Source: Pseudanabaenaceae cyanobacterium SKYG29 (lineage in GTDB: Bacteria > Cyanobacteriota > Cyanobacteriia > Pseudanabaenales > Pseudanabaenaceae). Taken from it: a stretch of DNA of 64,000 nucleotides. Position numbers and translations under genes: made by a program. How positions within the stretch are numbered: the stretch's first letter is position 1; each line of letters opens with the position of its first letter. The DNA lies in the NCBI GenBank assembly GCA_025055675.1, contig JANWWT010000001.1, forward strand, positions 868,001-932,000. The letters are read 5' to 3'. Under the pieces are notes generated by a model. The model saw only the letters and a program-made list of their open reading frames with translations, had not been told where the DNA came from and searched no databases. Below, in pieces: positions 1 to 64,000 of this stretch.

Positions 1-116
1 GGGCACTTGCAGGTGTACTCAGGCAGAGTGATATGAATCTCGTACTCCCTGCCAGGTCTGGGATTGGGGAAAGTAGTTAAAGTAGCCTTCTCTATTGCTT
101 CTTCGCCGTACTTCAT
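1..116 (-). CDS. queF: NADPH-dependent 7-cyano-7-deazaguanine reductase QueF (3' part outside window)
   Basis: QueF reduces preQ0 to preQ1 in queuosine tRNA-base synthesis. Only the first ~38 codons lie in the window, running off its left edge. They begin MKYGEEAIEK and continue with TFPNPRPGREY, an IHITLPEYTCKC stretch and so on, which matches the N-terminus of the YkvM-type QueF family. The ATG at 116-114 sits three bases after the stop of yidD, so the two are probably co-transcribed. The catalytic Cys and NADPH motif would lie partly outside. It is too short for a standard ORF length cutoff, but the match to the family start is clear. Confidence 0.85.
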   Translation of the reverse strand, partial: MKYGEEAIEKATLTTFPNPRPGREYEIHITLPEYTCKC

Positions 117-119
117 AGC

Positions 120-347
120 TCAATCCAGCACTTCTGGTACAGGGTCATAGCCGCCAGGATGGAAGGGATGACAGCGGAGAATTCGCTTAATCGCCAGCCA
201 GCTGCCCCGCCACACCCCAAAACGATCGATGGCAGTTAAAGCATACTGGGAGCAAGTGGGAGTATAGCGGCAGTTAGGACCCAAAAGGGGGGAAATAAAG
301 AGACGGTAGAAACGAATCAGCAGGATAAGGATAGCTTTCACGAGCAA
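120..347 (-). CDS. yidD: YidD membrane protein insertion efficiency factor
   Basis: 75 aa, the usual size for YidD, a small peripheral inner-membrane protein that helps YidC-dependent insertion. The sequence shows a hydrophobic N-terminus (residues 1-20) ending in an amphipathic helix, then the family signature with two cysteines, [12 protein letters not shown], and the conserved C-terminal [14 protein letters not shown]. It is followed after three bases by queF on the same strand. In many bacteria yidD sits with rnpA, rpmH and yidC; that context is absent here. Confidence 0.95.
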
Positions 348-716
348 ATTTACCTAGCCTATAGCTATTTTAGCTAATAGTTAGGAGAGTTTCAAGTGAA
401 CAATGATAGCGACTGTCTAAGTTTAACCAGCTCTTTATTGTTCCTTTGACTCATAATTCCGCTTGTCTAAGTTACTTGTCTTTTTGTTTGTTGCTAGAGG
501 ATGAGTCCCGTTATCTATACCCTGCACTGTCAATCACAATTGACTTAATTAATGCAACGTTCATATTAAAGTTTGGCTAACATGACCTCCCAATTTTCGG
601 GTTAACTAAATCTATGGGCTGGTCTTTGTCACCATGCGATAGTGTGTTTCATCCAGTTCTATAAAAAATACTCTTCCCAGTATCTGATTTCAGAATTGTC
701 ACTCTTCTAGGCTATC
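348..716. other. Intergenic, no gene recognised
   Basis: About 370 AT-rich bases between yidD and the large unknown gene. Both strands are broken by many stops. The minus strand has a short stretch reading LVNPKIGRSC-stop-PNFNMNVALIKSIVIDSAGYR, which could be a decayed transposase-like fragment, but I cannot assign a family. No tRNA or convincing terminator was seen. Confidence 0.4.
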
Positions 717-2723
717 CTACTTCTTCTTCACCACGCTAAAAGACGGGCCCTGAATAACGAACTGACTAGAGGATAGATTAGCACAGCCGACTTTAAACTT
801 GCCTGGTTTGGAATCAATCTCCAGCTTGTGTACTGTCCCTATGATAGGTTTCGAGTTTTCATTATGCCTTTTAAATCTAGCATTTAAGTTTTCGAGTTTG
901 CCTTCAACTCTTTTTATGTCTACTGTAGAAATATCCAAAAAACTGGGTATGGTTTTGACGGAGTGAATCCCGCCTAGATTTACTAAGCCGTCCAACTCTT
1001 CAGCCTCGATAGCCAATCTACAGATGCCAGCCAAAGCATTAAAATCATCTGAAGGAATTAGGTTAATGACATGCAGGGAATAGCTAGTGTCCAAGATGGT
1101 ATCAGACATTTGTACCCCTGCCGGTCTGATAATTACATAGGAATCTTTCTGTGGTTCCTTGGTATCTGCTGCAGTAGCAAGCCCAATCAGGTTACCTAAA
1201 CCACCTAAGGCTAACTCTGCTGAACCTACTACCTTAAATTTCCCTGGATAGGGAGGGTCAGCTATAAAACTATACCTCATTATCTTTTTTGGTTCTTGCG
1301 GTGGTGGAGCTGATATGGGAGAATCACTGTCGCGGAATCGTTGATATCTCTCCATGTCTCTACGGTACTTCGCTTCAGCTTCTGGGTCAGAGTGGATTTC
1401 CAAATCCAACATGATCGGTGCGGCATCTACTTTCACAACGCTGACAGCGTTGCCACTGCTAGCTGTCAAACCTGTGTATACGGCAAGACCCACTAATCCA
1501 AGAACTACCAAGCCGAATTTGCCTACCCCTACTTGCTTCAAAACTTCAATGTACTTTTCTGGGTTCTTCCTGACCTGAGATAGAGAAAGAATTACAGCTA
1601 TTGCTGACACTACCCACTTTAGCCTTACAACCAACTGCCATAGTAATATAAAGAACATCCCAGAAAATAAAGAAATTAAAACGATCGTGGCATACCTCGT
1701 TAGTCTCTGTTTCCTCTGCACAAATGCTAAAACTACCACTAACAAAGTGACTATGGACAGAACAAAAAACAATACTAGAGAAGGGGATGTGCCTAATGCA
1801 GTAGAGAGAAGTGCTGCCAGCAGTATACCCGACCCCAGCACAACTATAAAACTCTCCAGATAGGAAATTTCTGTGTGACTCGCTACCACCTCAGGGGAAG
1901 GACTAACACGGCGTTTAGCCCCGGCAGTACTAGGGGTTCGCCCTGTTTCTAAAGAAACCGAAGGATTCTGTCTTTCCAATTCCTTTTGTCTCTCTGTTTC
2001 TGCCAAAATCTGGAATAGAGAATCGACTTCCGCCATCGTCTTTTCAGAATCGTAACAGTATCGGCTAAGCCAAATAGCCTGAGACCTGAACTCTTCATCC
2101 TTCAGTTTTTTCATATCTTCAAACCAAGTCCCTAATCCTGCTGGTACAGAAATTAGGGATACTTTACTCGGATTTTTGAAGAAGTCTTCCATGAAAGGGG
2201 CTAACTCGAGTTGCATCTTCTCCCCCAGCCCATGAAAGAACTTTACGTTCTCTGCTACAACTTTGGCAGGGTGTGGTAGCTCTGTCTTCACTAATGTCTT
2301 GTTACGAACAAAGCAGAAATCTGACAACTTAACATCTCTTTGGCGAGTTGTATCTGGTTCTAATGTTTCGCTTCTGTGCTCACTGGGGTTAATAACTGGC
2401 TGCTCTTCCGTCTGTATGACTTTAACCTCTTCTCCCTGAGTAGCAGATAAGTTGTCTTTTGTTTTTATCTTGACTGTCCTACACCAATCAGCTTCCTCTT
2501 GTCCCAGAACCCTAGAGTAGAATACTACCTCTTGAGGAGGAGACATGTTTATGCTCTGGAAAAGTTTTATAGTCTGCTCTGTTAGCCGATCGTATAGGAG
2601 ATGACTACTATCAGGACGATTAAATACTACGACTATACTTTTGTCTTGCTGGACAATCTGAACCTGGAGTCCATGAACTGCCAGCCATTCTTCTAACTTG
2701 TTAGCTGTTTCTACTTCGTCCAT
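717..2723 (-). CDS. Unrecognised multi-domain membrane protein
   Basis: 668 aa; I do not recognise a family. Residues 1-290 are soluble, with charged stretches and a long predicted helix around 215-265 (rich in E, K, R). Residues ~288-420 hold about four hydrophobic segments (for example SFIVVLGSGILLAALL, LVLFFVLSIVTLLVVVLAF, ATIVLISLFSGMFFILLW, FGLVVLGLVGLAVYTGL). A soluble C-terminal half of ~250 residues follows and contains the proline-rich SPISAPPPQEPKK. The protein is therefore likely anchored in a membrane with cytoplasmic or lumenal domains at both ends. A small hydrophilic ORF precedes it by 78 bases on the same strand. No catalytic motif was found; function unknown. Confidence 0.75.
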   Translation of the reverse strand: MDEVETANKLEEWLAVHGLQVQIVQQDKSIVVVFNRPDSSHLLYDRLTEQTIKLFQSINMSPPQEVVFYSRVLGQEEADWCRTVKIKTKDNLSATQGEEVKVIQTEEQPVINPSEHRSETLEPDTTRQRDVKLSDFCFVRNKTLVKTELPHPAKVVAENVKFFHGLGEKMQLELAPFMEDFFKNPSKVSLISVPAGLGTWFEDMKKLKDEEFRSQAIWLSRYCYDSEKTMAEVDSLFQILAETERQKELERQNPSVSLETGRTPSTAGAKRRVSPSPEVVASHTEISYLESFIVVLGSGILLAALLSTALGTSPSLVLFFVLSIVTLLVVVLAFVQRKQRLTRYATIVLISLFSGMFFILLWQLVVRLKWVVSAIAVILSLSQVRKNPEKYIEVLKQVGVGKFGLVVLGLVGLAVYTGLTASSGNAVSVVKVDAAPIMLDLEIHSDPEAEAKYRRDMERYQRFRDSDSPISAPPPQEPKKIMRYSFIADPPYPGKFKVVGSAELALGGLGNLIGLATAADTKEPQKDSYVIIRPAGVQMSDTILDTSYSLHVINLIPSDDFNALAGICRLAIEAEELDGLVNLGGIHSVKTIPSFLDISTVDIKRVEGKLENLNARFKRHNENSKPIIGTVHKLEIDSKPGKFKVGCANLSSSQFVIQGPSFSVVKKK

Positions 2724-2801
2724 AGGGAATTTAATAGACTATTTCCACAATATCATTTGCCTCCTGGTATGTCAACACAGCAAACCAGTAAGTGGCATTG
2801 C

Positions 2802-2999
2802 CTAAGGTTTGGTTGACTCTGAATTTTGAAAAAGACTCATTACTCTCTTTGCTCTTTCTCCTGAACCTTGTAAACCAATACTATTTTCAGAGTTGTTCAT
2901 CTCTGTACTCTTTGTCTCCTTCTTGGTTGCTAGCTGATAAGCATCAGGTTGTTTCTCCAGTTCCTTTGCATACCTCTCCCAGTTGTCTATGCAATACAT
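2802..2999 (-). CDS. Possible small hydrophilic protein
   Basis: 65 aa, beginning MYCIDNWERYAKELEKQPDAY and rich in E, K, S and N. It reads more like a protein than the hydrophobic antisense ORF that overlaps it. It lies 78 bases upstream of the 668-aa membrane protein on the same strand and might be its leader gene. No ribosome binding site stands out and no family is recognised, so this could be a chance frame. Confidence 0.3.
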   Translation of the reverse strand: MYCIDNWERYAKELEKQPDAYQLATKKETKSTEMNNSENSIGLQGSGERAKRVMSLFQNSESTKP

Positions 3000-3094
3000 A
3001 CAATAGTCGGATGATTATGTCTAGGACAACAGGGACACAGGTGATTTATAGGCCAGGGTTTCTTGAACAACACAGATTATACAGTAGCTGAAAG

Positions 3095-3133
3095 GTTGAA
3101 ACTCTCATAACCAGTACACCTGTCGGGATTGAA
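3095..3133 (+). repeat. Solitary CRISPR-repeat-like sequence
   Basis: A 39-base stretch begins GTTGAAACTCTCATAA and ends CCTGTCGGGATTGAA. Many cyanobacterial type I and III CRISPR repeats start with GTT and end in GGGATTGAAAC, so both ends look familiar. Only one copy is present, there are no spacers, and no cas gene lies nearby. It may be a relic or a chance match. Confidence 0.3.
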
Positions 3134-3293
3134 TTGATAGTCAACATGATGCTTGGGTTGTGAAGTTAAACTACCCCCACTTTAGTTTGGGTTACCCACA
3201 AAAAAATGTACCGATCGGTTTATATCCCCTGCAGTATTGCCAAGAACTTTAGATTTTCTTAATCTAAATATTGTCCCCCATTATATCAAACCT

Positions 3294-3821
3294 ATGAAGA
3301 ACATAACCTGCGCTGCTGTTTTTGCTGTGAGTGTAAGTCTTGGTCTCTTTAGTTGGGAATATCCTACTGCATTTGCCGCTGAAATTGTTGCTAAATCTGA
3401 GACGGGTAATATTGTCACTGTTGCTTCTAGCAATAAGGATTTTTCTACCTTGGTTAGTGCCATTAAAGCCGCTGGCTTAGTGGAAACTTTGTCTAGTAAG
3501 GGGCCTTTCACCATTTTTGCTCCCACCAATGCTGCTTTTGCCTCTCTACCCAAGGGCACACTAGAAAAACTCCTCCGCCCTGAGAATAAGCAGACTCTAA
3601 TCAAAGTATTAACTTACCATGTTGTTGCAGGAGAAGTCTTGTCCAAGGATGTAAAGCCAGGAGACGTCAAGACTGTTGAGGGCAGCAACATCAAAGTTAC
3701 GGTCATGGATGGCAAGCCCAAAGTCAATGGTGCTAACGTTACTACCGTAGATGTAAAGGCAACCAACGGCGTAATTCACGTGATTGATGCTGTCATTCTT
3801 CCCCCTGGTCTCAAACTTTAG
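3294..3821 (+). CDS. Secreted fasciclin (FAS1/beta-Ig-H3) domain protein
   Basis: I chose the ATG at 3294 (MKNITCAAVFAVSV), which gives 175 aa with a Sec signal peptide ending near AFAAE. A longer frame begins at 3237 but adds residues before the signal peptide. One FAS1 domain fills the rest, with the two family blocks FTIFAPTNAAFASLP and LTYHVV, and the closing [17 protein letters not shown]1 domains serve in adhesion or protein-protein contact at the cell surface or periplasm. A cytoplasmic relative, CupS, is encoded at 54390. It is followed by a good intrinsic terminator. Confidence 0.92.
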   Translation: MKNITCAAVFAVSVSLGLFSWEYPTAFAAEIVAKSETGNIVTVASSNKDFSTLVSAIKAAGLVETLSSKGPFTIFAPTNAAFASLPKGTLEKLLRPENKQTLIKVLTYHVVAGEVLSKDVKPGDVKTVEGSNIKVTVMDGKPKVNGANVTTVDVKATNGVIHVIDAVILPPGLKL

Positions 3822-3846
3822 AAGTGATAGAGTCTTCCTTATTTTT

Positions 3847-3870
3847 GGGGAGTTATCCTCCCCTTTTATT
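3847..3870 (+). terminator. Intrinsic terminator after the fasciclin gene
   Basis: A perfect 6-bp stem GGGGAG (3847-3852) and CTCCCC (3858-3863) with a 5-base loop, followed by TTTTATT. It lies 25 bases after the fasciclin stop. Confidence 0.8.
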
Positions 3871-4030
3871 TCTCTGCCCTTAACCCTCCTAGATGTAATT
3901 TGGCACTGGCAACCGATCGCTTCTTTGCAGAGCACTTCAGCAGGGGGAACTCTGCCACAGTTTAATCTTGGCTAGATGAAGCCTACAATTTAGCAGTAGA
4001 ATAGGGGAGAGTTGTTGCTTAGCATAGGTT

Positions 4031-4903
4031 ATGCGTCCCTTGGCAGAACCCCTGATATTCAAGGTGTCCCGTCCTGCGATTGTGGCTCTAGCAGCGTTGG
4101 GTGTTGTCCTCACTACCTACTTGACGGTTACCCATTTCACAGGCAATGCTCCTGCTTTTTGTGCCGCTGGCAGTGGTACGGGCTGCGATCGGGTCTTAAG
4201 TAGTGAATACGCCCAGGTATTTGGCATTCCCCTGACGGTGTTTGGAGCACTAGCCTACCTATTTGTGGGAGTTTTAGCAGCGATTCCCTTGTTTGATAAG
4301 AGGGAAGATGTCAAGACAAAAAAGAAATTAAAACAGAGCCTAGCTTTTGCGGTCTTTCTGGCTTCGACGGCTATGCTCTTCTTCAGCGGCTATCTCATGT
4401 ATTTGTTGGCGTTTGAACTGAAAACCGTTTGTTTCTACTGTATCGGCTCTGCCACCAATGTCACTTTGATTTGGCTGCTGAACTTGCTAGGCAACGACTG
4501 GGAAGACCAAAGTCAGCTATTTTTCACAGGTTTGTCCATTGGTTTGGTGGTCACGATCGGGGCAGTTGGTCTCTATTCCACCCAAAAACAACTGGCAATG
4601 GCAAGTAGCACTTTTGCGGGTCAACTAGCGCGGCACTTGCAGCAACAGGGAGTAAAGATGTACGGTGCCAACTGGTGTCCCCACTGTCACGACCAACTAG
4701 AAAAATTTGGGGAAGCAAAAAGGTTGGTTCCCTATGTGGAATGTTCCCCCAATGGCGGTCCTGGCACACCCCCAGCTAAAATCTGCGTTGATAAAAAAAT
4801 TACTAGCTATCCCACCTGGGAAATCAACGGGCAACTAAAACTGGGCGTGCATTCCCTGAAAGAGCTGGCTGATTTGACCAATTACCAGGGACCCAGGAAC
4901 TAG
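4031..4903 (+). CDS. Vitamin K epoxide reductase-thioredoxin fusion (VKOR/LTO1 type)
   Basis: 290 aa thylakoid or plasma membrane thiol oxidoreductase. The VKOR domain (residues ~12-185) has about five membrane segments, the loop cysteines C44 and C52, and the active CFYC at 134-137. The C-terminal thioredoxin-like domain carries WCPHC (215-219) plus two further cysteines (C238, C252). In cyanobacteria and plants this fusion makes disulfide bonds in exported proteins and passes electrons to quinone. All the expected cysteines are present. The gene ends in a 4-base convergent overlap with the UspA gene. Confidence 0.95.
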   Translation: MRPLAEPLIFKVSRPAIVALAALGVVLTTYLTVTHFTGNAPAFCAAGSGTGCDRVLSSEYAQVFGIPLTVFGALAYLFVGVLAAIPLFDKREDVKTKKKLKQSLAFAVFLASTAMLFFSGYLMYLLAFELKTVCFYCIGSATNVTLIWLLNLLGNDWEDQSQLFFTGLSIGLVVTIGAVGLYSTQKQLAMASSTFAGQLARHLQQQGVKMYGANWCPHCHDQLEKFGEAKRLVPYVECSPNGGPGTPPAKICVDKKITSYPTWEINGQLKLGVHSLKELADLTNYQGPRN

Positions 4904-5355
4904 CGCACGATCAACACGGGGCAGGGGGCGTGATGCACAACGTAATCGCTGACACTCCCTAACATCAACCGCTCGATCGAGCCTAGCCCCCGCGACCCCA
5001 AGACCAACACTGTGGGATTGATCTCCCCCGCCACATGGCAGATCATTTCCCTAGGACTACCGCTCTCAATACGGCTTTCATTGGCAATATTGCAACTGGA
5101 GAGGCGATCGGATGCCTGTTTTAACACTAGGCTGACACTCTCCCGTAACTTTTTCTCCGTCTCCTCATTCACAGGTAAGGGCAGAGTCACCCAATCTCCC
5201 GTCGGTAACAGCACAGGAGGCAGATAGTTCTCTAGGGGTTCCACTACTGTCAGCAGAATGACATAGGTTTTGCCAGGGGTAGCCAGCTCAATTACCTTGT
5301 CTATGACCTTTTGGTGCACATTGGAACCATCGATCGCTACTAAAAAAGTTTGCAT
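4900..5355 (-). CDS. Universal stress protein (UspA family)
   Basis: 151 aa single-domain Usp. It starts MQTFLVAIDGS and has the nucleotide-binding signature G120-x2-G123-x9-G133-S134 in GSRGLGSIERLMLGSVS, followed by the closing strand PCPVLIV. That motif marks the ATP-binding subclass. An insertion around residues 42-65, rich in P and L, is longer than in minimal Usp proteins. It is a single gene, convergent with VKOR. Role beyond stress resistance cannot be read from the sequence. Confidence 0.92.
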   Translation of the reverse strand: MQTFLVAIDGSNVHQKVIDKVIELATPGKTYVILLTVVEPLENYLPPVLLPTGDWVTLPLPVNEETEKKLRESVSLVLKQASDRLSSCNIANESRIESGSPREMICHVAGEINPTVLVLGSRGLGSIERLMLGSVSDYVVHHAPCPVLIVR

Positions 5356-5389
5356 ATACCCTTGTTAACATCACTGAAATTCTTAGATC

Positions 5390-6049
5390 TTAGACCAATT
5401 CTTCTAACTGTTGCCGCAACCGATCGGGTTTGCCCTGATCGACAATTTTACCCCGCTCTAACAGTAAAGCCCCATCGGCATAATCCAACTCCTGCAACCT
5501 GTGAGTCACCCACAGGGCTGTGAGACCCCGCTCATCCACCAACCGCCGCACCAAGCGGACTAAGTCCAGTTGATAGTCCCGATCGAGCAATGCCGTCGGC
5601 TCATCCAGAAGGAGAATTTCTGTTTGCCGTGCCAATTCCCCTGCGATCGCTACCCGTTGCTTTTGTCCCCCACTGAGGGCATAGATCGGTCGTCGCTGAT
5701 AGCCATCTAAATCCACCGCCTGCAAAGCCGCTCTCACTCGTTCCTGCACAGCCTCATAACTTAACCCCTGTCCCCCTAAACTAAAGGCAATATCTGACCC
5801 CACCGTCGGCATGACTAGTTGATGGTCAGGATTCTGAAAGACAAACCCCACTGTCCCCTGCACGATAATCTGTCCTGAGGTAGGAGCCAGTAAGCCCGCC
5901 ATCAATTTCAGGAGAGTAGATTTGCCACTACCATTTGCCCCCAACAGCATCCACAATTGCCCCCGGGGTATAGTAAAACTGCACTCATCTAGTAGCCGCT
6001 CCCCCCCCTGCCAGCTAAAACAAACCCGATCGGCTTCAATTGCGGACAA
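5390..6049 (-). CDS. ABC transporter ATP-binding protein (CbiO/EcfA-like)
   Basis: About 219 aa from a TTG start at 6049-6047 (LSAIEADRV). The open frame extends to an ATG at 6151, but that would overlap UPF0367 by over 100 bases and adds non-family residues. Walker A GANGSGKST, Q-loop QNPDHQ, signature LSGGQKQRVAIA and Walker B LLLDEPTALLD are all intact. QNPDHQLVMPTVGSDIAF is typical of energy-coupling-factor and CbiO ATPases of metal or vitamin importers. No membrane partner is adjacent, so the substrate is unknown. It overlaps the end of UPF0367 by 14 bases and is probably co-translated with it. Confidence 0.88.
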   Translation of the reverse strand: MSAIEADRVCFSWQGGERLLDECSFTIPRGQLWMLLGANGSGKSTLLKLMAGLLAPTSGQIIVQGTVGFVFQNPDHQLVMPTVGSDIAFSLGGQGLSYEAVQERVRAALQAVDLDGYQRRPIYALSGGQKQRVAIAGELARQTEILLLDEPTALLDRDYQLDLVRLVRRLVDERGLTALWVTHRLQELDYADGALLLERGKIVDQGKPDRLRQQLEELV

Positions 6050-6293
6050 AGCCAGCCCCCATGCCCGTTGGTGCGCCCGTTTTGCTAGACAGCTGGACTG
6101 CCAGAATTTCCGCTCCCAGGACAGCGATTTTCCGCCCCTCCTGCTTATCACAGGTCAATTGCAATACCTTCTCTCCCTCCCCCTGCATCGCTTGGACAAG
6201 GGTGTGATAGAGCTGGTCAGCCCCCTCCTGGTCTTTCCGCATAATAATCACAGGCACAGGATTACTGCGCAGATTGATCTCGATCGTGAACAT
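6036..6293 (-). CDS. UPF0367 family protein
   Basis: 85 aa from the ATG at 6293 (MFTIEINLRSNPVPVIIMRK); the same frame runs on upstream to 6665 but that part is antisense to vipp1. UPF0367 is a small conserved cyanobacterial and algal family of unknown function, recognised by the MFTI start, the central ADQLYHTLVQAM block, LTCDKQEGRKIAVL and AVQLSSKTG. It overlaps the ABC ATPase gene downstream. Upstream, 91 bases separate it from the divergent vipp1, so that space must hold both promoters. Confidence 0.85.
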   Translation of the reverse strand: MFTIEINLRSNPVPVIIMRKDQEGADQLYHTLVQAMQGEGEKVLQLTCDKQEGRKIAVLGAEILAVQLSSKTGAPTGMGAGFVRN

Positions 6294-6384
6294 AAGTAAA
6301 CTTAAGTGACGCAGTTTTAGTATAGGACAGAAACCAATTCCCCTTGTATAATTAGGGAAAAGGTGTTTAACACGGGGAAAACCT

Positions 6385-7131
6385 ATGGGATTACTCGATC
6401 GGATTGGTATGTTGGCGCGGTCTAACCTGAATGCCCTGATCACCGCCGCAGAAGACCCGGAGAAAATTTTAGAACAGACCATTATTGATATGCAAGAAGA
6501 CCTGGTGCAGTTACGCCAGGCAGTTGCCCAAGCGATGGCAGCCATGAAGCGCCAGGAACAGCAGTACAAACAGGCAGAAGCCCAAGTCATGGAATGGGAA
6601 CGGCGTGCTATGCTGGCACTGCAAAAGGGGGATGAAAACCTTGCCCGTGAAGCCCTTGCCCGCAAAAAGACCTATGCTGACACCTTAGCTAGCATCAAAC
6701 CTGGTTACGAGCAGACTGTTGCCCAGGTTAACCAGCTGAAGAAGAATCTCACCATCCTGGAAAGCAAGATTGCCGAAGCTAAGACCAAGAAAGAAATGCT
6801 CAAATCCCGCATTCAAGCGGCTAAAGCCCAGGAAAACCTCAACAACATGATGGGCAAGATCAACACCAAGTCCGCAGCCGCTGCGTTTGAGCGCATGGAA
6901 GAGCGAGTACTGATGGCAGAGGCGAAAGCCAGTGCTACTGCTGAACTGGGGATGGACAACCTAGAAGCGCAATTTGCCCAACTAGAGTCCAGTAGCGACC
7001 TGGATGACGAATTGATGGCGATGAAGGCCCGTCTGATGGGGACAAGTGCCTCTACCCCTGCCCTGAATCCTAGCCCCGTGGATGCAGAACTAGAACAACT
7101 GCGCCAACAAATCCGTAGTAGCAATATCTAA
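6385..7131 (+). CDS. vipp1: Vipp1/IM30 (PspA family) membrane-remodelling protein
   Basis: 248 aa, slightly longer than PspA because of the C-terminal extension that marks Vipp1/IM30. The start MGLLDRIGMLARSNLNALI is the membrane-binding amphipathic helix. Residues 25-215 are long coiled-coil helices with DPEKILEQTIIDMQ, QKGDENLAREAL and SKIAEAKTKKEMLKSRIQAA. The tail after ~215 ends DAELEQLRQQIRSSN. It forms ESCRT-III-like rings and rods that build and protect thylakoid membranes. Its stop overlaps the end of the convergent KaiB-like gene by four bases. Confidence 0.94.
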   Translation: MGLLDRIGMLARSNLNALITAAEDPEKILEQTIIDMQEDLVQLRQAVAQAMAAMKRQEQQYKQAEAQVMEWERRAMLALQKGDENLAREALARKKTYADTLASIKPGYEQTVAQVNQLKKNLTILESKIAEAKTKKEMLKSRIQAAKAQENLNNMMGKINTKSAAAAFERMEERVLMAEAKASATAELGMDNLEAQFAQLESSSDLDDELMAMKARLMGTSASTPALNPSPVDAELEQLRQQIRSSNI

Positions 7132-7397
7132 CGGAACAGGGAGACCAATTTCTCAGCCTGGGAAAAGTCTCCCACCAGTCTTCCCCGTTGCTGCCCTAGA
7201 TACCATTCTAGGGTGGGTGTAGCCTTGATTTTGTTTACTTCTGCCCGCTCAGGTTCTTCGAGGACATCAACAATTTCTAGGGTGTAGCGAAGGTTCGCCT
7301 GTGCTTCTAGCACTCGGCGCAGATTGTGGATGGCACGCAGGGAATTGGGATTAACTTTTCCAGCAATATAGAGGCAAAAATGATATTCCTCTACCAT
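7128..7397 (-). CDS. KaiB-like thioredoxin-fold protein
   Basis: 89 aa with the KaiB pattern: LYIAGKVNPNSLRAIHNLRRVLE, then LEIVDVLEEPERAEVNKIKATPTL. It lacks about ten C-terminal residues found in canonical KaiB (~102 aa) and ends VGDFSQAEKLVSLFR. Canonical KaiB binds KaiC and sequesters KaiA in the circadian clock and switches between two folds. No kaiA or kaiC is adjacent, and the gene sits alone, convergent with vipp1. It may be a KaiB2/KaiB3 paralogue instead of the clock protein. Confidence 0.85.
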   Translation of the reverse strand: MVEEYHFCLYIAGKVNPNSLRAIHNLRRVLEAQANLRYTLEIVDVLEEPERAEVNKIKATPTLEWYLGQQRGRLVGDFSQAEKLVSLFR

Positions 7398-7492
7398 TAT
7401 TTAGGTATATCTGCTTATACTGGTTAATAAAGTAACAGAGTTGACAATTTCTTTTGAATTTTGTAAAGAATTCTTAAGGTTTTAGGAAATTA

Positions 7493-8638
7493 GTGGCGGT
7501 ATTAGGGATTTTGGCGATTTTACTAGCTCTGGGGCTGGTGTTTGAGGGGCAGTATCGGCGGCGACCGGGGAACTGTCTACAGATTGGTAATGGCAAATGG
7601 GAGGTCTATCTGGGTATCGATCGGATTGTGATTGAGGGGCAGTGGTTGGTACATAACCCCACCGATCGGTTTGATCTATTTTTAGCGGATGTGACTGTTA
7701 CAGAAAAACTTTTATCCCAGGCTAGTTTGGTGGGCATCAGCACTAGGCATGAACTTTACAGCCAGCACCCTGACCAGCCCCGCCGCTACGACAACTATTG
7801 GGAGGCGTACATTGTCAAAGCGCAAAAGTCGACGGAAATTAGGCTGAGGACGACGATCGAGGGGGTTAATCTGGATCAATTGCAGGCTTGCTGGCTCCAG
7901 CTCCACGCCGTCATCTACGGACCAGGGGGGCGCACCCCCAAGACCTATCACATGGTGGTGCCCTTGCAATTTCCCCACAGTCAACCCAGTTGGCGTAGGG
8001 CAGCCGATTTGCTGGTAATGCCCATTCGTACCCATCTGTTATCAGCTATAGATGACCCCGTCGCTGTCATCGAGCGGTATGTTTTACCCTATGCGGAGGC
8101 AGGGGATATTGTCACGATCGGGGAAACCCCAGTGGCGATTATGCAGGGGCGGTGGCGACATCCCAGTGATGTCCAGCCTGGTTGGTTGGCAAAGCGGTTG
8201 TGTTACTACTTTTTACCTACCTCTAGTTTGGCGACAGCCTGTGGGTTACAGGTTTTAGTGGATGAAGTGGGAGCATGGCGGGTCTTTTTTGCCTTTGTTG
8301 TGGGCGGTTTGGCCAAAGTGCTGTTGCGTCGTCCAGGGGTGTTCTATGAATTAGCGGGAGAACAAGCACGATTAATAGATGATGTCACAGGTACACTGCC
8401 CCCCTATGACCAGTTTATTGTGCTGGGTCCTAGGAATGCCCAAGCTGTGGTCAATCTCATCAAAGAGAAAACGGGGCTAGAAACTGCTATCGTTGATGTC
8501 AATGATTTGGGGGGAGTGAAAATTGTTGCCCATACCCCTGGGGCTGACCCCGCAGTATTAGAAAGGGCATTGAAAAAAAATCCCGCTGGCAATGCCAATG
8601 AACAGACCCCGATCGTGTTAATCCGACCCCAAGCCTAG
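7493..8638 (+). CDS. CofE-like (F420-0:gamma-glutamyl ligase family) membrane-anchored protein
   Basis: 381 aa from a GTG start at 7493 preceded by AGGAA. An N-terminal hydrophobic segment (VLGILAILLALGLVF) precedes an ~110-residue beta-rich domain. From about residue 180 the sequence resembles cyanobacterial proteins annotated as F420-0:gamma-glutamyl ligase, with a DPVAVIERYVLPYAEAGDIVTIGETPVAI block. The later QFIVLGPRNAQAVV and GLETAIVDVNDLGG blocks also fit. Cyanobacteria are not generally F420 producers, so its real substrate is unknown. Its 3' end overlaps the convergent HEAT gene by 21 bases. Confidence 0.7.
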   Translation: MAVLGILAILLALGLVFEGQYRRRPGNCLQIGNGKWEVYLGIDRIVIEGQWLVHNPTDRFDLFLADVTVTEKLLSQASLVGISTRHELYSQHPDQPRRYDNYWEAYIVKAQKSTEIRLRTTIEGVNLDQLQACWLQLHAVIYGPGGRTPKTYHMVVPLQFPHSQPSWRRAADLLVMPIRTHLLSAIDDPVAVIERYVLPYAEAGDIVTIGETPVAIMQGRWRHPSDVQPGWLAKRLCYYFLPTSSLATACGLQVLVDEVGAWRVFFAFVVGGLAKVLLRRPGVFYELAGEQARLIDDVTGTLPPYDQFIVLGPRNAQAVVNLIKEKTGLETAIVDVNDLGGVKIVAHTPGADPAVLERALKKNPAGNANEQTPIVLIRPQA

Positions 8639-9271
8639 GCGGGCAGCTTCGGCAATGTGGGAGACAGGGTCTTGGATTAGTTCCTGCAGTAAAGGCTTCG
8701 CTTTCTCTCCTAAATGGGACAGGGCTTGCACAACAGCGTGGCGTACCTGCCAATCGGCGTGCGTCCTAAATTGTGCTACTACTTCCACTGCCCGTTCGTC
8801 CCCCAAGTCTCCGAGGGCACGGATAGCACTGATTTGCACTAATTCATTCTCACTTGTCGTTGCTTCTACCAGCACTGGGAAGGCTTCTCTAACCCCCAGT
8901 GTCCCTAATGCTGCCACAATACTTAACTGTAACAACCAATCTCGACTCGATCGGTAGGCGTGTACCAAGAGGGGAAAGGCACTGGTAATTTGTAATACCC
9001 CCAGGGAATCAGCCGCCGCCGCTCTCACGTCAACTTCTGGGTCAGATTGGAGCACAGTTTCCAGGATTTGTCGCGTTCTTTCTAGGTCAACTGTCCCCAC
9101 TGTCCCCAGCTGGCTGACAGCATCGTAGCGAATGCGGGGGTTTTCATCCTGCACAGCTAGGCACATTAGCTGAAAACGCTCGGGTAGGGACAAACTGCGG
9201 CTTTGATGCATTACCCGCAGCCGATCGGGGTGTTTAGTTTGTAATTGATGGTGGAAATCAGCAAAGGTCAT
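8618..9271 (-). CDS. HEAT-repeat protein, NblB/phycobilin-lyase-like
   Basis: 217 aa made almost wholly of HEAT repeats (for example DVRAAAADSLGVL, LQLSIVAALGTLG, VQISAIRALGDLG, VRHAVVQALSHLG). Length and repeat layout match NblB, which acts in phycobilisome breakdown and chromophore handling, and the related CpcE/F and IaiH proteins. It starts one base into the stop of the 64-aa gene upstream, a tight coupling. The exact member of the family cannot be fixed without alignment. Confidence 0.8.
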   Translation of the reverse strand: MTFADFHHQLQTKHPDRLRVMHQSRSLSLPERFQLMCLAVQDENPRIRYDAVSQLGTVGTVDLERTRQILETVLQSDPEVDVRAAAADSLGVLQITSAFPLLVHAYRSSRDWLLQLSIVAALGTLGVREAFPVLVEATTSENELVQISAIRALGDLGDERAVEVVAQFRTHADWQVRHAVVQALSHLGEKAKPLLQELIQDPVSHIAEAARLGLGSD

Positions 9272-9465
9272 TAATAAGCTAAAGTATCGAGGGTTTCCCG
9301 CAGGTAGGCGACAATAATTTCATCCCGCCGCTGCCGTAATTCCGCTTCAGTATAGCGCATCCGCCACCACCGTTCAAACCCAGAACTACGAGCAATCGCA
9401 TCCTTGAGATGTTGCCAGGTATCAGCCTGGGGCGAGTTCGGTTGAGCCGCAGTTGTTTGGGTCAT
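9271..9465 (-). CDS. Small conserved cyanobacterial protein
   Basis: 64 aa. The middle, WQHLKDAIARSSGFERWWRM, and the end, IIVAYLRETLDTLAY, look like a conserved short cyanobacterial family without known function. It overlaps the ATG of the HEAT protein by one base, so the two are translationally coupled and may act together. Confidence 0.65.
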   Translation of the reverse strand: MTQTTAAQPNSPQADTWQHLKDAIARSSGFERWWRMRYTEAELRQRRDEIIVAYLRETLDTLAY

Positions 9466-9536
9466 GGAAACCTGCCCTCCTATTACTGCATTTATCCTAG
9501 CACTTCCTTCTAGGAATTTGTATCTACTTACTCCCT

Positions 9537-10487
9537 CTAGCGCAAGCGTTCTAGGCGTTTTTCCAAGTCATCAACGCGAGCTCTAGTCTGCCGCAGGTCA
9601 GAAAATAGCTTGTAGATGTCCTCAATAAACTGCGCTGCAGGCGTAGCAGGTAGTCTTGCTACCTCTGAGGGTGGGGGTGGAGCAGAGGCGAGCACTGGGG
9701 CATAACGGGGGTCACGGCGAGCTTTAGTTAAAAAGATATCAATGGCAATACCACGATTAAAGCAGTCCTTGGTGCAGTCCTGGTCAGGCTTACCGTATTC
9801 GGGCAAGTTTTTACCACCCCCCCTACCGTGAATGGCAATCAGTTCCCCCCTAGAGTTGAAAACGGGCCCACCACTCATCCCCCGCCTGGTGGGGGCGCTG
9901 TACTGCATGTTGTAATCTCCATCCTCCGCCTTGCTCAAAATTGTGCTTAGCATTCCCGAAGTCAAGCGGAAAGTGCGACTGGGAAATTGGGGACCAGGAT
10001 CGGGCCAGCCACTGACAAATACGGGTTCGAATTGGATTTTTTGGGGATTGACAGTCACGATCGGATAATTTTTCCCTGGAGCTTGGAATCTGACAATTGC
10101 CAAATCCGTACCTTCCACGACATTTTGTCCAATTTTGCCTAGGGGTAGGATATTGTCATTAGTGTCGAGGTCATCGACAAAGTGTACGACCCCATCCGCT
10201 GTGCGTACCCCATAGTCTGTACCCCTGGCGCTCACCACATGGGCATTGGTTAGGACATAGTAGTAATCTCCCTGCTTGCCAATCAATACCCCTGAACCAG
10301 GGCGGAAGGCTTCCCGCAATGCTTGGTTATCCCCCTGTTTTAAGTCCTGGGCAACTACCACTGTTGTCTGTCGCGCTACTCCTGCTACTAGTGGCAAATC
10401 TAGGGCCTGGGAACTGCGCCCCACTATGAGACAAACACACAGCCCCACTAGCCATAGACCAATTAACTGCCACCAGCTTCTCTTCAT
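9537..10487 (-). CDS. Exported trypsin-like serine protease with C-terminal coiled coil
   Basis: 316 aa. A signal peptide (residues 1-28, ending SSQA) precedes an S1 domain with an intact triad: H83 in TNAHVV, D128 in EGTDLAIVRF, S205 in RRGMSGGPVF. There is no PDZ domain. After the domain comes a proline-rich linker (SAPPPPSEVARLP) and a short coiled coil (RQTRARVDDLEKRLERLR) that may form trimers. It overlaps the stop of the next protease by four bases. It is the last of five genes for exported proteins in one operon with COP23 proteins. Confidence 0.88.
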   Translation of the reverse strand: MKRSWWQLIGLWLVGLCVCLIVGRSSQALDLPLVAGVARQTTVVVAQDLKQGDNQALREAFRPGSGVLIGKQGDYYYVLTNAHVVSARGTDYGVRTADGVVHFVDDLDTNDNILPLGKIGQNVVEGTDLAIVRFQAPGKNYPIVTVNPQKIQFEPVFVSGWPDPGPQFPSRTFRLTSGMLSTILSKAEDGDYNMQYSAPTRRGMSGGPVFNSRGELIAIHGRGGGKNLPEYGKPDQDCTKDCFNRGIAIDIFLTKARRDPRYAPVLASAPPPPSEVARLPATPAAQFIEDIYKLFSDLRQTRARVDDLEKRLERLR

Positions 10488-11278
10488 TGCTCGATCCCTC
10501 TGGGAATTAAAAAGTCTGGTATGGGTACACCCCAGCTCAGCGATTCCATCATTTCGTATTCTGCCTTGCTCGGCTTGCTGCCGTCAGTAAAGGTAAAAGC
10601 ATCGATCCCCTGGATCGGGTACTTTAACCTGCCATTGACTGCCACAACTTTGCCATAGGCATCAATCACGGGTCCCCCACTCATCCCCTGCTCTACTTCG
10701 TTGGTATAGCCCAAAGCATACCCACCCTGCAGAAACTTATCCTCTAACTGCATGGCAAAATTGCCCTGGGTAAAGTGAAATGCCTTTGTGCCCCAGGTAC
10801 GGGTGTCTTCCATGCGATCGGGGGAAACAGTGCGATAGTTGGGAAACCCAGCGGCATAGAGTTTGTCGTGGGGCTTGAGTTTGCGGGCAACGAGGGGAGC
10901 AACTATATACTTCTTAGGGGCAGCAAAACTGACCAAGGCAAGGTCTAGACCATCCAGGCGTGCTTCTGTTACTTTCTGCCCTGGGTGTGTTTGTCCATCC
11001 CCCGTCATCACTGCAAACTTGTCCCCCAGCATTTCCACCACATGTCTATTGGTCAAAACCTTGTAGTTACTGCCATCGAAGGCAATCAAGACCCCCGAAC
11101 CTAAACCCGACTCCCCAATTAACCGCACTGTAACAGCCTGGGCTAAATCCCTAGCTTCTGCCACCGTGAGGGGCTGTTGCCGAAACTGGAAGTAAGGTAA
11201 TCGGGTTGCTACCAAATAAACAGCAGGCGTACCCACCAGCAATACTGCCAGCCCCAGAAACGCCCCTCTCACTTTCAC
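10484..11278 (-). CDS. Exported trypsin-like serine protease
   Basis: 264 aa with an N-terminal signal or anchor (FLGLAVLLVGTPAVYLVA) and a complete triad: H79 in TNRHVV, D112 in GLDLALVSF, S200 in EQGMSGGPVI. No PDZ domain and no coiled coil, unlike its neighbour. Translation of the downstream protease is coupled by ATGA. It lies ten bases after the first COP23 protein. Substrate unknown; periplasmic action is inferred from the signal. Confidence 0.87.
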   Translation of the reverse strand: MKVRGAFLGLAVLLVGTPAVYLVATRLPYFQFRQQPLTVAEARDLAQAVTVRLIGESGLGSGVLIAFDGSNYKVLTNRHVVEMLGDKFAVMTGDGQTHPGQKVTEARLDGLDLALVSFAAPKKYIVAPLVARKLKPHDKLYAAGFPNYRTVSPDRMEDTRTWGTKAFHFTQGNFAMQLEDKFLQGGYALGYTNEVEQGMSGGPVIDAYGKVVAVNGRLKYPIQGIDAFTFTDGSKPSKAEYEMMESLSWGVPIPDFLIPRGIEQ

Positions 11279-11287
11279 TGCATTTTC

Positions 11288-11863
11288 CTATATACCCTGC
11301 GCTGTGTCACCACTACTGAGTATATCTTCAACCGCATCTCCTAAGAGAGCATAATCTTGCCCAGCACTCTGTTGCACTCGATTCCCCGTACCCGTGAGAC
11401 TAAATTGCACGATCGTTTGCAAAATCTCTCTCTCTTTGCCAATGTCCTCAGGGCGTAAGGTAAACAGTAGGTTTCTTTCATTGCAGGCGTTTACAGGAGT
11501 ACTAGCATCGATATAGCAAATCACTCGCCGCCCCTTCACGGAACCATAGGTCAATTGCAGATTGCGTAACTTGCCCCCTGACGCTGCTACTGCCCTGGTG
11601 AGACGCTGACTGACTTCCTGGCAGCGCCGTTGGGGTGTCCATTCTCCTCCCAACGTAGTAGTCCATTCAATCATCGGTGGCGTTACCCGATCGCCCCGCC
11701 GCGCGATCGTGGCGTATTTGCCATTGAAGGGGACACACTCAAATACTGTCACTGTGGCATTGGATGGGGGTTGGGGTTTGGGCTTAGTGCCTTTGATAGG
11801 GTCTTGGGCAGAGAGTTGCCCCGCTACAGTCAACAGGAGAATAGCTACTGTTAGCTTGTCCAT
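11288..11863 (-). CDS. Exported COP23-domain protein (copy A)
   Basis: 191 aa. A signal peptide ends near LSAQ, then a COP23 domain follows, named after the circadian oscillating polypeptide p23 of Cyanothece. The pattern is FECVPF, YATIARRGDRVTPPMIEW, RRCQEVSQRLT, VICYID, ACNERNLLFTLRPED. Four cysteines recur in all three copies, suggesting two disulfides. It has a proline-lysine insert before the domain. It lies between a second COP23 gene and the protease pair. Confidence 0.87.
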   Translation of the reverse strand: MDKLTVAILLLTVAGQLSAQDPIKGTKPKPQPPSNATVTVFECVPFNGKYATIARRGDRVTPPMIEWTTTLGGEWTPQRRCQEVSQRLTRAVAASGGKLRNLQLTYGSVKGRRVICYIDASTPVNACNERNLLFTLRPEDIGKEREILQTIVQFSLTGTGNRVQQSAGQDYALLGDAVEDILSSGDTAQGI

Positions 11864-11868
11864 AGGTT

Positions 11869-12363
11869 TTATCTCCCTGATAATTGGTTTTCCACTGCTT
11901 CCCCCAGGGGGGCATAGAATTGGGGAGCGCTCTGGACTACCGCCGTGCCGCTGCCTCTGACCCCAAAACTGACTAACTGTTCCAGGATGGCTTGCTCCCG
12001 TCCCCGATCGCTGGGTTTGAGGGTAAACAGCAGATTCTTATTGTTGCAGGCACCCTCGGTAGAGTTGACATAGCAGATCACAGATTGCTGATTGACACTG
12101 CCGTAGGTGAGAAACAGGTTGCGAAAACTACCACCCTGGCTGGCAACTGCCTCCGTCAAGCGCTGACTCACCACCCGACACCGCTCCCAGGCACTCCATA
12201 GACCCAAGTCCGTGCGCCAGATAATCATGGGGGGAGTAACCCGACTACCGCGGCGAGCGATCGTAGCAAAATTCTCTCCCGATCGGATACAGCTAAATGT
12301 AGTCACAGGGGGTTGTTTTACCCCTGTAGTCATTGCCACCAGCAGAGCCAGTGTGGGCATCAT
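11869..12363 (-). CDS. Exported COP23-domain protein (copy B)
   Basis: 164 aa, the shortest copy. A short hydrophobic signal (MMPTLALLVAMTTGV) leads directly into the domain: FSCIRS, FATIARRGSRVTPPMIIW, ERCRVVSQRLT, VICYVN, ACNNKNLLFTLKPSD. The four cysteines match copies A and C. It is separated from copy A by five bases, so it is a tandem duplicate in the same operon. Confidence 0.86.
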   Translation of the reverse strand: MMPTLALLVAMTTGVKQPPVTTFSCIRSGENFATIARRGSRVTPPMIIWRTDLGLWSAWERCRVVSQRLTEAVASQGGSFRNLFLTYGSVNQQSVICYVNSTEGACNNKNLLFTLKPSDRGREQAILEQLVSFGVRGSGTAVVQSAPQFYAPLGEAVENQLSGR

Positions 12364-12373
12364 TCCTGTTCAC

Positions 12374-12934
12374 CTAGATACCAGAAGAAGTAGAGGTGCT
12401 GGCTGCAGTAGTTTCTAGCATTTTCTCCGCTTCTTCCCCAAAGGCAGCATAGAATTGTTCCCCACTCTGTTGTACGGCACTGCCCGTACCTGTGACGCTA
12501 AAGCTGACCATCTGTTCCAGAATTTTCTTTTCATTGCCTTTGTCCTGGGGACGGAGGGTAAACAGCATGTTACGGCGATTGCAAGCCCCATTCTTGTCAG
12601 GTACATGGCAAATCACAGGTTCCCCATCCACACGCCCGTAGGTGAGGTAGAGATTGCTCAATTTACCGTTGTTTTGCGCTACTACTTCCGTCAACCGATC
12701 GCTGACCACCTTGCACCGTTCCTGGGGGGTAAACCTACCGAGGGTTGTCCGCCAGAGAATCATGGGCGGAGTCTGACGATTACCCCTGCGTGCCACTGTC
12801 GCAAAGACATTTTCTTCCTTGGCATTGCTTGACTGTACCTTGGTAGAAATACAATGGAAAGTAGTAACAGTTTGTGCTTGGGCATTGAGAGTACTAATTG
12901 TCAATGCAGCTACAGCTAGACTAGCCCATTTCAT
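12374..12934 (-). CDS. Exported COP23-domain protein (copy C, first gene of the operon)
   Basis: 186 aa with a clear signal peptide ending NAQA. The domain reads FHCIST, then a short insert KVQSSNAKEEN, FATVARRGNRQTPPMILW, ERCKVVSDRLT, VICHVP and ACNRRNMLFTLRPQD. The C-terminal tail is Ser/Thr-rich. As the most upstream gene of the five, its 5' side (12935 onward) should hold the operon promoter. Confidence 0.87.
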   Translation of the reverse strand: MKWASLAVAALTISTLNAQAQTVTTFHCISTKVQSSNAKEENVFATVARRGNRQTPPMILWRTTLGRFTPQERCKVVSDRLTEVVAQNNGKLSNLYLTYGRVDGEPVICHVPDKNGACNRRNMLFTLRPQDKGNEKKILEQMVSFSVTGTGSAVQQSGEQFYAAFGEEAEKMLETTAASTSTSSGI

Positions 12935-13335
12935 AACTTGCCCTCCTAAAACTCTACTCTCCTATATCTTAGCTATTACCACCTGAGAATTATGTGACTT
13001 TTACTGTTTACAACAAGTGATCTGGATCAAGTAGTCTCTACAGTGGCAGGGGGAAACCTAAAATCTAAATTACCGACCCTTTGACACGACTCTTGCTCAA
13101 AGCCTGGCAACCAGGAAAACCCCTCATAGATAACTTGGCAAATACGCTGCTATTCCATGGAAAAATTTTGTGATTGTCATCTGGCAGTGGGCAACACTTG
13201 GTACAATAATTTACAAACCCGAGGGTGCTGGTCTACAAATCTTGTTAGAATTGTTGCGGGTGGGGGGAAGAAAAATTCTGGTTGTTGCTGCGGTAGTTCT
13301 GGTAAATTAGCAATTTAATCTCATCCCAAAGCACT
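12935..13335. other. Intergenic, divergent promoter region
   Basis: About 400 bases between the COP23 operon and uppS. The uppS-proximal half holds two overlapping short plus-strand frames, listed or rejected separately. No terminator or RNA gene was recognised. Confidence 0.4.
13170..13310 (+). CDS. Possible small membrane protein before uppS
   Basis: 46 aa from a GTG start: [19 protein letters not shown], a short polar part, then a hydrophobic end ([12 protein letters not shown]). It reads like two short membrane segments with a positive middle (LLRVGGRK). It ends 25 bases before uppS on the same strand. The ribosome binding site is weak and I do not recognise a family, so it may be a chance frame. 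Confidence 0.3.
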
Positions 13336-14103
13336 ATGGCACCTGAATTTACGCCTTTACCTACTTACAAGAAGTTTGCTACTTTACCTACTAATCTCGA
13401 CCCTGCTAAGCTCCCCCGTCATGTGGCGGTAATCATGGACGGCAATGGCAGATGGGCAAGGCAACGGGGGTTACCCAGAGTGATGGGACATAGACAGGGA
13501 ACGGAAACACTAAAGGAGTTACTGCGCTGTTGTAAAGATTGGGGAATTCCTGCCCTGACGGTCTATGCTTTTTCTACCGAGAATTGGCAACGCCCTAAAG
13601 AAGAAGTCAATTTTTTAATGCTCCTGTTTGAACATGTTCTAGGGCAGGAATTGGCAGAGTTGATGCGGGAAGATGTCCGCCTGCAATTCATCGGTAACTT
13701 GGCAGATTTGCCTACTTCTTTGTCCGAACAAATCCAACGATCGATGACTTTGACGCAAAACAATAGGGGAGTGGTTTTTACGGTAGCGACTAACTATGGG
13801 GGCAGACAGGAGATTGTCCAGGCTTGTCAGAGGATTGCTATGGAAGTGCAGTGTGGGCATTTTAGTGTCGATCAGATCACAGCGGAACTGCTAGAAAGGT
13901 ACCTCTATACCAGTGGTTTACCTGACCCTGACCTACTCATTCGTACGAGCGGAGAAATGCGGGTTAGTAATTTTCTCCTGTGGCAATTAGCCTACAGTGA
14001 AATCTATGTCACTCCTACTCTGTGGCCGGATTTCGATCGGGAGGAATTCTATCGCGCTCTCCTAGCCTATCAACAACGGGAAAGACGCTTTGGTAAGATT
14101 TAA
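13336..14103 (+). CDS. uppS: Isoprenyl transferase (undecaprenyl diphosphate synthase)
   Basis: 255 aa cis-prenyltransferase that extends farnesyl diphosphate to the C55 carrier for peptidoglycan and polysaccharide. The family blocks are all there: [16 protein letters not shown] with catalytic D35, [23 protein letters not shown], and the C-terminal [29 protein letters not shown]. Length is normal. It ends in a 4-base convergent overlap with cbiT. Confidence 0.96.
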
Positions 14104-14699
14104 GCAGGCTTTTCCCCACTCAAAATAAACAGGGGATTAGTAGCAGCAAATAACTGTTGCTTCCCCCGCACTTCTAAACGGTTGATGCCCGATTGGACGG
14201 CTTCTAGGTTTTTGATGGGAATTTGATTGAAAGTATGCCAGGTTTGATAGAGGTCTTGCAAAGTGGAAGCTACCACCACTAAACGACCCGAGGGCACAAG
14301 TTTTTCCCAAGCAGTGAGAATAATCCGATCGAGGGGTTGTCCGCCTTCAACGCAAATCCGATCGGGGAGGGGAGTCAGGTCGTGCAAACAGCTGGGGGCA
14401 GCCCCCGCCTTGACCAGCACATTTTTCACCTGGAACTTTTGACAGTTTCTCTCCACTAGTCCTACTACCTCTTCATCCCGCTCGATCGCTAACACCTGCC
14501 CCTGGGGCATTAGTAACCCTGCTTCCACTGCTATTGTCCCTGTCCCTGCCCCCACATCCCAGAGAATAGATGCCCCTTGCAGTCGCAGTTGGGCAAGAAT
14601 CAGCACTCGCACTTCTACAGGGCTCAGGGGAATGCCAGGTAAACGTTCAAATTGTTGGTCTGGGATACCAGGGGTGACGTAGTTCCAAGTCATTGGCAA
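14100..14699 (-). CDS. cbiT: Precorrin-6B C15-methyltransferase/decarboxylase subunit CbiT
   Basis: 199 aa SAM-dependent methyltransferase of the cobalamin pathway. It starts with a family-typical [21 protein letters not shown], followed by motif [17 protein letters not shown], the acidic loop AIERDEEVV and the conserved GGQPLDRII. CbiT methylates C15 and decarboxylates the acetate side chain in vitamin B12 synthesis. No cbiE or other cob gene is adjacent. Confidence 0.9.
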
Positions 14700-14850
14700 T
14701 TGCTAGTTGGCTGTCCCGCATTTTTAGAGCAGATTTATCCCCAGGATATTACCATAGATTGCCGTTGTCCCCCAGCACAAGTTAAGGGATTGGTTTGTCA
14801 ATATCCCCCACTTTGCAGTTAGTCCCAGAGATAATAATGCTATCAGGCAG

Positions 14851-15660
14851 CTACCTCTCAGGAGGTCTCTCCAATGATTCTGGCATAGTTGCAACAGCAT
14901 AACTGACCGGTAACTGAGACTGCTCTTTGATAGCATGGGCAAAGTCTTCTAAATATTCCACAGACAAGGGCTTCAGCCATGCGCTGTTTTCTACGGCAGT
15001 CAAATTTTCTCGCCCCTGCAGCAGACGACGCAGCGGTTTGGGACGGCGGGGAATGTTGAGATAAACCCGATCGGGGCGCAGTTCTTGTAGACACTCAATA
15101 TAAATCTGTTTTTCTACCTCTGACCATGCAGATAGGAGCATGGTTTGAATGGTTAACCTGCCCGCAAATTGGGCACGAAATGATAATAGACTCTGCCAAA
15201 ATATTTGTCCATCCCAAGCAAAGCCAGGACGATTAACCCGCTTGACTCCCTCAGGGGTAACAGCATCCAACTTGACCGAGACTTCATCGGCCAGGCATAA
15301 ATCCGATCGGACACTCTCCGAATCCAACAGCGTACCATTAGTCAAGACAACGATCGGTACAATTGTTTTTGCCTTCACCTGGGCAATGATTTCCCCTAAA
15401 TTGAGGGCAAGGGTAGGCTCCCCACTGCCGCTCAGGGTAATTACGTCCAGGTCTTTTTCTAGTTTTTGGTCAAGGGCAGCCAGAATTGCACCGGTAGGAA
15501 TAAAAGTCTGACGCTGGGAAGACAACCGCTCTATCTGTCCCAATTGGCAGTAAACACAGTTAAAGGAACAAGTAGAGACAAGCCCAATAGGATCGATACC
15601 TAAGGAATGTCCGTAGCGCCAAGATTGTACAGGACCATAGACAGGACTAAATTCACTCAT
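14851..15660 (-). CDS. Radical SAM protein
   Basis: 269 aa with the radical SAM cluster motif C31-x3-C35-x2-C38 (STCSFNCVYCQLG), the GSGEPTLA GGE-type motif and the NGTLL strand. It resembles a cyanobacterial group distantly related to wyosine-type radical SAM enzymes (YFPVYGPVQSWRYGxSLGIDPI start). No SPASM domain follows. Substrate unknown. It is a single gene; a 72-aa frame inside its end is a shadow. Confidence 0.87.
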   Translation of the reverse strand: MSEFSPVYGPVQSWRYGHSLGIDPIGLVSTCSFNCVYCQLGQIERLSSQRQTFIPTGAILAALDQKLEKDLDVITLSGSGEPTLALNLGEIIAQVKAKTIVPIVVLTNGTLLDSESVRSDLCLADEVSVKLDAVTPEGVKRVNRPGFAWDGQIFWQSLLSFRAQFAGRLTIQTMLLSAWSEVEKQIYIECLQELRPDRVYLNIPRRPKPLRRLLQGRENLTAVENSAWLKPLSVEYLEDFAHAIKEQSQLPVSYAVATMPESLERPPER

Positions 15661-16220
15661 TTTTCCCCTAGTGTCTTTTCTGATTCAGGAATAATTCTGT
15701 CAATCCCCTAGAAAATTGTAGGGTGTGTCTTGGAGGTATCTGGTTTGCCCAAAACTCGGTTGGCTGTCTTTTATCCTACGCCAGACTGAACACACTCCTT
15801 TCATCTTTGGATGTGGGTAGTAAATGCGACTGTTCCCCTCTCTGGGATAGGTAATTGTAGGGGCTTGGACAAGTTAGCTAGGATTAACCCTCTCATGGCG
15901 CTGATTTCCCCTTAACAAGCAGTGACTTATGCAATTCCGATAATTGCTCAAAATCAGGGTGAGGGGGCATTTTTTTAACAGAAATTGGCATAACTTTACA
16001 TTGAGATAACTACTGGCAGAGGGTCAGGCAGGCATAGGCAACTTTCCCCACTGGGGTAATCCGCAAACTAGAGGTATTTTGACAAACCAGCACCATAGAG
16101 ACATAGCTAAACAATTCTTTAACCAAGGCTCCGTCGGGAATCCTATCTTAGTTAAGCTTTGGATAATCGTCATCCCTAGGTAGCATTTGCCATATTGCTA
16201 ACTGATGACAAAGGAGGCTA
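15661..16220. other. Intergenic with possible decayed small ORFs
   Basis: About 560 bases. On the minus strand, 15893-15991 encodes 32 aa (MPISVKKMPPHPDFEQLSEL...). In the same frame further upstream a stretch up to about 16135 reads LVKELFSYVSMVLVCQNTSS and on, ended by a stop at 16010-16012. They look protein-like but are unrecognised and may be relics. The last bases carry a strong AAAGGAGG site before chrA. Confidence 0.35.
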
Positions 16221-17465
16221 ATGTTTTCCTGCAAGCATGAGAGGGGGAAGATGAAAGAAGAGGAAGAAATAGCACCAGAGCCAGAGAATCCTAGTTTGGT
16301 GGAGATGACCTGGTTGTTTTTGCAGCTGGGTTCCATCGGGTTTGGTGGTGGCATTGCCATGATTGCCTTGATGGAGGAGGAATTTGTCAAACGGCGGCAT
16401 TATATAGATAAAGAAGAGTTTTTACATGGGGTAGCTCTTAGTCAGATTTTGGGGTCTTTCCCTGTTAATACAGCTTTATTTGTTGGTTATCACCTGCACG
16501 GATTTCTAGGAGGCTTGTTGGGCAGTACCGTTTTTCTCTTTCCTTCCTTTGCCGCTGTGATTTTACTGTCTTGGTTATATTTCACCTACAGTAAGATTCC
16601 TTCCCTGCAGAGTGTTTTAGATGGTCTAGCCCCTGTGGTAATTGGGGTGATTTTAACCGCTGCCTGGTCGATGGGACAAAAAGCGATCGGGTCTTACGTG
16701 GCTGTCGGTATCGTCCTTGGGGGCTGTATTGGCACTTTGATCAAGATCAGTCCTGTTATCATCCTAGGCGTGGGGGGAATTATTGGCTTATTGTTAAAAA
16801 TGACTCCCCGCAAACCACAACAAAAACAGCCCCAGGCAGTGATTGCTTTGCCCTTGGCAATGGAAGTTTTACCCCACAAAGTTGCCCAATTGACGGAGCC
16901 TGCTAGTCAACCTGCTGCTGTTAACTTAGCTACCTTGGGATGGACTTTCCTTAAAGTAGGTTTTGTCTTTTTTGGTGGGGGGGTTGTGTTAATTCCTGTC
17001 TTGAAACAATTGTTGATTGATAATTTGCACTGGCTGACCCCAAAGGAATTTATTGACGGGGTAGCAATCAGTCAGTTGACACCGGGTCCCATCGCTGTCA
17101 TTGCCACTTTTGCCGGCTTTAGAATGGGGGGATTAGCAGGGGCAATTGTGGCAACGGTGGGTTTATTTTTGCCCTCGATCGTGTTGATGTTCTTTCTGGC
17201 TATGTACTACCAAAAAATCAAACACCTGCAACCTGTCAAGCATTTTCTTTCTGGAGTCAACCCTGCTGTAGTGGGGATGGTGGTTTCCGCTGCCATTAAC
17301 CTAGCCCCCTCTGTGTTTCCCCTTGATCAACCAGTAAAAATTACCGTCAATGCCATCTTGTTAGCCATCTCTTTATTGGTTATTGGCAAGTTAAAATGGC
17401 ATCCTGCCATCGGATTAGCGATCGGGGCAGCTGTTGGTGTTGTGTTGACATACTCCCAGCCCTAA
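16221..17465 (+). CDS. chrA: Chromate transporter ChrA (two CHR domains)
   Basis: 414 aa long-chain ChrA, an inner-membrane chromate exporter. Two homologous halves are visible, one with FLQLGSIGFGGGIAMIALME and one with FLKVGFVFFGGGVVLIPVL. The first is followed by HGVALSQILGSFPVNTA and the second by DGVAISQLTPGPIAVIATF. The linker near residues 195-230 is polar. AAAGGAGG stands three bases before the ATG at 16221; the ATG at 16251 (MKEEEE) is an alternative. The last codons and stop lie inside an IS-like hairpin (17446-17475), so the C-terminus may have been reshaped by an insertion. Confidence 0.9.
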   Translation: MFSCKHERGKMKEEEEIAPEPENPSLVEMTWLFLQLGSIGFGGGIAMIALMEEEFVKRRHYIDKEEFLHGVALSQILGSFPVNTALFVGYHLHGFLGGLLGSTVFLFPSFAAVILLSWLYFTYSKIPSLQSVLDGLAPVVIGVILTAAWSMGQKAIGSYVAVGIVLGGCIGTLIKISPVIILGVGGIIGLLLKMTPRKPQQKQPQAVIALPLAMEVLPHKVAQLTEPASQPAAVNLATLGWTFLKVGFVFFGGGVVLIPVLKQLLIDNLHWLTPKEFIDGVAISQLTPGPIAVIATFAGFRMGGLAGAIVATVGLFLPSIVLMFFLAMYYQKIKHLQPVKHFLSGVNPAVVGMVVSAAINLAPSVFPLDQPVKITVNAILLAISLLVIGKLKWHPAIGLAIGAAVGVVLTYSQP

Positions 17466-17615
17466 AGGTCTGGGATTCTTGACACCTCAATGGGGATTTC
17501 TCCCCTCTGTGTCCGTTTTAACGTCAGGCAATGCCCCATCCCGACGGCTTCAATATTGCGCGAATAACCGTTATACTCCGTTGTCCTGTATTTATACGGG
17601 TTTTCGGTACTCAAG
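17446..17615 (-). mobile_element. Right-end remnant of an IS200/IS605-type element with TnpB C-terminus
   Basis: Read on the minus strand, the sequence shows a protein tail (YKYRTTEYNGYSRNIEAVG, MGHCLTLKRTQRGEIPIEV, SRIPDL, stop at 17464-17462). That stop lies inside a hairpin AATCCCAGACCTTTAGGGCT-GGGAGTATGTCAA. TnpB-type elements in cyanobacteria often end with CCTTTAGG at the loop of a GC-rich stem, then GGGAGTATGTCAA. The 5' part of the element is gone; the upstream side runs into acs. Stem TCCCAG 17454-17459 pairs CTGGGA 17470-17475. The family call is from memory of such ends. Confidence 0.6.
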
Positions 17616-19577
17616 TCATACCCCCTCCCGCAGTCGGTCTAAAACCGATCGGTCTTCCAAGGTGGAAGTATCACTAGTAATTTCCTGTTTGGCAGCTAAA
17701 CTGCGCAGCAGCCGGCGCATAATTTTCCCCGATCGGGTCTTAGGCAGAGCATCAGTAAAGCGAATTTCCGCCGGGCGGGCAATTGCCCCGATTTCTTTGG
17801 CGACGTGTTGTTTTAGCTCCTGGGCTAATTCTTCCGACCCCGTCTGCAAGCCCTCCAAAATGACAAAGGCACAGATTTCTTCCCCCTTGATTTCATCAGG
17901 ACGACCGACCACCGCCGCTTCTGCCACCGCAGGATGGGATACCAAAGCAGATTCAATCTCCATCGTCCCCAGGCGATGACCCGCTACATTGATCACATCA
18001 TCTACCCTGCCCATCACCCAGAAGTAGCCGTCCCTGTCCTTGCGTGCCCCATCCCCGGCGAAATAAAAATACTGCCCATCTTTGGGGGGAATATGCTCCC
18101 AGTAGCTGCGGCGGAACCGATCGGGGTCGTTGTAGACTGTGCGCATCATGGAGGGCCAAGGATGTTTAATGACTAGGTACCCCCCTTCATTCTCCCCGAC
18201 GGGATTGCCCTCTAAATCCACCACATCCGCTATGATACCTGGGAAAGGCAGTGTCGCAGAGCCAGGCTTAGTGGGAATCGCCCCCGGCAGAGCACTGATC
18301 ATAATTCCCCCTGTTTCCGTCTGCCACCAGGTGTCCACGATCGGGCAACGCTCCTGCCCAATAATGCGGTAGTACCACATCCAGGCTGCAGGATTAATTG
18401 GTTCTCCGACAGTACCCAGTAGGCGCAGAGAAGAAAGGTCACGGGATTTAGGCAAATGCTCCCCCTGCTTAATGAACGATCGGATAGCAGTTGGGGCGGT
18501 GTAGAAGATAGTGACCCCATACTTTTCAATAATTTCCCACATACAGCCAGGATTAGAGGGACGGGGTGCTCCTTCGTAGATGAGAACAGTAGCCCCATTG
18601 GACAGAGGACCATAGACAATATAGCTGTGCCCCGTAATCCAGCCTACATCAGCAGTACACCAGTAAACATCGGTATCCTGGAGGTCAAAAATCCACTTAG
18701 TAGTGATGTGAGTGTAGAGGTTGTAGCCCCCCGTGGTATGGACAACTCCCTTGGGCTTACCCGTACTGCCACTGGTATAGAGAATAAAGAGAATATCCTC
18801 GGCATCCATGGGTTCTGCAGGGCAATGGGGACTAGCAGACTGCTTGAGGTCATGCCACCAGTGGTCTCGCCCTGGCTCCATGTGAATTTTTTGCCCTGTC
18901 CTCTGCACAACTAGCACATTTTCCACGGTGGGCACTTGGGGTAAAGCAGCATCCACCTGGTCTTTCAATGGCACGATCGCATCTTTGCGCCACCCCCCGT
19001 CCGCTGTCACCACCAATTTCGCCTTACCGTCATTTAGTCTTTCCCGCAAGGCCTCTCCGCTAAAGCCGCCGAATACCACTGTATGGGGAGCACCAATGCG
19101 GGCGCAGGCAAGCATGGCAATCACTGCCTCCGGGATCATGGGCAGATAAATCCCCACTACATCCCCTTTCCTCACCCCTAGTTCCTTGAGGACATTGGCA
19201 AACAGACACACTTCGCGGTGGAGTTGAGCGTAGGTATAGGTGCGACTATCCCCCGGTTCTCCCTCCCAAACCAGCGCTGCCTTGTGCCGCCGCCAGGTAG
19301 ACAAGTGCCGATCGAGACAGTTATAGGAAATGTTGAGTTTACCCCCGGCAAACCATTGCACCTGAGGCGGTTGCCAGATAAGAGGAGTATGCCACCGATC
19401 GAACCAATGCAGTTCTTGGCTAGCTAGCTCTTCCCAAAACGCAGCGGGGTTAGCCTGAGCACGGGCATATAGCTCCTGGTATTCCGCCATGCTTTTAATG
19501 CGAGCCCCCTGGGAGAACTGGGCGGGAGGGGGAAATAAACGTTGTTCCTGCAAAACAGACTCGATCGGGGCTGCCAT
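17616..19577 (-). CDS. acs: Acetyl-coenzyme A synthetase
   Basis: About 653 aa from ATG 19577 ([12 protein letters not shown]); an in-frame ATG at 19601 adds eight residues. ANL-family enzyme making acetyl-CoA from acetate, ATP and CoA. Motifs are complete: phosphate loop [15 protein letters not shown], acetate pocket [39 protein letters not shown], hinge [16 protein letters not shown], and the acetylatable lysine in [10 protein letters not shown] near the end. Length is normal. The end abuts the IS remnant. Confidence 0.96.
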
Positions 19578-19728
19578 AGACACACGTGATAGTGATAACA
19601 CACCCGCCGAGAAGGGGGGTACCCATCGCCCCGTGCCCTATCCTGGCGGTAATTTGGTATACTGTATCAATGTAGCACAAACACTTTCTAAAGGAAGAAG
19701 TGTTAAACCCAATTTATCAATCCCTAGG

Positions 19729-20235
19729 ATGAGTCCTATGTTCACAGTCGGTGCAACGGTGCGGGGTGGTTCCACTTCCCCTTTAGCAGCAGAATTGAGT
19801 GCTCAAGTGCGTCCTCTGCCCGTAGTTAGTGCGAGTGCCAGTGTCCAGGTCACAACCCAGGGGGATAGCAGTGCTACCTTGACGGCGGATACAGGTTTAC
19901 CGGGGGTAGGAAGGGTGGGCGGTGGTTTTAATTTTCGGGGCTTGCAGCTGCAAAATTCCTTTATATTCGGTCGCCTTTCCCCCCTGGAGTTTTTTACTCT
20001 GCAGGCAAAGTTACTCCTAGGATTAGAAGCTCCTACCCTAGTTTTGGCAGGGGCAATTACTCCCCTAGGGTTTATCAGTGATGCTGTTAGTTTGGGAACA
20101 ACCTTAACGATTTCCAGCCAGGATTTCCGTCCCACCGTGAGTGTGTTTGGGCGCATTGCGGGGGTTGACTTTATCTACACTGATGGTAGCAAACCAGATA
20201 TAAATGTAGGCATATCGATCGTTTTCGGTGTATGA
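19729..20235 (+). CDS. Unrecognised beta-rich glycine-rich protein
   Basis: 168 aa from ATG 19729 (MSPMFTVGATVRGG); ATG 19738 is an equal candidate. The longer upstream frame overlaps acs and looks non-coding. The sequence alternates small, polar and hydrophobic residues (VVSASASVQVTTQGDSSATL, TLVLAGAITPLGF, DINVGISIVFGV), which suggests a beta-barrel or beta-sheet protein. No signal peptide is evident. It overlaps the following kinase gene by four bases (ATGA), so the two are co-translated. I do not know the family. Confidence 0.65.
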   Translation: MSPMFTVGATVRGGSTSPLAAELSAQVRPLPVVSASASVQVTTQGDSSATLTADTGLPGVGRVGGGFNFRGLQLQNSFIFGRLSPLEFFTLQAKLLLGLEAPTLVLAGAITPLGFISDAVSLGTTLTISSQDFRPTVSVFGRIAGVDFIYTDGSKPDINVGISIVFGV

Positions 20236-21785
20236 GCCTCCCCCCCCTAGTGCAGGCAATGTTACAGCCTGATTTTTATGACCACCCCGTGACAGCGGTA
20301 GAGCTAGTACAAACCCATATTTCCTATGTATTTCTTACAGGGGAATACGCCTACAAAGTTAAAAAACCAGTTAATTTTGGTTTCTTAGATTTTTCTACCC
20401 TGGAGAAACGCCATTTTTTTTGTCAGGAGGAATTACGGCTCAATGCTCGCCTTGCCCCCGATTTGTACCTAGGGGTATCGCCGATTTACCAGGCAGGAAA
20501 TAGTTATTCTTTCGCGGCTAAGGGCACGCCCCCTGTAGAGTATGCAGTCAAAATGCGTCAATTTCCCCAAGAGAATTTGCTGATCAATGTGTTTGCCCAG
20601 GGGAAACTTACTTACAATCATGTGACAATGATTGCCCAGCAGCTAGCCCAATTTCACCGCCAGGCAGCCACGGGGGAATACATCAACCAATTTGGCACCG
20701 CCCAAGCCCTAGCGCAAGTGGCTAATGATAACTATGAATATACTAGAACCTACATTGGCAGAGGACAAACCCAAGCTCAATTTGAGGCTACCAAAAAGTT
20801 TACTGATGAGTTTTTCCAGGAAAATCAAAAAATATTCCAGCAGAGAATTGAAGGTGGGAAAATTAGGGAATGCCACGGCGATCTGCACCTTAAAAATATT
20901 TGTCTATGGCAAGACCGCATTCAAATTTTTGACTGCATAGAATTTAACGAATCCTTCCGCAATACAGATGTGCTCTACGATGTGGCTTTCCTGTTCATGG
21001 ATTTAGAGTTTCGCGGACGATCGGATTTAGCCAATCGCTTTTTGAATATCTATTTAGAAGAGACCAATGACTATGAGGGTCTGCCTTTGTTTCCCCTGTT
21101 TTGTAGTCTGCGGGCTTATATTCGTGCCAAGGTAACTTCTTTTCTCTTGGATGACCCCAGTGTACCAGGGGCACAAAAAGAGCAAGCCCAAAGGGAAGCT
21201 GCTGCCTACTACAAACTTGCCCATGATTACACCCAGCTTGGTAGGCAAAAATCCCCCCTCGTAATTCTCATGTGTGGGTTGTCAGGAACAGGCAAAACTA
21301 CAGTGGCACGGGAATTGGCAGGGCGCTTGGGGGCGATTCATATCCGATCGGATGCGGTGCGCAAACACCTGGGGGGGATAGATTTACGGGTGCGGGGAGA
21401 TAGTAGCCTTTACACAGGGGAGATGACCCACAGGACTTATAGTCGTTTATTAGAATTAGCTCAGCTACTAACAGGGGTAGGGTTTGCGGTGATTTTGGAT
21501 GCCAAATACGATCGTGTAGAATTACGGCAGCAGGTGCAGACTCAGTTGCGGGGAGTACCTATCAAAATCGTTCACTGTGTAGCTGACTGGGATGTAATGG
21601 TGCAAAGACTAGAACAGAGGGCACTGGAAAAAACCGATATTGCTGATGCCACAGTGGATTTACTTGCCCAGCAACAAAGGGAGTTTGAAACTTTTTTAGC
21701 AGAGGAGATGCACCAAGTTATTCCTGTCCATACTGATAATGATGTTGATTACCAAAGGTTGACGGCAGCCGTTCTGACTAACTAG
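20232..21785 (+). CDS. Bifunctional APH-like phosphotransferase / P-loop kinase
   Basis: 517 aa fusion. Residues 1-330 resemble the aminoglycoside phosphotransferase fold (COG2187 type): YAYKVKKPVNFGFLDFST carries the ATP-binding lysines, and CHGDLHLKNICLW with IFDCIEFNE is the catalytic loop and DxD-like part. From ~345 a P-loop kinase domain (COG0645 type) begins with LMCGLSGTGKTTVARELA. Both domains keep their motifs. Such fusions occur in many bacteria and their substrate is not known. Translationally coupled to the beta-rich protein upstream. Confidence 0.85.
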   Translation: MSLPPLVQAMLQPDFYDHPVTAVELVQTHISYVFLTGEYAYKVKKPVNFGFLDFSTLEKRHFFCQEELRLNARLAPDLYLGVSPIYQAGNSYSFAAKGTPPVEYAVKMRQFPQENLLINVFAQGKLTYNHVTMIAQQLAQFHRQAATGEYINQFGTAQALAQVANDNYEYTRTYIGRGQTQAQFEATKKFTDEFFQENQKIFQQRIEGGKIRECHGDLHLKNICLWQDRIQIFDCIEFNESFRNTDVLYDVAFLFMDLEFRGRSDLANRFLNIYLEETNDYEGLPLFPLFCSLRAYIRAKVTSFLLDDPSVPGAQKEQAQREAAAYYKLAHDYTQLGRQKSPLVILMCGLSGTGKTTVARELAGRLGAIHIRSDAVRKHLGGIDLRVRGDSSLYTGEMTHRTYSRLLELAQLLTGVGFAVILDAKYDRVELRQQVQTQLRGVPIKIVHCVADWDVMVQRLEQRALEKTDIADATVDLLAQQQREFETFLAEEMHQVIPVHTDNDVDYQRLTAAVLTN

Positions 21786-21819
21786 TGTTAGACTGGGGCA
21801 GGTGGTTTAGACAAAAGCA

Positions 21820-22824
21820 ATGGCAAGAATTGCTACCTTTCTGACTTTGCTATTTCTATCTCTACCCGTTTATTCCCAGCCTTGGACACAGCCCTATCAA
21901 ACTGGTTTAACCCAATACCGTACAGTCAATATACCGCGACCAAAGGGGACCATCACCCGTGCAGAATACGCCATCCTCATCGAGAGAACCTTTCTTATTC
22001 TGCCCAAAGTCCGTCATAGTCGGCAGTTCGTTGATTTACCTCTTTCCCACTGGGCTTATCGCCCTTTGCTCAATGCCTACGAAGCAGGTTTTTTCACAGG
22101 CAACGATGACCGCATTTTCCCCGATCGTCCTCTGACTCGCTTGGAAGTAATGGTCTCCCTTGCCAATGGCTTGCAAATACCTCTACTAGACTCCCGTACT
22201 GATCGGTTACGCTTCCTGCGGTCTTTGTATACTGATGCAGAACGTCTGCCTCCCCATGCCATTGATCCCCTGGCTGCCTTGGCGCAACACAAAGTTTGGT
22301 TAGCTACTCCTGATAACCCCTACTCTTTAGCAGCCGATCGCCATATCACAGGGGGAGAAGTGGCAGTCCTACTCTACGAAGTATTGGCAGCGCAAAAACA
22401 AGTCCCACCTATATCCCGCCGAGCATTGCCCAAAGTTACCCGCCTAGAAGTGAGCCTCTCCCGCCGCCAAGTGACTGCTTTCCAAGGCAATACCAAGTTC
22501 AAAACCTACCCCATCGCTGTAGGCAGAGCGGGCTGGGAAACCCCCCAAGGCACCTTCAAAGTGCAACAAATGATTGCCAAACCCGCCTGGAAAAATCCCT
22601 TTACGGGGGACGTGATCAAATCCGGTGACCCCGATAACCCCCTAGGGGAATACTGGATTGGCTTCTGGACAAATGGCAAAGACTGGTCAGGATTTCATGG
22701 TACACCCCATCGCCATAGTGTCGGTCAGGCGATCTCCCATGGTTGCCTGCGCATGTACAATGAACACATCAAGGAACTGTTTAGTTTGATTTCCGCCGAC
22801 ACGATCGTGAAGGTTACAAATTAG
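21820..22824 (+). CDS. SLH-domain L,D-transpeptidase (YkuD family)
   Basis: 334 aa. A signal peptide (LTLLFLSLPVYSQ) is followed by SLH-like segments (ITRAEYAILIERTF, PLSHWAYRPLLNAYEAGFFTGN, PLTRLEVMVSLANGL) in residues ~45-190. The catalytic YkuD domain occupies ~205-334, with the active motif SVGQAISHGCLRM containing the Cys and His. It would cross-link peptidoglycan at meso-DAP or attach surface proteins. The SLH part should hold it at the wall. Thirty-four bases separate it from the kinase gene. Confidence 0.92.
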   Translation: MARIATFLTLLFLSLPVYSQPWTQPYQTGLTQYRTVNIPRPKGTITRAEYAILIERTFLILPKVRHSRQFVDLPLSHWAYRPLLNAYEAGFFTGNDDRIFPDRPLTRLEVMVSLANGLQIPLLDSRTDRLRFLRSLYTDAERLPPHAIDPLAALAQHKVWLATPDNPYSLAADRHITGGEVAVLLYEVLAAQKQVPPISRRALPKVTRLEVSLSRRQVTAFQGNTKFKTYPIAVGRAGWETPQGTFKVQQMIAKPAWKNPFTGDVIKSGDPDNPLGEYWIGFWTNGKDWSGFHGTPHRHSVGQAISHGCLRMYNEHIKELFSLISADTIVKVTN

Positions 22825-23100
22825 GGGACTGAGTGTCTAAAATTCCCACTAAAAATTTGGGGCAACTTGGTTAATCTTGTATTTGTGATCTGACCTCTGC
22901 TAAAGCAACTTACCCCGATCGGTAAGACCTTGCCGAATTAGAAGAAATACTTTGTCAAACCCTCCCTTTTACTTTTAGCTAGACGATCGAGTTATGGTCC
23001 TCTGTCGCAGGGAACAAACAATTGTTTGACCATAGCATACCACCCTCTGTTGTTACCTTAAGGGGATAGGGAGTCTCGACGTGCCGTTCTTGAATTCTAA
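22825..23100. other. Intergenic with a nested palindrome
   Basis: About 275 bases. An inverted repeat TATGGTC (22993-22999) and GACCATA (23028-23034) overlaps by one base a 14-bp perfect palindrome CAAACAATTGTTTG (23015-23028). It could be a regulator site or a structure-forming element. No gene is recognised. Confidence 0.4.
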
Positions 23101-23310
23101 GCTTGCCGATGAGGGCTGAGCTTGCCGATGAGGGCTGAGCTTGCCGATGAGGGCTGAGCTTGCCGATGAGGGCTGAGCTTGCCGATGAGGGCTGAGCTTG
23201 CCGAAGCCCGACTTACACAAAACGCTCCCTTCGACAGGCTCCCTTCGACAGGCTCCCTTCGACAGGCTCCCTTCGACAGGCTCCCTTCGACAGGCTCAGG
23301 GAGCAGGTAG
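23101..23310 (+). repeat. Left repeat array beside the GIY-YIG gene
   Basis: Five perfect 19-bp units of GCTTGCCGATGAGGGCTGA (23101-23195) run into hairpin 1 (GGGCT ... AGCCC, 23189-23209). A 14-base linker GACTTACACAAAAC follows, then five 14-bp units of CTCCCTTCGACAGG (23225-23294). The array closes with CTCAGGGAGCAGG. Units are adjacent with no spacers, so this is not a CRISPR. The same linker and hairpins recur in the right array in the same orientation. Confidence 0.93.
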
Positions 23311-23355
23311 GGATAGGCTCGGGAGGCATACTACCTTTGTTTATGGTTTTCCTTA

Positions 23356-23673
23356 CTACCTATCTGAATCGGCTTGATTAGCTCTAGACTTTGACAGGCT
23401 TTTTAACAGATTTAAGTCGTTTTTAATAAGTGCTTCCTTCTTTCTATGGCTCCAACCCTGCACCTGTTTTTCTCGTCGGTAAGCGTCAGCAACCCGATCG
23501 TAATATTCGCAATACACCAACTTTACTGGTAACCTTTTGGCTGTGTAATTTGCTCCTTCTCCCCTTTGGTGTTGGGCTAGTCGCCTCTCTAGATCAATCG
23601 TACTACCTGTGTAGTAGCTACCGTCACAGCATTCCAAGATGTACATGTGAGGCATATCAATTTCCCAAATCAT
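23356..23673 (-). CDS. GIY-YIG single-domain endonuclease (UPF0213 type)
   Basis: 105 aa with the whole minimal GIY-YIG fold: MYILECCDGSYYTGSTIDLE holds the two Tyr motifs, followed by the conserved Arg in ERRLAQHQRG, LPVKLVYCEYYD with the catalytic-type Glu, and KQVQGWSHRKKEALI. The ATG at 23655 (MPHMYIL) is a likely alternative start. It stands alone between two arrays made of the same hairpin units, which suggests the enzyme and the repeats belong together. Base and codon usage was not compared. Confidence 0.9.
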   Translation of the reverse strand: MIWEIDMPHMYILECCDGSYYTGSTIDLERRLAQHQRGEGANYTAKRLPVKLVYCEYYDRVADAYRREKQVQGWSHRKKEALIKNDLNLLKSLSKSRANQADSDR

Positions 23674-23713
23674 GTTGTAGTAATCATACTTCTAGCACTT
23701 TATGTAGCACTGA

Positions 23714-24032
23714 GGGCTGAGCTTGTCGCTGTGGGCTGAGCTTGTCGCTGTGGGCTGAGCTTGTCGCTGTGGGCTGAGCTTGTCGCTGTGGGCTGAGCTT
23801 GTCGCTGTGGGCTGAGCTTGTCGAAGCCCGACTTACACAAAACGCTCCCTTCGACAGGCTCAGGGAGCAGGTAACCACAGGCTCAGGGAGCAGGTAACCA
23901 CAGGCTCAGGGAGCAGGTAACCACAGGCTCAGGGAGCAGGTAACCACAGGCTCAGGGAGCAGGTAACTACAGGCTCAGGGAGCAGGTAACTACAGGCTCA
24001 GGGAGCAGGTAACCACAGGCTCAGAGAGCAGG
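23714..24032 (+). repeat. Right repeat array beside the GIY-YIG gene
   Basis: Five perfect 19-bp units GGGCTGAGCTTGTCGCTGT (23714-23808) lead into hairpin 1 (23809-23829, GGGCT ... AGCCC). The linker GACTTACACAAAAC and hairpin 2 (23844-23868, GCTCCCT ... AGGGAGC) follow. From 23858 a 23-bp unit beginning GCTCAGGGAGCAGGTAA is repeated seven times plus a partial eighth, with C/T changes in two copies. No spacers. The expanded piece differs from that in the left array. Confidence 0.93.
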
Positions 24033-24208
24033 TGGGGAGAAACTTAAAAATTGCAGTTTTCGGCAAGGAAAGTTCCGAAAAATATCACTAAAGCCACTGT
24101 TTTATGCCTACTGCGGGCTGAAACGCTCTGTTATGGTATATTCCATTAGGCGGCAAGTTATGCCTAGGGCGTTCTTGCTATTTAAGTTAGCTGAGGAGTA
24201 AACACACA

Positions 24209-26959
24209 ATGGCATTAGTAATTGGTAAAGATACTGGCGACTTCCTCATTGCTGGGAACGAAGGCGATGAGATCAGAGGTCTAGGGGGTAATGACACTAT
24301 TATCGGTGGTGAAGGGGTAGACACCCTTAATGGCAATGCAGATCAAGACTTGGTCATCGGTCGGTTCGGTGCCGATCGGGTTTACGGCGGTCAAGGTAAC
24401 GACACCGTAGTTGCCACTGGTGCTGGCATGATCCTCAACGGTAACAAGGGTGAGGACTTAGTAATTGGTTTTGGCAACTCCACTGTATACGGTGGTCAAG
24501 CGAACGATACGATTTACGGGGCAGAAGGGACTGCCAATGGTGACCTGGGTGCTGACCTGATTTATGGTGGTGCGACCATGCTGGGTGGTGCAGACCCGGA
24601 TGTAGATAGTGGTGTACCTGCAGGCAATGACACCCTAGTTGGCAGCAGCGGTAGCAATACCATGACGGGTGGACGGGGTGATGACCAATTTGTCTTCCAG
24701 CCCGCTGTGGTTAGAACTTTCAACCTCACATTTGAGCGTCCTCTGTTTACTAATATCGCTGGCGCCAATCAAGTGACCGTAACCTCTGGTGGCTACGGTG
24801 GTACTGACGTAATTACTGACTTCTCTGCTGGTCCTGGCACTGGGGACATTGTTAAGCTGGTTGCTTTGGACTTGGGTTCTACTGTAACGATCGAGCAGGT
24901 AGGTGCTAATGTTCGCATCGTAGTTGCTGGTACCACTTCTCCTGATGGTTTGGGGGCAAATGCTGGTACAACGGCAGGTACTCCTGGTGCAGCGGCTCCT
25001 ACTAACCAATCTGCTGCTCAGACAATCATCATTAACAACGTCAACGTCCTTGACTTCCTAGCAGTTGGCAGCGAAGACTTGGAAGTTAACGGACAGATCA
25101 TTAACACTGCTACACCTGGTTTGGCAGTACTCAACCCCAACCGCAATGATGCCTTCCGCTTTACTGTAACCTCTCGTCAAGGGCGTAACATTGATCTCTC
25201 TCGTACTGGCATCATTGGCACTCGCTTAGATGCTGATTTTGCTCCTGATGGTATTCCTTTCCCCTCTGTAAACAACGACACAATCAACGGTACTGCAGGT
25301 AATGATTCCATTGCCGGCTTAGCTGGTAACGATGTGATTACTGCTGGCTCTGGTAATGATTCTGTTCGGGGTGGCACAGGGGATGACACGATTTGGGGTC
25401 AAGGAAATAGCGCCCCAGATCCAAACAAAATAGTTGTGACCAGTGACACACGTACTATTACCATCACAGTAACTGACATTCTCTACGGTGATGAAGGTAA
25501 TGATTCAATCCTAGGTGATGGCCCTGGCTCTTCCAATGAAGGCCCAGACTTCATTGATGGTGGTGCCGGTGACGACTCTCTGTTTGGTAACTCTGACTCA
25601 GATACTGTGTTCGGTGGTGCCGGCAATGACTCCATCCAAGGTGGTACTGGTGGTGACTCCCTCTACGGTGGTGCTGGCAATGACACTATCAACGGCGGTC
25701 CTTTTGACACCAGCGCTGATACTATCTTTGGTGAAGACGGCAATGACGTACTGTTTGGGGACGGCGGTAACGACTCTATCTATGGGGGTGCTGGCACTGA
25801 CCTGATATTTGGTGAGGATGACAATGACACCCTACTGGGTGAAGCTGGTAACGATACAATCTACGGTGGTGCAGGCCGTGACTCCATACTTGGCGGTGAT
25901 GGTGATGATACCCTCGATGGTGAAGGGGATAACGATACCATTCGTGGTGGTGCTGGTAACGATTCCCTGTTTGGCGATCAAAGCAATGATTTGTTAGAGG
26001 GCGGTCCTGGTAATGACTCGATCGATGGTGGTACTGAAAACGCCCTCACCTCCTTGGCTACTATCCCCACTAACTTACTCAGCCCTGCTGGTCAGAACAA
26101 CCTTATTGATGTGCCTGGTGCTGATCCTGCTGTTACGGCTTTCCCCAATGGAGTAATTGGAGACGTAGTCAGTTATGCTGGAAACACAACCGCTGGGGTA
26201 ACCGTTAGCTTGTTGACTGGCGTTGCTACTAGCGCTGACAGTGGTACTGATGGCATCAAGGATGTTGAGCACGTAGTTGGTTCTAACTTTGCAGATAGCA
26301 TTACTGGTGATAACTTTGCTAACCTGCTGGTAGGTCTAGCTGGTAATGATGTCATCAGTGGTTTGGCCGGCACTGACTTTATCAGCGGTGGCGACGGTGA
26401 TGACTCTCTACTCGGCGGCGATGGAGATGACACTATCAATGCTGGTGCTGGTAATGACACTCTGGTAGGTGGAGCAGGTGCAGATGTGCTAACAGGTGGA
26501 ACTGGCGCCGATCGGTTTGTGTTCCTTGCTCGCACTGAGGGTCCAGACCGCATTACTGACTTCTCTATTGCTGCTGGTGGCGCAGCCATTACAGAGGTTG
26601 ATTTGATTGTTTTAGACACTAATGGTACATTGCCTGTACCAAATGCGCCCCAAGGATTTGGTGGCACTGCAGGCTTGACTCTGAACCAAGCAGCTACTAA
26701 CCCGTTCCCCACTGCCGCATTCATTCTAGGGAATGGTAACATTCCAGCAGCAGGTCTCGACATTGGTATCGGCTTCCTCGATCCTAACGGCGTTCCGCTA
26801 CCTGTATACTTCTACGACCTGCCCTCTGGGAGATTTGGGTTCGATCCAGATGGTGTTGGTCCTCAAACCATCATCGACCTTGCGATCCTCCCAGCGAACT
26901 TGGTTCCCGCCACTCCTACGGGGGCAGAAGCATTTGCAAGCGCAGTGGTGTTTGTATAA
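24209..26959 (+). CDS. RTX (hemolysin-type calcium-binding repeat) surface protein
   Basis: 916 aa. Clear GAGGAG site before ATG 24209. Glycine-Asp nonapeptides (GGxGxDxLx type, e.g. LGGNDTIIGGEG, YGGAGNDTINGG, FGEDGNDVLFGDGG) fill residues ~15-150, ~350-600 and ~690-770. The spacer blocks contain VTDFSAG-type segments that fold around calcium. There is no N-terminal signal, as expected for type I secretion. The C-terminal ~60 residues end in a hydrophobic FASAVVFV. Cyanobacterial S-layer and motility glycoproteins have this make-up. Acidic throughout. Confidence 0.92.
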   Translation: MALVIGKDTGDFLIAGNEGDEIRGLGGNDTIIGGEGVDTLNGNADQDLVIGRFGADRVYGGQGNDTVVATGAGMILNGNKGEDLVIGFGNSTVYGGQANDTIYGAEGTANGDLGADLIYGGATMLGGADPDVDSGVPAGNDTLVGSSGSNTMTGGRGDDQFVFQPAVVRTFNLTFERPLFTNIAGANQVTVTSGGYGGTDVITDFSAGPGTGDIVKLVALDLGSTVTIEQVGANVRIVVAGTTSPDGLGANAGTTAGTPGAAAPTNQSAAQTIIINNVNVLDFLAVGSEDLEVNGQIINTATPGLAVLNPNRNDAFRFTVTSRQGRNIDLSRTGIIGTRLDADFAPDGIPFPSVNNDTINGTAGNDSIAGLAGNDVITAGSGNDSVRGGTGDDTIWGQGNSAPDPNKIVVTSDTRTITITVTDILYGDEGNDSILGDGPGSSNEGPDFIDGGAGDDSLFGNSDSDTVFGGAGNDSIQGGTGGDSLYGGAGNDTINGGPFDTSADTIFGEDGNDVLFGDGGNDSIYGGAGTDLIFGEDDNDTLLGEAGNDTIYGGAGRDSILGGDGDDTLDGEGDNDTIRGGAGNDSLFGDQSNDLLEGGPGNDSIDGGTENALTSLATIPTNLLSPAGQNNLIDVPGADPAVTAFPNGVIGDVVSYAGNTTAGVTVSLLTGVATSADSGTDGIKDVEHVVGSNFADSITGDNFANLLVGLAGNDVISGLAGTDFISGGDGDDSLLGGDGDDTINAGAGNDTLVGGAGADVLTGGTGADRFVFLARTEGPDRITDFSIAAGGAAITEVDLIVLDTNGTLPVPNAPQGFGGTAGLTLNQAATNPFPTAAFILGNGNIPAAGLDIGIGFLDPNGVPLPVYFYDLPSGRFGFDPDGVGPQTIIDLAILPANLVPATPTGAEAFASAVVFV

Positions 26960-27035
26960 GTCTATCATTACAGTGGGGGTGTTAAGTCACCCCTATCCAT
27001 TGGTTTAGTTTGGTGATTCATGAAGGAGAACGGCA

Positions 27036-28322
27036 ATGGCAATTGGAATTTTTACTGGTAATACTCTCCGCATTGTGACAAACAATGCATCTCCCCTAAC
27101 GGTTCAAGTTGCTCCAGGTTCTGGAGTTTCCGTAATCGATAATCAGACCTTGACAGCTAACGTCATACTTGGTAGTAACGTAAACGCTATCATTCGGGGA
27201 ACTAGTTCTCCTGACACGCTGGTAGGTGGTCCTGGTAATGATACCTTCTATGGTGGTACTGGCGGTGACCAGATTACAGGTGGAGCAGGTGCAGATGTTT
27301 TCTTCTTTACGACTCTTGCTGATGGAGATGATACCCTCCAGGGTTTTCAAGATGGTGGTGCAGGTGGAACAGTCGATCGGATTGGGGCATCCAAGGCAGG
27401 TTTACAGATTGCTGCTACTGTTCCTACGGGAGTTTTGGCGGCTACCTTGTTTGCCACATTCCCCTTCAGCGGCATTACTGGTACTGGTACAGCTTCAGTT
27501 ACTGCGACTTTCTTCTCTGCTTCAACCTTTACTAGAAGCTTGACTGTATCGGAAGTTGGAGCTAACACTCTCTCTACCAGCTTTTCCGCAACTGGGCTAA
27601 GTCAGGCAGGTATTGCTACCGTTTCTTCTAGCCAAGTATTGGTAACTACTGGTAGTGTTCCCTTTACCCTAACTGGAACTGGTACATTCACTATCTCTGT
27701 TTCCTCTTTTACTTTTAATCTGACTGGTTCAGTAACTGCAACTGGTAGTGGCACTGTGGCAGTGGGAAGTGCTAGTTTTGCTAGTGGTAGTGGCACGTTT
27801 TCAGGTAGTTTGTCAAGTCCAACTGGCACTTTTTCTTCTAGTGCTAGTGGTTCATTCCCCTCTGGAACATCTAATGTTACTACCAATTTCAGTGTTACTA
27901 CTACCGGTACTTTCACAATCTCTGGCACTTTCCCTGGAGCTACCTTGACTGGTTCGGTAACCATTACTATCTCTGGTACCGCTAATGTTGTTAACACTGG
28001 TTCTGCTAGCTTCTCAGTATCTACCCCTCTATTTGCTACCTTTAGTACTTCTCAATCTCAAATCATCGCTACAACTTTTGCTCAAAGTGTTTCCGCTAGT
28101 GAAGTTGCTGCTAGTACATTTATAGTTACTCAGACTGTGACTGGTACCACGGTTGTGTTTACAGCCAATAACGCTATCTTCTACTACAACAGCGTGGATG
28201 GTCAGTTGTTCCTCGATCCCGATGGGTTTGCTGGACCTCTCAATCCTGTTTTGTTGGTACAGTTTAATAATCCGATTCCTCCTTCTCCTGGTTTTGGGGC
28301 AGAGGATATCTTTATTGTTTAG
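27036..28322 (+). CDS. Short RTX protein with long Ser/Thr-rich beta region
   Basis: 428 aa. The first 110 residues have two or three RTX nonapeptides (LVGGPGNDTFYGGTGGDQITGG) and a DTLQGFQDGG block. From ~130 to ~370 the sequence is strikingly rich in Ser, Thr and Gly with periodic beta strands (for example TGTFTISGTFPGATLTGSVT). The C-terminus ends GFGAEDIFIV, like the end of RTX passengers. AAGGAGAACGGC precedes the ATG. The Ser/Thr density makes it a plausible O-glycosylation substrate for the enzymes downstream, which is inference. Confidence 0.85.
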   Translation: MAIGIFTGNTLRIVTNNASPLTVQVAPGSGVSVIDNQTLTANVILGSNVNAIIRGTSSPDTLVGGPGNDTFYGGTGGDQITGGAGADVFFFTTLADGDDTLQGFQDGGAGGTVDRIGASKAGLQIAATVPTGVLAATLFATFPFSGITGTGTASVTATFFSASTFTRSLTVSEVGANTLSTSFSATGLSQAGIATVSSSQVLVTTGSVPFTLTGTGTFTISVSSFTFNLTGSVTATGSGTVAVGSASFASGSGTFSGSLSSPTGTFSSSASGSFPSGTSNVTTNFSVTTTGTFTISGTFPGATLTGSVTITISGTANVVNTGSASFSVSTPLFATFSTSQSQIIATTFAQSVSASEVAASTFIVTQTVTGTTVVFTANNAIFYYNSVDGQLFLDPDGFAGPLNPVLLVQFNNPIPPSPGFGAEDIFIV

Positions 28323-28346
28323 TTCTCAACCTAACTTAAGTATTTC

Positions 28347-28380
28347 TCGCTCCATTCTTGGAGCGATTTTTTCTTTTTTA
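28347..28380 (+). terminator. Strong intrinsic terminator after the RTX genes
   Basis: Perfect 7-bp stem TCGCTCC (28347-28353) and GGAGCGA (28360-28366), 6-base loop, followed by TTTTTTCTTTTTTA. It separates the RTX pair from the glycosyltransferase genes. Confidence 0.9.
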
Positions 28381-28408
28381 TGCTACAATACCACAAACCT
28401 AAGTCTAA

Positions 28409-31400
28409 ATGTATATGGAATACTTGAAGTTAGCGCTTGAGTACATTGCAGCGGCTAAATGGCAAGAAGCACTATCTAACCTGACTAAGGTTATGGGAAT
28501 AGGGGAGGATAACAATGCTTACTTCAAGATTTTAATGAACCCGCAACTTTACAGCTCTGCTCTAGATTTACTGAGGCAAAGTCGTCGAGAATTGATTACC
28601 GCTCTCCTTCAAGCTTCTATATCCGACGTAGAGGAAAACTTTGAAAATTATATTCGTCCATTGCATCAACTAATAGCCCTTGCTGTTCAGCCAATTGATC
28701 AGGATCAAATTTTACCAGCGATTGATCAAGAGTTTCTGCATCAATGTGAAAGTATTATTTCGGTGCGACCGGTGGTTGCTCTGTTAGGTATAACTCTGTA
28801 TCAACCACTGAATCAAAGCTCTGCTTTTCGTAACAGTCAAAATGTGGAATTGCCCCACTGGTTTATTCCCTACTATGCTGTAAGGTTAGTGGGTAAAGAC
28901 CGCCAATTAGGTCTCGATCGCGCCAGAGAGCTTGTTTTAGCCGATAATGTGCCCGCAGCTTTATCAGCTCTTTGGGGTTGTTTATATCCACTACCTCTTA
29001 CAACACCCTGTAAAATTGCCTTTGAAGCTTTTGAGTTGCTGTATACAGTTTACATCAAAGCCGAAACAGGAGCAGATGGAGAGACTTGCCACAGAGTGTT
29101 ACAGATGGTTAGGGATATTCGCAACTTTGTGGTTGAGTATCTGCTACAGCTCTCTAACGACACTCTATCTAAAGTTTTTCCAACAGCAATTGAGCACTAC
29201 TACACCCATATTCTTCGATTCATCGATTTAAGTCAATGTCGTCTTAGTGACTCTGAAAAGGAAGCAGTCAAGAAATTGCAGAGCGAGTTTTATGCCCAAG
29301 GGGAATTAGAGGGGAAGCAAATACAAATCATGCTGGCTCTGGGACTTTATGATTTGCCCCACAGGGTAGTTCCTTTCGTCAGTATCCCTCTAAGTGACTG
29401 GTTTATGAACTTCTACTGGAACAAGTTTATCGATCGGTTGTTTCTGTGGTTTAGGGATGATGATGTGGAAGAATATGTTAACTACAAGACCAAAGTATTA
29501 ACCGTATTTCGTAACTTATTCTTCGCTTCTAGAAATAATCCTCAGTGGCTAAAAATTGCACGGGAGAAATTGTCATCCTGTAATTTCCCACCGATATTGA
29601 TGGGTGAACAAAATTTAAAGCCATTAATGAGTTTATGGGCGGAAATTACAGAAGAGACCATCAGATTGCAAGGTATTCCTGTTGAGCATTTAATCTCTCC
29701 CCGTCAGTCGGACAGAACAAAAATTAGGATTGGAGTAATTGGAGTTTGGCTTAATCGAAATGAAATAACTACAGCCTTTCCGTTCTTTGGTTACTTACCA
29801 AGGGAGGAATTTGAGATTTTCTTTTACTTAGTACTTCCTGCTCAACCCGAAGTTTATGAGAGACTCGTCAGTAGAGTAGATAGAGTTACATTACTGGAGG
29901 GAGAGCTGTTGGATCGGGTTAGGACTATACGTAGCGATGATCTAGATATTATTTTGATTGCTAGGAATATTGTAGGCACTGGTGATATTACATACCAACT
30001 TTGTTGCCATCGCCTAGCTCGTGTTCAGATTGTTCTATCTCAATCTCCCTGTACAACTGGTTGTAAATACGCTGACTACTACTTCTTAGGAGAACTAGAT
30101 GCGGAGCTAGACATTGCACAAAATTTCTACAAAGAGGAATTAGTAATTTTACCTGGCGCTATTCATAGATTTGCTACTAGAGAGATACCTCCAGCTCCTG
30201 CTAGTATTAGTTTTAATCGATCGGATTTAGGTTTCTCCTCTGATGCAATTATCTTTGCTTCTGGGACAGCTTTTGTCAAGTTTACCCCTAAATTGGTCAG
30301 AACATGGGCAGAAATTCTTGCTGAAGTTCCTAATAGTTATTTGATTCTTTATCCGTTTGGAGGTAGTTGGTGTGATTTTAATCCTGTTGTTAGTTTTAAT
30401 GACTTTGTTGTCAGTATTTTGTCTGAATATGGTGTAAATTCCGATCGGGTTTTGATTATAGGCGACAAACTACCTTCCCCTGCTGACTGTGTTGAGTTAT
30501 TAAAAATCTGTGATATTTACTTAGACTCTTTCCCAATGAGCGGGACCCACAGTATGGCGGATGCGCTTGAAGCTAACATCCCGATCGTGGAGTTAGAAGG
30601 CAAACAGCTTCGTACTCGCCAGGGGGCTGCTATTCTGAGGTACTTACAGCTTGATGAAATGGTAACAACAACAGTTGGTGAATACAAAGAGTTAGCTATA
30701 AAACTTGCTCAAAGTAAAGAACTACGGCAAGAATGGGGGCAAAAAATTGCCAAGATCATGGCGGATGACCCCTTCTCTCCCCAAAGCCTCACGGAGTATC
30801 TAGTGCCTATCTACAAAGAACTTTTACACCGCTGGGACACAGAAGGGTATATCATGCAGTTCAAAGAGGTGGGTGATCAGTGCCTAATCCACGGTGACTT
30901 GGCGATGGCGGAGCGTTGCTATAGAAAACTACTGGAACTTAAGCCTGATGAAGCTAGTGTAATCGCTAACTTGGCTACAATTCATGTGTGTGCAGAGCAA
31001 CTAGAGGTAGCAGAAGCACTTTATAGAAAAGCGATCGAAATTGATCCAAAGCTAGCAAAAGCCTACTGGATGCTGGGAAATCTACTGAAGAAAAAGGGAG
31101 AGGTAGAGGAAGCAGAAAAATACAAAGACCAAGCTCTAGAGTTACAGCCAGACTTACTCGGTGCTAAAAATTACCTTGACCTTGGTGCGGTTGAGAGTGG
31201 ACGGGGGGATTATGAAAAGGCACTCAAATTTCTTAACCGCGCAGTAGAAATGCAGCCCGACAATAAGGTTGTGCTAATGCAGTTAGCTCGGACACTGCTT
31301 CAATTAGAACGGCATCAAGAGGCGATTCAAACCCTAGAAAAACTAGTGCAAATACAACCCGATAACCCGGAATTTGAACTGGAGCTAGGTAAAACCTTAG

Positions 31401-33058
31401 TTGAATTGAACATGGTTGATGAAGGGATTGCACATCTAGAAAAAGCTCTCAAGCTCAGTCCCTATTACGTAGCGGCTCATAGTCAGTTATGCAATGCCTA
31501 CAATAAACTCGCCAATCACTTTGGTCGTGATGATGCTTGGCTAAAGTGGCGGCAGTCTGCCTGGGAATTCGCTCGCCTATGTAAAGATCGTGCTTTAGTA
31601 GAAACAACTATGGCATTAATGAGTGCTCTGCTTCATGCAGGCTTAAATCAGGATGAACGTCTTCTGAACCAGGTTAGGGAATTAGAGGAGCTGATGGAAG
31701 ATGAAGAGAGAGTAAATAAGCTACCCCCTTCGGAAATTGCCTGGCTTTATACCAGTATTATCTTCAATATGCAGGATATTCGGGATGACAGGCGGTTAAA
31801 CTGCAACTTGGCGAAGAAAATTGGTAAACTTTACACAGAAAAGATGGTTTTGCCGGCAATCGATCGAGAAGGTTGCAAGCAGAGATTGCAAGTGCGTATA
31901 GATAAGCAAAGAGAGAGTAAAACCCTCGATCGCAACCTCACCATAGGTATTGTTTCCCCTTACTTCCGTAGGCATTCGGTAGGATGGTGTAGCTTTGATG
32001 CCATCGCAGAACTGGCTACTCTAACCACTGTTAATCTTTATTCCACAGATAAAATAAAAGATAAAGATAGTCGTACGCAACAATTTGAGGCAGTGGCAGC
32101 TAAATTTTTTAACCCCTCCACCAAAGCAAGAGCTATTCATGATGTATGTGAAGAGATACTGAAGGATGAAATAGATGTGTTGATTGAACTTGATTCTGTC
32201 ACAGCTCCCCACCATCTACATTTGCTAAATTCTTATCTTGCCCCTGTGCGGTGTAGCTGGCTGGGCTTTGATGCTCCTTTTACTTCTGAGGAAAATTATT
32301 TTATTGGCGATTGGTATACTCATCCTGAAGGTGTAGAAGACTGCTATACCGAAAAACTCGTCCGCATGCCAGACTCCCATATGTCGATCGGTTATCTTGC
32401 TCATGTACGTCTCGATCGGGAAGCCATTAGACGTAGCTTGGGAATTAGTGAAGACCAAGTAGTTTACCTGTACACGCCTTCTGCCCGCAAGTTCAATGTA
32501 GCGACAGCTAAAGCTCATGTTAGTATTCTCAAGAGAGTAGAGAACTCGATTCTGTACCGCAAAGGGACTGGGGACGTGGCAGCAGTAAGGGCTATCTATC
32601 AGAGGGAATGCGAGGAACAAGGAGTTGACCCCAGGCGAGTGCTAGTAGTAGCTAAAACTAGAACAGAAGAAGAGCATAGGGGGATTTATCGTGTGGCAGA
32701 TGTATTTCTTGACTCCTACCCCTATAACGGTGGCACCCAGAACATGGAAGCCCTCTACGCATGTTTACCAGCTGTTACCCATGTGGGAGATACTGCTTTC
32801 GCTAGGATGGGTCTTTCTTTCCTCTCCACACTGGGTATAGAGACAGGGATTGGTTACTCTTGGGAGGAATACATTGAATGGGGTGTCAGGTACGGCACCG
32901 ATCGGGATTTGCGCCTGTCAGTCCATGAACATCTAAAAAAAGCTAGAGACCCTGATAATCTTTCTCCTCTATGGAATCCGAGGAAGTTTGCCCAAGACCT
33001 ACTCAAATTAGTCACCGACCTTTACATTAAGGAAGTCTATGGGGAGGCAAAAGTATGA
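28409..33058 (+). CDS. GT41-TPR-GT41 dual glycosyltransferase (OGT/SPINDLY family)
   Basis: 1549 aa. Residues 1-430 are a helical region. Residues ~437-805 form a first GT41-like module (IRIGVIGVWLNRNE ... RLARVQIVLSQSPCTTGCKYADYY ... DSFPMSGTHSMADALEANIP). Residues ~820-1030 are TPR repeats (AERCYRKLLELKPDEASVIANL, AEALYRKAIEIDPKLAKAYW). A second, divergent module fills ~1177-1545 (LTIGIVSPYFRRHSVGWCSF ... RCSWLGFDAPFT ... DSYPYNGGTQNMEALYACLP). GT41 enzymes transfer GlcNAc or hexoses from UDP-sugars to Ser, Thr or Asn in the cytoplasm. It overlaps the next methyltransferase by 4 bases. Confidence 0.86.
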   Translation: MYMEYLKLALEYIAAAKWQEALSNLTKVMGIGEDNNAYFKILMNPQLYSSALDLLRQSRRELITALLQASISDVEENFENYIRPLHQLIALAVQPIDQDQILPAIDQEFLHQCESIISVRPVVALLGITLYQPLNQSSAFRNSQNVELPHWFIPYYAVRLVGKDRQLGLDRARELVLADNVPAALSALWGCLYPLPLTTPCKIAFEAFELLYTVYIKAETGADGETCHRVLQMVRDIRNFVVEYLLQLSNDTLSKVFPTAIEHYYTHILRFIDLSQCRLSDSEKEAVKKLQSEFYAQGELEGKQIQIMLALGLYDLPHRVVPFVSIPLSDWFMNFYWNKFIDRLFLWFRDDDVEEYVNYKTKVLTVFRNLFFASRNNPQWLKIAREKLSSCNFPPILMGEQNLKPLMSLWAEITEETIRLQGIPVEHLISPRQSDRTKIRIGVIGVWLNRNEITTAFPFFGYLPREEFEIFFYLVLPAQPEVYERLVSRVDRVTLLEGELLDRVRTIRSDDLDIILIARNIVGTGDITYQLCCHRLARVQIVLSQSPCTTGCKYADYYFLGELDAELDIAQNFYKEELVILPGAIHRFATREIPPAPASISFNRSDLGFSSDAIIFASGTAFVKFTPKLVRTWAEILAEVPNSYLILYPFGGSWCDFNPVVSFNDFVVSILSEYGVNSDRVLIIGDKLPSPADCVELLKICDIYLDSFPMSGTHSMADALEANIPIVELEGKQLRTRQGAAILRYLQLDEMVTTTVGEYKELAIKLAQSKELRQEWGQKIAKIMADDPFSPQSLTEYLVPIYKELLHRWDTEGYIMQFKEVGDQCLIHGDLAMAERCYRKLLELKPDEASVIANLATIHVCAEQLEVAEALYRKAIEIDPKLAKAYWMLGNLLKKKGEVEEAEKYKDQALELQPDLLGAKNYLDLGAVESGRGDYEKALKFLNRAVEMQPDNKVVLMQLARTLLQLERHQEAIQTLEKLVQIQPDNPEFELELGKTLVELNMVDEGIAHLEKALKLSPYYVAAHSQLCNAYNKLANHFGRDDAWLKWRQSAWEFARLCKDRALVETTMALMSALLHAGLNQDERLLNQVRELEELMEDEERVNKLPPSEIAWLYTSIIFNMQDIRDDRRLNCNLAKKIGKLYTEKMVLPAIDREGCKQRLQVRIDKQRESKTLDRNLTIGIVSPYFRRHSVGWCSFDAIAELATLTTVNLYSTDKIKDKDSRTQQFEAVAAKFFNPSTKARAIHDVCEEILKDEIDVLIELDSVTAPHHLHLLNSYLAPVRCSWLGFDAPFTSEENYFIGDWYTHPEGVEDCYTEKLVRMPDSHMSIGYLAHVRLDREAIRRSLGISEDQVVYLYTPSARKFNVATAKAHVSILKRVENSILYRKGTGDVAAVRAIYQRECEEQGVDPRRVLVVAKTRTEEEHRGIYRVADVFLDSYPYNGGTQNMEALYACLPAVTHVGDTAFARMGLSFLSTLGIETGIGYSWEEYIEWGVRYGTDRDLRLSVHEHLKKARDPDNLSPLWNPRKFAQDLLKLVTDLYIKEVYGEAKV

Positions 33059-33600
33059 AGCTGCATATTGGAGGGAGAGAAAAACATCCTGACTGGAAAA
33101 TACTCGATGTTGAGCCAAGACCAGAGGTTGATTTTGTAGCAGATGCCACTAATCTTAGTCAATTTCCTAGTAATAGTTGTGATGCCATCTATGCTAGCCA
33201 TGTACTTGAACACTTTCACCATGGCATAAGTGGGGAAGTGTTGAATGTGTTAAAAGAGTGGTATAGAGTTCTTAAGCCTGGTGGAATAATTTACCTGAGT
33301 GTTCCTGACTTGGATAAGCTTTGCTGGCTTTATACTAGACCGGGTATATCTTTTGAGGAAAAGCTGCGGATAATGGCTATTCTATATGGTACTCAGACGA
33401 ATATATATGACGTTCACAAAGTAGGCTTTGATTACCAAATTCTTTACTACTACTTGAGTATGGCCGGATTTATAAACATACAACAGGTTGAAAGATTTAA
33501 CATTTTTAATGATTGCTCTAATTTTTGTATTAGAGGAGAATTAATTAGTCTCAATGTGGTAGCCACTAAGAAACAAGGATGGAGTATAGAATATGTTTGA
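33055..33600 (+). CDS. SAM-dependent class I methyltransferase
   Basis: 181 aa methyltransferase-11-like. It lacks the usual glycine-rich first loop but keeps LHIGGREKHPDWKILDV, the acidic VDFVADATNL, then YASHVLEHFHHG, VLKEWYRVLKPGGIIYLSVPD and the C-terminal strand. Such proteins methylate sugars or small acceptors in glycan loci. It overlaps the GT41 gene by four bases and the next gene by eight, so all three are co-translated. Confidence 0.88.
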   Translation: MKLHIGGREKHPDWKILDVEPRPEVDFVADATNLSQFPSNSCDAIYASHVLEHFHHGISGEVLNVLKEWYRVLKPGGIIYLSVPDLDKLCWLYTRPGISFEEKLRIMAILYGTQTNIYDVHKVGFDYQILYYYLSMAGFINIQQVERFNIFNDCSNFCIRGELISLNVVATKKQGWSIEYV

Positions 33601-36478
33601 TATCAGGGAGATTCTAGGTTCTAACACTCCTCTAGTCAAGGTTGTTGCAGTTGGTGCTTCTTGGACAGGAGGAGATGAAAGATTTTATACCTTACTTGAC
33701 CAGAGACTAGCAACTCTAGTAGGTTTTGAGCCAAATAATGAAGAGTATATTAAGCTACAACAGTTAGCAGATGATCGAAACAAAACTTTGGGATTTGAAT
33801 GCTACAAGTATCTTCCCTACGCGATCGGAGATGGTAAGCTTAGGGCTTTTCATATCTTACAAGATTCCTATAATTCTTCAATTTTAGTACCCAATTATGC
33901 TATTCACCATTATATAGAGACTGTGCCTAATGAATTTGCCATCAGAAATGTTGAAACAGTGCAAACAATTAGACTTGATGATATCCAAGATATTACGGAT
34001 ATTGACTATCTTCATCTAGATACTCAAGGGTTCGAGCTAAATATTTTGGAGGGGCTGCGAAAGAAGCTAAAGCAAATTGTCGTTTTACACACTGAAGTTT
34101 GCTTCATTGATCTTTATCAAAACCAGCCTTTGTTTGGTGATGTTGACATTTATCTTAGGCAAAATGGGTTTTATTTTCATCACTTGGAAAGGATCAGTGG
34201 ACGCACTTGTCTACCTTTCAGTTTTGGGGAACTAGGTACTTACAGTCAGCAGGCATGGGCTGATTTTGTTTACGTTCCAGCTTACGATCGGATTTATAGT
34301 CTGCCATCACAGAAATTACTCGCCTTAGCAGTGATTGCCCACGCAGCATATAATCACTGGGACTTGGCTGGTCATGCTTTACTAGTCCACGATCGGGTCT
34401 TTGGTACTGACTATGCCCCGAAATATAAAGAAAGAGTGTTAGCTGCTATTAAACCTAGAGAACCTGAAGTAAGTCTTAGTGTAGAAGACAAAAAACGGGC
34501 AGAGCTTTCTGCTTTTATCAATGATGTAATCCATAACAATCGAGTAGAGCAATATCTAGAGGCTACGGGAAGATTAGCTGAATTTGCTGACCTTTTAGAT
34601 GTTAGTGATCCAAATCATCAATACGCTTGGGTAAGTTGCTTAGCAGTCAGTATTGTAAATCTATTCTATAAGTGCTCTGTAGCTAAAAATGAAGTTGTGT
34701 ATGACAGGTTATTGGAAGTGTACCGATCGGTAAGAAAGCGGTCAGCCCAGTTTATTATCAAGCTAGATGACGAATCACTAGTGAATTTGTTTGCCAGTTT
34801 TCTAGAACCATTAGTAGATTCTTTGTCATTGTGTCAGCGTAACTACAGGTTTCCACTAGAAGAAGATGAGGAAGGAGCAGTTAAAAAGATGACACAAAGA
34901 TGCAATCAAATGTTAGAAAATTCGCAACAAAGTGGTGTGATGCAACTTTTATTAGCTTTGCGTCTCTACAAAATGCCCCATCAATTAGAAATTCCTTTCC
35001 ATCGCTTTAATCTTACAGGATGCTTTCTCAACTACTATGTCTGCACATACCTGAACTACAGTTTTATATTTTCAACTTATCCTAAAGAATATGAGGAATA
35101 CTACAATCTGATAGAAGCGAGACTAAATATATTTACTAACTGCCTAGATGAAAATAAGGCAGATTGGGTGGCTATTTTACCTAAATTCATCTCTAATTTT
35201 TACTATTTCAACCTTTATCTATCTGCCAAAGCATCAACCAATCTACGTTCTAATATATCAAAGTTGGTGATGAGATTGTTGCAGCTGAGTAATCCAAGTA
35301 CAAACTTGGATCATACTTTTACCACAATAGGAGACAGAAATAGGTACCGAGTTGGAATACTCGTTAATAATACAGGAGGTGCAGACATCAATGCTGGTTT
35401 ACCTTATATCCAAAATTTAGACGATGATAGGTTTCAAACTTACCTCTACTCCTTCGCGATTCATGATGCTATGCCCCAAGTAGCACACTTACACAGACTT
35501 CTCCCCGCAGATCTCAATGAAGCCGTAAGTCTAATCCGATCGGATGATCTTGATTTGTTAATAATTGGAACAAATATTACCTTTAATTTTGGCTATCTTA
35601 CCAGCACTCTGTCACACTACAGATTAGCAAGGGTACAGATTGCTACACCTTTGTGCCCGATTACTACAGGAATTGCCAATGTTGACTACTTTCTTTCGGG
35701 AACATACTCAGAGGCAAACTCGGAGCCTGAAGCATACACAGAGAAACTAGTGACTGTAGATGGCTCAGGACTATGTTTTAGTTCACTTTTTGCCGAAACA
35801 TCTACTTCTCTTCAATCTTTTTCTAGGGCTGATTTTGGTATTCCGATCGGGGCTACAGTCTACACTTCTGGTGCTAATCCTGTCAAATCTTCTCCTGAGG
35901 TTTGTCGAGCATGGATAACTATCCTCAAGAACTGCCCTAATTCATACCTCCTTATCTATCCATTTTATTCAGGGTGGATACTCCTTGAAGGACTAAAAAT
36001 TTCTTATAAGAGATACTTTTTGGAGTTGGCAAGGCTTCATGGTATTGAAGATAATAGAGTGATTGTATTGCAAGACAGATTCCCTAGTAGAAATGACCTT
36101 GTATCTTTCTTGGGTAGTATTACAGATGTCTATTTAGACTCTTTCCCTTTCACAGGAGCTTTTTCCATCCTCGACCCTCTCGATGCAGGAGTTCCAGTTG
36201 TTACTCTCAAAGGCAAGTATTTACGTCAAGCTCAGGCTGGGGCCCTGCTACAAGAAATTGATTTGGAAGAATTGGTGACAAGGAGTGTGGAGGACTACAT
36301 CAGTCTTGCGGTTCGTTTAGGTACAGACAACTCTCTCAGGGAAAGTTATAGGCAGAAAATAAGGACTGCCATGCTTGCCCCACCCTTTAGGAACACAAAA
36401 CTTTTTGCTCAAAAGTTGAGTAATGTTTACCTACAGCTTGTGGAAGAGTGGCGGCAGAAAAGAAAGGATGTAGGCTAA
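33593..36478 (+). CDS. FkbM methyltransferase-GT41-like glycosyltransferase fusion
   Basis: 961 aa. Residues 1-230 are an FkbM-type methyltransferase (VVAVGASWTGGDERFY, FEPNNEEY, IDYLHLDTQGFELNILEGL). Residues ~300-580 are a helical region resembling the N-terminal part of the 1549-aa protein (LRLYKMPHQ with a similar following block). From ~584 a GT41-like module runs to the end: RYRVGILVNNTGG, RLARVQIATPLCPITTG, DSFPFTGAFSILDPLDAGVP. The residues after GA in the last motif differ from the other copies, where HSM or TQN is found. Methyltransferase and glycosyltransferase in one chain suggests methylated glycan output. Confidence 0.84.
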   Translation: MFDIREILGSNTPLVKVVAVGASWTGGDERFYTLLDQRLATLVGFEPNNEEYIKLQQLADDRNKTLGFECYKYLPYAIGDGKLRAFHILQDSYNSSILVPNYAIHHYIETVPNEFAIRNVETVQTIRLDDIQDITDIDYLHLDTQGFELNILEGLRKKLKQIVVLHTEVCFIDLYQNQPLFGDVDIYLRQNGFYFHHLERISGRTCLPFSFGELGTYSQQAWADFVYVPAYDRIYSLPSQKLLALAVIAHAAYNHWDLAGHALLVHDRVFGTDYAPKYKERVLAAIKPREPEVSLSVEDKKRAELSAFINDVIHNNRVEQYLEATGRLAEFADLLDVSDPNHQYAWVSCLAVSIVNLFYKCSVAKNEVVYDRLLEVYRSVRKRSAQFIIKLDDESLVNLFASFLEPLVDSLSLCQRNYRFPLEEDEEGAVKKMTQRCNQMLENSQQSGVMQLLLALRLYKMPHQLEIPFHRFNLTGCFLNYYVCTYLNYSFIFSTYPKEYEEYYNLIEARLNIFTNCLDENKADWVAILPKFISNFYYFNLYLSAKASTNLRSNISKLVMRLLQLSNPSTNLDHTFTTIGDRNRYRVGILVNNTGGADINAGLPYIQNLDDDRFQTYLYSFAIHDAMPQVAHLHRLLPADLNEAVSLIRSDDLDLLIIGTNITFNFGYLTSTLSHYRLARVQIATPLCPITTGIANVDYFLSGTYSEANSEPEAYTEKLVTVDGSGLCFSSLFAETSTSLQSFSRADFGIPIGATVYTSGANPVKSSPEVCRAWITILKNCPNSYLLIYPFYSGWILLEGLKISYKRYFLELARLHGIEDNRVIVLQDRFPSRNDLVSFLGSITDVYLDSFPFTGAFSILDPLDAGVPVVTLKGKYLRQAQAGALLQEIDLEELVTRSVEDYISLAVRLGTDNSLRESYRQKIRTAMLAPPFRNTKLFAQKLSNVYLQLVEEWRQKRKDVG

Positions 36479-36571
36479 GCTTATAGCCACTTATGGTTTA
36501 GTCTTGTCTTCGTGAGTTACATCTGCTAAAGTTGCGGTTAGTCAGTTGTAGAGGAGAAAGGAGGTTAGGAA

Positions 36572-37405
36572 GTGGCAAGCAATTCTCCATACCGGTTACA
36601 GAAGGTAGACTTTTTCCCCATAGTGTCTCCACTGCTCAATTTTGCATCGAATGTCACTTCTCAGTTTGGCGAAGATGGTATCATCCAGAGAATATTCGAG
36701 ATCATACCTCCTAGCCACAAGTATTGTGTTGAGTTTGGTGCATGGGACGGTAAATATTTTTCTAACTGCTATAATCTAATAGTAAACAAGGGCTGGTCAG
36801 GTGCTTTCATAGAAGCAAATTAAGATAGCTACAGGGAGCTGCTGAAAAATCATGGTCAAAATCAGAAGGTTGCATGTATTAATCGGTTTATTGAGTTTGA
36901 GGGAGAAAACAGCTTAGACAATGTACTTAAATCAATTGATGCTCCACAAGACTTTGATTTGCTTTCAATTGATGTGGATGGAATTGACTACTTCATTTGG
37001 GAGAGCCTCAGAGAGTTTCAGCCAAAGTTAGTGGTCATAGAATTCAATCCAACCATTCCGAATGATGTGATGTTTATTCAAGCCAAGGACTCTTCAATAA
37101 AGCAAGGTTGTTCCTTGTTAGCGCTAACCCACTTAGCAGCCGCAAAGGGTTACAAGCTAGTTTGTTGTACTGTCTGCAATGCTTTCTTTGTCAGACAAGA
37201 ATTCTTTAATCAACTGGGAATCCCTAGTGATTTTATTTACTATCTCTATCGACCTGTTTTGGATGGACGTATATTTCAGGGGCAAGATTCTACGATTTAC
37301 GTTACTGGTATGGAAAAACTGCTCTGGCTGAACATTCCCTTGTCTAGTGATGATTTTCAAGTCATACCCAGTTCAATGCGAAGGTTTCCTGATACCAAAG
37401 AGTAG
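36572..37405 (+). pseudogene. FkbM-like methyltransferase gene with an internal stop
   Basis: A GTG at 36572 preceded by AAAGGAGG opens an 83-codon frame (MASNSPYRLQKVDFF ... GAWDGKYFSNCYNL, FIEAN) that ends at TAA 36821-36823. Translation continues in the same frame straight after the stop (DSYRELLKNHGQNQKV ... LLSIDVDGIDYFIWESL) to 37405. The two parts together make one ~277-aa FkbM methyltransferase. One base change of the TAA codon (for example to CAA or AAA) would restore it. It may be a recent pseudogene or a sequence error. Confidence 0.85.
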
Positions 37406-38134
37406 TAGGGTGAAATAGTTTTAAACTTTTAACGCTGTGACAGCAAAACTTTGAGCGAAACTTTGCAATGATTAAATTGATTGAAAGTGAGTATTCAGAA
37501 GTTTATGCGGCAAAGCCAGTAAGGAGATAACTTGATTTGATGTACTAGCAGAGACCAAAGAACTAGCTCACAGCAGAAGCTTTTCGGTCAGTTCTGGCTC
37601 ACTTGGACAGTTGTAGCTATAAAATCTGGTTTGCTTGCCAATCTACCAAGTATCTAAGAGTTACTGTCCTTATTTAAAATTAATCACCTAAGCTGTGGAT
37701 GAAGTTTGCCAACGATCGAGGTCATTCCATAGTGTCAAATGATAAAAGATGAAAAAAGCTTAATACCAGTAGATGTCTGGTTTTACCTCAACCCAGAAGC
37801 TAACTGTACATGCTCATTCCAAGCACAAGCAATAGGACAAAAATATCACTTGCGAACTAGCTCAATTTACAGCTAGCCTAAATCACTCTATCAGCGGAAA
37901 ATATTAAAAACTGTAAAAGAACTGGCAAATGTATTCTACAACACATAAAAGTCTAGTGCCCTGTACTAGCCTTTAGCAATCTCAATAAGGCGGACAAAAA
38001 CGTTAGAAGCAGGTTAGGTTAGTCGGTAGGGCTAAGAGTTTTCTTGGCACGGAAGACTGATCACTGTTATCTGCAGACAGGACTTTTGTGTCTTTTGGGG
38101 TTTCGATTCTTGCTAAGATAAGGGCTGTTTTCCG
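37406..38134. other. Intergenic, no certain gene
   Basis: About 730 AT-rich bases between the broken FkbM gene and the amine oxidase. One small plus-strand frame at 37739-37876 (45 aa, MIKDEKSLIPVDVWFYLNPE ...) has protein-like character but no ribosome binding site. No RNA gene, repeat or terminator was recognised; the oxidase promoter should lie at the right side. Confidence 0.4.
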
Positions 38135-39841
38135 ATGAAAAGAAGGGATTTTTTAATCAGAGTTGCTGCAGCAGGTGGTTCTACTTATGCAGCCATGCGT
38201 GCTCTGGATTTAATTGCCAATCCTGCTAAAGCCCAGACTGGACCAGTTCGCCTCACACGACCGAAGGAAAGACGGCGAGTGATCATCATTGGGGCAGGAG
38301 TGGCAGGGCTAACTGCTGCCTATGAATTGGGCAAGGTTGGTTATGACACAGTCATCCTGGAAGCCCGCAACCGACCAGGGGGCAGGTGTTGGACTCTGCG
38401 GGACGGAGATTCTTTTGAGGAGATAGCAGTGGCTGCTACAGGTTCTGCAGGCGCAGGTACTACCCCTAACCAGATCATCACTGCCAACTTCAGTCGCGGA
38501 CAATATTTCAATCCGGGTCCAGCTCGGATTCCGCAACACCATGTCACACTGGATTACTGTCGCGAACTGGGAGTTGCCCTAGAAGTCTTTTCTAACCTCA
38601 ACCGCCAGCAATACTACTTCAATGAGGCGGGAGCCACAATCTCTATCAGTGGCAACAATGCGCCGGTGGGAGGCAGGCTGGCAGGTAAAAAGATCAGAGT
38701 AAGAGCTGCTCTGGCGGATACAAGGGGTTACTTATCCGAACTGTTGGCAAAGGCGGTGGACAAAGGTGCCCTAGACCAGGAATTGAGCGGTGTGGATAAA
38801 GAAAGGTTGTTAGAATTTCTCCGTACTTATGGTGCTCTAGGTACTAGGGAAACGGGGTTTGCCTACACAGGTGGTTCGCGGCGAGGCTGGTCCAACTTTG
38901 ATGTAGATACAAATGTGGAGACGGGGGAAGCCCCAGGAGCAGTCGGTAGGCGGGGTAATTCTGGCAAACCCTATACCCTGGCAGATTTACTAGCACTGCG
39001 ATTTGCCAACTATGAAGCCTTCGAATCAGGCTCGGAGCAGCAGATGTTGATGTACGAACCCGTAGGGGGAATAGACGCGATCGTGCAGGGGTTTATCCGT
39101 CAGCCTAGTGTTGGTCCAAGAGTCCGTTACAATGCAGAAGTGACAGAGATTCGCAAGACTAGTAGTGGTGTAAGAGTTGTCACTACCCAGGGTACTTTTG
39201 AGGGAGATTACTGTATTTGTACTATCCCGCTCTCTGTCCTGCGGTTACTGGCAAATGCGGGCAAAACCGATTTCAGTGCGGCTATGGTCAGTGCCATCGA
39301 CCAAGTTGGTCGCAACTATGCTGTGACAGGTAAAGCTGCTTTTGAAACCAATCGCCGTTTTTGGGAAGAGGACGAGGACATCTATGGGGGCATTACTAAC
39401 TGTAGCTTTAATACTTCTGTCCCAGGGGCTAACTTTATCCCCCAACTCAGTACAATTTGGTACCCCTCCAGTGGTTTTGGTTCCGATCGGGGGGTATTGG
39501 TAGGGTATTACAATTTCGGGGTCAATGCGGCTAACTTCGGTCTGCTGCGCGATAGCGATCGTATCAGAATTGCTGTTGCCCAGGCAGCTAAAATTCACCC
39601 GCAGTTGAATCAAACTTTTGTATCGGGTGTGTCAGTTTATTGGCCCGCTGTTAAGTACAGTTTGGGGGGCTGGTCAAGCAGTGGCATTGATACCTATCCT
39701 GCTAGCGTTGTCTCCACCCTCAGTAGTAGGGATGGCAATATTTGGCTAGCGGGGGAACACATGAGTAATCTCACCGGTTGGTTAGCTGGTGCTATAGAGT
39801 CGGCGAAGTTAGTTGTGCAACAAATCAATCAGTTAGGATAA
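38135..39841 (+). CDS. Tat-exported flavin amine oxidase (L-amino-acid oxidase-like)
   Basis: 568 aa. KRRDFL at residues 2-7 starts a twin-arginine signal that ends near AKAQ. A Rossmann FAD motif VIIIGAGVAGLTAAYELG (49-66) is followed by EARNRPGGRCWT. Mid-protein, the sequence has an insert (AATGSAGAGTTPNQIITANF, QHHVTLDYCRELG) of the cyanobacterial L-amino-acid oxidase type. The C-terminus has the second flavin motif IWLAGEHMSNLTGWLAGAIESA. It would oxidise an amine or amino acid to an imine with H2O2 outside the cytoplasm. The next gene starts three bases after its stop. Confidence 0.92.
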   Translation: MKRRDFLIRVAAAGGSTYAAMRALDLIANPAKAQTGPVRLTRPKERRRVIIIGAGVAGLTAAYELGKVGYDTVILEARNRPGGRCWTLRDGDSFEEIAVAATGSAGAGTTPNQIITANFSRGQYFNPGPARIPQHHVTLDYCRELGVALEVFSNLNRQQYYFNEAGATISISGNNAPVGGRLAGKKIRVRAALADTRGYLSELLAKAVDKGALDQELSGVDKERLLEFLRTYGALGTRETGFAYTGGSRRGWSNFDVDTNVETGEAPGAVGRRGNSGKPYTLADLLALRFANYEAFESGSEQQMLMYEPVGGIDAIVQGFIRQPSVGPRVRYNAEVTEIRKTSSGVRVVTTQGTFEGDYCICTIPLSVLRLLANAGKTDFSAAMVSAIDQVGRNYAVTGKAAFETNRRFWEEDEDIYGGITNCSFNTSVPGANFIPQLSTIWYPSSGFGSDRGVLVGYYNFGVNAANFGLLRDSDRIRIAVAQAAKIHPQLNQTFVSGVSVYWPAVKYSLGGWSSSGIDTYPASVVSTLSSRDGNIWLAGEHMSNLTGWLAGAIESAKLVVQQINQLG

Positions 39842-39844
39842 GTC

Positions 39845-40786
39845 ATGAACATGAAAGAGAGAATGTTAAAGCAGTGGAAGTGGGCAGTTAGTCTGTGTAC
39901 TGTGGCGCTCCTTTTGGTGGGAGTATTTAGCTATGTTCGTGCCCAGGGGGTGACATTTCCTACAGCGGTTACTTTCTTTGGCAGCGCAGGGGAAGGAGCA
40001 AGAATTTCTGGTGCCCTGCCTTTCAGACTCGATCGTTTAGTTTCCACTTTGCCTGGTAGGAGTGTTCCTGTACCTGCCACAAGCACTATTGCCAGTGGGG
40101 TAGCAATTCCGGCGGGGCGGGCGTTGTACTTTTCTAGTGGTACTGTCCCCCCTACTTTGGATAGTCTGCTGCCAGCGGGTGTTCCTCCTGAAACTGCCTT
40201 TGCCGGACAGGATGCTTCTCCTAATCAGCCTGGGGTTGTACCAGTATTCTTTGACGGTGAAGGAGTTCCCCCTACCTCTGACCCCCGCCGCTATGGCACG
40301 ACGGAGGAGCAGGCAGTTAATACCCTCAGACGAATTCAGGCGTTGCTGACCGCCCAGGGTTTGACCTTTGATAATGTTGTCTATCTAACTGCTTTTTTGG
40401 TGCCCGATCCCTACCTGCGTACTCGTTTTGTCACGGACTCCAGAGGGAATAGAATCTTACAAGCTGTACCCAGGGCGGAAATTGACCAGGCGCTTGCCAA
40501 TGGGCTACGTCCTACAGACAAAGACTTTCCCGGTGAACCTACCTACGACTACCAGGGTTGGTTTCGTGCCTATGCCCGCTTTTTCGATAAGGATAACCCT
40601 AACCGCGCTGCCACCTTTACCAGTGCTACAGCAATTACCCGTAGTCCCCGCTTGACGGCTGCCCCCCCGCCCGAACCTGGTGCCACTACTGTCAAGACTG
40701 CTCGATCGACTGTCGGTCTACCTGGTCTAGTGGTTCCTGGCTGGTTGATTGAGATTGAAGCCATTGCGGTCTATCCCGAACGTTAA
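39845..40786 (+). CDS. Exported RidA-like (YjgF/UK114) protein
   Basis: 313 aa with an N-terminal signal (VALLLVGVFSYVRAQG). The RidA-like core is at ~170-313: QALLTAQGLTFDNVVYLTAFLV, a long insert, WFRAYARFFDKDNPNRAATFTSATA with the Arg of RidA, and IEIEAIAVYPE with the conserved Glu. RidA hydrolyses 2-imino or enamine products. Two inserts make it far longer than standard RidA (~130 aa). Its position behind the amine oxidase suggests it clears the imine product. Confidence 0.8.
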   Translation: MNMKERMLKQWKWAVSLCTVALLLVGVFSYVRAQGVTFPTAVTFFGSAGEGARISGALPFRLDRLVSTLPGRSVPVPATSTIASGVAIPAGRALYFSSGTVPPTLDSLLPAGVPPETAFAGQDASPNQPGVVPVFFDGEGVPPTSDPRRYGTTEEQAVNTLRRIQALLTAQGLTFDNVVYLTAFLVPDPYLRTRFVTDSRGNRILQAVPRAEIDQALANGLRPTDKDFPGEPTYDYQGWFRAYARFFDKDNPNRAATFTSATAITRSPRLTAAPPPEPGATTVKTARSTVGLPGLVVPGWLIEIEAIAVYPER

Positions 40787-40810
40787 CATTGCCTGGGGGG
40801 ATAGTTGGCT

Positions 40811-42526
40811 ATGGAACCAAATGACAGTATTGCTTTGGCTAGTTTTACGGGGTTACTAGCGGGGAGCACGTTTAGGGTTAGAGAGGAGATTGGCAACTTA
40901 GCCTTCCGCAACTTGGCGGAGACAGCCCCTGCCCTTGATGTGGATTTTTACCGCGTGGAGATGGAGAGGGGAGACATTTTATCCCTCAGTTTGTTACCTG
41001 GTGGCTCTCTCCGTACCGCTGTACAAATTTTTGACTCCCTGGGCGTGCCTGTGGTCAGTGAATTGAGGTTAACTAGGTTTGATTTTATTGCCCCTGCCTC
41101 TGGTGCCTATTTTGTTGCAATCAGTAGCAGAGACAACATCAGCTATGACCCAGCTAGGATTCTCAGTGGTACACCCCTGGTGGCGGGGAGTAGGGGAACG
41201 TATACTTTGGAATTGACTAGACATGCTGGGGACTTTCTTCTAGAGCCGAATGATACAATTGCTACAGCAATCCCTACAGGCTTGAGCACGCAACAACCGG
41301 GGGCTTTTGTCAAGAGCGGGTTTATCACTGCAGGGGATGTGGATGTCTTCGCGGTGACCCTGGAAGCAGGGGACAAACTCAAGGTCAAAACCCAAACCCT
41401 CAGGGAAAGTAATCTAGACTCGTTTTTAAGGTTGTTTGATGCCCAGGGGAATTTGCTAGCTAGCAATGATGATGCCAGACCTGATACTAGGGATGCCTAC
41501 TTGGAATTTGTCGCTCCCAACACTGGTGTTTATTTTTTAGGCTTGAGCGATCGGACTAACGCTACCTACAACCCCTTAGTCAGTCAACCCAGTCCCAGCC
41601 AGTTGGGGGGCGGCTACATTATTGCCATCGCGGTGGATGGTGCTCCCCCAGAGCAGGTTCTAGATGATGTGCCAGCAACGGCTATACCAACGGGTCTGAG
41701 TTCAGCTCTGCCAGGACAAAGAGTCTTTAATAGCGCGATCGGCAATAATGCCCAGGGCGGGCGCGATCGGGATTTATACAGCCTAGAGATGAGTGCCGGG
41801 GATCGCTTAGTTCTGCGCATCGATACACCGCCTTTGAGTGATTTAGACAGTGTTTTGCGGGTATTTGATGCAGGAGGCAGGGAGTTGGCATTCAATGATG
41901 ATGACCCTGGTCGCAATAGTCAGGACTCCTTATTAGAATTTGTTGCGCCTGTTTCCGGCCGCTTTTTTGTGGGAGTGAGTGATTTTGCCAACAATGCCTA
42001 TGACCCTCTCGTACTAGGCAGTGGTCGACCTGGTAATACAGGCAGCTACCGCTTGACAGTAACACTAGAGGGCAGACCAGGGCAAGAACCTAATGATAGC
42101 CTCCCCCAAGCCACTCCCCTCAGTATCAGTGGTCGCACCCCCTCTGTCCAAGTCGATGGCTACATTGGCAATAATCCTTTTCTGCCAGCAGCACTAGATG
42201 TAGATATTTATAGGTTGGATTTATTACCTGGTATGGGCATTACAGCCAGTGTGTCCATCCTCGCTTTGAGTAGTGGCTTGATTCCAGGGCTGAAGATTTT
42301 TGACAGTGCTGGGGCAGTTATAGCAGAAGACCGATCGGCGGCAGTGCCTGCCTTGGCTACTCAGTTTAAGACATCCGTCATAGAATTTCGCCAAACGACA
42401 GGAGGGACTTACTTTATTGGTGTGAGTGATGTTGATAACTTCGACTACAGTCCTTTGCGACCAGCAAGCGGCAACTTTAATGGTTTAATTGGCAATTACC
42501 AACTGACCGTCACCCTAACGTCTTAG
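40811..42526 (+). CDS. Protein with tandem PPC (pre-peptidase C-terminal) domains
   Basis: 571 aa from ATG 40811 (MEPNDSIALA), which follows GGGGGGATAGTTGGCT. Four tandem PPC-like domains: each begins with an EPNDS or EPNDT type motif and ends with LEFVAP or IEFRQT, GxYFxGVSD, and TYTLELT or YRLTVTLEG. PPC domains are usually the secreted tails of proteases and adhesins. There is no signal peptide in this start, so it may be exported by another route, or the true start may be elsewhere. It sits 24 bases after the RidA-like gene. Confidence 0.82.
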   Translation: MEPNDSIALASFTGLLAGSTFRVREEIGNLAFRNLAETAPALDVDFYRVEMERGDILSLSLLPGGSLRTAVQIFDSLGVPVVSELRLTRFDFIAPASGAYFVAISSRDNISYDPARILSGTPLVAGSRGTYTLELTRHAGDFLLEPNDTIATAIPTGLSTQQPGAFVKSGFITAGDVDVFAVTLEAGDKLKVKTQTLRESNLDSFLRLFDAQGNLLASNDDARPDTRDAYLEFVAPNTGVYFLGLSDRTNATYNPLVSQPSPSQLGGGYIIAIAVDGAPPEQVLDDVPATAIPTGLSSALPGQRVFNSAIGNNAQGGRDRDLYSLEMSAGDRLVLRIDTPPLSDLDSVLRVFDAGGRELAFNDDDPGRNSQDSLLEFVAPVSGRFFVGVSDFANNAYDPLVLGSGRPGNTGSYRLTVTLEGRPGQEPNDSLPQATPLSISGRTPSVQVDGYIGNNPFLPAALDVDIYRLDLLPGMGITASVSILALSSGLIPGLKIFDSAGAVIAEDRSAAVPALATQFKTSVIEFRQTTGGTYFIGVSDVDNFDYSPLRPASGNFNGLIGNYQLTVTLTS

Positions 42527-43429
42527 AGCCAGCTCTGCTTTTTTGCCCAGTAAACCCTGGGGTCGCCACACCATTACAGCTATCAACGTAAGACCAATTA
42601 AAATTACCTGGATTGCCTCAATTCTGCCACCCCCTAATGCTTGCTTGATTGCCTCAGGGAGAAAGCGGGGAATAGTAGTATAGAACTGATAGAAAATTGC
42701 CCCTAGCAGTACTCCTATGTTGTTCCCTGCGCCTCCGATCGCCACGATCGTCCATGCCTCAAAGGTCATCAGGGCAGTAAAGGTAGTAGGGTAAACAGCT
42801 TTCAAATACCAGGCAAAAAAGGCTCCCGCTATAGCAGCAATGACACCGCCAAAGATAAAGGCTTGTAATTTGTAGGCAAAAACATTTTTGCCAAGGGCAG
42901 TGGCTACTGTTTCGTCCTCCCGAATTGCTTTGAGGACTCTCCCCCAGGGGGATCGGATTAACCACTCTAACTGCCAAAAAATAAAGGCGATCGTGACCAC
43001 CAAACCGAGGGCAAATAAAAAGTTATATTGCTGGGGAGCAACCGCGGTAAGAAAAGGAATCTGATAGCCAAATACCCCCCTTGTCCCCTGGGTAAGCCAC
43101 TCTTCATTGTTAGTGATTAAACGTACGATTTCGGCAATACCGATCGTGACTATAGCTAAATAATCCTCCCGTAATCTCAAAGTAGTAAAGCCCACCAGCA
43201 AAGCTAACACAATCCCTAGCCCCACCCCCACCAACACCGCTACCGACCAAGGTAACCCCCCTGTGCGGGTTAGGAGAGCAACGGCATAGCCACCAATGGT
43301 GACAAAAGCCACATGACCAAAGTTGACTAGACCGGCTATACCCCACTGCAAATTTAAGCCCAAACTAAACAAAGCGTAGATTGCCGCCTGAATAAAAACT
43401 GTAATCAGGTAGTTAATCATCTTGCCCAA
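42515..43429 (-). CDS. Branched-chain/neutral amino acid ABC permease (LivM/NatD-like)
   Basis: 304 aa permease with ~8 hydrophobic segments. Family blocks: GLNLQWGIAGLVNFGHVAF, TTLRLREDYLAIVTIGIAEIVRL, ETVATALGKNVFAYKLQAFIFG, AWTIVAIGGAGNNIGVLLGAIFY. These match LivM and the cyanobacterial N-I transporter permease NatD. The partner permease (LivH/NatC), ATPases and binding protein are not in this window. The 3' end overlaps the PPC gene by 12 bases, tail to tail. Confidence 0.88.
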   Translation of the reverse strand: MGKMINYLITVFIQAAIYALFSLGLNLQWGIAGLVNFGHVAFVTIGGYAVALLTRTGGLPWSVAVLVGVGLGIVLALLVGFTTLRLREDYLAIVTIGIAEIVRLITNNEEWLTQGTRGVFGYQIPFLTAVAPQQYNFLFALGLVVTIAFIFWQLEWLIRSPWGRVLKAIREDETVATALGKNVFAYKLQAFIFGGVIAAIAGAFFAWYLKAVYPTTFTALMTFEAWTIVAIGGAGNNIGVLLGAIFYQFYTTIPRFLPEAIKQALGGGRIEAIQVILIGLTLIAVMVWRPQGLLGKKAELALRR

Positions 43430-43545
43430 GGGAACATATTCCCTTTAGTTTAGTCCGTTGTGGTGCCTAGGCAATCAACTTCTGACTGATTAAGACAAAT
43501 TATGACACCTATGGTAAGCTAAGCCCAGAGGCGACAGAAAAGAGT

Positions 43546-44295
43546 ATGAAGGGTATCTACATTGGCAGTTGGGCAATTCTAGCAGTGCAGTTATGTGCCT
43601 ATGCCCAGGTCATGGATAGTCAGTACTTGGTCTACCTCAACAGTGACGACCCCTTTGTCATTCAGCAGGCTAAAACTATTGCTCCCGATGCCTTTACTGG
43701 GAGTTTGGATTCAGGTAGACGGGTACTTCAACTGGGACGCTACACTAATTTGAATTTGGCACAAAAGCGATCGGATGAACTGCGTGCCTTGGGATTACCT
43801 GTAGAAATTGCCCGTGTCACTGGCAGATTACCTAGCTCCGCCTTACCTGGCCCTAATGGTTTTAATCCAGCCCCTACTACGGTTGTATCTACGGTGCCTG
43901 GTCAGCCTGCTTCTAACCCGGAACCTGTGCTCCTTCCAAATGTACCGAGTACAGTGGAACCCACTCCCCCGCCAGGAGCAATCGAAATTACCCGCCCCGC
44001 TCCTAACGGCAATAACATAGTTACCCCCCCTCCATCCCCTTTGCCAACTACTACCAGTACCGTGGGACAGGAATTGCAAGCCTTTGCCCAACGCAACCGC
44101 TACTTTGTCATTATCCCCACGGTGTCAGAGGATATTTTGGCTAGAGTAAAACAAATCGTACCCACTGCCAAACTTTCTGCCTCTGAACGGGGGGCTTATA
44201 TTGAAATCAAGGGCTACCCCGATCGGGGTAGTGCAGAGGAACTAAATCGCGACATGCGTAATCGGGGTTTTGACTCCAGAGTGATCTTTTTCTAG
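43546..44295 (+). CDS. Exported protein with two SPOR-like domains
   Basis: 249 aa. After an N-terminal signal (AILAVQLCAYAQ), an SPOR-like block (YLVYLNSDDPFVIQQAKTI ... VLQLGRYTNLNLAQKRSDEL) is followed by a 90-residue Pro/Thr-rich linker. A second block (RYFVIIPTVSEDILARVKQI ... GAYIEIKGYPDRGSAEELNR) closes the protein. SPOR folds bind denuded peptidoglycan. Its 3' end overlaps the convergent DUF561 gene by 54 bases. Confidence 0.7.
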   Translation: MKGIYIGSWAILAVQLCAYAQVMDSQYLVYLNSDDPFVIQQAKTIAPDAFTGSLDSGRRVLQLGRYTNLNLAQKRSDELRALGLPVEIARVTGRLPSSALPGPNGFNPAPTTVVSTVPGQPASNPEPVLLPNVPSTVEPTPPPGAIEITRPAPNGNNIVTPPPSPLPTTTSTVGQELQAFAQRNRYFVIIPTVSEDILARVKQIVPTAKLSASERGAYIEIKGYPDRGSAEELNRDMRNRGFDSRVIFF

Positions 44296-45021
44296 GGCTT
44301 CTCGGAGGGCACGCACTGCTGCTACCATGGCTACCATATCCTTGAGTTGGCGTACTGCTGAACCCACGCCTACTCCCGCTGCCCCCGCCGCAATCGCCAA
44401 AGGTGCAGTGACATTGGTAATCCCCGAAGCACAAAGGACTGGTACCTTCACCGCTCGACTGATTTCATAGGCAGCAGCGAGGGTAGGGACTGCTTTTTCC
44501 ATCATGCCTAGAGTACCGCTGTGGATGGGATTAGCGCTCTTGCCCCCTTCGGTTTGGATAATGTTTGCCCCTAAACGTACCAACTCTTCCGCTAAATGTA
44601 CCTGTTCACTCAGGGGGAGGGTGTGGGGTACAGTGACAGAGAGGGGGGTGTAGGGTAGCTGGGTACGTACCGATCGAGTCAGGTTTATTACTTCCTCGGC
44701 GGTAAATCTCCTGCCCGATCGATAAAAACAGTCGTAATTGCCAATTTCCACAAGGTCTGCCCCTGCGTTTACCCCTTCTACCAATTGGTGGACTTCCACA
44801 GCGGAAACACAAATAGGTAGATCAGTATGTTCCTTGGCTACCTGGACGAGACCCCGATCGGCAGCAATATCGACAAAAGTCGCCCCCCCCTCATGGGCAG
44901 CTTGGACGATTTGTTTGACAGACACAGCATCGAAGTTATTCAGCCCTGCAATAATCTTGAGGGCACGTCTTTGGGAAAAGGCAGTCTGCAGAGGAGCAGG
45001 TAAACCACGAACTTCTAGCAT
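44242..45021 (-). CDS. DUF561 / Ycf23-family protein
   Basis: 259 aa from ATG 45021 (MLEVRGLPAPL); an in-frame ATG at 45060 adds 13 residues. TIM-barrel-like protein with the family pattern RRALKIIAGLNNFDAVSVKQIVQAAHEGGATFVDIAAD, ICVSAVEV, LVEIGNYDCFY and VPVLCASGITNVTAPLAI. The same family appears as ycf23 in red algal plastids; function unknown. It is divergent from the lipoprotein gene at 45102. Confidence 0.9.
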   Translation of the reverse strand: MLEVRGLPAPLQTAFSQRRALKIIAGLNNFDAVSVKQIVQAAHEGGATFVDIAADRGLVQVAKEHTDLPICVSAVEVHQLVEGVNAGADLVEIGNYDCFYRSGRRFTAEEVINLTRSVRTQLPYTPLSVTVPHTLPLSEQVHLAEELVRLGANIIQTEGGKSANPIHSGTLGMMEKAVPTLAAAYEISRAVKVPVLCASGITNVTAPLAIAAGAAGVGVGSAVRQLKDMVAMVAAVRALREALEKDHSGVKTPITHVAI

Positions 45022-45101
45022 TGTTAACTTTACCAATATGTCTTTTTGCATATTGTACATTTTCGGCTATATTGCCTTAGTGGTCAGCAAAATCTAATGC
45101 T

Positions 45102-46535
45102 ATGTGGGATAAATTACAGCGGGTCTACATTCTACTGTTGATGGTGGTTTTGGCAGTAGTCCTCTCTGCCTGTGGGAGTAAGGTGGCTAAATCCAGTCGT
45201 GTCAATACCTTGAGCATCAGTGAAGTCTCTCCCCCTGACATCATTCAACGCCTCAGCCGTACCCTCGATCGTTATATGCCCCAGGTGACAATTGTCAGTC
45301 CCCGTAGCGACGAAGTTTTATCTGATACCACCGTCAAAGTAGCAGTCGAGGTAAAGGATTTGCCTATTTTCCAGAGTGCGATGGGGCTGGGTCCCCACCT
45401 GGATGTGGTGTTGGATGAACGGGAAGCACGGCAGATTTATGACCCCACTACTCCCGCTGTATTCGAGAATGTCACCCCTGGTACCCACACTATACGGGTG
45501 TTTGCCTCCCGTCCCTGGGATGAAAGTTTCAAAAATGAAGGGGCCTATGCCCAGACTACTTTTCATGTCCTCACCCGTACAGGAGAACATGTTCTCCGCC
45601 CCGATACCCCTGTTTTGACTTACCATAGCCCCATTGGCACTGTTGGCAGTGATACTGTCCTCTTGGATTTTTACTTGCACAATGCCCCTGTCCCCGCTTC
45701 TTTGCTAGATAGTAAAGAGCCCCCGAGTTGGCAAGTGCGGGCAACGGTCAATGGCGATAGTTTCACGATCGAGGATTGGCACCCTCTCTATTTGAAGGGG
45801 CTAAAACCAGGCAGAAATTGGATCAAACTAGAATTCCTTGATCCCGTGGGTAATCCTCTGCCTAACCTCTCTAACTCCATTGCCCAGATTGTTACCTACG
45901 ATCCCCAACAACGTGACCCCCTTTCCCTTATCCTCCAGGGGCAAGTTCCTGCCAATGTAGAGCAAATTGTCGACCCTAACTACTCACCTACTCCTATCAC
46001 CCCCTCGCCAGAAGTGACCACGCCCCCCCTGGAGTCTGTTTCCCCAACGCCAGCCGCCCCTGTTTCTCCCACCTCGGAAGTAACCACCCCTCCACAGGAG
46101 TCTGCTCCCCCAACGCCAGCTGCCCCTGTTCCTCCCCCGCCAGAAGTAACTACACCCCCACTGGAGGCTCCCCCACCAGTTAAGCAACCTCGCTTCCAGC
46201 TCTTTAGGAAGAAAGCCAAGGTGGAACAGCCACCTGCTCCTACGGAAGAAATGATGGAGGTACAGCCCCAGGAAAAAGCTACCCCTATTCCTACAGAGGA
46301 AGCGATCAAGGCTCAGGAAATCCCTGCTGCCCCATCCAATAGCGAGAAAGCGGAGGAGCAGCCTCAGGGAGTATCTATGGAAGAAGTAACCCCCTCTCCT
46401 GCACCACAACCCCAATCCCCTGCTCAGGAACCCCAAGCAGAACCAAAGGTAGGAAGATTTCAATCCCTGAAAGCTCGCTATCAAAAGCTAGAAGAGTCCA
46501 CTCCACCGGCTATCCCAGAACAACTGGGGGAATAA
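45102..46535 (+). CDS. Lipoprotein with proline-rich C-terminal half
   Basis: 477 aa. A lipobox LSAC (Cys24) follows a hydrophobic N-terminus, so it is lipid-anchored. Residues ~60-290 form an immunoglobulin-like beta region (VTIVSPRSDEVLSDTTVKVAVEVKDLP, HTIRVFASRPWDESF). From ~298 the sequence is low-complexity with near repeats (EVTTPPLESVSPTPAAPV, EVTTPPQESAPPTPAAPV) and ends in charged stretches. No enzyme motif. It is 10 bases before the GAF gene, so likely the same operon. Function unknown. Confidence 0.8.
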   Translation: MWDKLQRVYILLLMVVLAVVLSACGSKVAKSSRVNTLSISEVSPPDIIQRLSRTLDRYMPQVTIVSPRSDEVLSDTTVKVAVEVKDLPIFQSAMGLGPHLDVVLDEREARQIYDPTTPAVFENVTPGTHTIRVFASRPWDESFKNEGAYAQTTFHVLTRTGEHVLRPDTPVLTYHSPIGTVGSDTVLLDFYLHNAPVPASLLDSKEPPSWQVRATVNGDSFTIEDWHPLYLKGLKPGRNWIKLEFLDPVGNPLPNLSNSIAQIVTYDPQQRDPLSLILQGQVPANVEQIVDPNYSPTPITPSPEVTTPPLESVSPTPAAPVSPTSEVTTPPQESAPPTPAAPVPPPPEVTTPPLEAPPPVKQPRFQLFRKKAKVEQPPAPTEEMMEVQPQEKATPIPTEEAIKAQEIPAAPSNSEKAEEQPQGVSMEEVTPSPAPQPQSPAQEPQAEPKVGRFQSLKARYQKLEESTPPAIPEQLGE

Positions 46536-46545
46536 GCAAGGTACT

Positions 46546-47178
46546 ATGGAGCAAGAACACCTTAAATCTATGTCGGAAGAAGTCACCCGCCTGGAACAGA
46601 CTGTAACCAACCTGTTAACTCTCATTAAAGTTGTCTCCCAGAAGTATGAGTTACGTACTTTCCTGAGTTTAGTGCTGCGTAAGGCGAGACTTTTGACTCA
46701 AAGTGATGCCGGTAGTATTTACTTAATCGATCGGGAAGATGCTATCCCCTACATTTGTTTTGCTGTCTCCCAGAATAGCTCTCACCCCGAAAAATCCCTG
46801 GAATATTTTGCTGTTCCCCTCGATCGCAGCAGTCTGGTTGGCTATGTCGCTGTGACAGGGGAAACCCTTAACATCCCTGATGTGCAGGCACTGCCGCCCG
46901 ACGCCCCCTACAGCCATAAGAAAACAATCGAGGCGGAACTTGACTACATCTCCCGCTCGATTCTCACCCTCCCTGTTGTCACCTCTCAAGGGGAAGTAGC
47001 TGCGGTGATCCAGTTGATCAATCGTAAAGTTAGTCCAGAGGTAGTAGTGAAACCTGATAACTTAGCAGAGGTGGTAGTACCATTTACCGACTGGGATGTA
47101 GAATTATTGCGGGGTTTATCCAGTTTGGTCGGTATAGCGATCGAGCGGCAGGAATTGATGAACAAAATCTATGAATGA
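46546..47178 (+). CDS. GAF-domain protein
   Basis: 210 aa stand-alone GAF domain (residues ~30-200) after a short coiled coil (SEEVTRLEQTVTNLLTLIKV). Markers include LRKARLLTQSDAGSIYLIDRED, SLVGYVAVTGETLNIPDV, SILTLPVVTSQGEVAAVIQLINR and a final ERQELMNKIYE. It has no kinase, cyclase or phosphodiesterase part. It overlaps the IMPase gene by eight bases. Confidence 0.87.
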   Translation: MEQEHLKSMSEEVTRLEQTVTNLLTLIKVVSQKYELRTFLSLVLRKARLLTQSDAGSIYLIDREDAIPYICFAVSQNSSHPEKSLEYFAVPLDRSSLVGYVAVTGETLNIPDVQALPPDAPYSHKKTIEAELDYISRSILTLPVVTSQGEVAAVIQLINRKVSPEVVVKPDNLAEVVVPFTDWDVELLRGLSSLVGIAIERQELMNKIYE

Positions 47179-48004
47179 CAGAGACCCCCAAATTTTACTG
47201 GATATAGCCACTCTCGCGGCAATGGCAGGGGGGCAAGTTTTGAAAAAGTATTGGGGCAAATTGCGGCGCATTGAGGAAAAAGCACCTGGCGACCTGGTAA
47301 CAGTTGCCGATCACGAATCAGAAACTGCCATCCTAGAGGTGCTCAACCGCTATTTCCCTGGGCATGCAATTTTGGCAGAGGAGTCGGGCATCCAGGGCAA
47401 CAAGGACAGTGCTATTTTATGGGTGATCGATCCCCTAGACGGAACAACCAATTTTGCCCACCAGTACCCTATGTCTTCTGTCTCCATTGGTGTTTTGGTA
47501 GAGGGAGTCCCCACAGTCGGAGCTATCTATGACCCCTTTCGGGATGAACTGTTTGTGGGGGGACTGGGCTTAGGCGCGTTCGTGGAATACCAGGGAGAGC
47601 GCTGCCCAATTCATGTTTCCAATTGTCGGGAACTCAAACACAGCCTCCTAGTCACAGGATTTGCCTACGACCGCACCAGAACGATCGATAACAACTATGC
47701 CGAATTTTGCCACTTTACCCATATCAGTCACGGGGTGAGGCGGGGCGGTTCCGCTGCTCTTGATTTAGCCTACATTGCGGCAGGCAGATTAGATGGTTAC
47801 TGGGAGCGGGGTTTATCCCCCTGGGACATGGCAGCAGGTGTTGCCCTAGTTAGGAGTGCTGGTGGCATAGTGACTGCCTACGATGGTTCCCCCTACGACC
47901 TTTACTCAGGCAGGATTTTGGCAGCCAATCCCTACCTCCATCCCCAGATGGTAGAAGAACTTGCTAAAGTCAAGCCCCTAACCCAGTCATTTCCCTTTAG
48001 TTAA
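47171..48004 (+). CDS. Inositol-1-monophosphatase family protein
   Basis: 277 aa Mg2+-dependent phosphatase. Metal-binding sites are intact: AEESG (E70, E71), WVIDPLDGTTNF (D87, D90), and GLSPWDMAAGVALVRSAGG near the C-terminus (D of WDMAAG). Cyanobacterial members act on inositol phosphate or related sugar phosphates. The 3' end overlaps terC by 18 bases. Confidence 0.94.
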   Translation: MNDRDPQILLDIATLAAMAGGQVLKKYWGKLRRIEEKAPGDLVTVADHESETAILEVLNRYFPGHAILAEESGIQGNKDSAILWVIDPLDGTTNFAHQYPMSSVSIGVLVEGVPTVGAIYDPFRDELFVGGLGLGAFVEYQGERCPIHVSNCRELKHSLLVTGFAYDRTRTIDNNYAEFCHFTHISHGVRRGGSAALDLAYIAAGRLDGYWERGLSPWDMAAGVALVRSAGGIVTAYDGSPYDLYSGRILAANPYLHPQMVEELAKVKPLTQSFPFS

Positions 48005-48703
48005 ACCTTCTTCCTGGTGAGTCTTACGCTTAGCAAACCCCCAGATAAAAAATACTCCAATAAACATCAACATCAACCATTCGGGAGGCACGTAGGCAGG
48101 GGCAACTACCTTAAGCAGTAGACGTATCCCCACCAAAGCCACAATTAGATAACCCGCTGCTTCCAAGTTGGTAAAAATATCCAACCACTTGATAAACAAA
48201 TCTGCCAAAAATCGCAGTGCCACAATCCCCATGATACCGCCCAAAAGTACCAGCCAAGTTTCTTCCGCCACTGCTACTGCCGCTGTCACACTATCCAAAG
48301 AAAACGCTAAATCCGTTAGAGAAACTAACAAAATGACTTCCCAAAAACTACTAGCTACAGGGATAAACTTTTCTTCATCATGCTCTCTAGCACTAGCAAT
48401 AAAAAACTTACCGGCCAGCCACAGTAAATAAATAGCGCCAGCCAACTCGAACTGCCAGTAATTGATCACCCAAGTTGCCGTTAAAATTAACACCACCCGC
48501 AGAACAAATGCCCCCACCAAACCATACCGCAACGCCCACTTTTCCTGTTCAGGGTCAGGCAGACTGCGCACGATCGAAGCCAACGCCACCGCATTGTCCG
48601 CCGACAAGATGGCTTCTAACATCACCAAAACCACCACGATCGGCAATACATCGAGGCGCAACACATCAGGGAACCGATGAAACAGATCAACTACAGTAGA
48701 CAT
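47987..48703 (-). CDS. TerC family membrane protein
   Basis: 238 aa, seven to nine membrane segments. It shows the TerC/Alx core: MLEAILSADNAVALASIV and LTDLAFSLDSVTAAVAVAEE with acidic residues in the membrane, expected for metal or manganese transport, and VGIRLLLK near the end. It lies alone, convergent with the IMPase gene. Metal specificity is not readable. Confidence 0.92.
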   Translation of the reverse strand: MSTVVDLFHRFPDVLRLDVLPIVVVLVMLEAILSADNAVALASIVRSLPDPEQEKWALRYGLVGAFVLRVVLILTATWVINYWQFELAGAIYLLWLAGKFFIASAREHDEEKFIPVASSFWEVILLVSLTDLAFSLDSVTAAVAVAEETWLVLLGGIMGIVALRFLADLFIKWLDIFTNLEAAGYLIVALVGIRLLLKVVAPAYVPPEWLMLMFIGVFFIWGFAKRKTHQEEGLTKGK

Positions 48704-48846
48704 AGGGCAAATACAGATTAAGTAACATCAAAACAGACAAATTACAAGACCAGACGAGAGTGGGCAATTCCCCTAAATTAGGATAAGCTACAAAGCAGGG
48801 ATTAGCTCGATCGATTCGGGCTATTTGGATTGTTAAGTGAGGATGT

Positions 48847-49542
48847 ATGAAAGGAAAAACCGTAACCGTTGTAATAGCGGCATTAATTGGCGCTGCCCCC
48901 CATGTACCAGCCCAGAATGCGGAGCACCTACGCTACTTTTTAACCCATCGGGAGTGCCAGCGCTGCGAACTGAGCAAGATCGATGTCAGTGGAGCCGACC
49001 TGAAGGGAGCATTTCTCAATGGCACAAACTTGAGCATGAGCCGTCTTAGCAATGTTAACCTATTCAACGCCGAACTGACAGATGTCGACCTGAGAATGTC
49101 CACCCTCCAGGATGCCAATCTCCGCAACTCTGTCCTGGTGGGAGCTGACCTACTGAGCGCCAATCTGGTCAATGCCAATATCCGCAATAGCCGCTTGAAG
49201 TACGCCAACATGGCCCGCGCGCGCCTAGACAATGCCAATCTTATGGAGGCAGAATTGGTCTATGCTAACTTGAGCAACGCCGAGCTACCCAAGGCAAACC
49301 TACGCAATTCTATCCTCTACCGTGCCAAACTAGTGGGAGCCAACCTAGAGGGAGCTGACCTGTACAGTGCCAATCTGGAAGAAGCTGACCTACGGGGTGC
49401 CAACCTGCAGGATGCCGATCTCTCCCGCGCTAACCTCAGTAATGCCAATCTCGATGGCGCTAACCTCAAGGGGGCAAACCTCTGTAACGCCACGCTGCCA
49501 GGAGGTGAGCTATCTAAACAAGGCTGCCCCCTAGGGGGATAA
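48847..49542 (+). CDS. Exported pentapeptide-repeat protein
   Basis: 231 aa. A signal peptide (VTVVIAALIGAAPHVPAQ) is followed by CxxC (ECQRCELSKID) and about 34 pentapeptide units of A(D/N)Lxx type (ADLKG, ANLRN, ADLYS, ANLEE, ADLRG) that form a right-handed quadrilateral beta-helix. It ends CPLGG. Cyanobacterial pentapeptide proteins of the lumen or periplasm have this layout; function unknown. Confidence 0.92.
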   Translation: MKGKTVTVVIAALIGAAPHVPAQNAEHLRYFLTHRECQRCELSKIDVSGADLKGAFLNGTNLSMSRLSNVNLFNAELTDVDLRMSTLQDANLRNSVLVGADLLSANLVNANIRNSRLKYANMARARLDNANLMEAELVYANLSNAELPKANLRNSILYRAKLVGANLEGADLYSANLEEADLRGANLQDADLSRANLSNANLDGANLKGANLCNATLPGGELSKQGCPLGG

Positions 49543-49628
49543 CTTGCTACTTTTGGGGAAGGCGGTATCCCATCCCAGCCTCTGGGCTACTACCTCCCCT
49601 ACCCAGAAAAGATTGTTCATAGAAATAA

Positions 49629-49696
49629 ATCTATTGATACAAATAGATATGTCTATAGCAGTTTACAAAAATTTAATCATAGAATGTAGGCTATAG
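49629..49696 (+). promoter_or_regulatory. Palindromic element cluster upstream of the ndhF3 operon
   Basis: ATCTATTGATACAAATAGAT (49629-49648) is an inverted repeat of ATCTATT and AATAGAT spaced by six bases. TCTATAG follows at 49652-49658 and CTATAG recurs at 49691-49696. The published consensus for the LysR regulator NdhR/CcmR is related (TCAATAG-N10-ATCTAT), and the ndhF3 operon is a known NdhR target. The match here is partial, so this is an inference. Confidence 0.45.
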
Positions 49697-49724
49697 AAAA
49701 ATAATAAATCCTAGTTTTTTAGTT

Positions 49725-51542
49725 ATGCAAGGTTGGATAGATACAATTTGGTTAGTGCCCATTTATTCTTTGGTGGGGGCAGGGTTATCCCTGATATGGT
49801 CTCCTGCCGTTACGCGGCGGACGGGCCCTCGACCGGCGGGGTATGTCAATATACTGATGACACTTTTGGCTTGGTTGCACAGCACGATCGCTCTCGTTGG
49901 TATTTGGGGCAAGCCCAGTCAATTTTTTGCTTTTCCTTGGTTTTCCGTAGCGGGTTTGGATTTTACGTTTGATATTGAAGTCTCGCCTGTAACTATAGGA
50001 GCGATGGTGGTGGTTACAGGGATTAACCTGCTTGCTCAGATTTATGCTGTTGGCTACATGGAGATGGACTGGGCTTGGGCAAGGTTTTACGCCCTCCTAG
50101 CTTTTTTTGAGGCGGGGATGTGCGCTTTATCTTTGTGCGACTCCCTCTTCTTTAGTTACGTCATCCTGGAGATTCTCACATTAGGCACCTATCTTTTGGT
50201 CGGAATGTGGTACAACCAAAGCCTAGTGGTGACAGGGGCAAGGGATGCTTTTCTCACCAAGCGGGTAGGGGATTTATTGCTATTGATGGGAGTGGTAAGT
50301 TTGTTTCCCCTGACTGGGACATGGAACTTTCACTTATTGGCTGATTGGGCGGCGAAAGCCCAGGTGAATCCCGTTTTAATTACTTTGGTTTTACTGGGGC
50401 TAATAGCAGGGCCAATGGGTAAGTGCGCCCAGTTTCCCCTGCATTTGTGGTTGGATGAGGCGATGGAAGGCCCTCTGCCCAGCACGATTTTGCGTAATGG
50501 CGTAGTTGTACTGACAGGGGCTTGGGTGTTAGCGAAAATTCACCCTTTGTTGGAGCTTTCGGTGGTGGCGCAGCAGGTGACGATCGCTGTTGGTGCGGCT
50601 ACGGCTTTGGGGACGGTTTTGATTGAGATTGGTCAGATTGATGCTAAGCGTGCTCTTTCTTACCTGGTCAGCACCTACATGGGGCTGATTTTTATTGCTG
50701 TGGGCACAGGTTCAATGGAGAGTGCCTATTTGTTGATGCTATCCAACTCTCTGGGCGCTAGCTTATTGGTGATGGCATTGGGTAGCATAATCTCTAATAA
50801 CATTACCCAAGATTTGACCCTACTGGGTGGTCTCTGGACCCGTCGTCCTATCTCAGGTCTGTCATTTTTGGTGGGCATTGTGGGCTTAGGTGCTTTACCA
50901 CCGTTCTGTGGGTTTTGGGGTCTTGCTTCTCTGTTTCAGTCTTTGCAGGCAATTCGTCCTGGCCTGGCAACTCTGGTATTGGTGATCAATGGTCTTTTAG
51001 TTTTTGGTCTGGTAAGGGTATTTGGTCTAGTTTGGGGTGGTAAACCAAAACAGATGACGGAACGATCGGTGGAACCTCTGTGGCTAATGGTTTTACCTAT
51101 GACCGTGGGGGCAGGGATTGTCTTGCATACACCCCAATTATTGACTGTTATGGGTTTAATCAAATGGACAGAGCTACCTACTAGTTGGCCGCTGATCCTG
51201 TCTTCCTTGGTAGGTGTATTGGCTGGTAGTTATATTTACCTCAACGATGGCATTAGCAAACCGATCGTTTTACCAAACAGAACCGTACAAGACTTTTTCA
51301 CCTACGATTTTTACACACCTCAGTTATACAAGCTAACAATTGTAGGGCTAGTCGATATTTTTTCACGGCTGATGTATTGGTTCGATCGGTTCTTCGTTGA
51401 TGGTCTGGGCAATTTATTTGGCATAGCGACAATCCTCAGCGGCGAAAGCTTGAAATATAGTACGTTTGGTCAATTCCAGTTGTATGTACTGACAATGCTG
51501 GTGGGAGTTGCTCTGCTGGTGTTTCTCGTCTTTAATAGTTAA
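49725..51542 (+). CDS. ndhF3: NDH-1MS subunit NdhF3
   Basis: 605 aa, the antiporter-like subunit of the inducible high-affinity CO2 uptake complex. Membrane helices run throughout, with the proton-channel motifs ILEILTLGTYLLVGMWYNQS, KCAQFPLHLWLDEAMEGPLP and SYLVSTYMGLIFIAVGTG. NdhF3 proteins are shorter than respiratory NdhF. It stands first in the canonical gene order ndhF3-ndhD3-cupA-cupS, 18 bases before ndhD3. Confidence 0.94.
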   Translation: MQGWIDTIWLVPIYSLVGAGLSLIWSPAVTRRTGPRPAGYVNILMTLLAWLHSTIALVGIWGKPSQFFAFPWFSVAGLDFTFDIEVSPVTIGAMVVVTGINLLAQIYAVGYMEMDWAWARFYALLAFFEAGMCALSLCDSLFFSYVILEILTLGTYLLVGMWYNQSLVVTGARDAFLTKRVGDLLLLMGVVSLFPLTGTWNFHLLADWAAKAQVNPVLITLVLLGLIAGPMGKCAQFPLHLWLDEAMEGPLPSTILRNGVVVLTGAWVLAKIHPLLELSVVAQQVTIAVGAATALGTVLIEIGQIDAKRALSYLVSTYMGLIFIAVGTGSMESAYLLMLSNSLGASLLVMALGSIISNNITQDLTLLGGLWTRRPISGLSFLVGIVGLGALPPFCGFWGLASLFQSLQAIRPGLATLVLVINGLLVFGLVRVFGLVWGGKPKQMTERSVEPLWLMVLPMTVGAGIVLHTPQLLTVMGLIKWTELPTSWPLILSSLVGVLAGSYIYLNDGISKPIVLPNRTVQDFFTYDFYTPQLYKLTIVGLVDIFSRLMYWFDRFFVDGLGNLFGIATILSGESLKYSTFGQFQLYVLTMLVGVALLVFLVFNS

Positions 51543-51560
51543 GCTTAGGGAGGGACAGGT

Positions 51561-53051
51561 GTGTTAAGCGCTCTAATTTGGCTGCCAACAATTGGTGCTC
51601 TCATTACTGGTTTGTGCCAGGTCAAATGGGCAAGAGTGAGTGCTATTATCGTCAGCTCGATCGTCCTGTTTTTGGATATATTACTCCTCAGGCAGTTTAA
51701 TCTGGGGGATGGTGGGTTCCAGTTCAGTGAAAATCTGCCCTGGTTGGCGAACATAGGTTTGAATTACACCCTGGGCATGGACGGTCTATCTTTGCCCCTA
51801 GTAGTGCTCAATGGGCTGTTGACCTGGCTAGTGCTCTGTTTCGATCGGGAGGTAAAAGAACGATCGCGGTTATTCTACACATTAATTCTTTTGATTCACG
51901 CTGGCATTAGCGGTGCTATCTTGTCTTTGAACACTCTATTATTCTCTCTCTTCTACGAGCTGGAGTTGGTTCCTCTCTATCTTGTCATAGCAATTTGGGG
52001 CGGCAAGCAAAAGAATTATGCTGCCATTAAGTTTTTGATTTTTACAGCGGTATCAGGCATTCTAATTCTGGCAGGATTTCTGGCTCTAGCTTGGATAGCG
52101 CCAAGTCCTGAACCTGTATTTGACTATCAAGACTTGCAATCCCTATCTCTGCCTCTTTCTACCCAGATTATTCTACTGCTGTTTTTGTTAGTTGGTTTTG
52201 CGATCAAAGCTCCGTTTGTGCCTTTTCACACCTGGCTACCTGACAGCTATGTGGAATCTGCTACCCCTGTGGTAATGATGTTGGGGGGCGTGGTGGCTAA
52301 GCTGGGCACCTATGGTCTCTTTCGGTTTTGCGTCGGTCTGTTTCCTGATGCCTGGTCGTTGTTATCTCCCTGGATCGCCCTATGGGCAGGTTTAGGTATC
52401 TTGTACGGTGCGGTTACAGCGATCGCCCAGAAGGACATCAAGAGGATGGTTGCCTACAGTTCGATCGGGCACATGAGTTATGTGCTACTAGCAGCAGCAG
52501 CGACAACGCCTTTGAGTCTGGTAGGTGGTATTGCTCAGATGGTCAGCCATGGTTTGATTTTGTCCCTTTTGTTTAACTTAGTGGGCATAATTGAGAAGAA
52601 AGTGGGGACAAGAGAGTTAGACGTATTGAATGGTTTGTTAAATCCGCTGCGGGGTTTTCCTACCGTCAGTGCTCTCCTGATTCTGGGGGGTATGGCAAGT
52701 GCTGGCATTCCTGGCATGATGGGCTTCATTGCGGAATTTCTTGTCTTTCAAGGCAGTTTCAGCAAGTTTCCTTTACCGACTTTACTAGCAATTTTAGGCA
52801 CGGGTTTAACAGCTGTTTATTTCGTCATCCTCCTGAACCGCACCTGTTTTGGCAAGTTAGATAACAAGACAGCTTACTATCCCAAAGTTTTGGGCAGCGA
52901 AAGAATACCAGCTTTCGTTTTAGCGTTTCTGATTGTCTTTTTAGGTGTCCAACCAAAGTGGTTAGTAACTTGGAGTGAAACTACAGCAGCCCAAATCAGT
53001 CAGGAAATGCCCACTGTTAAGTTGGCAGAGGTTACTAATTTTTTACAATAA
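51561..53051 (+). CDS. ndhD3: NDH-1MS subunit NdhD3
   Basis: 496 aa from a GTG start (AGGGACAG precedes). It has the NuoM/NdhD channel motifs: YELELVPLYLVIAIWGG (channel Glu), KAPFVPFHTWLPDSYVESATPVVMMLGG and KRMVAYSSIGHMSYVLL. It pairs with NdhF3 in the CO2-uptake form of NDH-1. cupA follows after 11 bases. Confidence 0.95.
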   Translation: MLSALIWLPTIGALITGLCQVKWARVSAIIVSSIVLFLDILLLRQFNLGDGGFQFSENLPWLANIGLNYTLGMDGLSLPLVVLNGLLTWLVLCFDREVKERSRLFYTLILLIHAGISGAILSLNTLLFSLFYELELVPLYLVIAIWGGKQKNYAAIKFLIFTAVSGILILAGFLALAWIAPSPEPVFDYQDLQSLSLPLSTQIILLLFLLVGFAIKAPFVPFHTWLPDSYVESATPVVMMLGGVVAKLGTYGLFRFCVGLFPDAWSLLSPWIALWAGLGILYGAVTAIAQKDIKRMVAYSSIGHMSYVLLAAAATTPLSLVGGIAQMVSHGLILSLLFNLVGIIEKKVGTRELDVLNGLLNPLRGFPTVSALLILGGMASAGIPGMMGFIAEFLVFQGSFSKFPLPTLLAILGTGLTAVYFVILLNRTCFGKLDNKTAYYPKVLGSERIPAFVLAFLIVFLGVQPKWLVTWSETTAAQISQEMPTVKLAEVTNFLQ

Positions 53052-53062
53052 GGAGGAAAACC

Positions 53063-54379
53063 ATGCCTAGCACTTTAATTGAACCTGTAACTAAGCTACC
53101 CCCTGCTAATCATCCCTTTGCCGACATTATTCATCGCTTGGAGCGGGGAGGATCGATGTTGCCCGACACAGAAGAAAACCTGATGCAAATTATTGGCCTG
53201 TACAAAGCCTATGCTATCCCCATGGATTTCTACTGGCGGGATTTACTCTACATTGCGGAAAGGGTTTTCCTCGATCCTCTACCTGCTTTTAAGTACTTTC
53301 TGCCCAAGGAATATTTGGAATTGGCTAATCACTACGCAGGCGACAATGCTGATCTGCGTATCTGGCGGGGCTATGCGACAGCGCACCAGGAACTACTAGA
53401 GTTTATGGACAAGGGGGAATTAAAAGCCAGAATCCCTAAACTCTTCCATCACCTCTATCACGATCGCATCAACATGGAATTTGCGGAAGAGTGTATGCGG
53501 GCAATGTTCTGGCATCGCAACATGGGGGGATTACTGGAACCCTACATGGACTCGGAGGAATACAAACAGAATGCCGATCGGGCGATTAGGGCTTATTTCC
53601 GCGACAATCCGATTATGCTGGGGCTATATAAGTTGTTCCCAGATATGTTTATAGAGCAATGTCGCCAGGCGACTATGTATTCAGTTTTAGGGCTATTCTG
53701 GGAAGTAATGTGCCCTGTATTTTTGGAGATGTCCGATATTTACGATGAGGGTGGATTTAAGGGCGTACCTGATGCTATGAATTTCCTGGTCAATGGTATT
53801 TTTGCTATTGCTGGTCGTCCTATTTATCATCGTGTCTATATCAGGGGTGAATGGTATGATATTGTGCCCAAATCAAAGGGATTTACCTGGCTCTATGAAG
53901 CTGCCTTTCCCTATGTAGAAGCAGTGTTCTATCGCACTTCTCCTTTCCGAGGAACGAAGTCCTACAATGCCCAAGCGAGGGAAGTCCCTGATGATCAAAA
54001 TGATTTCCACTATGGCATTTTATATGCCGATAAATTCCCTGTTGCCTCTGCTGGGATTCCCCCTACACTTCTACACCAGGATATGTATCACTTCCTACCT
54101 AAATACCTGGTGGATTACTATCAAAAATTCTGCCGTGGTGCTGATGATATGCTAATTCAATTGGGAGTTAGCTTTCAGCGATCGATGTATAATGTAACCT
54201 CAGCAGTAATTCAGGCAGGGCGGGCAGCATTTCTCTATCCCCTGGACGACCCCAATCCTCGGCACTTGTGGGCAAATCGCTACTATTTCCAGGGACAATT
54301 GAATCGCTTTGCTAATCCTAAGTATGGCATGGACAAGGCGGCAAGATTATTAGCAGTGCAATCCCAAGATTATCGTTAG
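53063..54379 (+). CDS. cupA: CO2 hydration protein CupA (ChpY)
   Basis: 438 aa, preceded by a strong AAGGAGGAAAACC. CupA/ChpY proteins hydrate CO2 to bicarbonate on the NDH-1MS complex. Recognised by [49 protein letters not shown] and [17 protein letters not shown], with several conserved His and Arg that could hold zinc. Length matches the family (~440 aa). Confidence 0.95.
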
Positions 54380-54389
54380 GAGAAAGGAA

Positions 54390-54860
54390 ATGGCAACGAT
54401 CGTGGATATTGCGGTTGGTAACCCTGATTTTAGTACCCTAGTTACGGCAGTTTCGGCAGCTAACTTAGTAGATGCTCTTAATAGTCCGGGTCCCTTTACT
54501 GTATTTGCGCCCATCAATAAAGCCTTTGAAAAATTGCCCCCTGGTACTATCACAACTCTAGTGCAAAACATTCCCCAGCTTAGTCGTATTCTCACCTATC
54601 ATGTGGCTGCAGGTAGATATACAAAAAATGATTTGCGGGGGCGAGAGTCTATCCCTTCCCTAGAGGGCACACCGATCGATCTTTACATCACAGAGGATGA
54701 GTTTGAGGTAAATAATGCTACTGTGATTGCGGCGGATATTGTCGCAGATAATGGGGTGATTCATGTGATCGATACGGTGATTTTAATGCGTCCCCACTGG
54801 TTCCATCCGATTATGCGCTGGGGCAAGGAAGGTATCAAATTTGATGCTGTTGTGTCATAG
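54390..54860 (+). CDS. cupS: CupS, fasciclin-domain subunit of the NDH-1MS complex
   Basis: 156 aa FAS1 domain without a signal peptide, as expected for the cytoplasmic CupS. Blocks [27 protein letters not shown] and [15 protein letters not shown]. Ten bases behind cupA with AGGAGAAAGGAA before the ATG. The domain resembles the secreted fasciclin protein at 3294, but the partners differ. Confidence 0.93.
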
Positions 54861-54884
54861 GGGCAACTTTTGGTCTGGTCAATC

Positions 54885-55844
54885 ATGAACTTTGCTGTGT
54901 GGCAGAGTGCCTTCACCCTGTTTTTAAGTCTATTGGTGGAGTCTTTCCCTTTTTTACTCCTGGGGGTGTTATTGTCTAGCACCCTCTTGTTATTTATTGA
55001 TGAAGGGAAGTTAACTCGTATCCTACCCAAACATCCTCTGTGGGGCGCGATCGTTGGCAGTTTAATTGGTTTTCTCTTTCCTGTCTGCGAGTGCGGCAAT
55101 GTGCCTGTAGCTAGGCGGTTAATTATGCAAGGAATTCCTCCCTCTGTCTGCATTGCTTTTTTGTTGGCTGCTCCTACCCTCAATCCTGTGGTAATCTGGG
55201 CAACGTGGACAGCTTTCCGTGACCAACCAGAGGTAGTACTATGGCGAGTCGGTCTGTCTTTTGGCATTGCTACTGCCATCGCCTGGATTTTCAGTGTGCA
55301 ACAGGATTTGCGTCCGTTTTTACATCCTGCGGTCAGCCGGTCCCTATTCATTCCTGCTCCTGATGGTTTGAGTGGCACTTATTTTTTAGGGGAATCACAG
55401 CCTTTGGCACTGACGGACTGGGGTGTGAGGAGAAGACAGAACAGGTGGGCTTTGTTTTGGGATAACACAGTAGGAGAACTGCGAGAACTGGGGGGAGTTT
55501 TGGTATTGGGCAGTGCTCTAGCTGCCATAATTCAAGTAATCGTGCCCAGGGAGATAATCTTGGAGCTGGGTCAGGGTCCTGTCAGTTCCATCGTGGCAAT
55601 GATGACTTTGGCAGGTGTAGTGTCTATCTGTTCCACGGTAGATGCTTTCTTTGCTCTGTCTTTTGCTTCTACATTTACGACAGGTTCTCTATTGGCATTT
55701 TTGGTATTTGGCCCCATGATTGATCTGAAGGCTATTGGCTTATTGTTAACTCTCTTTCGCAGACGAGCTATTATTTATCTTTTCTTGCTAGCAGGACAGA
55801 TGACTTTCCTAGCTGCTATGTTTATTAATCTTAGATTGAGCTAG
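54885..55844 (+). CDS. Permease of the ArsP_1/UPF0718 (DUF318) family
   Basis: 319 aa from ATG 54885; a TTG at 54870 would add five residues. About eight membrane segments. The motif FPVCECGNVPVARRLIMQGIP with its two Cys, then APTLNPVVIW, is the family signature; members move arsenicals, copper or zinc. A polar loop (residues ~140-200) separates the halves. The second half carries ICSTVDAFFALSFAS. It ends six bases before the convergent mpg gene. Confidence 0.85.
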   Translation: MNFAVWQSAFTLFLSLLVESFPFLLLGVLLSSTLLLFIDEGKLTRILPKHPLWGAIVGSLIGFLFPVCECGNVPVARRLIMQGIPPSVCIAFLLAAPTLNPVVIWATWTAFRDQPEVVLWRVGLSFGIATAIAWIFSVQQDLRPFLHPAVSRSLFIPAPDGLSGTYFLGESQPLALTDWGVRRRQNRWALFWDNTVGELRELGGVLVLGSALAAIIQVIVPREIILELGQGPVSSIVAMMTLAGVVSICSTVDAFFALSFASTFTTGSLLAFLVFGPMIDLKAIGLLLTLFRRRAIIYLFLLAGQMTFLAAMFINLRLS

Positions 55845-55850
55845 GGGAAA

Positions 55851-56420
55851 TTATTTCTTACTAACTGACCTGTGGTTGGCAATATACCAGCGCCAAGGGA
55901 TGTCTACTCCCTTTGTGATGCCAATGCGAGTAGTTTGCACGATCGTTTCTATCTCTACCTGTTTTATCGGTGGTTCCAACCAGAGATGATGGTCAGGATG
56001 CAGCAAAACACCGTCCAAGGCACGATCGATCTTTAGGGCACGGCAGAGTTTTCCGGGCCCGGCCCCCACGCGATGGGGTTTGTCATCTTGGCACCAGGGG
56101 GGAATCCGATCGAGTGCGATCGCGCGCACCAAAACCGCACTGCAGATACCCTCTTGGTCAGTGACGATATTCAAGCAGTGATAAATGCCGTAAATAAGAT
56201 AAACATAGACAGAACCAGGAACACCAAAGATAGCTTGATTTCGTTCCGTCTTTTTTTGGTAGCCATGACAAGCGGGGTCGTTAGCCTCATAAGCTTCCAC
56301 CTCCACGATCGTGCCGTAGTAGATTTCACCCCCGATTGCCCGCCCTAAACGCCACCCTAACAGTTCAGGGGCAACGACAGAAGCAGGACGACAGAGAAAG
56401 TCCGTTATTTTTTCGTCCAC
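55851..56420 (-). CDS. DNA-3-methyladenine glycosylase (Mpg/AAG family)
   Basis: 189 aa. Base-excision enzyme for 3-methyladenine and related damage. Motifs: [16 protein letters not shown] with the catalytic Glu, [20 protein letters not shown] and [16 protein letters not shown]. Length matches bacterial members. It overlaps the end of gnd by 16 bases and shares its direction, so they may be co-transcribed. Confidence 0.94.
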
Positions 56421-57817
56421 TCCGTATGGAAGACACCCTCTCGATCGATACGTTCGTAGGTGTGAGCACCAAAGTAATCCCGCTGGGCTTGGGTGAGGTT
56501 TTGTGGTAACCGATCGCGGCGATAGCTGTCAAAGTAATCCAAAGAGGCGCTAAAAGCAGGCACGGGAATACCAATTTGGGCAGCCGTCATCACTACCTGC
56601 CGCCAAGCTTTTTCCTTACTCAAAATAGAATCCTTAAAGTGTTCATCTAGGAGCAAATTGGGCAGATTGGGATTACGTTGGAATGCCTCCTTAATCAAAT
56701 TCAAAAAGCCTGCCCGAATGATACAACCACCCTTCCAAATGCGGGCAATTTCACTGAGATTGAAGTTATAGTGCATCTCCCGCGAAGCAGTAGCTAACAG
56801 TGCCATCCCTTGAGCATAGGAGCAAATTTTAGAACAGTATAGAGCATCCCGAACAGCATTGATAAATTCCTGCCGATCGCCTGTGTATTTGCCTGTGGTG
56901 TAAGAAGTGAGAACCTTACTAGCAGCAACTCTGTCTTCTTTGTAGGAAGAAATCACCCGCGCTGTCACCGCCGCAATCATTGTAGGAATAGGCACACCCA
57001 AATCAAAAGCACTCTCTACTGTCCATTTGCCTGTGCCTTTTTGTCCGGCTTTGTCTAATATTTTTTCCACCAGCGGTGTCCCATCTTCATCCATTTTAGT
57101 AAAGATGTCCGCTGTAATTTCAATCAAGAAAGAAGATAGCTCCGTTTGGTTCCAGGCAGCAAAAGTATCGTGGAGTTCACTTGCTCCCATGCCCAAACCC
57201 GTCTTTAGTAGGTCATAGGCTTCGGCAATCAGTTGCATGTCCCCGTACTCAATGCCATTGTGCACCATCTTTACGTAATGACCGGCACTCCCTGGACCAA
57301 TGTAGGTGACACAGGGACCGTCATCCACTTGGGCAGCTATTTTCGTCACGATCGGTGCGATTGCTTCATAGGCAGTTTTTTGTCCTCCAGGCATCAAACT
57401 GGGACCGTTGAGGGCACCTTCTTCCCCGCCACTGACTCCCATGCCAATAAATTGCAATCCAGCTGCCTCTAGTTCCGCTGTGCGGCGGTCAGTATCTGTA
57501 TAGAGAGAATTACCCCCATCAATCAAAATATCCCCTGGCTCTAACAGCGGTTTTAATTCATTGATAACAGCATCGACAGGAGCACCAGCCTTCACCATAA
57601 TTAGAATTTTGCGGGGGCGTTCCAGACTATCTACCAGTTCCTGCAATGAGTAGGTGGGTTTGACATTTTTTCCCTGGGCGCGGGTAGCTAGGAAGGTATC
57701 GGTTTTCTCCCGACTACGGTTATAGACAGCGATAGGGAAGCCGTTGCGCTCAATGTTGAGGGCGAGATTTTCCCCCATCACCGCTAGCCCAATTAAGCCA
57801 AAACTCTGCTTGCTCAT
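56405..57817 (-). CDS. gnd: 6-phosphogluconate dehydrogenase (decarboxylating)
   Basis: 470 aa, full length for the NADP+-dependent enzyme of the oxidative pentose phosphate pathway. N-terminal fold [18 protein letters not shown], substrate motifs [20 protein letters not shown] and [15 protein letters not shown], and the [11 protein letters not shown] block are intact. It lies between thioredoxin and mpg on the minus strand. Confidence 0.97.
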
Positions 57818-57876
57818 GCCTACTCACCTAACACTGGCTCTATTGTTGACCAGGTTGCCCCCCTTCCCCCTAATCC

Positions 57877-58191
57877 TTACAATCTTTTTAGCTTGTCGAG
57901 GAGTTGGTCAGCAGTCATTGCCCCTTCAAAACGCTCGATCGGTTTGCCATCTCTGAAAATAATAAAAGTAGGCAGTGCTCGCACATGGTATTGGGAGGCA
58001 ATATCTGGGTATTGGTCGGTATTAATTTTAACAATTTGTACCTTGTCGCGCACCTGTGCCCCCACCTTTTCCAAAATTGGTGCCATTAACTGACAGGGCC
58101 CACACCAGGGAGCATAAAAATCCACCAAAATTGGTAGGGGAGAAGATTGTAGTAGTTCCGCAAAGCTGCTGAATTGTTTTTTTATGGCCAT
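57877..58191 (-). CDS. Thioredoxin
   Basis: 104 aa thioredoxin with active site FYAPWCGPCQ (C30, C33), the cis-proline loop RALPTFIIF and a closing amphipathic helix (ADQLLDKLKRL). Cyanobacteria have several; this one could be m-, x- or y-type and the exact type was not resolved. Sixty bases upstream of gnd on the same strand. Confidence 0.95.
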   Translation of the reverse strand: MAIKKQFSSFAELLQSSPLPILVDFYAPWCGPCQLMAPILEKVGAQVRDKVQIVKINTDQYPDIASQYHVRALPTFIIFRDGKPIERFEGAMTADQLLDKLKRL

Positions 58192-58240
58192 GATCTATTT
58201 GGGAAAGCGGGAAATCTAAGTATACGATACTAATTTAGTT

Positions 58241-58960
58241 TTAGTCATTGCGCTTGGGGCGGTAGGGATTGAGGAAATTAATCAAGTTAGACAGTTCACG
58301 GGACTGAATCCAGGCGCGTCCCTGCCCACGAAAGCGACAGACTAGACCTTCTCCCCCGAAAATAGCAACACCCAGACCGCGTAGAGATAAACCCCCTAGC
58401 ACCTCTACCCTGTAGTCTAGGGTATCTTCAAAGGCAACGATATAACCTGTGTCAATGATATAGCCACCTTCGATGGGAATTTCTACAATGGCACCGTAGG
58501 AACTAAACCAGATGTCTCCTTGCCCTACGGCTTTCACCAGAAAGAAGGATTCGCCACTAAAAAAACCCTTGGCTAAGCCCTGGAACTTCGTCTGTAATTC
58601 TACAGTGGGAGCACAGGCGACAAAGCCCGCTGATTGCATGAATAAAGCTCTACCAGGTTCAAGGTAGTAGTGTTGAATATCACCAGGTACGCCAGGGGAA
58701 ATGTACAACTGCCCTGCCCGCTGTTGAGCCGTAAACTCGCTGAGGAAGAGGGACTCCCCTGCCACCATACGCATTAGGCTCCGCCCCAGCCCGCCCCGCA
58801 GCTTAGATTGCAGCTTGATGTGTTGGTCCATTGCCGCCATTGCCCCCGCTTCCACAATGATTTTCTGGTTGGCTTTGAGGTTAACTATCAGACTGGCATA
58901 GGCAGGGGAATGCTCAATCCTAAACTCGTAGTCAGCCCGTTCATCGGTGGTAAAAACCAT
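58241..58960 (-). CDS. AIM24/TIGR00266 family protein
   Basis: 239 aa beta-rich protein. It shows the repeated strand motifs of the family: IIVEAGAMAAMDQHIKL, SLFLSEFTAQQRAGQLYISPG, GESFFLVKAVGQGDIWFSSYGAIVEIPI and GGLVCRF-like GGEGLVCRF. Function is unknown; mitochondrial Aim24 supports cristae structure. Forty-nine bases upstream of thioredoxin, same strand. Confidence 0.92.
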   Translation of the reverse strand: MVFTTDERADYEFRIEHSPAYASLIVNLKANQKIIVEAGAMAAMDQHIKLQSKLRGGLGRSLMRMVAGESLFLSEFTAQQRAGQLYISPGVPGDIQHYYLEPGRALFMQSAGFVACAPTVELQTKFQGLAKGFFSGESFFLVKAVGQGDIWFSSYGAIVEIPIEGGYIIDTGYIVAFEDTLDYRVEVLGGLSLRGLGVAIFGGEGLVCRFRGQGRAWIQSRELSNLINFLNPYRPKRND

Positions 58961-59113
58961 ACAAGGATTGGTTAGCTCTATGGGCTTACTGTACCACTAA
59001 AGTTAACTGCTTGGGCGCGTAAAGTTTCTTGAAAAAGAGTGAATCCTGGGGTAATCTAGTTGTTTATCATTTAGGCTAAACTTATCCATAGTTGCGGTTA
59101 GCCGCTGATATTT

Positions 59114-60187
59114 ATGATTGATACAGTCATTATCGTTTCCTTTATTTTGGCAGGAGCAGGGACGGGCTTTCATGGCGTGGACCTGTTGCCCTGGCAGTTA
59201 CTGGTGGATGTCAATGTGCAGGGGTTGCGCTGGGTAGCCCTGGGCTTTGGTTCCTTTATCGGTCTTGTGGTAGGGCTGTTTACCCAGACTGGTTACCGCC
59301 GCCTGGAGGCAGAAATCCGCGCAATGCCCGTCGATGTGTTGATTAGCCGTGCCATTGGCTTGGTCGTGGGTCTACTGCTGGCTAATTTGATGCTAGCCCC
59401 TCTTTTCCTAGTACCGATTCCTGAAGGGTTTGAGTTCTTTAAGCCCCTAGCGGCAATCTTGGTGAGCATTGTCTTTGCCTATACAGGCATGACGCTCTCC
59501 GATGCCCATGGACGATCGTTACTACGCCTGATCAATCCTGGGAGTCTGGAAAGTACACTGCTGGCGGAAGGTACCCTTAAGTCCGCAACCAGTAAAATCC
59601 TAGACACTAGCTGTGTAATTGATGGCAGAATTGAGGGCTTAGTCAGCACAGGTTTCTTGGAAGGACAATTGTTGGTACCCCAGTTTGTTATTCAAGAGCT
59701 GCAGACAATTGCTGACAGTGCCAATGACCAGAAGCGGTTGCGGGGACGCAGGGGCTTGGACATTCTCAACAATCTGCGGGCGATGTATCGCGATCGGGTG
59801 GTGATTCACCCTGCCAATTATGAGGAAATCCCCACGGTGGATGCTAAATTGGTGCGGTTGGCGCAGGAGTTGAATGCCACTTTGATTACTACTGACTTTA
59901 ATCTCAACAAGGTGGCTTGTCTGCACCAGGTGAATGTCCTCAATATCAACGACCTTGCCCAGTGTCTGCGTCCTAGCTATCTGCCAGGGGATAGTCTGCA
60001 TTTGAAAATCATTCGTGAAGGCAAGGAAGCTAGTCAGGGTGTAGGCTACTTGGAAGATGGCACGATGGTAGTAGTAGAAGACGGTCGGGGTTATGTGGGC
60101 AAGCAGTTGGATGTGGTAGTCACCAGTGCTCTACAAACCTCGGCAGGTAAGATGATTTTTGCTCGCCCTGAAGTAATTCCCGTCTAG
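59114..60187 (+). CDS. PIN/TRAM domain integral membrane protein (YacL family)
   Basis: 357 aa. About four membrane segments in residues 1-140, then a PIN nuclease-like domain (~155-280: ILDTSCVIDGRIEGL, VQTIADSAND-like SANDQKRLRGRRGLDILN, TTDFNLNKVA) with several acidic residues, and a TRAM domain (~290-345: GDSLHLKIIREGKEASQGVGYLEDGTMVVVEDG). This is the standard YacL build. It ends one base before the next gene. Confidence 0.93.
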   Translation: MIDTVIIVSFILAGAGTGFHGVDLLPWQLLVDVNVQGLRWVALGFGSFIGLVVGLFTQTGYRRLEAEIRAMPVDVLISRAIGLVVGLLLANLMLAPLFLVPIPEGFEFFKPLAAILVSIVFAYTGMTLSDAHGRSLLRLINPGSLESTLLAEGTLKSATSKILDTSCVIDGRIEGLVSTGFLEGQLLVPQFVIQELQTIADSANDQKRLRGRRGLDILNNLRAMYRDRVVIHPANYEEIPTVDAKLVRLAQELNATLITTDFNLNKVACLHQVNVLNINDLAQCLRPSYLPGDSLHLKIIREGKEASQGVGYLEDGTMVVVEDGRGYVGKQLDVVVTSALQTSAGKMIFARPEVIPV

Positions 60188-60188
60188 G

Positions 60189-61352
60189 ATGTCCGCCCTC
60201 TCCCGCCGCCTTAGGCTCATGGCTGGGAATGTCATTACTACTGCTGTTTTGATTTTTTTGCTGACCTCTAGTGCCCTGCCCTGGTGGCTGTGGTTTGTCC
60301 CCTGCGGAGTGGGTTTACTGGCTAGCAGGTGGGGGAATTTATTTTGGTGCCATTTTTTTACCGATCGCCTATTGCCCCTGGGCTTGCTAGGGTTGACCTT
60401 GGGGCTGGTGTTGGCTGTCTGTCAGCTTGACCCCCTATGGTTACAGGTATTTTGGCTAGTGATCGGGGGGGGCTTATTGGGTTTAGGGATTGCTCTGCCC
60501 CGATCGGGTATTACTTGGGAGAGAGCTAGGGATATTATTACCCCCGATCCTGTTTTCCACTATCCTGTGCGGGTAAGTCGGCTGTTGACGGTGGTGTGGG
60601 GTTGGCTGGTCTGGTCTTTAGCAGACATTCCCCTGGGTTGGCGCGCACCCCTGGCAGTTTTGTTTACTACGATCGGTTTGGCTGGTGTGGGGAATTGGCG
60701 GGTGGAGGTAGTGGGCAAAGAGTTGACGATCGAGTTTGCTGGCATCATCAACAGTTGTTATCGCTTTAATCTCGATCGGTTCCAGCGCTTACTTTTGGTG
60801 AAGTTACAGGAGGGGGGAGTTACTTGGTTGCAGTTAGCCAATCCCAGGGAGGAAGTGACATTACCACTCATTTTGCTGGAGATGGCGGCTAATCAAGGGG
60901 AAATGTCCGAGGTGTTGAGTCAACGCTATCCCTTTGCGCGGCAAGTGGCAACTCGGGACAGTCTGCAGATGATGGGTATTTTGTTACCCCAGGCAACAGG
61001 AATTTTAGCGGGGCTGGGTTGTTTAGTTTTGGGGACGTTTTTGTGGTGGTCACTGGAGGTGAGTGATAGCCAAGCTCATGTGCTGACCTGGCTGTTAGGC
61101 GCTAGTTTTCTGCTTAGCCCCCTCCTGGCAAGTTGGCTATTTTTAGTGATTGTCCCTGGGAGTATTCCCCCCCAGTCCACCTTTGGTCTGCCCCCCTGGG
61201 AATTGGGGATGTTGTTCATACTAATCAATGTCATAACTCAGCCTGACACTCTACTCCTAGCCGCGATCGTGTTTTTGATTTGGGGGGTGGGTATCTACCT
61301 GTTGCAGTTAGTCCGCCTGATTCCTATCGAGACTGCCATTGCCCAAAATTAA
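60189..61352 (+). CDS. Unrecognised cyanobacterial membrane protein
   Basis: 387 aa. About four membrane segments at the N-terminus (residues ~17-95), two more around ~133-165, then a soluble part (~170-265) containing RVEVVGKELTIEFAGIINS and EGGVTWLQLANPREEV, and four segments at the C-terminal end (~275-380). I do not recognise the family. It is coupled to PIN-TRAM. The last 45 bases overlap the convergent pstC gene. Confidence 0.7.
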   Translation: MSALSRRLRLMAGNVITTAVLIFLLTSSALPWWLWFVPCGVGLLASRWGNLFWCHFFTDRLLPLGLLGLTLGLVLAVCQLDPLWLQVFWLVIGGGLLGLGIALPRSGITWERARDIITPDPVFHYPVRVSRLLTVVWGWLVWSLADIPLGWRAPLAVLFTTIGLAGVGNWRVEVVGKELTIEFAGIINSCYRFNLDRFQRLLLVKLQEGGVTWLQLANPREEVTLPLILLEMAANQGEMSEVLSQRYPFARQVATRDSLQMMGILLPQATGILAGLGCLVLGTFLWWSLEVSDSQAHVLTWLLGASFLLSPLLASWLFLVIVPGSIPPQSTFGLPPWELGMLFILINVITQPDTLLLAAIVFLIWGVGIYLLQLVRLIPIETAIAQN

Positions 61353-62195
61353 CTCGCCACTCAGGTTGACAGCCAAGGAAAGTACCAGGAGCACCAGCGC
61401 GGCATACATCAGGGCAGGGATTTCCTGCTCCCCCGCTTCGGCAAAGTTGTTAGCAAGGAGAGAGGCGATCGTGTCTGCTGGCGCTAGCCAAGACAGAGAG
61501 AGGGTATTGCTATTACCAATCAACATTGTCACTGCCATGGTTTCCCCCAGTGCCCGTCCTAGAGCCAGCAAAATAGCAGCTATAATGCCCGACCGACTGT
61601 AGGGCAGAGCCACAGCGAGGAGAACTTCCCAGGGAGTAGCCCCCAACGCCAGCGCCCCCCAGATTAATTCCCCAGGCACATTGCTAATAGCTACTCGACT
61701 GAGGGCAACAATCGTTGGTAAAATCATCACCGCCAACACCAAAGCTGCCACTAGTAAGCTGCGTCCAGGGAAAGGAGTGGCAAAAAAAGGCAACCAGCCC
61801 CCATGGCGGTGTAGCCACTGCAGGTGGGGAGTTAACCAGGGAATCAATACAAAAATGCCCCACAGTCCATACACCACACTGGGAATTGCTGCCAACAATT
61901 CAATACCGCTGTTAATAACAGCCCCCAACCAACCAGAGGGAGCAACGGAGAGCCAAAGAGCTGTAGCTAAACCAACGGGAGCAGCCATTACCAATGCTAG
62001 GAGAGAAGTAACGATCGTGCCATAGAGGCGGGGCAGGATACCAAACTCCCCCCTAACAGGATTCCAAGCAGACTGGAGAAGGAACTGCCAGCCGTAGTGC
62101 CACATCGCGCTCCGTCCCGACCACAGCAGTTGGATGACCACCCCCCCCAACAGAATGACAATCCCGAAGGCACAAATTTTTGTCCACAACTTCAT
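61308..62195 (-). CDS. pstC: Phosphate ABC transporter permease PstC
   Basis: 295 aa. Six membrane segments with the family features FGILPRLYGTIVTSLLALVMAAPVGLATALWLS, GIELLAAIPSVVYGLWGIFVLIPWL, and the EAA loop GALALGATPWEVLLAVALPYSRSGI, ending LGRALGETMAVTMLIGN. It couples to PstS (start overlaps its stop by one base). No pstA or pstB follows; a + strand gene overlaps its end instead. Confidence 0.92.
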   Translation of the reverse strand: MKLWTKICAFGIVILLGGVVIQLLWSGRSAMWHYGWQFLLQSAWNPVRGEFGILPRLYGTIVTSLLALVMAAPVGLATALWLSVAPSGWLGAVINSGIELLAAIPSVVYGLWGIFVLIPWLTPHLQWLHRHGGWLPFFATPFPGRSLLVAALVLAVMILPTIVALSRVAISNVPGELIWGALALGATPWEVLLAVALPYSRSGIIAAILLALGRALGETMAVTMLIGNSNTLSLSWLAPADTIASLLANNFAEAGEQEIPALMYAALVLLVLSLAVNLSGELILGNGSLDRNQAD

Positions 62196-63220
62196 CAGCT
62201 TACCTGGGCTAAAGCCGCTTGTACTCTGGGCACTAACTCGGGACTGAGAGGCACAAACCCCAACTCCTCAGCAAATTTTTGTCCCTCGGTAATACACCAG
62301 TTGACTACTTCCCTGAGGGCACGACTCTGGGCAGGATTGCTATAACTCTTGTACAGTAACAGCCAGGAATAGGTCACGATCGGATAGGCATTTGCTCCCT
62401 CTGGGTCTGGCACAAACCCCAGTAAATTTTCTGGTAACTGTAGGGTGCTGATAGCCTCCCGCACTGTAGCTGTATTCGCCATCACATAATTGCCCGCCTT
62501 GTTTTGCAACCGCGCCATGGGTAGTCTGTTTTGCTTAGCATAGGTCAATTCCAGGTAACCAATCGCTCCTACCTGCTGTGCTACTTGGGCTGTGACCCCC
62601 TCATTACCCCGACTGCCGATCGTGCCTTCCACCCACTGTACTGCTGTCCCACTACCTACTGTATCCCGCCATTCCTGACTAATAGCGCTCAAGTGTTGCG
62701 TAAAAATCCCCGTTGTGCCACTGGCATCCGAGCGGCGAATCACAAACACCTCCTGGTCAGGCAACGACAAGTCTGGGTTATCCTGCCGGATCAGGGGATC
62801 ATTCCACCGTTTAATCTTGCCTAAAAATAAATCCACATAGGTTGCCCGCGATAGTTTCAACTCCACAATCCCAGGCAAATTGTAGGCAAGGACAATACTG
62901 CCGATCGTGACTGGCAACATCACCACCCCCCGTGCCACTTGCTGCATTTCCTCTGGGGTCATGCCCACATCACTAGCGCCAAAATCTACTGTCTGGGCTT
63001 GAAACTGTTTGACCCCTGCCACACTGCCAATCGGTTGATAGCTCACTTGCACATTGGGAAACAGACGGTTATACTCCTGAAACCACTTCAGGTAGAGAGG
63101 AGCGGGTAAGGTTGCCCCTGCCCCATTAATCGATATTGTCTCGGCCGGAGGTCGCTGGGCGCAACCGTACAGAGTTGTCAGAGCCAAAGCACCAAGGATG
63201 AAATCACGCCGTGAACTCAT
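62195..63220 (-). CDS. pstS: Phosphate-binding lipoprotein PstS
   Basis: 341 aa. SRRDFILGALALTTLYGC combines an RR motif with a lipobox (Cys20), so it may be a Tat-exported lipoprotein. Phosphate-binding blocks: SINGAGATLPAPLYLKWF, TVDFGASDVGMTPEEM, RSDASGTTGIFTQHLS and GTIGSRGNEGVTAQVAQQVGAIGYLE. AGGAGAAGGAT precedes the ATG. The ComFB-type gene lies 37 bases upstream on the same strand. Confidence 0.95.
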   Translation of the reverse strand: MSSRRDFILGALALTTLYGCAQRPPAETISINGAGATLPAPLYLKWFQEYNRLFPNVQVSYQPIGSVAGVKQFQAQTVDFGASDVGMTPEEMQQVARGVVMLPVTIGSIVLAYNLPGIVELKLSRATYVDLFLGKIKRWNDPLIRQDNPDLSLPDQEVFVIRRSDASGTTGIFTQHLSAISQEWRDTVGSGTAVQWVEGTIGSRGNEGVTAQVAQQVGAIGYLELTYAKQNRLPMARLQNKAGNYVMANTATVREAISTLQLPENLLGFVPDPEGANAYPIVTYSWLLLYKSYSNPAQSRALREVVNWCITEGQKFAEELGFVPLSPELVPRVQAALAQVS

Positions 63221-63257
63221 ATCCTTCTCCTCCCACTGCGCCCTCAGTGTAGCAAAA

Positions 63258-63992
63258 TTAACTGTTTTCTTCCACAGCCTTAATTCTCTGCCAGTCCAAA
63301 TTGCCAGTGAGACGTAGGCGATCGATGGCTTCCAAAATTACAGCGTAGCTATTTTCCCAATTGATATCCTTTCGTTTGAGCATCCAATTGAGCCGTGCCA
63401 TCGCTTCTTGGCGTTCCTGGCGGATATTTTGAAAAATCAGTATCGGTATACTGAAACTTTTACTAGCTTCCTGACCTAATGTAATGACCGCTTTTGTGAC
63501 AATTTCTGCCAATTGAGAGCCAATGTGTATCTTACTATAGTAGCGCAGCCGCTTCAATCCTTCCTGTGTGGTGGCGTACATAGGTGGTAAACAATTCAAG
63601 GCTACTGCCATCACTTCATCTACAGGAATCAAGCGAGCATAGGCAGACAATTTAGGGGGCAAAGTATCCAAGCGATGAACTGCTAAGCGATAAATAAGTT
63701 GCTCAATACTGTTAACCACACCTATTGTTGCCGGTAGAGTATAGTCATCATAATCAGCTTTGCTAGGGATTAGGGAGGTATCTTCTTTTCTTTTACTAAC
63801 ATACTTATTAATGGGTATACTGCCAGACTGGGGATTAATCTGCAGCAAGTACTCTTCTAGGCATTGGGGCAGCTCTAGCCAAGTCATCTGCGGTTTTTTT
63901 AACAGTTCCCGTAGGCGCAAAAGTGTGTACATTGGTGTGGCTAATTCCGTAGCAGTTAGAGGTGTTACCGATTGGAGACGTGGCTTGCGCAC
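63258..63992 (-). CDS. ComFB-domain protein (start may lie beyond window)
   Basis: 244 aa as read from a GTG at 63992, but the frame stays open to the window edge, so the real start may be outside. The ComFB domain at ~115-175 has VDEVMAVALNCLPPMYATTQEGL followed by LAEIVTKAVITLGQ. ComFB-family proteins in cyanobacteria bind cyclic dinucleotides (the c-di-GMP receptor CdgR) and affect competence or cell size. The C-terminal ~65 residues are helical. Upstream of pstS. Confidence 0.82.
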   Translation of the reverse strand: MRKPRLQSVTPLTATELATPMYTLLRLRELLKKPQMTWLELPQCLEEYLLQINPQSGSIPINKYVSKRKEDTSLIPSKADYDDYTLPATIGVVNSIEQLIYRLAVHRLDTLPPKLSAYARLIPVDEVMAVALNCLPPMYATTQEGLKRLRYYSKIHIGSQLAEIVTKAVITLGQEASKSFSIPILIFQNIRQERQEAMARLNWMLKRKDINWENSYAVILEAIDRLRLTGNLDWQRIKAVEENS

Positions 63993-64000
63993 TTGTAAAA

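Follow-up and report, generated by a model that had tools for sequence, protein, structure and literature searches.

A GIY-YIG nuclease gene framed by double hairpins, a pairing that recurs in many bacterial phyla

Results

A GIY-YIG nuclease gene lies between two hairpin arrays

Direct reading of positions 23101-24033 of the window (the 64-kb stretch of DNA analysed here, C1:868001-932000 of a 2.56-Mb host genome in 18 contigs) revealed an intact GIY-YIG gene on the minus strand. It lies between two repeat arrays of the same orientation, a placement that the first-pass annotation had described. The features of the locus, located by sequence and repeat search for the arrays and by Pfam, alignment and AF2 for the nuclease, are as follows.

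23101..23209: left array, hairpin 1 part; 19-bp half-hairpin units (GAGGGCTGAGCTTGCCGAT) leading to a complete hairpin 1, GGGCTGAGCTTGCCGAAGCCC, at 23189-23209
23210..23223: left linker, GACTTACACAAAAC, identical to 23830-23843
23224..23304: left array, hairpin 2 part; the 14-bp half-hairpin unit GCTCCCTTCGACAG, four times, leading to a complete hairpin, GCTCCCTTCGACAGGCTCAGGGAGC, at 23280-23304
23356..23673, minus strand: single-domain GIY-YIG nuclease (UPF0213 / prokaryotic Slx1-like), 105 aa
about 23711..23829: right array, hairpin 1 part; 19-bp half-hairpin units (CTGTGGGCTGAGCTTGTCG) leading to a complete hairpin, GGGCTGAGCTTGTCGAAGCCC, at 23809-23829
23830..23843: right linker, GACTTACACAAAAC
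23844..24033: right array, hairpin 2 part; a complete GCTCCCTTCGACAGGCTCAGGGAGC at 23844-23868, followed by seven 23-bp units AGGTAACCACAGGCTCAGGGAGC (3' arm plus spacer)

Both arrays contain the hairpin 1, shared linker and hairpin 2 that the annotation had pointed out, and no second plausible gene was found between them, again in agreement with it. Its description of the repeats as arrays of a double hairpin needs amending: each side of the gene does have one complete double hairpin, but the tandem units, of 14, 19, 19 and 23 bp, are half hairpins, made of a single arm plus loop or a single arm plus spacer. In the window element, the gene is thus enclosed by one complete double hairpin per side, accompanied by expansions of half-hairpin units. 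Within the 64-kb window, matches that keep the hairpin core (at most one mismatch) all lie at the GIY-YIG locus, bar three scattered degenerate ones. The hairpin 2 part of the left array (23224..23304) gave a DNA fold of -5.5 kcal/mol (z -2.0), and an Rfam search returned no match near threshold. Directly downstream of the right array is a large RTX/hemolysin-type calcium-binding repeat protein gene (24209-26959), a flank conserved in the congener G002.

The encoded protein matches Pfam family PF01541 (E 2.2e-16) and belongs to the UPF0213/Slx1 lineage. Alignment suggests that translation in fact begins at the internal Met of MPHMYIL, with the codon ending at 23655. In an alignment, the conserved residues Y5, Y15, G17, R25 and E62 are all intact, and because Y15, R25 and E62, the expected catalytic residues, are invariant among 24 relatives, the nuclease is probably active. 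In an AF2 model (pLDDT 90.7), the nearest folds were the UPF0213 structures 1zg2 and 1ywl, with Slx1, a branched-DNA nuclease, coming next. Searched with the window nuclease, a plasmid collection gave no near-identical records, and viral contigs contained few relatives.

Hairpin copies are dispersed through the host genome

The core TTCGACARGCTCAG occurs in 16 exact copies in the 2.56-Mb genome, arranged in several clusters, while the reversed control occurs in none; this copy number is far from chance. A second element, at C2:137480-138130, consists of a decayed GIY-YIG gene, interrupted by three stops and 62% identical, with hairpin arrays on both sides and a related linker, GACATTCATAGAAAG. 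Lone hairpins lie at C1:665712 and C2:282609, and further copies are found inside coding sequence, in a hisH-like gene (C1:775.9 kb) and a secF-like gene (C6:234.3 kb).

Within the hisH-like gene (SSASTSSASTSSAG; C1:775417-775942, L017) and the secF-like gene (C6:234348, L020), TTCGACARGCTCA repeats stand in frame and have added amino-acid repeats. At C2:275829-275980 (L019), the 3' end of a GIY-YIG gene of another subfamily (178 aa) directly adjoins an array of the same hairpin, made of GCGACAAGCTCAGCCCTCAT units.

Two congeners were compared with the host. In G002 (78% identical), synteny is interrupted at the window element: the downstream RTX-like gene stands without the element, and only a degenerate half hairpin is seen at that spot. 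In G001, hairpins are dispersed and a related linker, AACTTACA, is present; the gene is undetectable there.

The gene-hairpin pairing recurs in many bacterial phyla

Among 291 Cyanobacteriia genomes, 22 encode a close relative of the nuclease, and nearly all of these relatives have inverted hairpins nearby with the core TTCGRC-N2/3-GCTCA. A search of GTDB species, made by protein only and yielding a nuclease family partly defined by the query's relatives, gave 76 named loci in many phyla. Hairpins spread without enrichment near GIY-YIG genes would have spoken against the first-pass annotation, and this is not what the 76 loci show: core density was 4.6/kb within 200 bp of the gene, 1.1/kb at 200-500 bp and 0.14-0.25/kb beyond, making the core about 30-fold denser within 200 bp than kilobases off, while a reversed-core control stayed flat at 0.03-0.13/kb. 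A motif-free test counted the 13-mers shared between the two 400-bp flanks of each gene and took its control windows from the same contigs; at least five 13-mers were common to both flanks at 40/73 loci, compared to 36/4770 control windows (p about 1e-57). Hairpins were present on both sides within 300 bp at 51 of 66 loci, and the flanking pair had the polarity '-', '+' in 32 of these 51, with the window among five of opposite polarity. Taken together, these findings reveal that the pairing of gene and hairpins is real and general, recurring in many bacterial phyla.

Hairpins belong to particular nuclease lineages

The protein tree comprised 92 nucleases. Of the 50 in the clade that includes the window nuclease (support 98/88), 49 had hairpins at their loci, whereas a related clade, comprising archaea, streptococci and other Firmicutes, an Escherichia sequence and Chloroflexi, had them at 0/17 (Fisher 5e-15). 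Orthologues without repeats nearby, the other outcome that the annotation had counted against itself, are thus not what the clade shows, and the hairpin-free related clade acts as a built-in negative control, which shows that the pairing belongs to particular nuclease lineages. Hairpin type follows nuclease phylogeny: core type changes 14 times on the nuclease tree, compared to 32.0 changes when shuffled (0/200 shuffles).

Loci that do not have the cyanobacterial core carry sister hairpins, such as GGTGGCTTCGAGTGCCTCAGCCACC in Chryseobacterium, CCCTCGTCCTTCGAGG...CCTCAGGATGAGGG in Rhizobiales and GGTCTCGATACG...CTACTCGACC in Microbacteriaceae. An unbiased table of every hairpin junction is topped by TCGA/CTC, which occurs at 34 loci with unrelated stems and is 58-fold denser near the gene than far from it (1.61/kb vs 0.028/kb). 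DNA folds place a two-base TC bulge at the junction of the Chryseobacterium and Rhizobiales hairpins and GA, the complement of the TC bulge, at the same place in the Agromyces hairpin; in the shorter cyanobacterial hairpins, the whole core folds as an open loop. Since hairpins with unrelated stems share TCGA/CTC, and given these folds, the fixed part of the hairpin is the junction, and in the stem only the base pairing is preserved.

CGTC REPs at genes of a second GIY-YIG subfamily

A second, distant GIY-YIG subfamily (L185 1501-1746, L122 8001-8240) was met in hairpin-rich genomes, and its relatives occur in Neisseria gonorrhoeae, Aeromonas, Azospirillum, Shinella, Sphingobium and viral contigs (L258-L262, L265-L267, L239-L247). 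These genes are framed by GTC-tagged hairpins, for example GTCATTCCCGCGAAGGCGGGAATCCA, and an inverted pair of such hairpins often stands some 60-90 bp away from the gene. A tagged hairpin (tag plus a stem of at least 6) was found within 300 bp at 16/22 loci, the density of such hairpins being 3.9/kb near the gene vs 0.34/kb at 1-3 kb, and inspection by eye showed variant tagged hairpins at most of the other six. The hairpins of this subfamily are CGTC REPs, and those in Neisseria are dRS3. A 2013 survey reported that CGTC REPs, including Neisseria dRS3, show no association with transposase genes (Di Nocera et al. 2013, PMC3733652), and dRS3 repeats are known to serve as phage integration sites (PMC10745880). 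CGTC REPs and the second subfamily look like a sister case of the window pairing.

On a Planktothrix agardhii plasmid (NZ_LR882964.1; L264), a gene of the second subfamily, flanked by GTCATTCTGAG... hairpins, has an MmeI-type restriction gene on one side and the DISARM gene drmA on the other.

Evidence for mobility, and limits of copy number

The patchy presence of the gene, its cross-phylum nesting and the decayed second copy in the host genome speak for a mobile past, and the GIY-YIG/hairpin element is probably mobile. Horizontal spread is seen in the nuclease tree, where Thiothrix nests with Leptolyngbya (100/95); the cases in Geobacteraceae and Deltaproteobacteria (L053, L054) come from near the ends of MAG contigs and could reflect faulty binning. 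At one Rhizobiaceae site with shared synteny, a gene segment of about 550 bp between hairpins is inverted in L089 (7844-8437) relative to L086, L088 and L090, and synteny between Bacteroidota and Rhizobiaceae loci breaks at the hairpins.

At orthologous positions, G238 does not have the hairpin arrays of G187, and one MITE that carries hairpins is absent from G193 and G226. While this presence and absence of hairpins was seen, neither a clean insertion junction nor a target duplication could be recovered at a putative type I restriction locus (G187 vs G238), in 200 kb of G187 vs G014, at the MITE site or beside thrS, because the sequences on either side have diverged too far to place junctions exactly. 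The restriction locus, moreover, looks transferred, so that G238 is no sister genome there. A region that resembles a type I restriction locus by sequence similarity (L124 1700-13000; G187 C1:1926700-1938000) contains most of 43 hairpin cores that occur in 19 kb; several of the cores apparently lie inside coding sequence, and the region is apparently shared horizontally with G238.

At least 20 hairpin copies were present in 13/22 GIY-positive genomes vs 22/269 GIY-negative ones (p 3e-8), a comparison that is confounded by Pseudanabaena, in which many copies are passengers inside MITEs with IS-like ends; copy number therefore does not measure nuclease activity, and we set it aside as proof of nuclease-driven spread. 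Among the 22 hairpin-rich cyanobacterial genomes that gave no initial match, the nuclease was absent even by profile search from 19, and the other three contain GIY-YIG genes without TCGA...CTC hairpins. A resident gene is thus unneeded to keep, and perhaps to spread, the hairpins. Two MITE families in Pseudanabaena (G187; L194 18108-18213; L192-L195), with ends GTATAG... and TTAGG..CTTGC..., contain inverted hairpin pairs with 1-5 tandem half units.

Discussion

The reading that we favour, and consider moderately probable, is that of a REPtron-like element, in which the gene for a minimal structure-selective nuclease sits between adapted hairpins that the nuclease would nick and the host would copy or move in pairs. 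Such a hairpin would combine a freely variable outer stem with a fixed junction, 5' ...T-TC-GA...CTC-A..., in which a two-base TC bulge is followed by GA:TC. It would extrude as single-stranded DNA, on the lagging strand, or as a cruciform, and the nuclease, acting as a bulge-recognising nickase, would recognise the bulged junction and cut one strand there. GIY-YIG enzymes hydrolyse DNA and we know of none that performs strand transfer. Any spread would therefore require the host, whose repair and replication may carry hairpin pairs to new sites by copying or moving them, at times together with the gene. Gene-less hairpin pairs would then stand to the element as REPINs do to RAYTs, being its non-autonomous derivatives, and the tandem half-hairpin units could be by-products of repair or slippage at a cut hairpin.

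That the nuclease spreads the hairpins, rather than the gene landing at them, is the direction that we infer from the complete hairpins on both sides and from the co-variation of hairpin type with the nuclease. It is unlikely, in our judgement, that the hairpins are instead a landing site, with a homing-type GIY-YIG gene inserting in or beside palindromes spread otherwise, by IS or MITE activity, recombination or slippage. Many hairpin-rich genomes without the gene, hairpins inside IS-type MITEs and the use of related dRS3 repeats as phage integration sites (PMC10745880) would fit such a history. However, at 51/66 loci both sides carry complete hairpins and not half sites, so the gene has split no single target; in addition, hairpin type tracks nuclease phylogeny over phyla, and GIY-positive genomes are enriched in copies.

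Rather more doubtful is the suggestion that the nuclease is no selfish spreader but a host-beneficial manager of hairpins, placed beside its substrates for trimming, cruciform resolution or regulation of its own gene. The presence of the gene in 22/291 genomes is patchy, it has been transferred across phyla, it has decayed in its own genome and it has no conserved neighbours, all of which is unlike a housekeeping gene, even though the fold is nearest that of Slx1, a branched-DNA nuclease, and the hairpin-free UPF0213 relatives at streptococcal and archaeal loci look vertically inherited and syntenic. We give very little credence to the idea that the gene is a passenger, merely over-represented among small genes captured at a recombination hot spot made by hairpins: hairpin arrays are indeed rearrangement points (the window element in G002; Bacteroidota vs Rhizobiaceae loci), but one protein clade shows the association almost without exception and a related clade not at all, and a second GIY-YIG clade shows it again with hairpins of another class.

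Palindromic repeats rank with the most abundant repeats of bacterial genomes, and to our knowledge a dedicated enzyme is known for the GTAG/RAYT class alone. The present results link two large hairpin classes, across many phyla, to an unrelated nuclease superfamily and make the origin and movement of these repeats directly testable with 100-aa proteins and 25-nt hairpins. UPF0213 genes, annotated merely as 'GIY-YIG nuclease family protein', split into a hairpin-linked, probably mobile kind and a hairpin-free kind, and a hairpin-specific nickase would have practical use. A wider proposal, which we put forward tentatively and hold at slightly below an even chance, is that GIY-YIG nucleases are the missing enzymes of most non-RAYT palindromic repeats, with at least two clades that have their own hairpin superfamilies (TCGA...CTC, and CGTC REPs including dRS3) and a nuclease-and-repair mode of spread unlike known transposition.

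Comparison with known systems

The first-pass annotation had likened the locus to REP elements and their RAYT transposases, with a GIY-YIG protein in the enzyme's place; as an arrangement this likeness is well supported, and it also holds for the second subfamily with its CGTC REPs. Like REP/REPIN-RAYT (TnpA-REP) REPtrons, the elements described here have short dispersed palindromes, often in inverted pairs and arrays, with a bulge or mismatch in the stem, and a small nuclease gene framed by them; the gene is patchy, and hairpins remain where it has been lost. The palindromes are both dispersed and concentrated at the enzyme gene, with 16 exact core copies in the host genome and a 30-fold excess at the 76 loci. 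The enzyme, however, is a GIY-YIG nuclease and not an HUH Y1 transposase, so that covalent tyrosine chemistry is not expected, and the phyletic range differs. No HUH/Y1 tyrosine transposase lies between the window palindromes, where the GIY-YIG gene (PF01541) stands alone, and the hairpins have no GTAG-type tag at the palindrome end, their fixed part being the TCGA...CTC junction inside the stem. With transposase and tag both absent, a RAYT system was ruled out.

CGTC REPs, including dRS3, are likewise palindromic repeats that here frame a GIY-YIG subfamily, but this belongs to another GIY-YIG clade, and the window hairpins have the TCGA...CTC junction and no CGTC tag; the combination of (C/T)GTC tag, AT-initiated stem and CCA tail is absent from them. 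IS-element MITEs are similar as short gene-less inverted-repeat elements, some of which carry hairpins in Pseudanabaena, yet the hairpins at GIY-YIG genes do not have those MITE ends and have a conserved junction of their own. IS-like terminal inverted repeats and a target duplication were not seen at the window element, and no insertion junction could be read at the GIY-YIG loci; some Pseudanabaena copies lie in MITEs.

GIY-YIG homing endonucleases of the I-TevI type share the catalytic domain superfamily and selfish spread. The window nuclease differs from them in having no NUMOD or DNA-binding domain, no intron and no split target, as a complete double hairpin, and not a half site, stands on each side of the gene, and it falls on the Slx1 side and not the UvrC/HEase side of the superfamily. 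The UPF0213 or prokaryotic Slx1-like nucleases, which include the closest solved structures (1zg2, 1ywl), have the same single-domain fold and conserved residues, and the window nuclease indeed consists of a single GIY-YIG domain with the conserved Tyr, Arg and Glu; the archaeal, streptococcal and Escherichia members that were fetched differ from it in having no flanking hairpins (0/17).

In the open-access literature, we found no paper that links GIY-YIG nucleases with bacterial palindromic repeats. The comparison points to an undescribed kind of repeat-linked element, whose enzyme is unrelated to the one known for such repeats. We regard it as a new kind because the enzyme comes from another superfamily and any mechanism would have to differ, while the plan of an enzyme with dispersed palindromes has a known analogue in the REPtrons.
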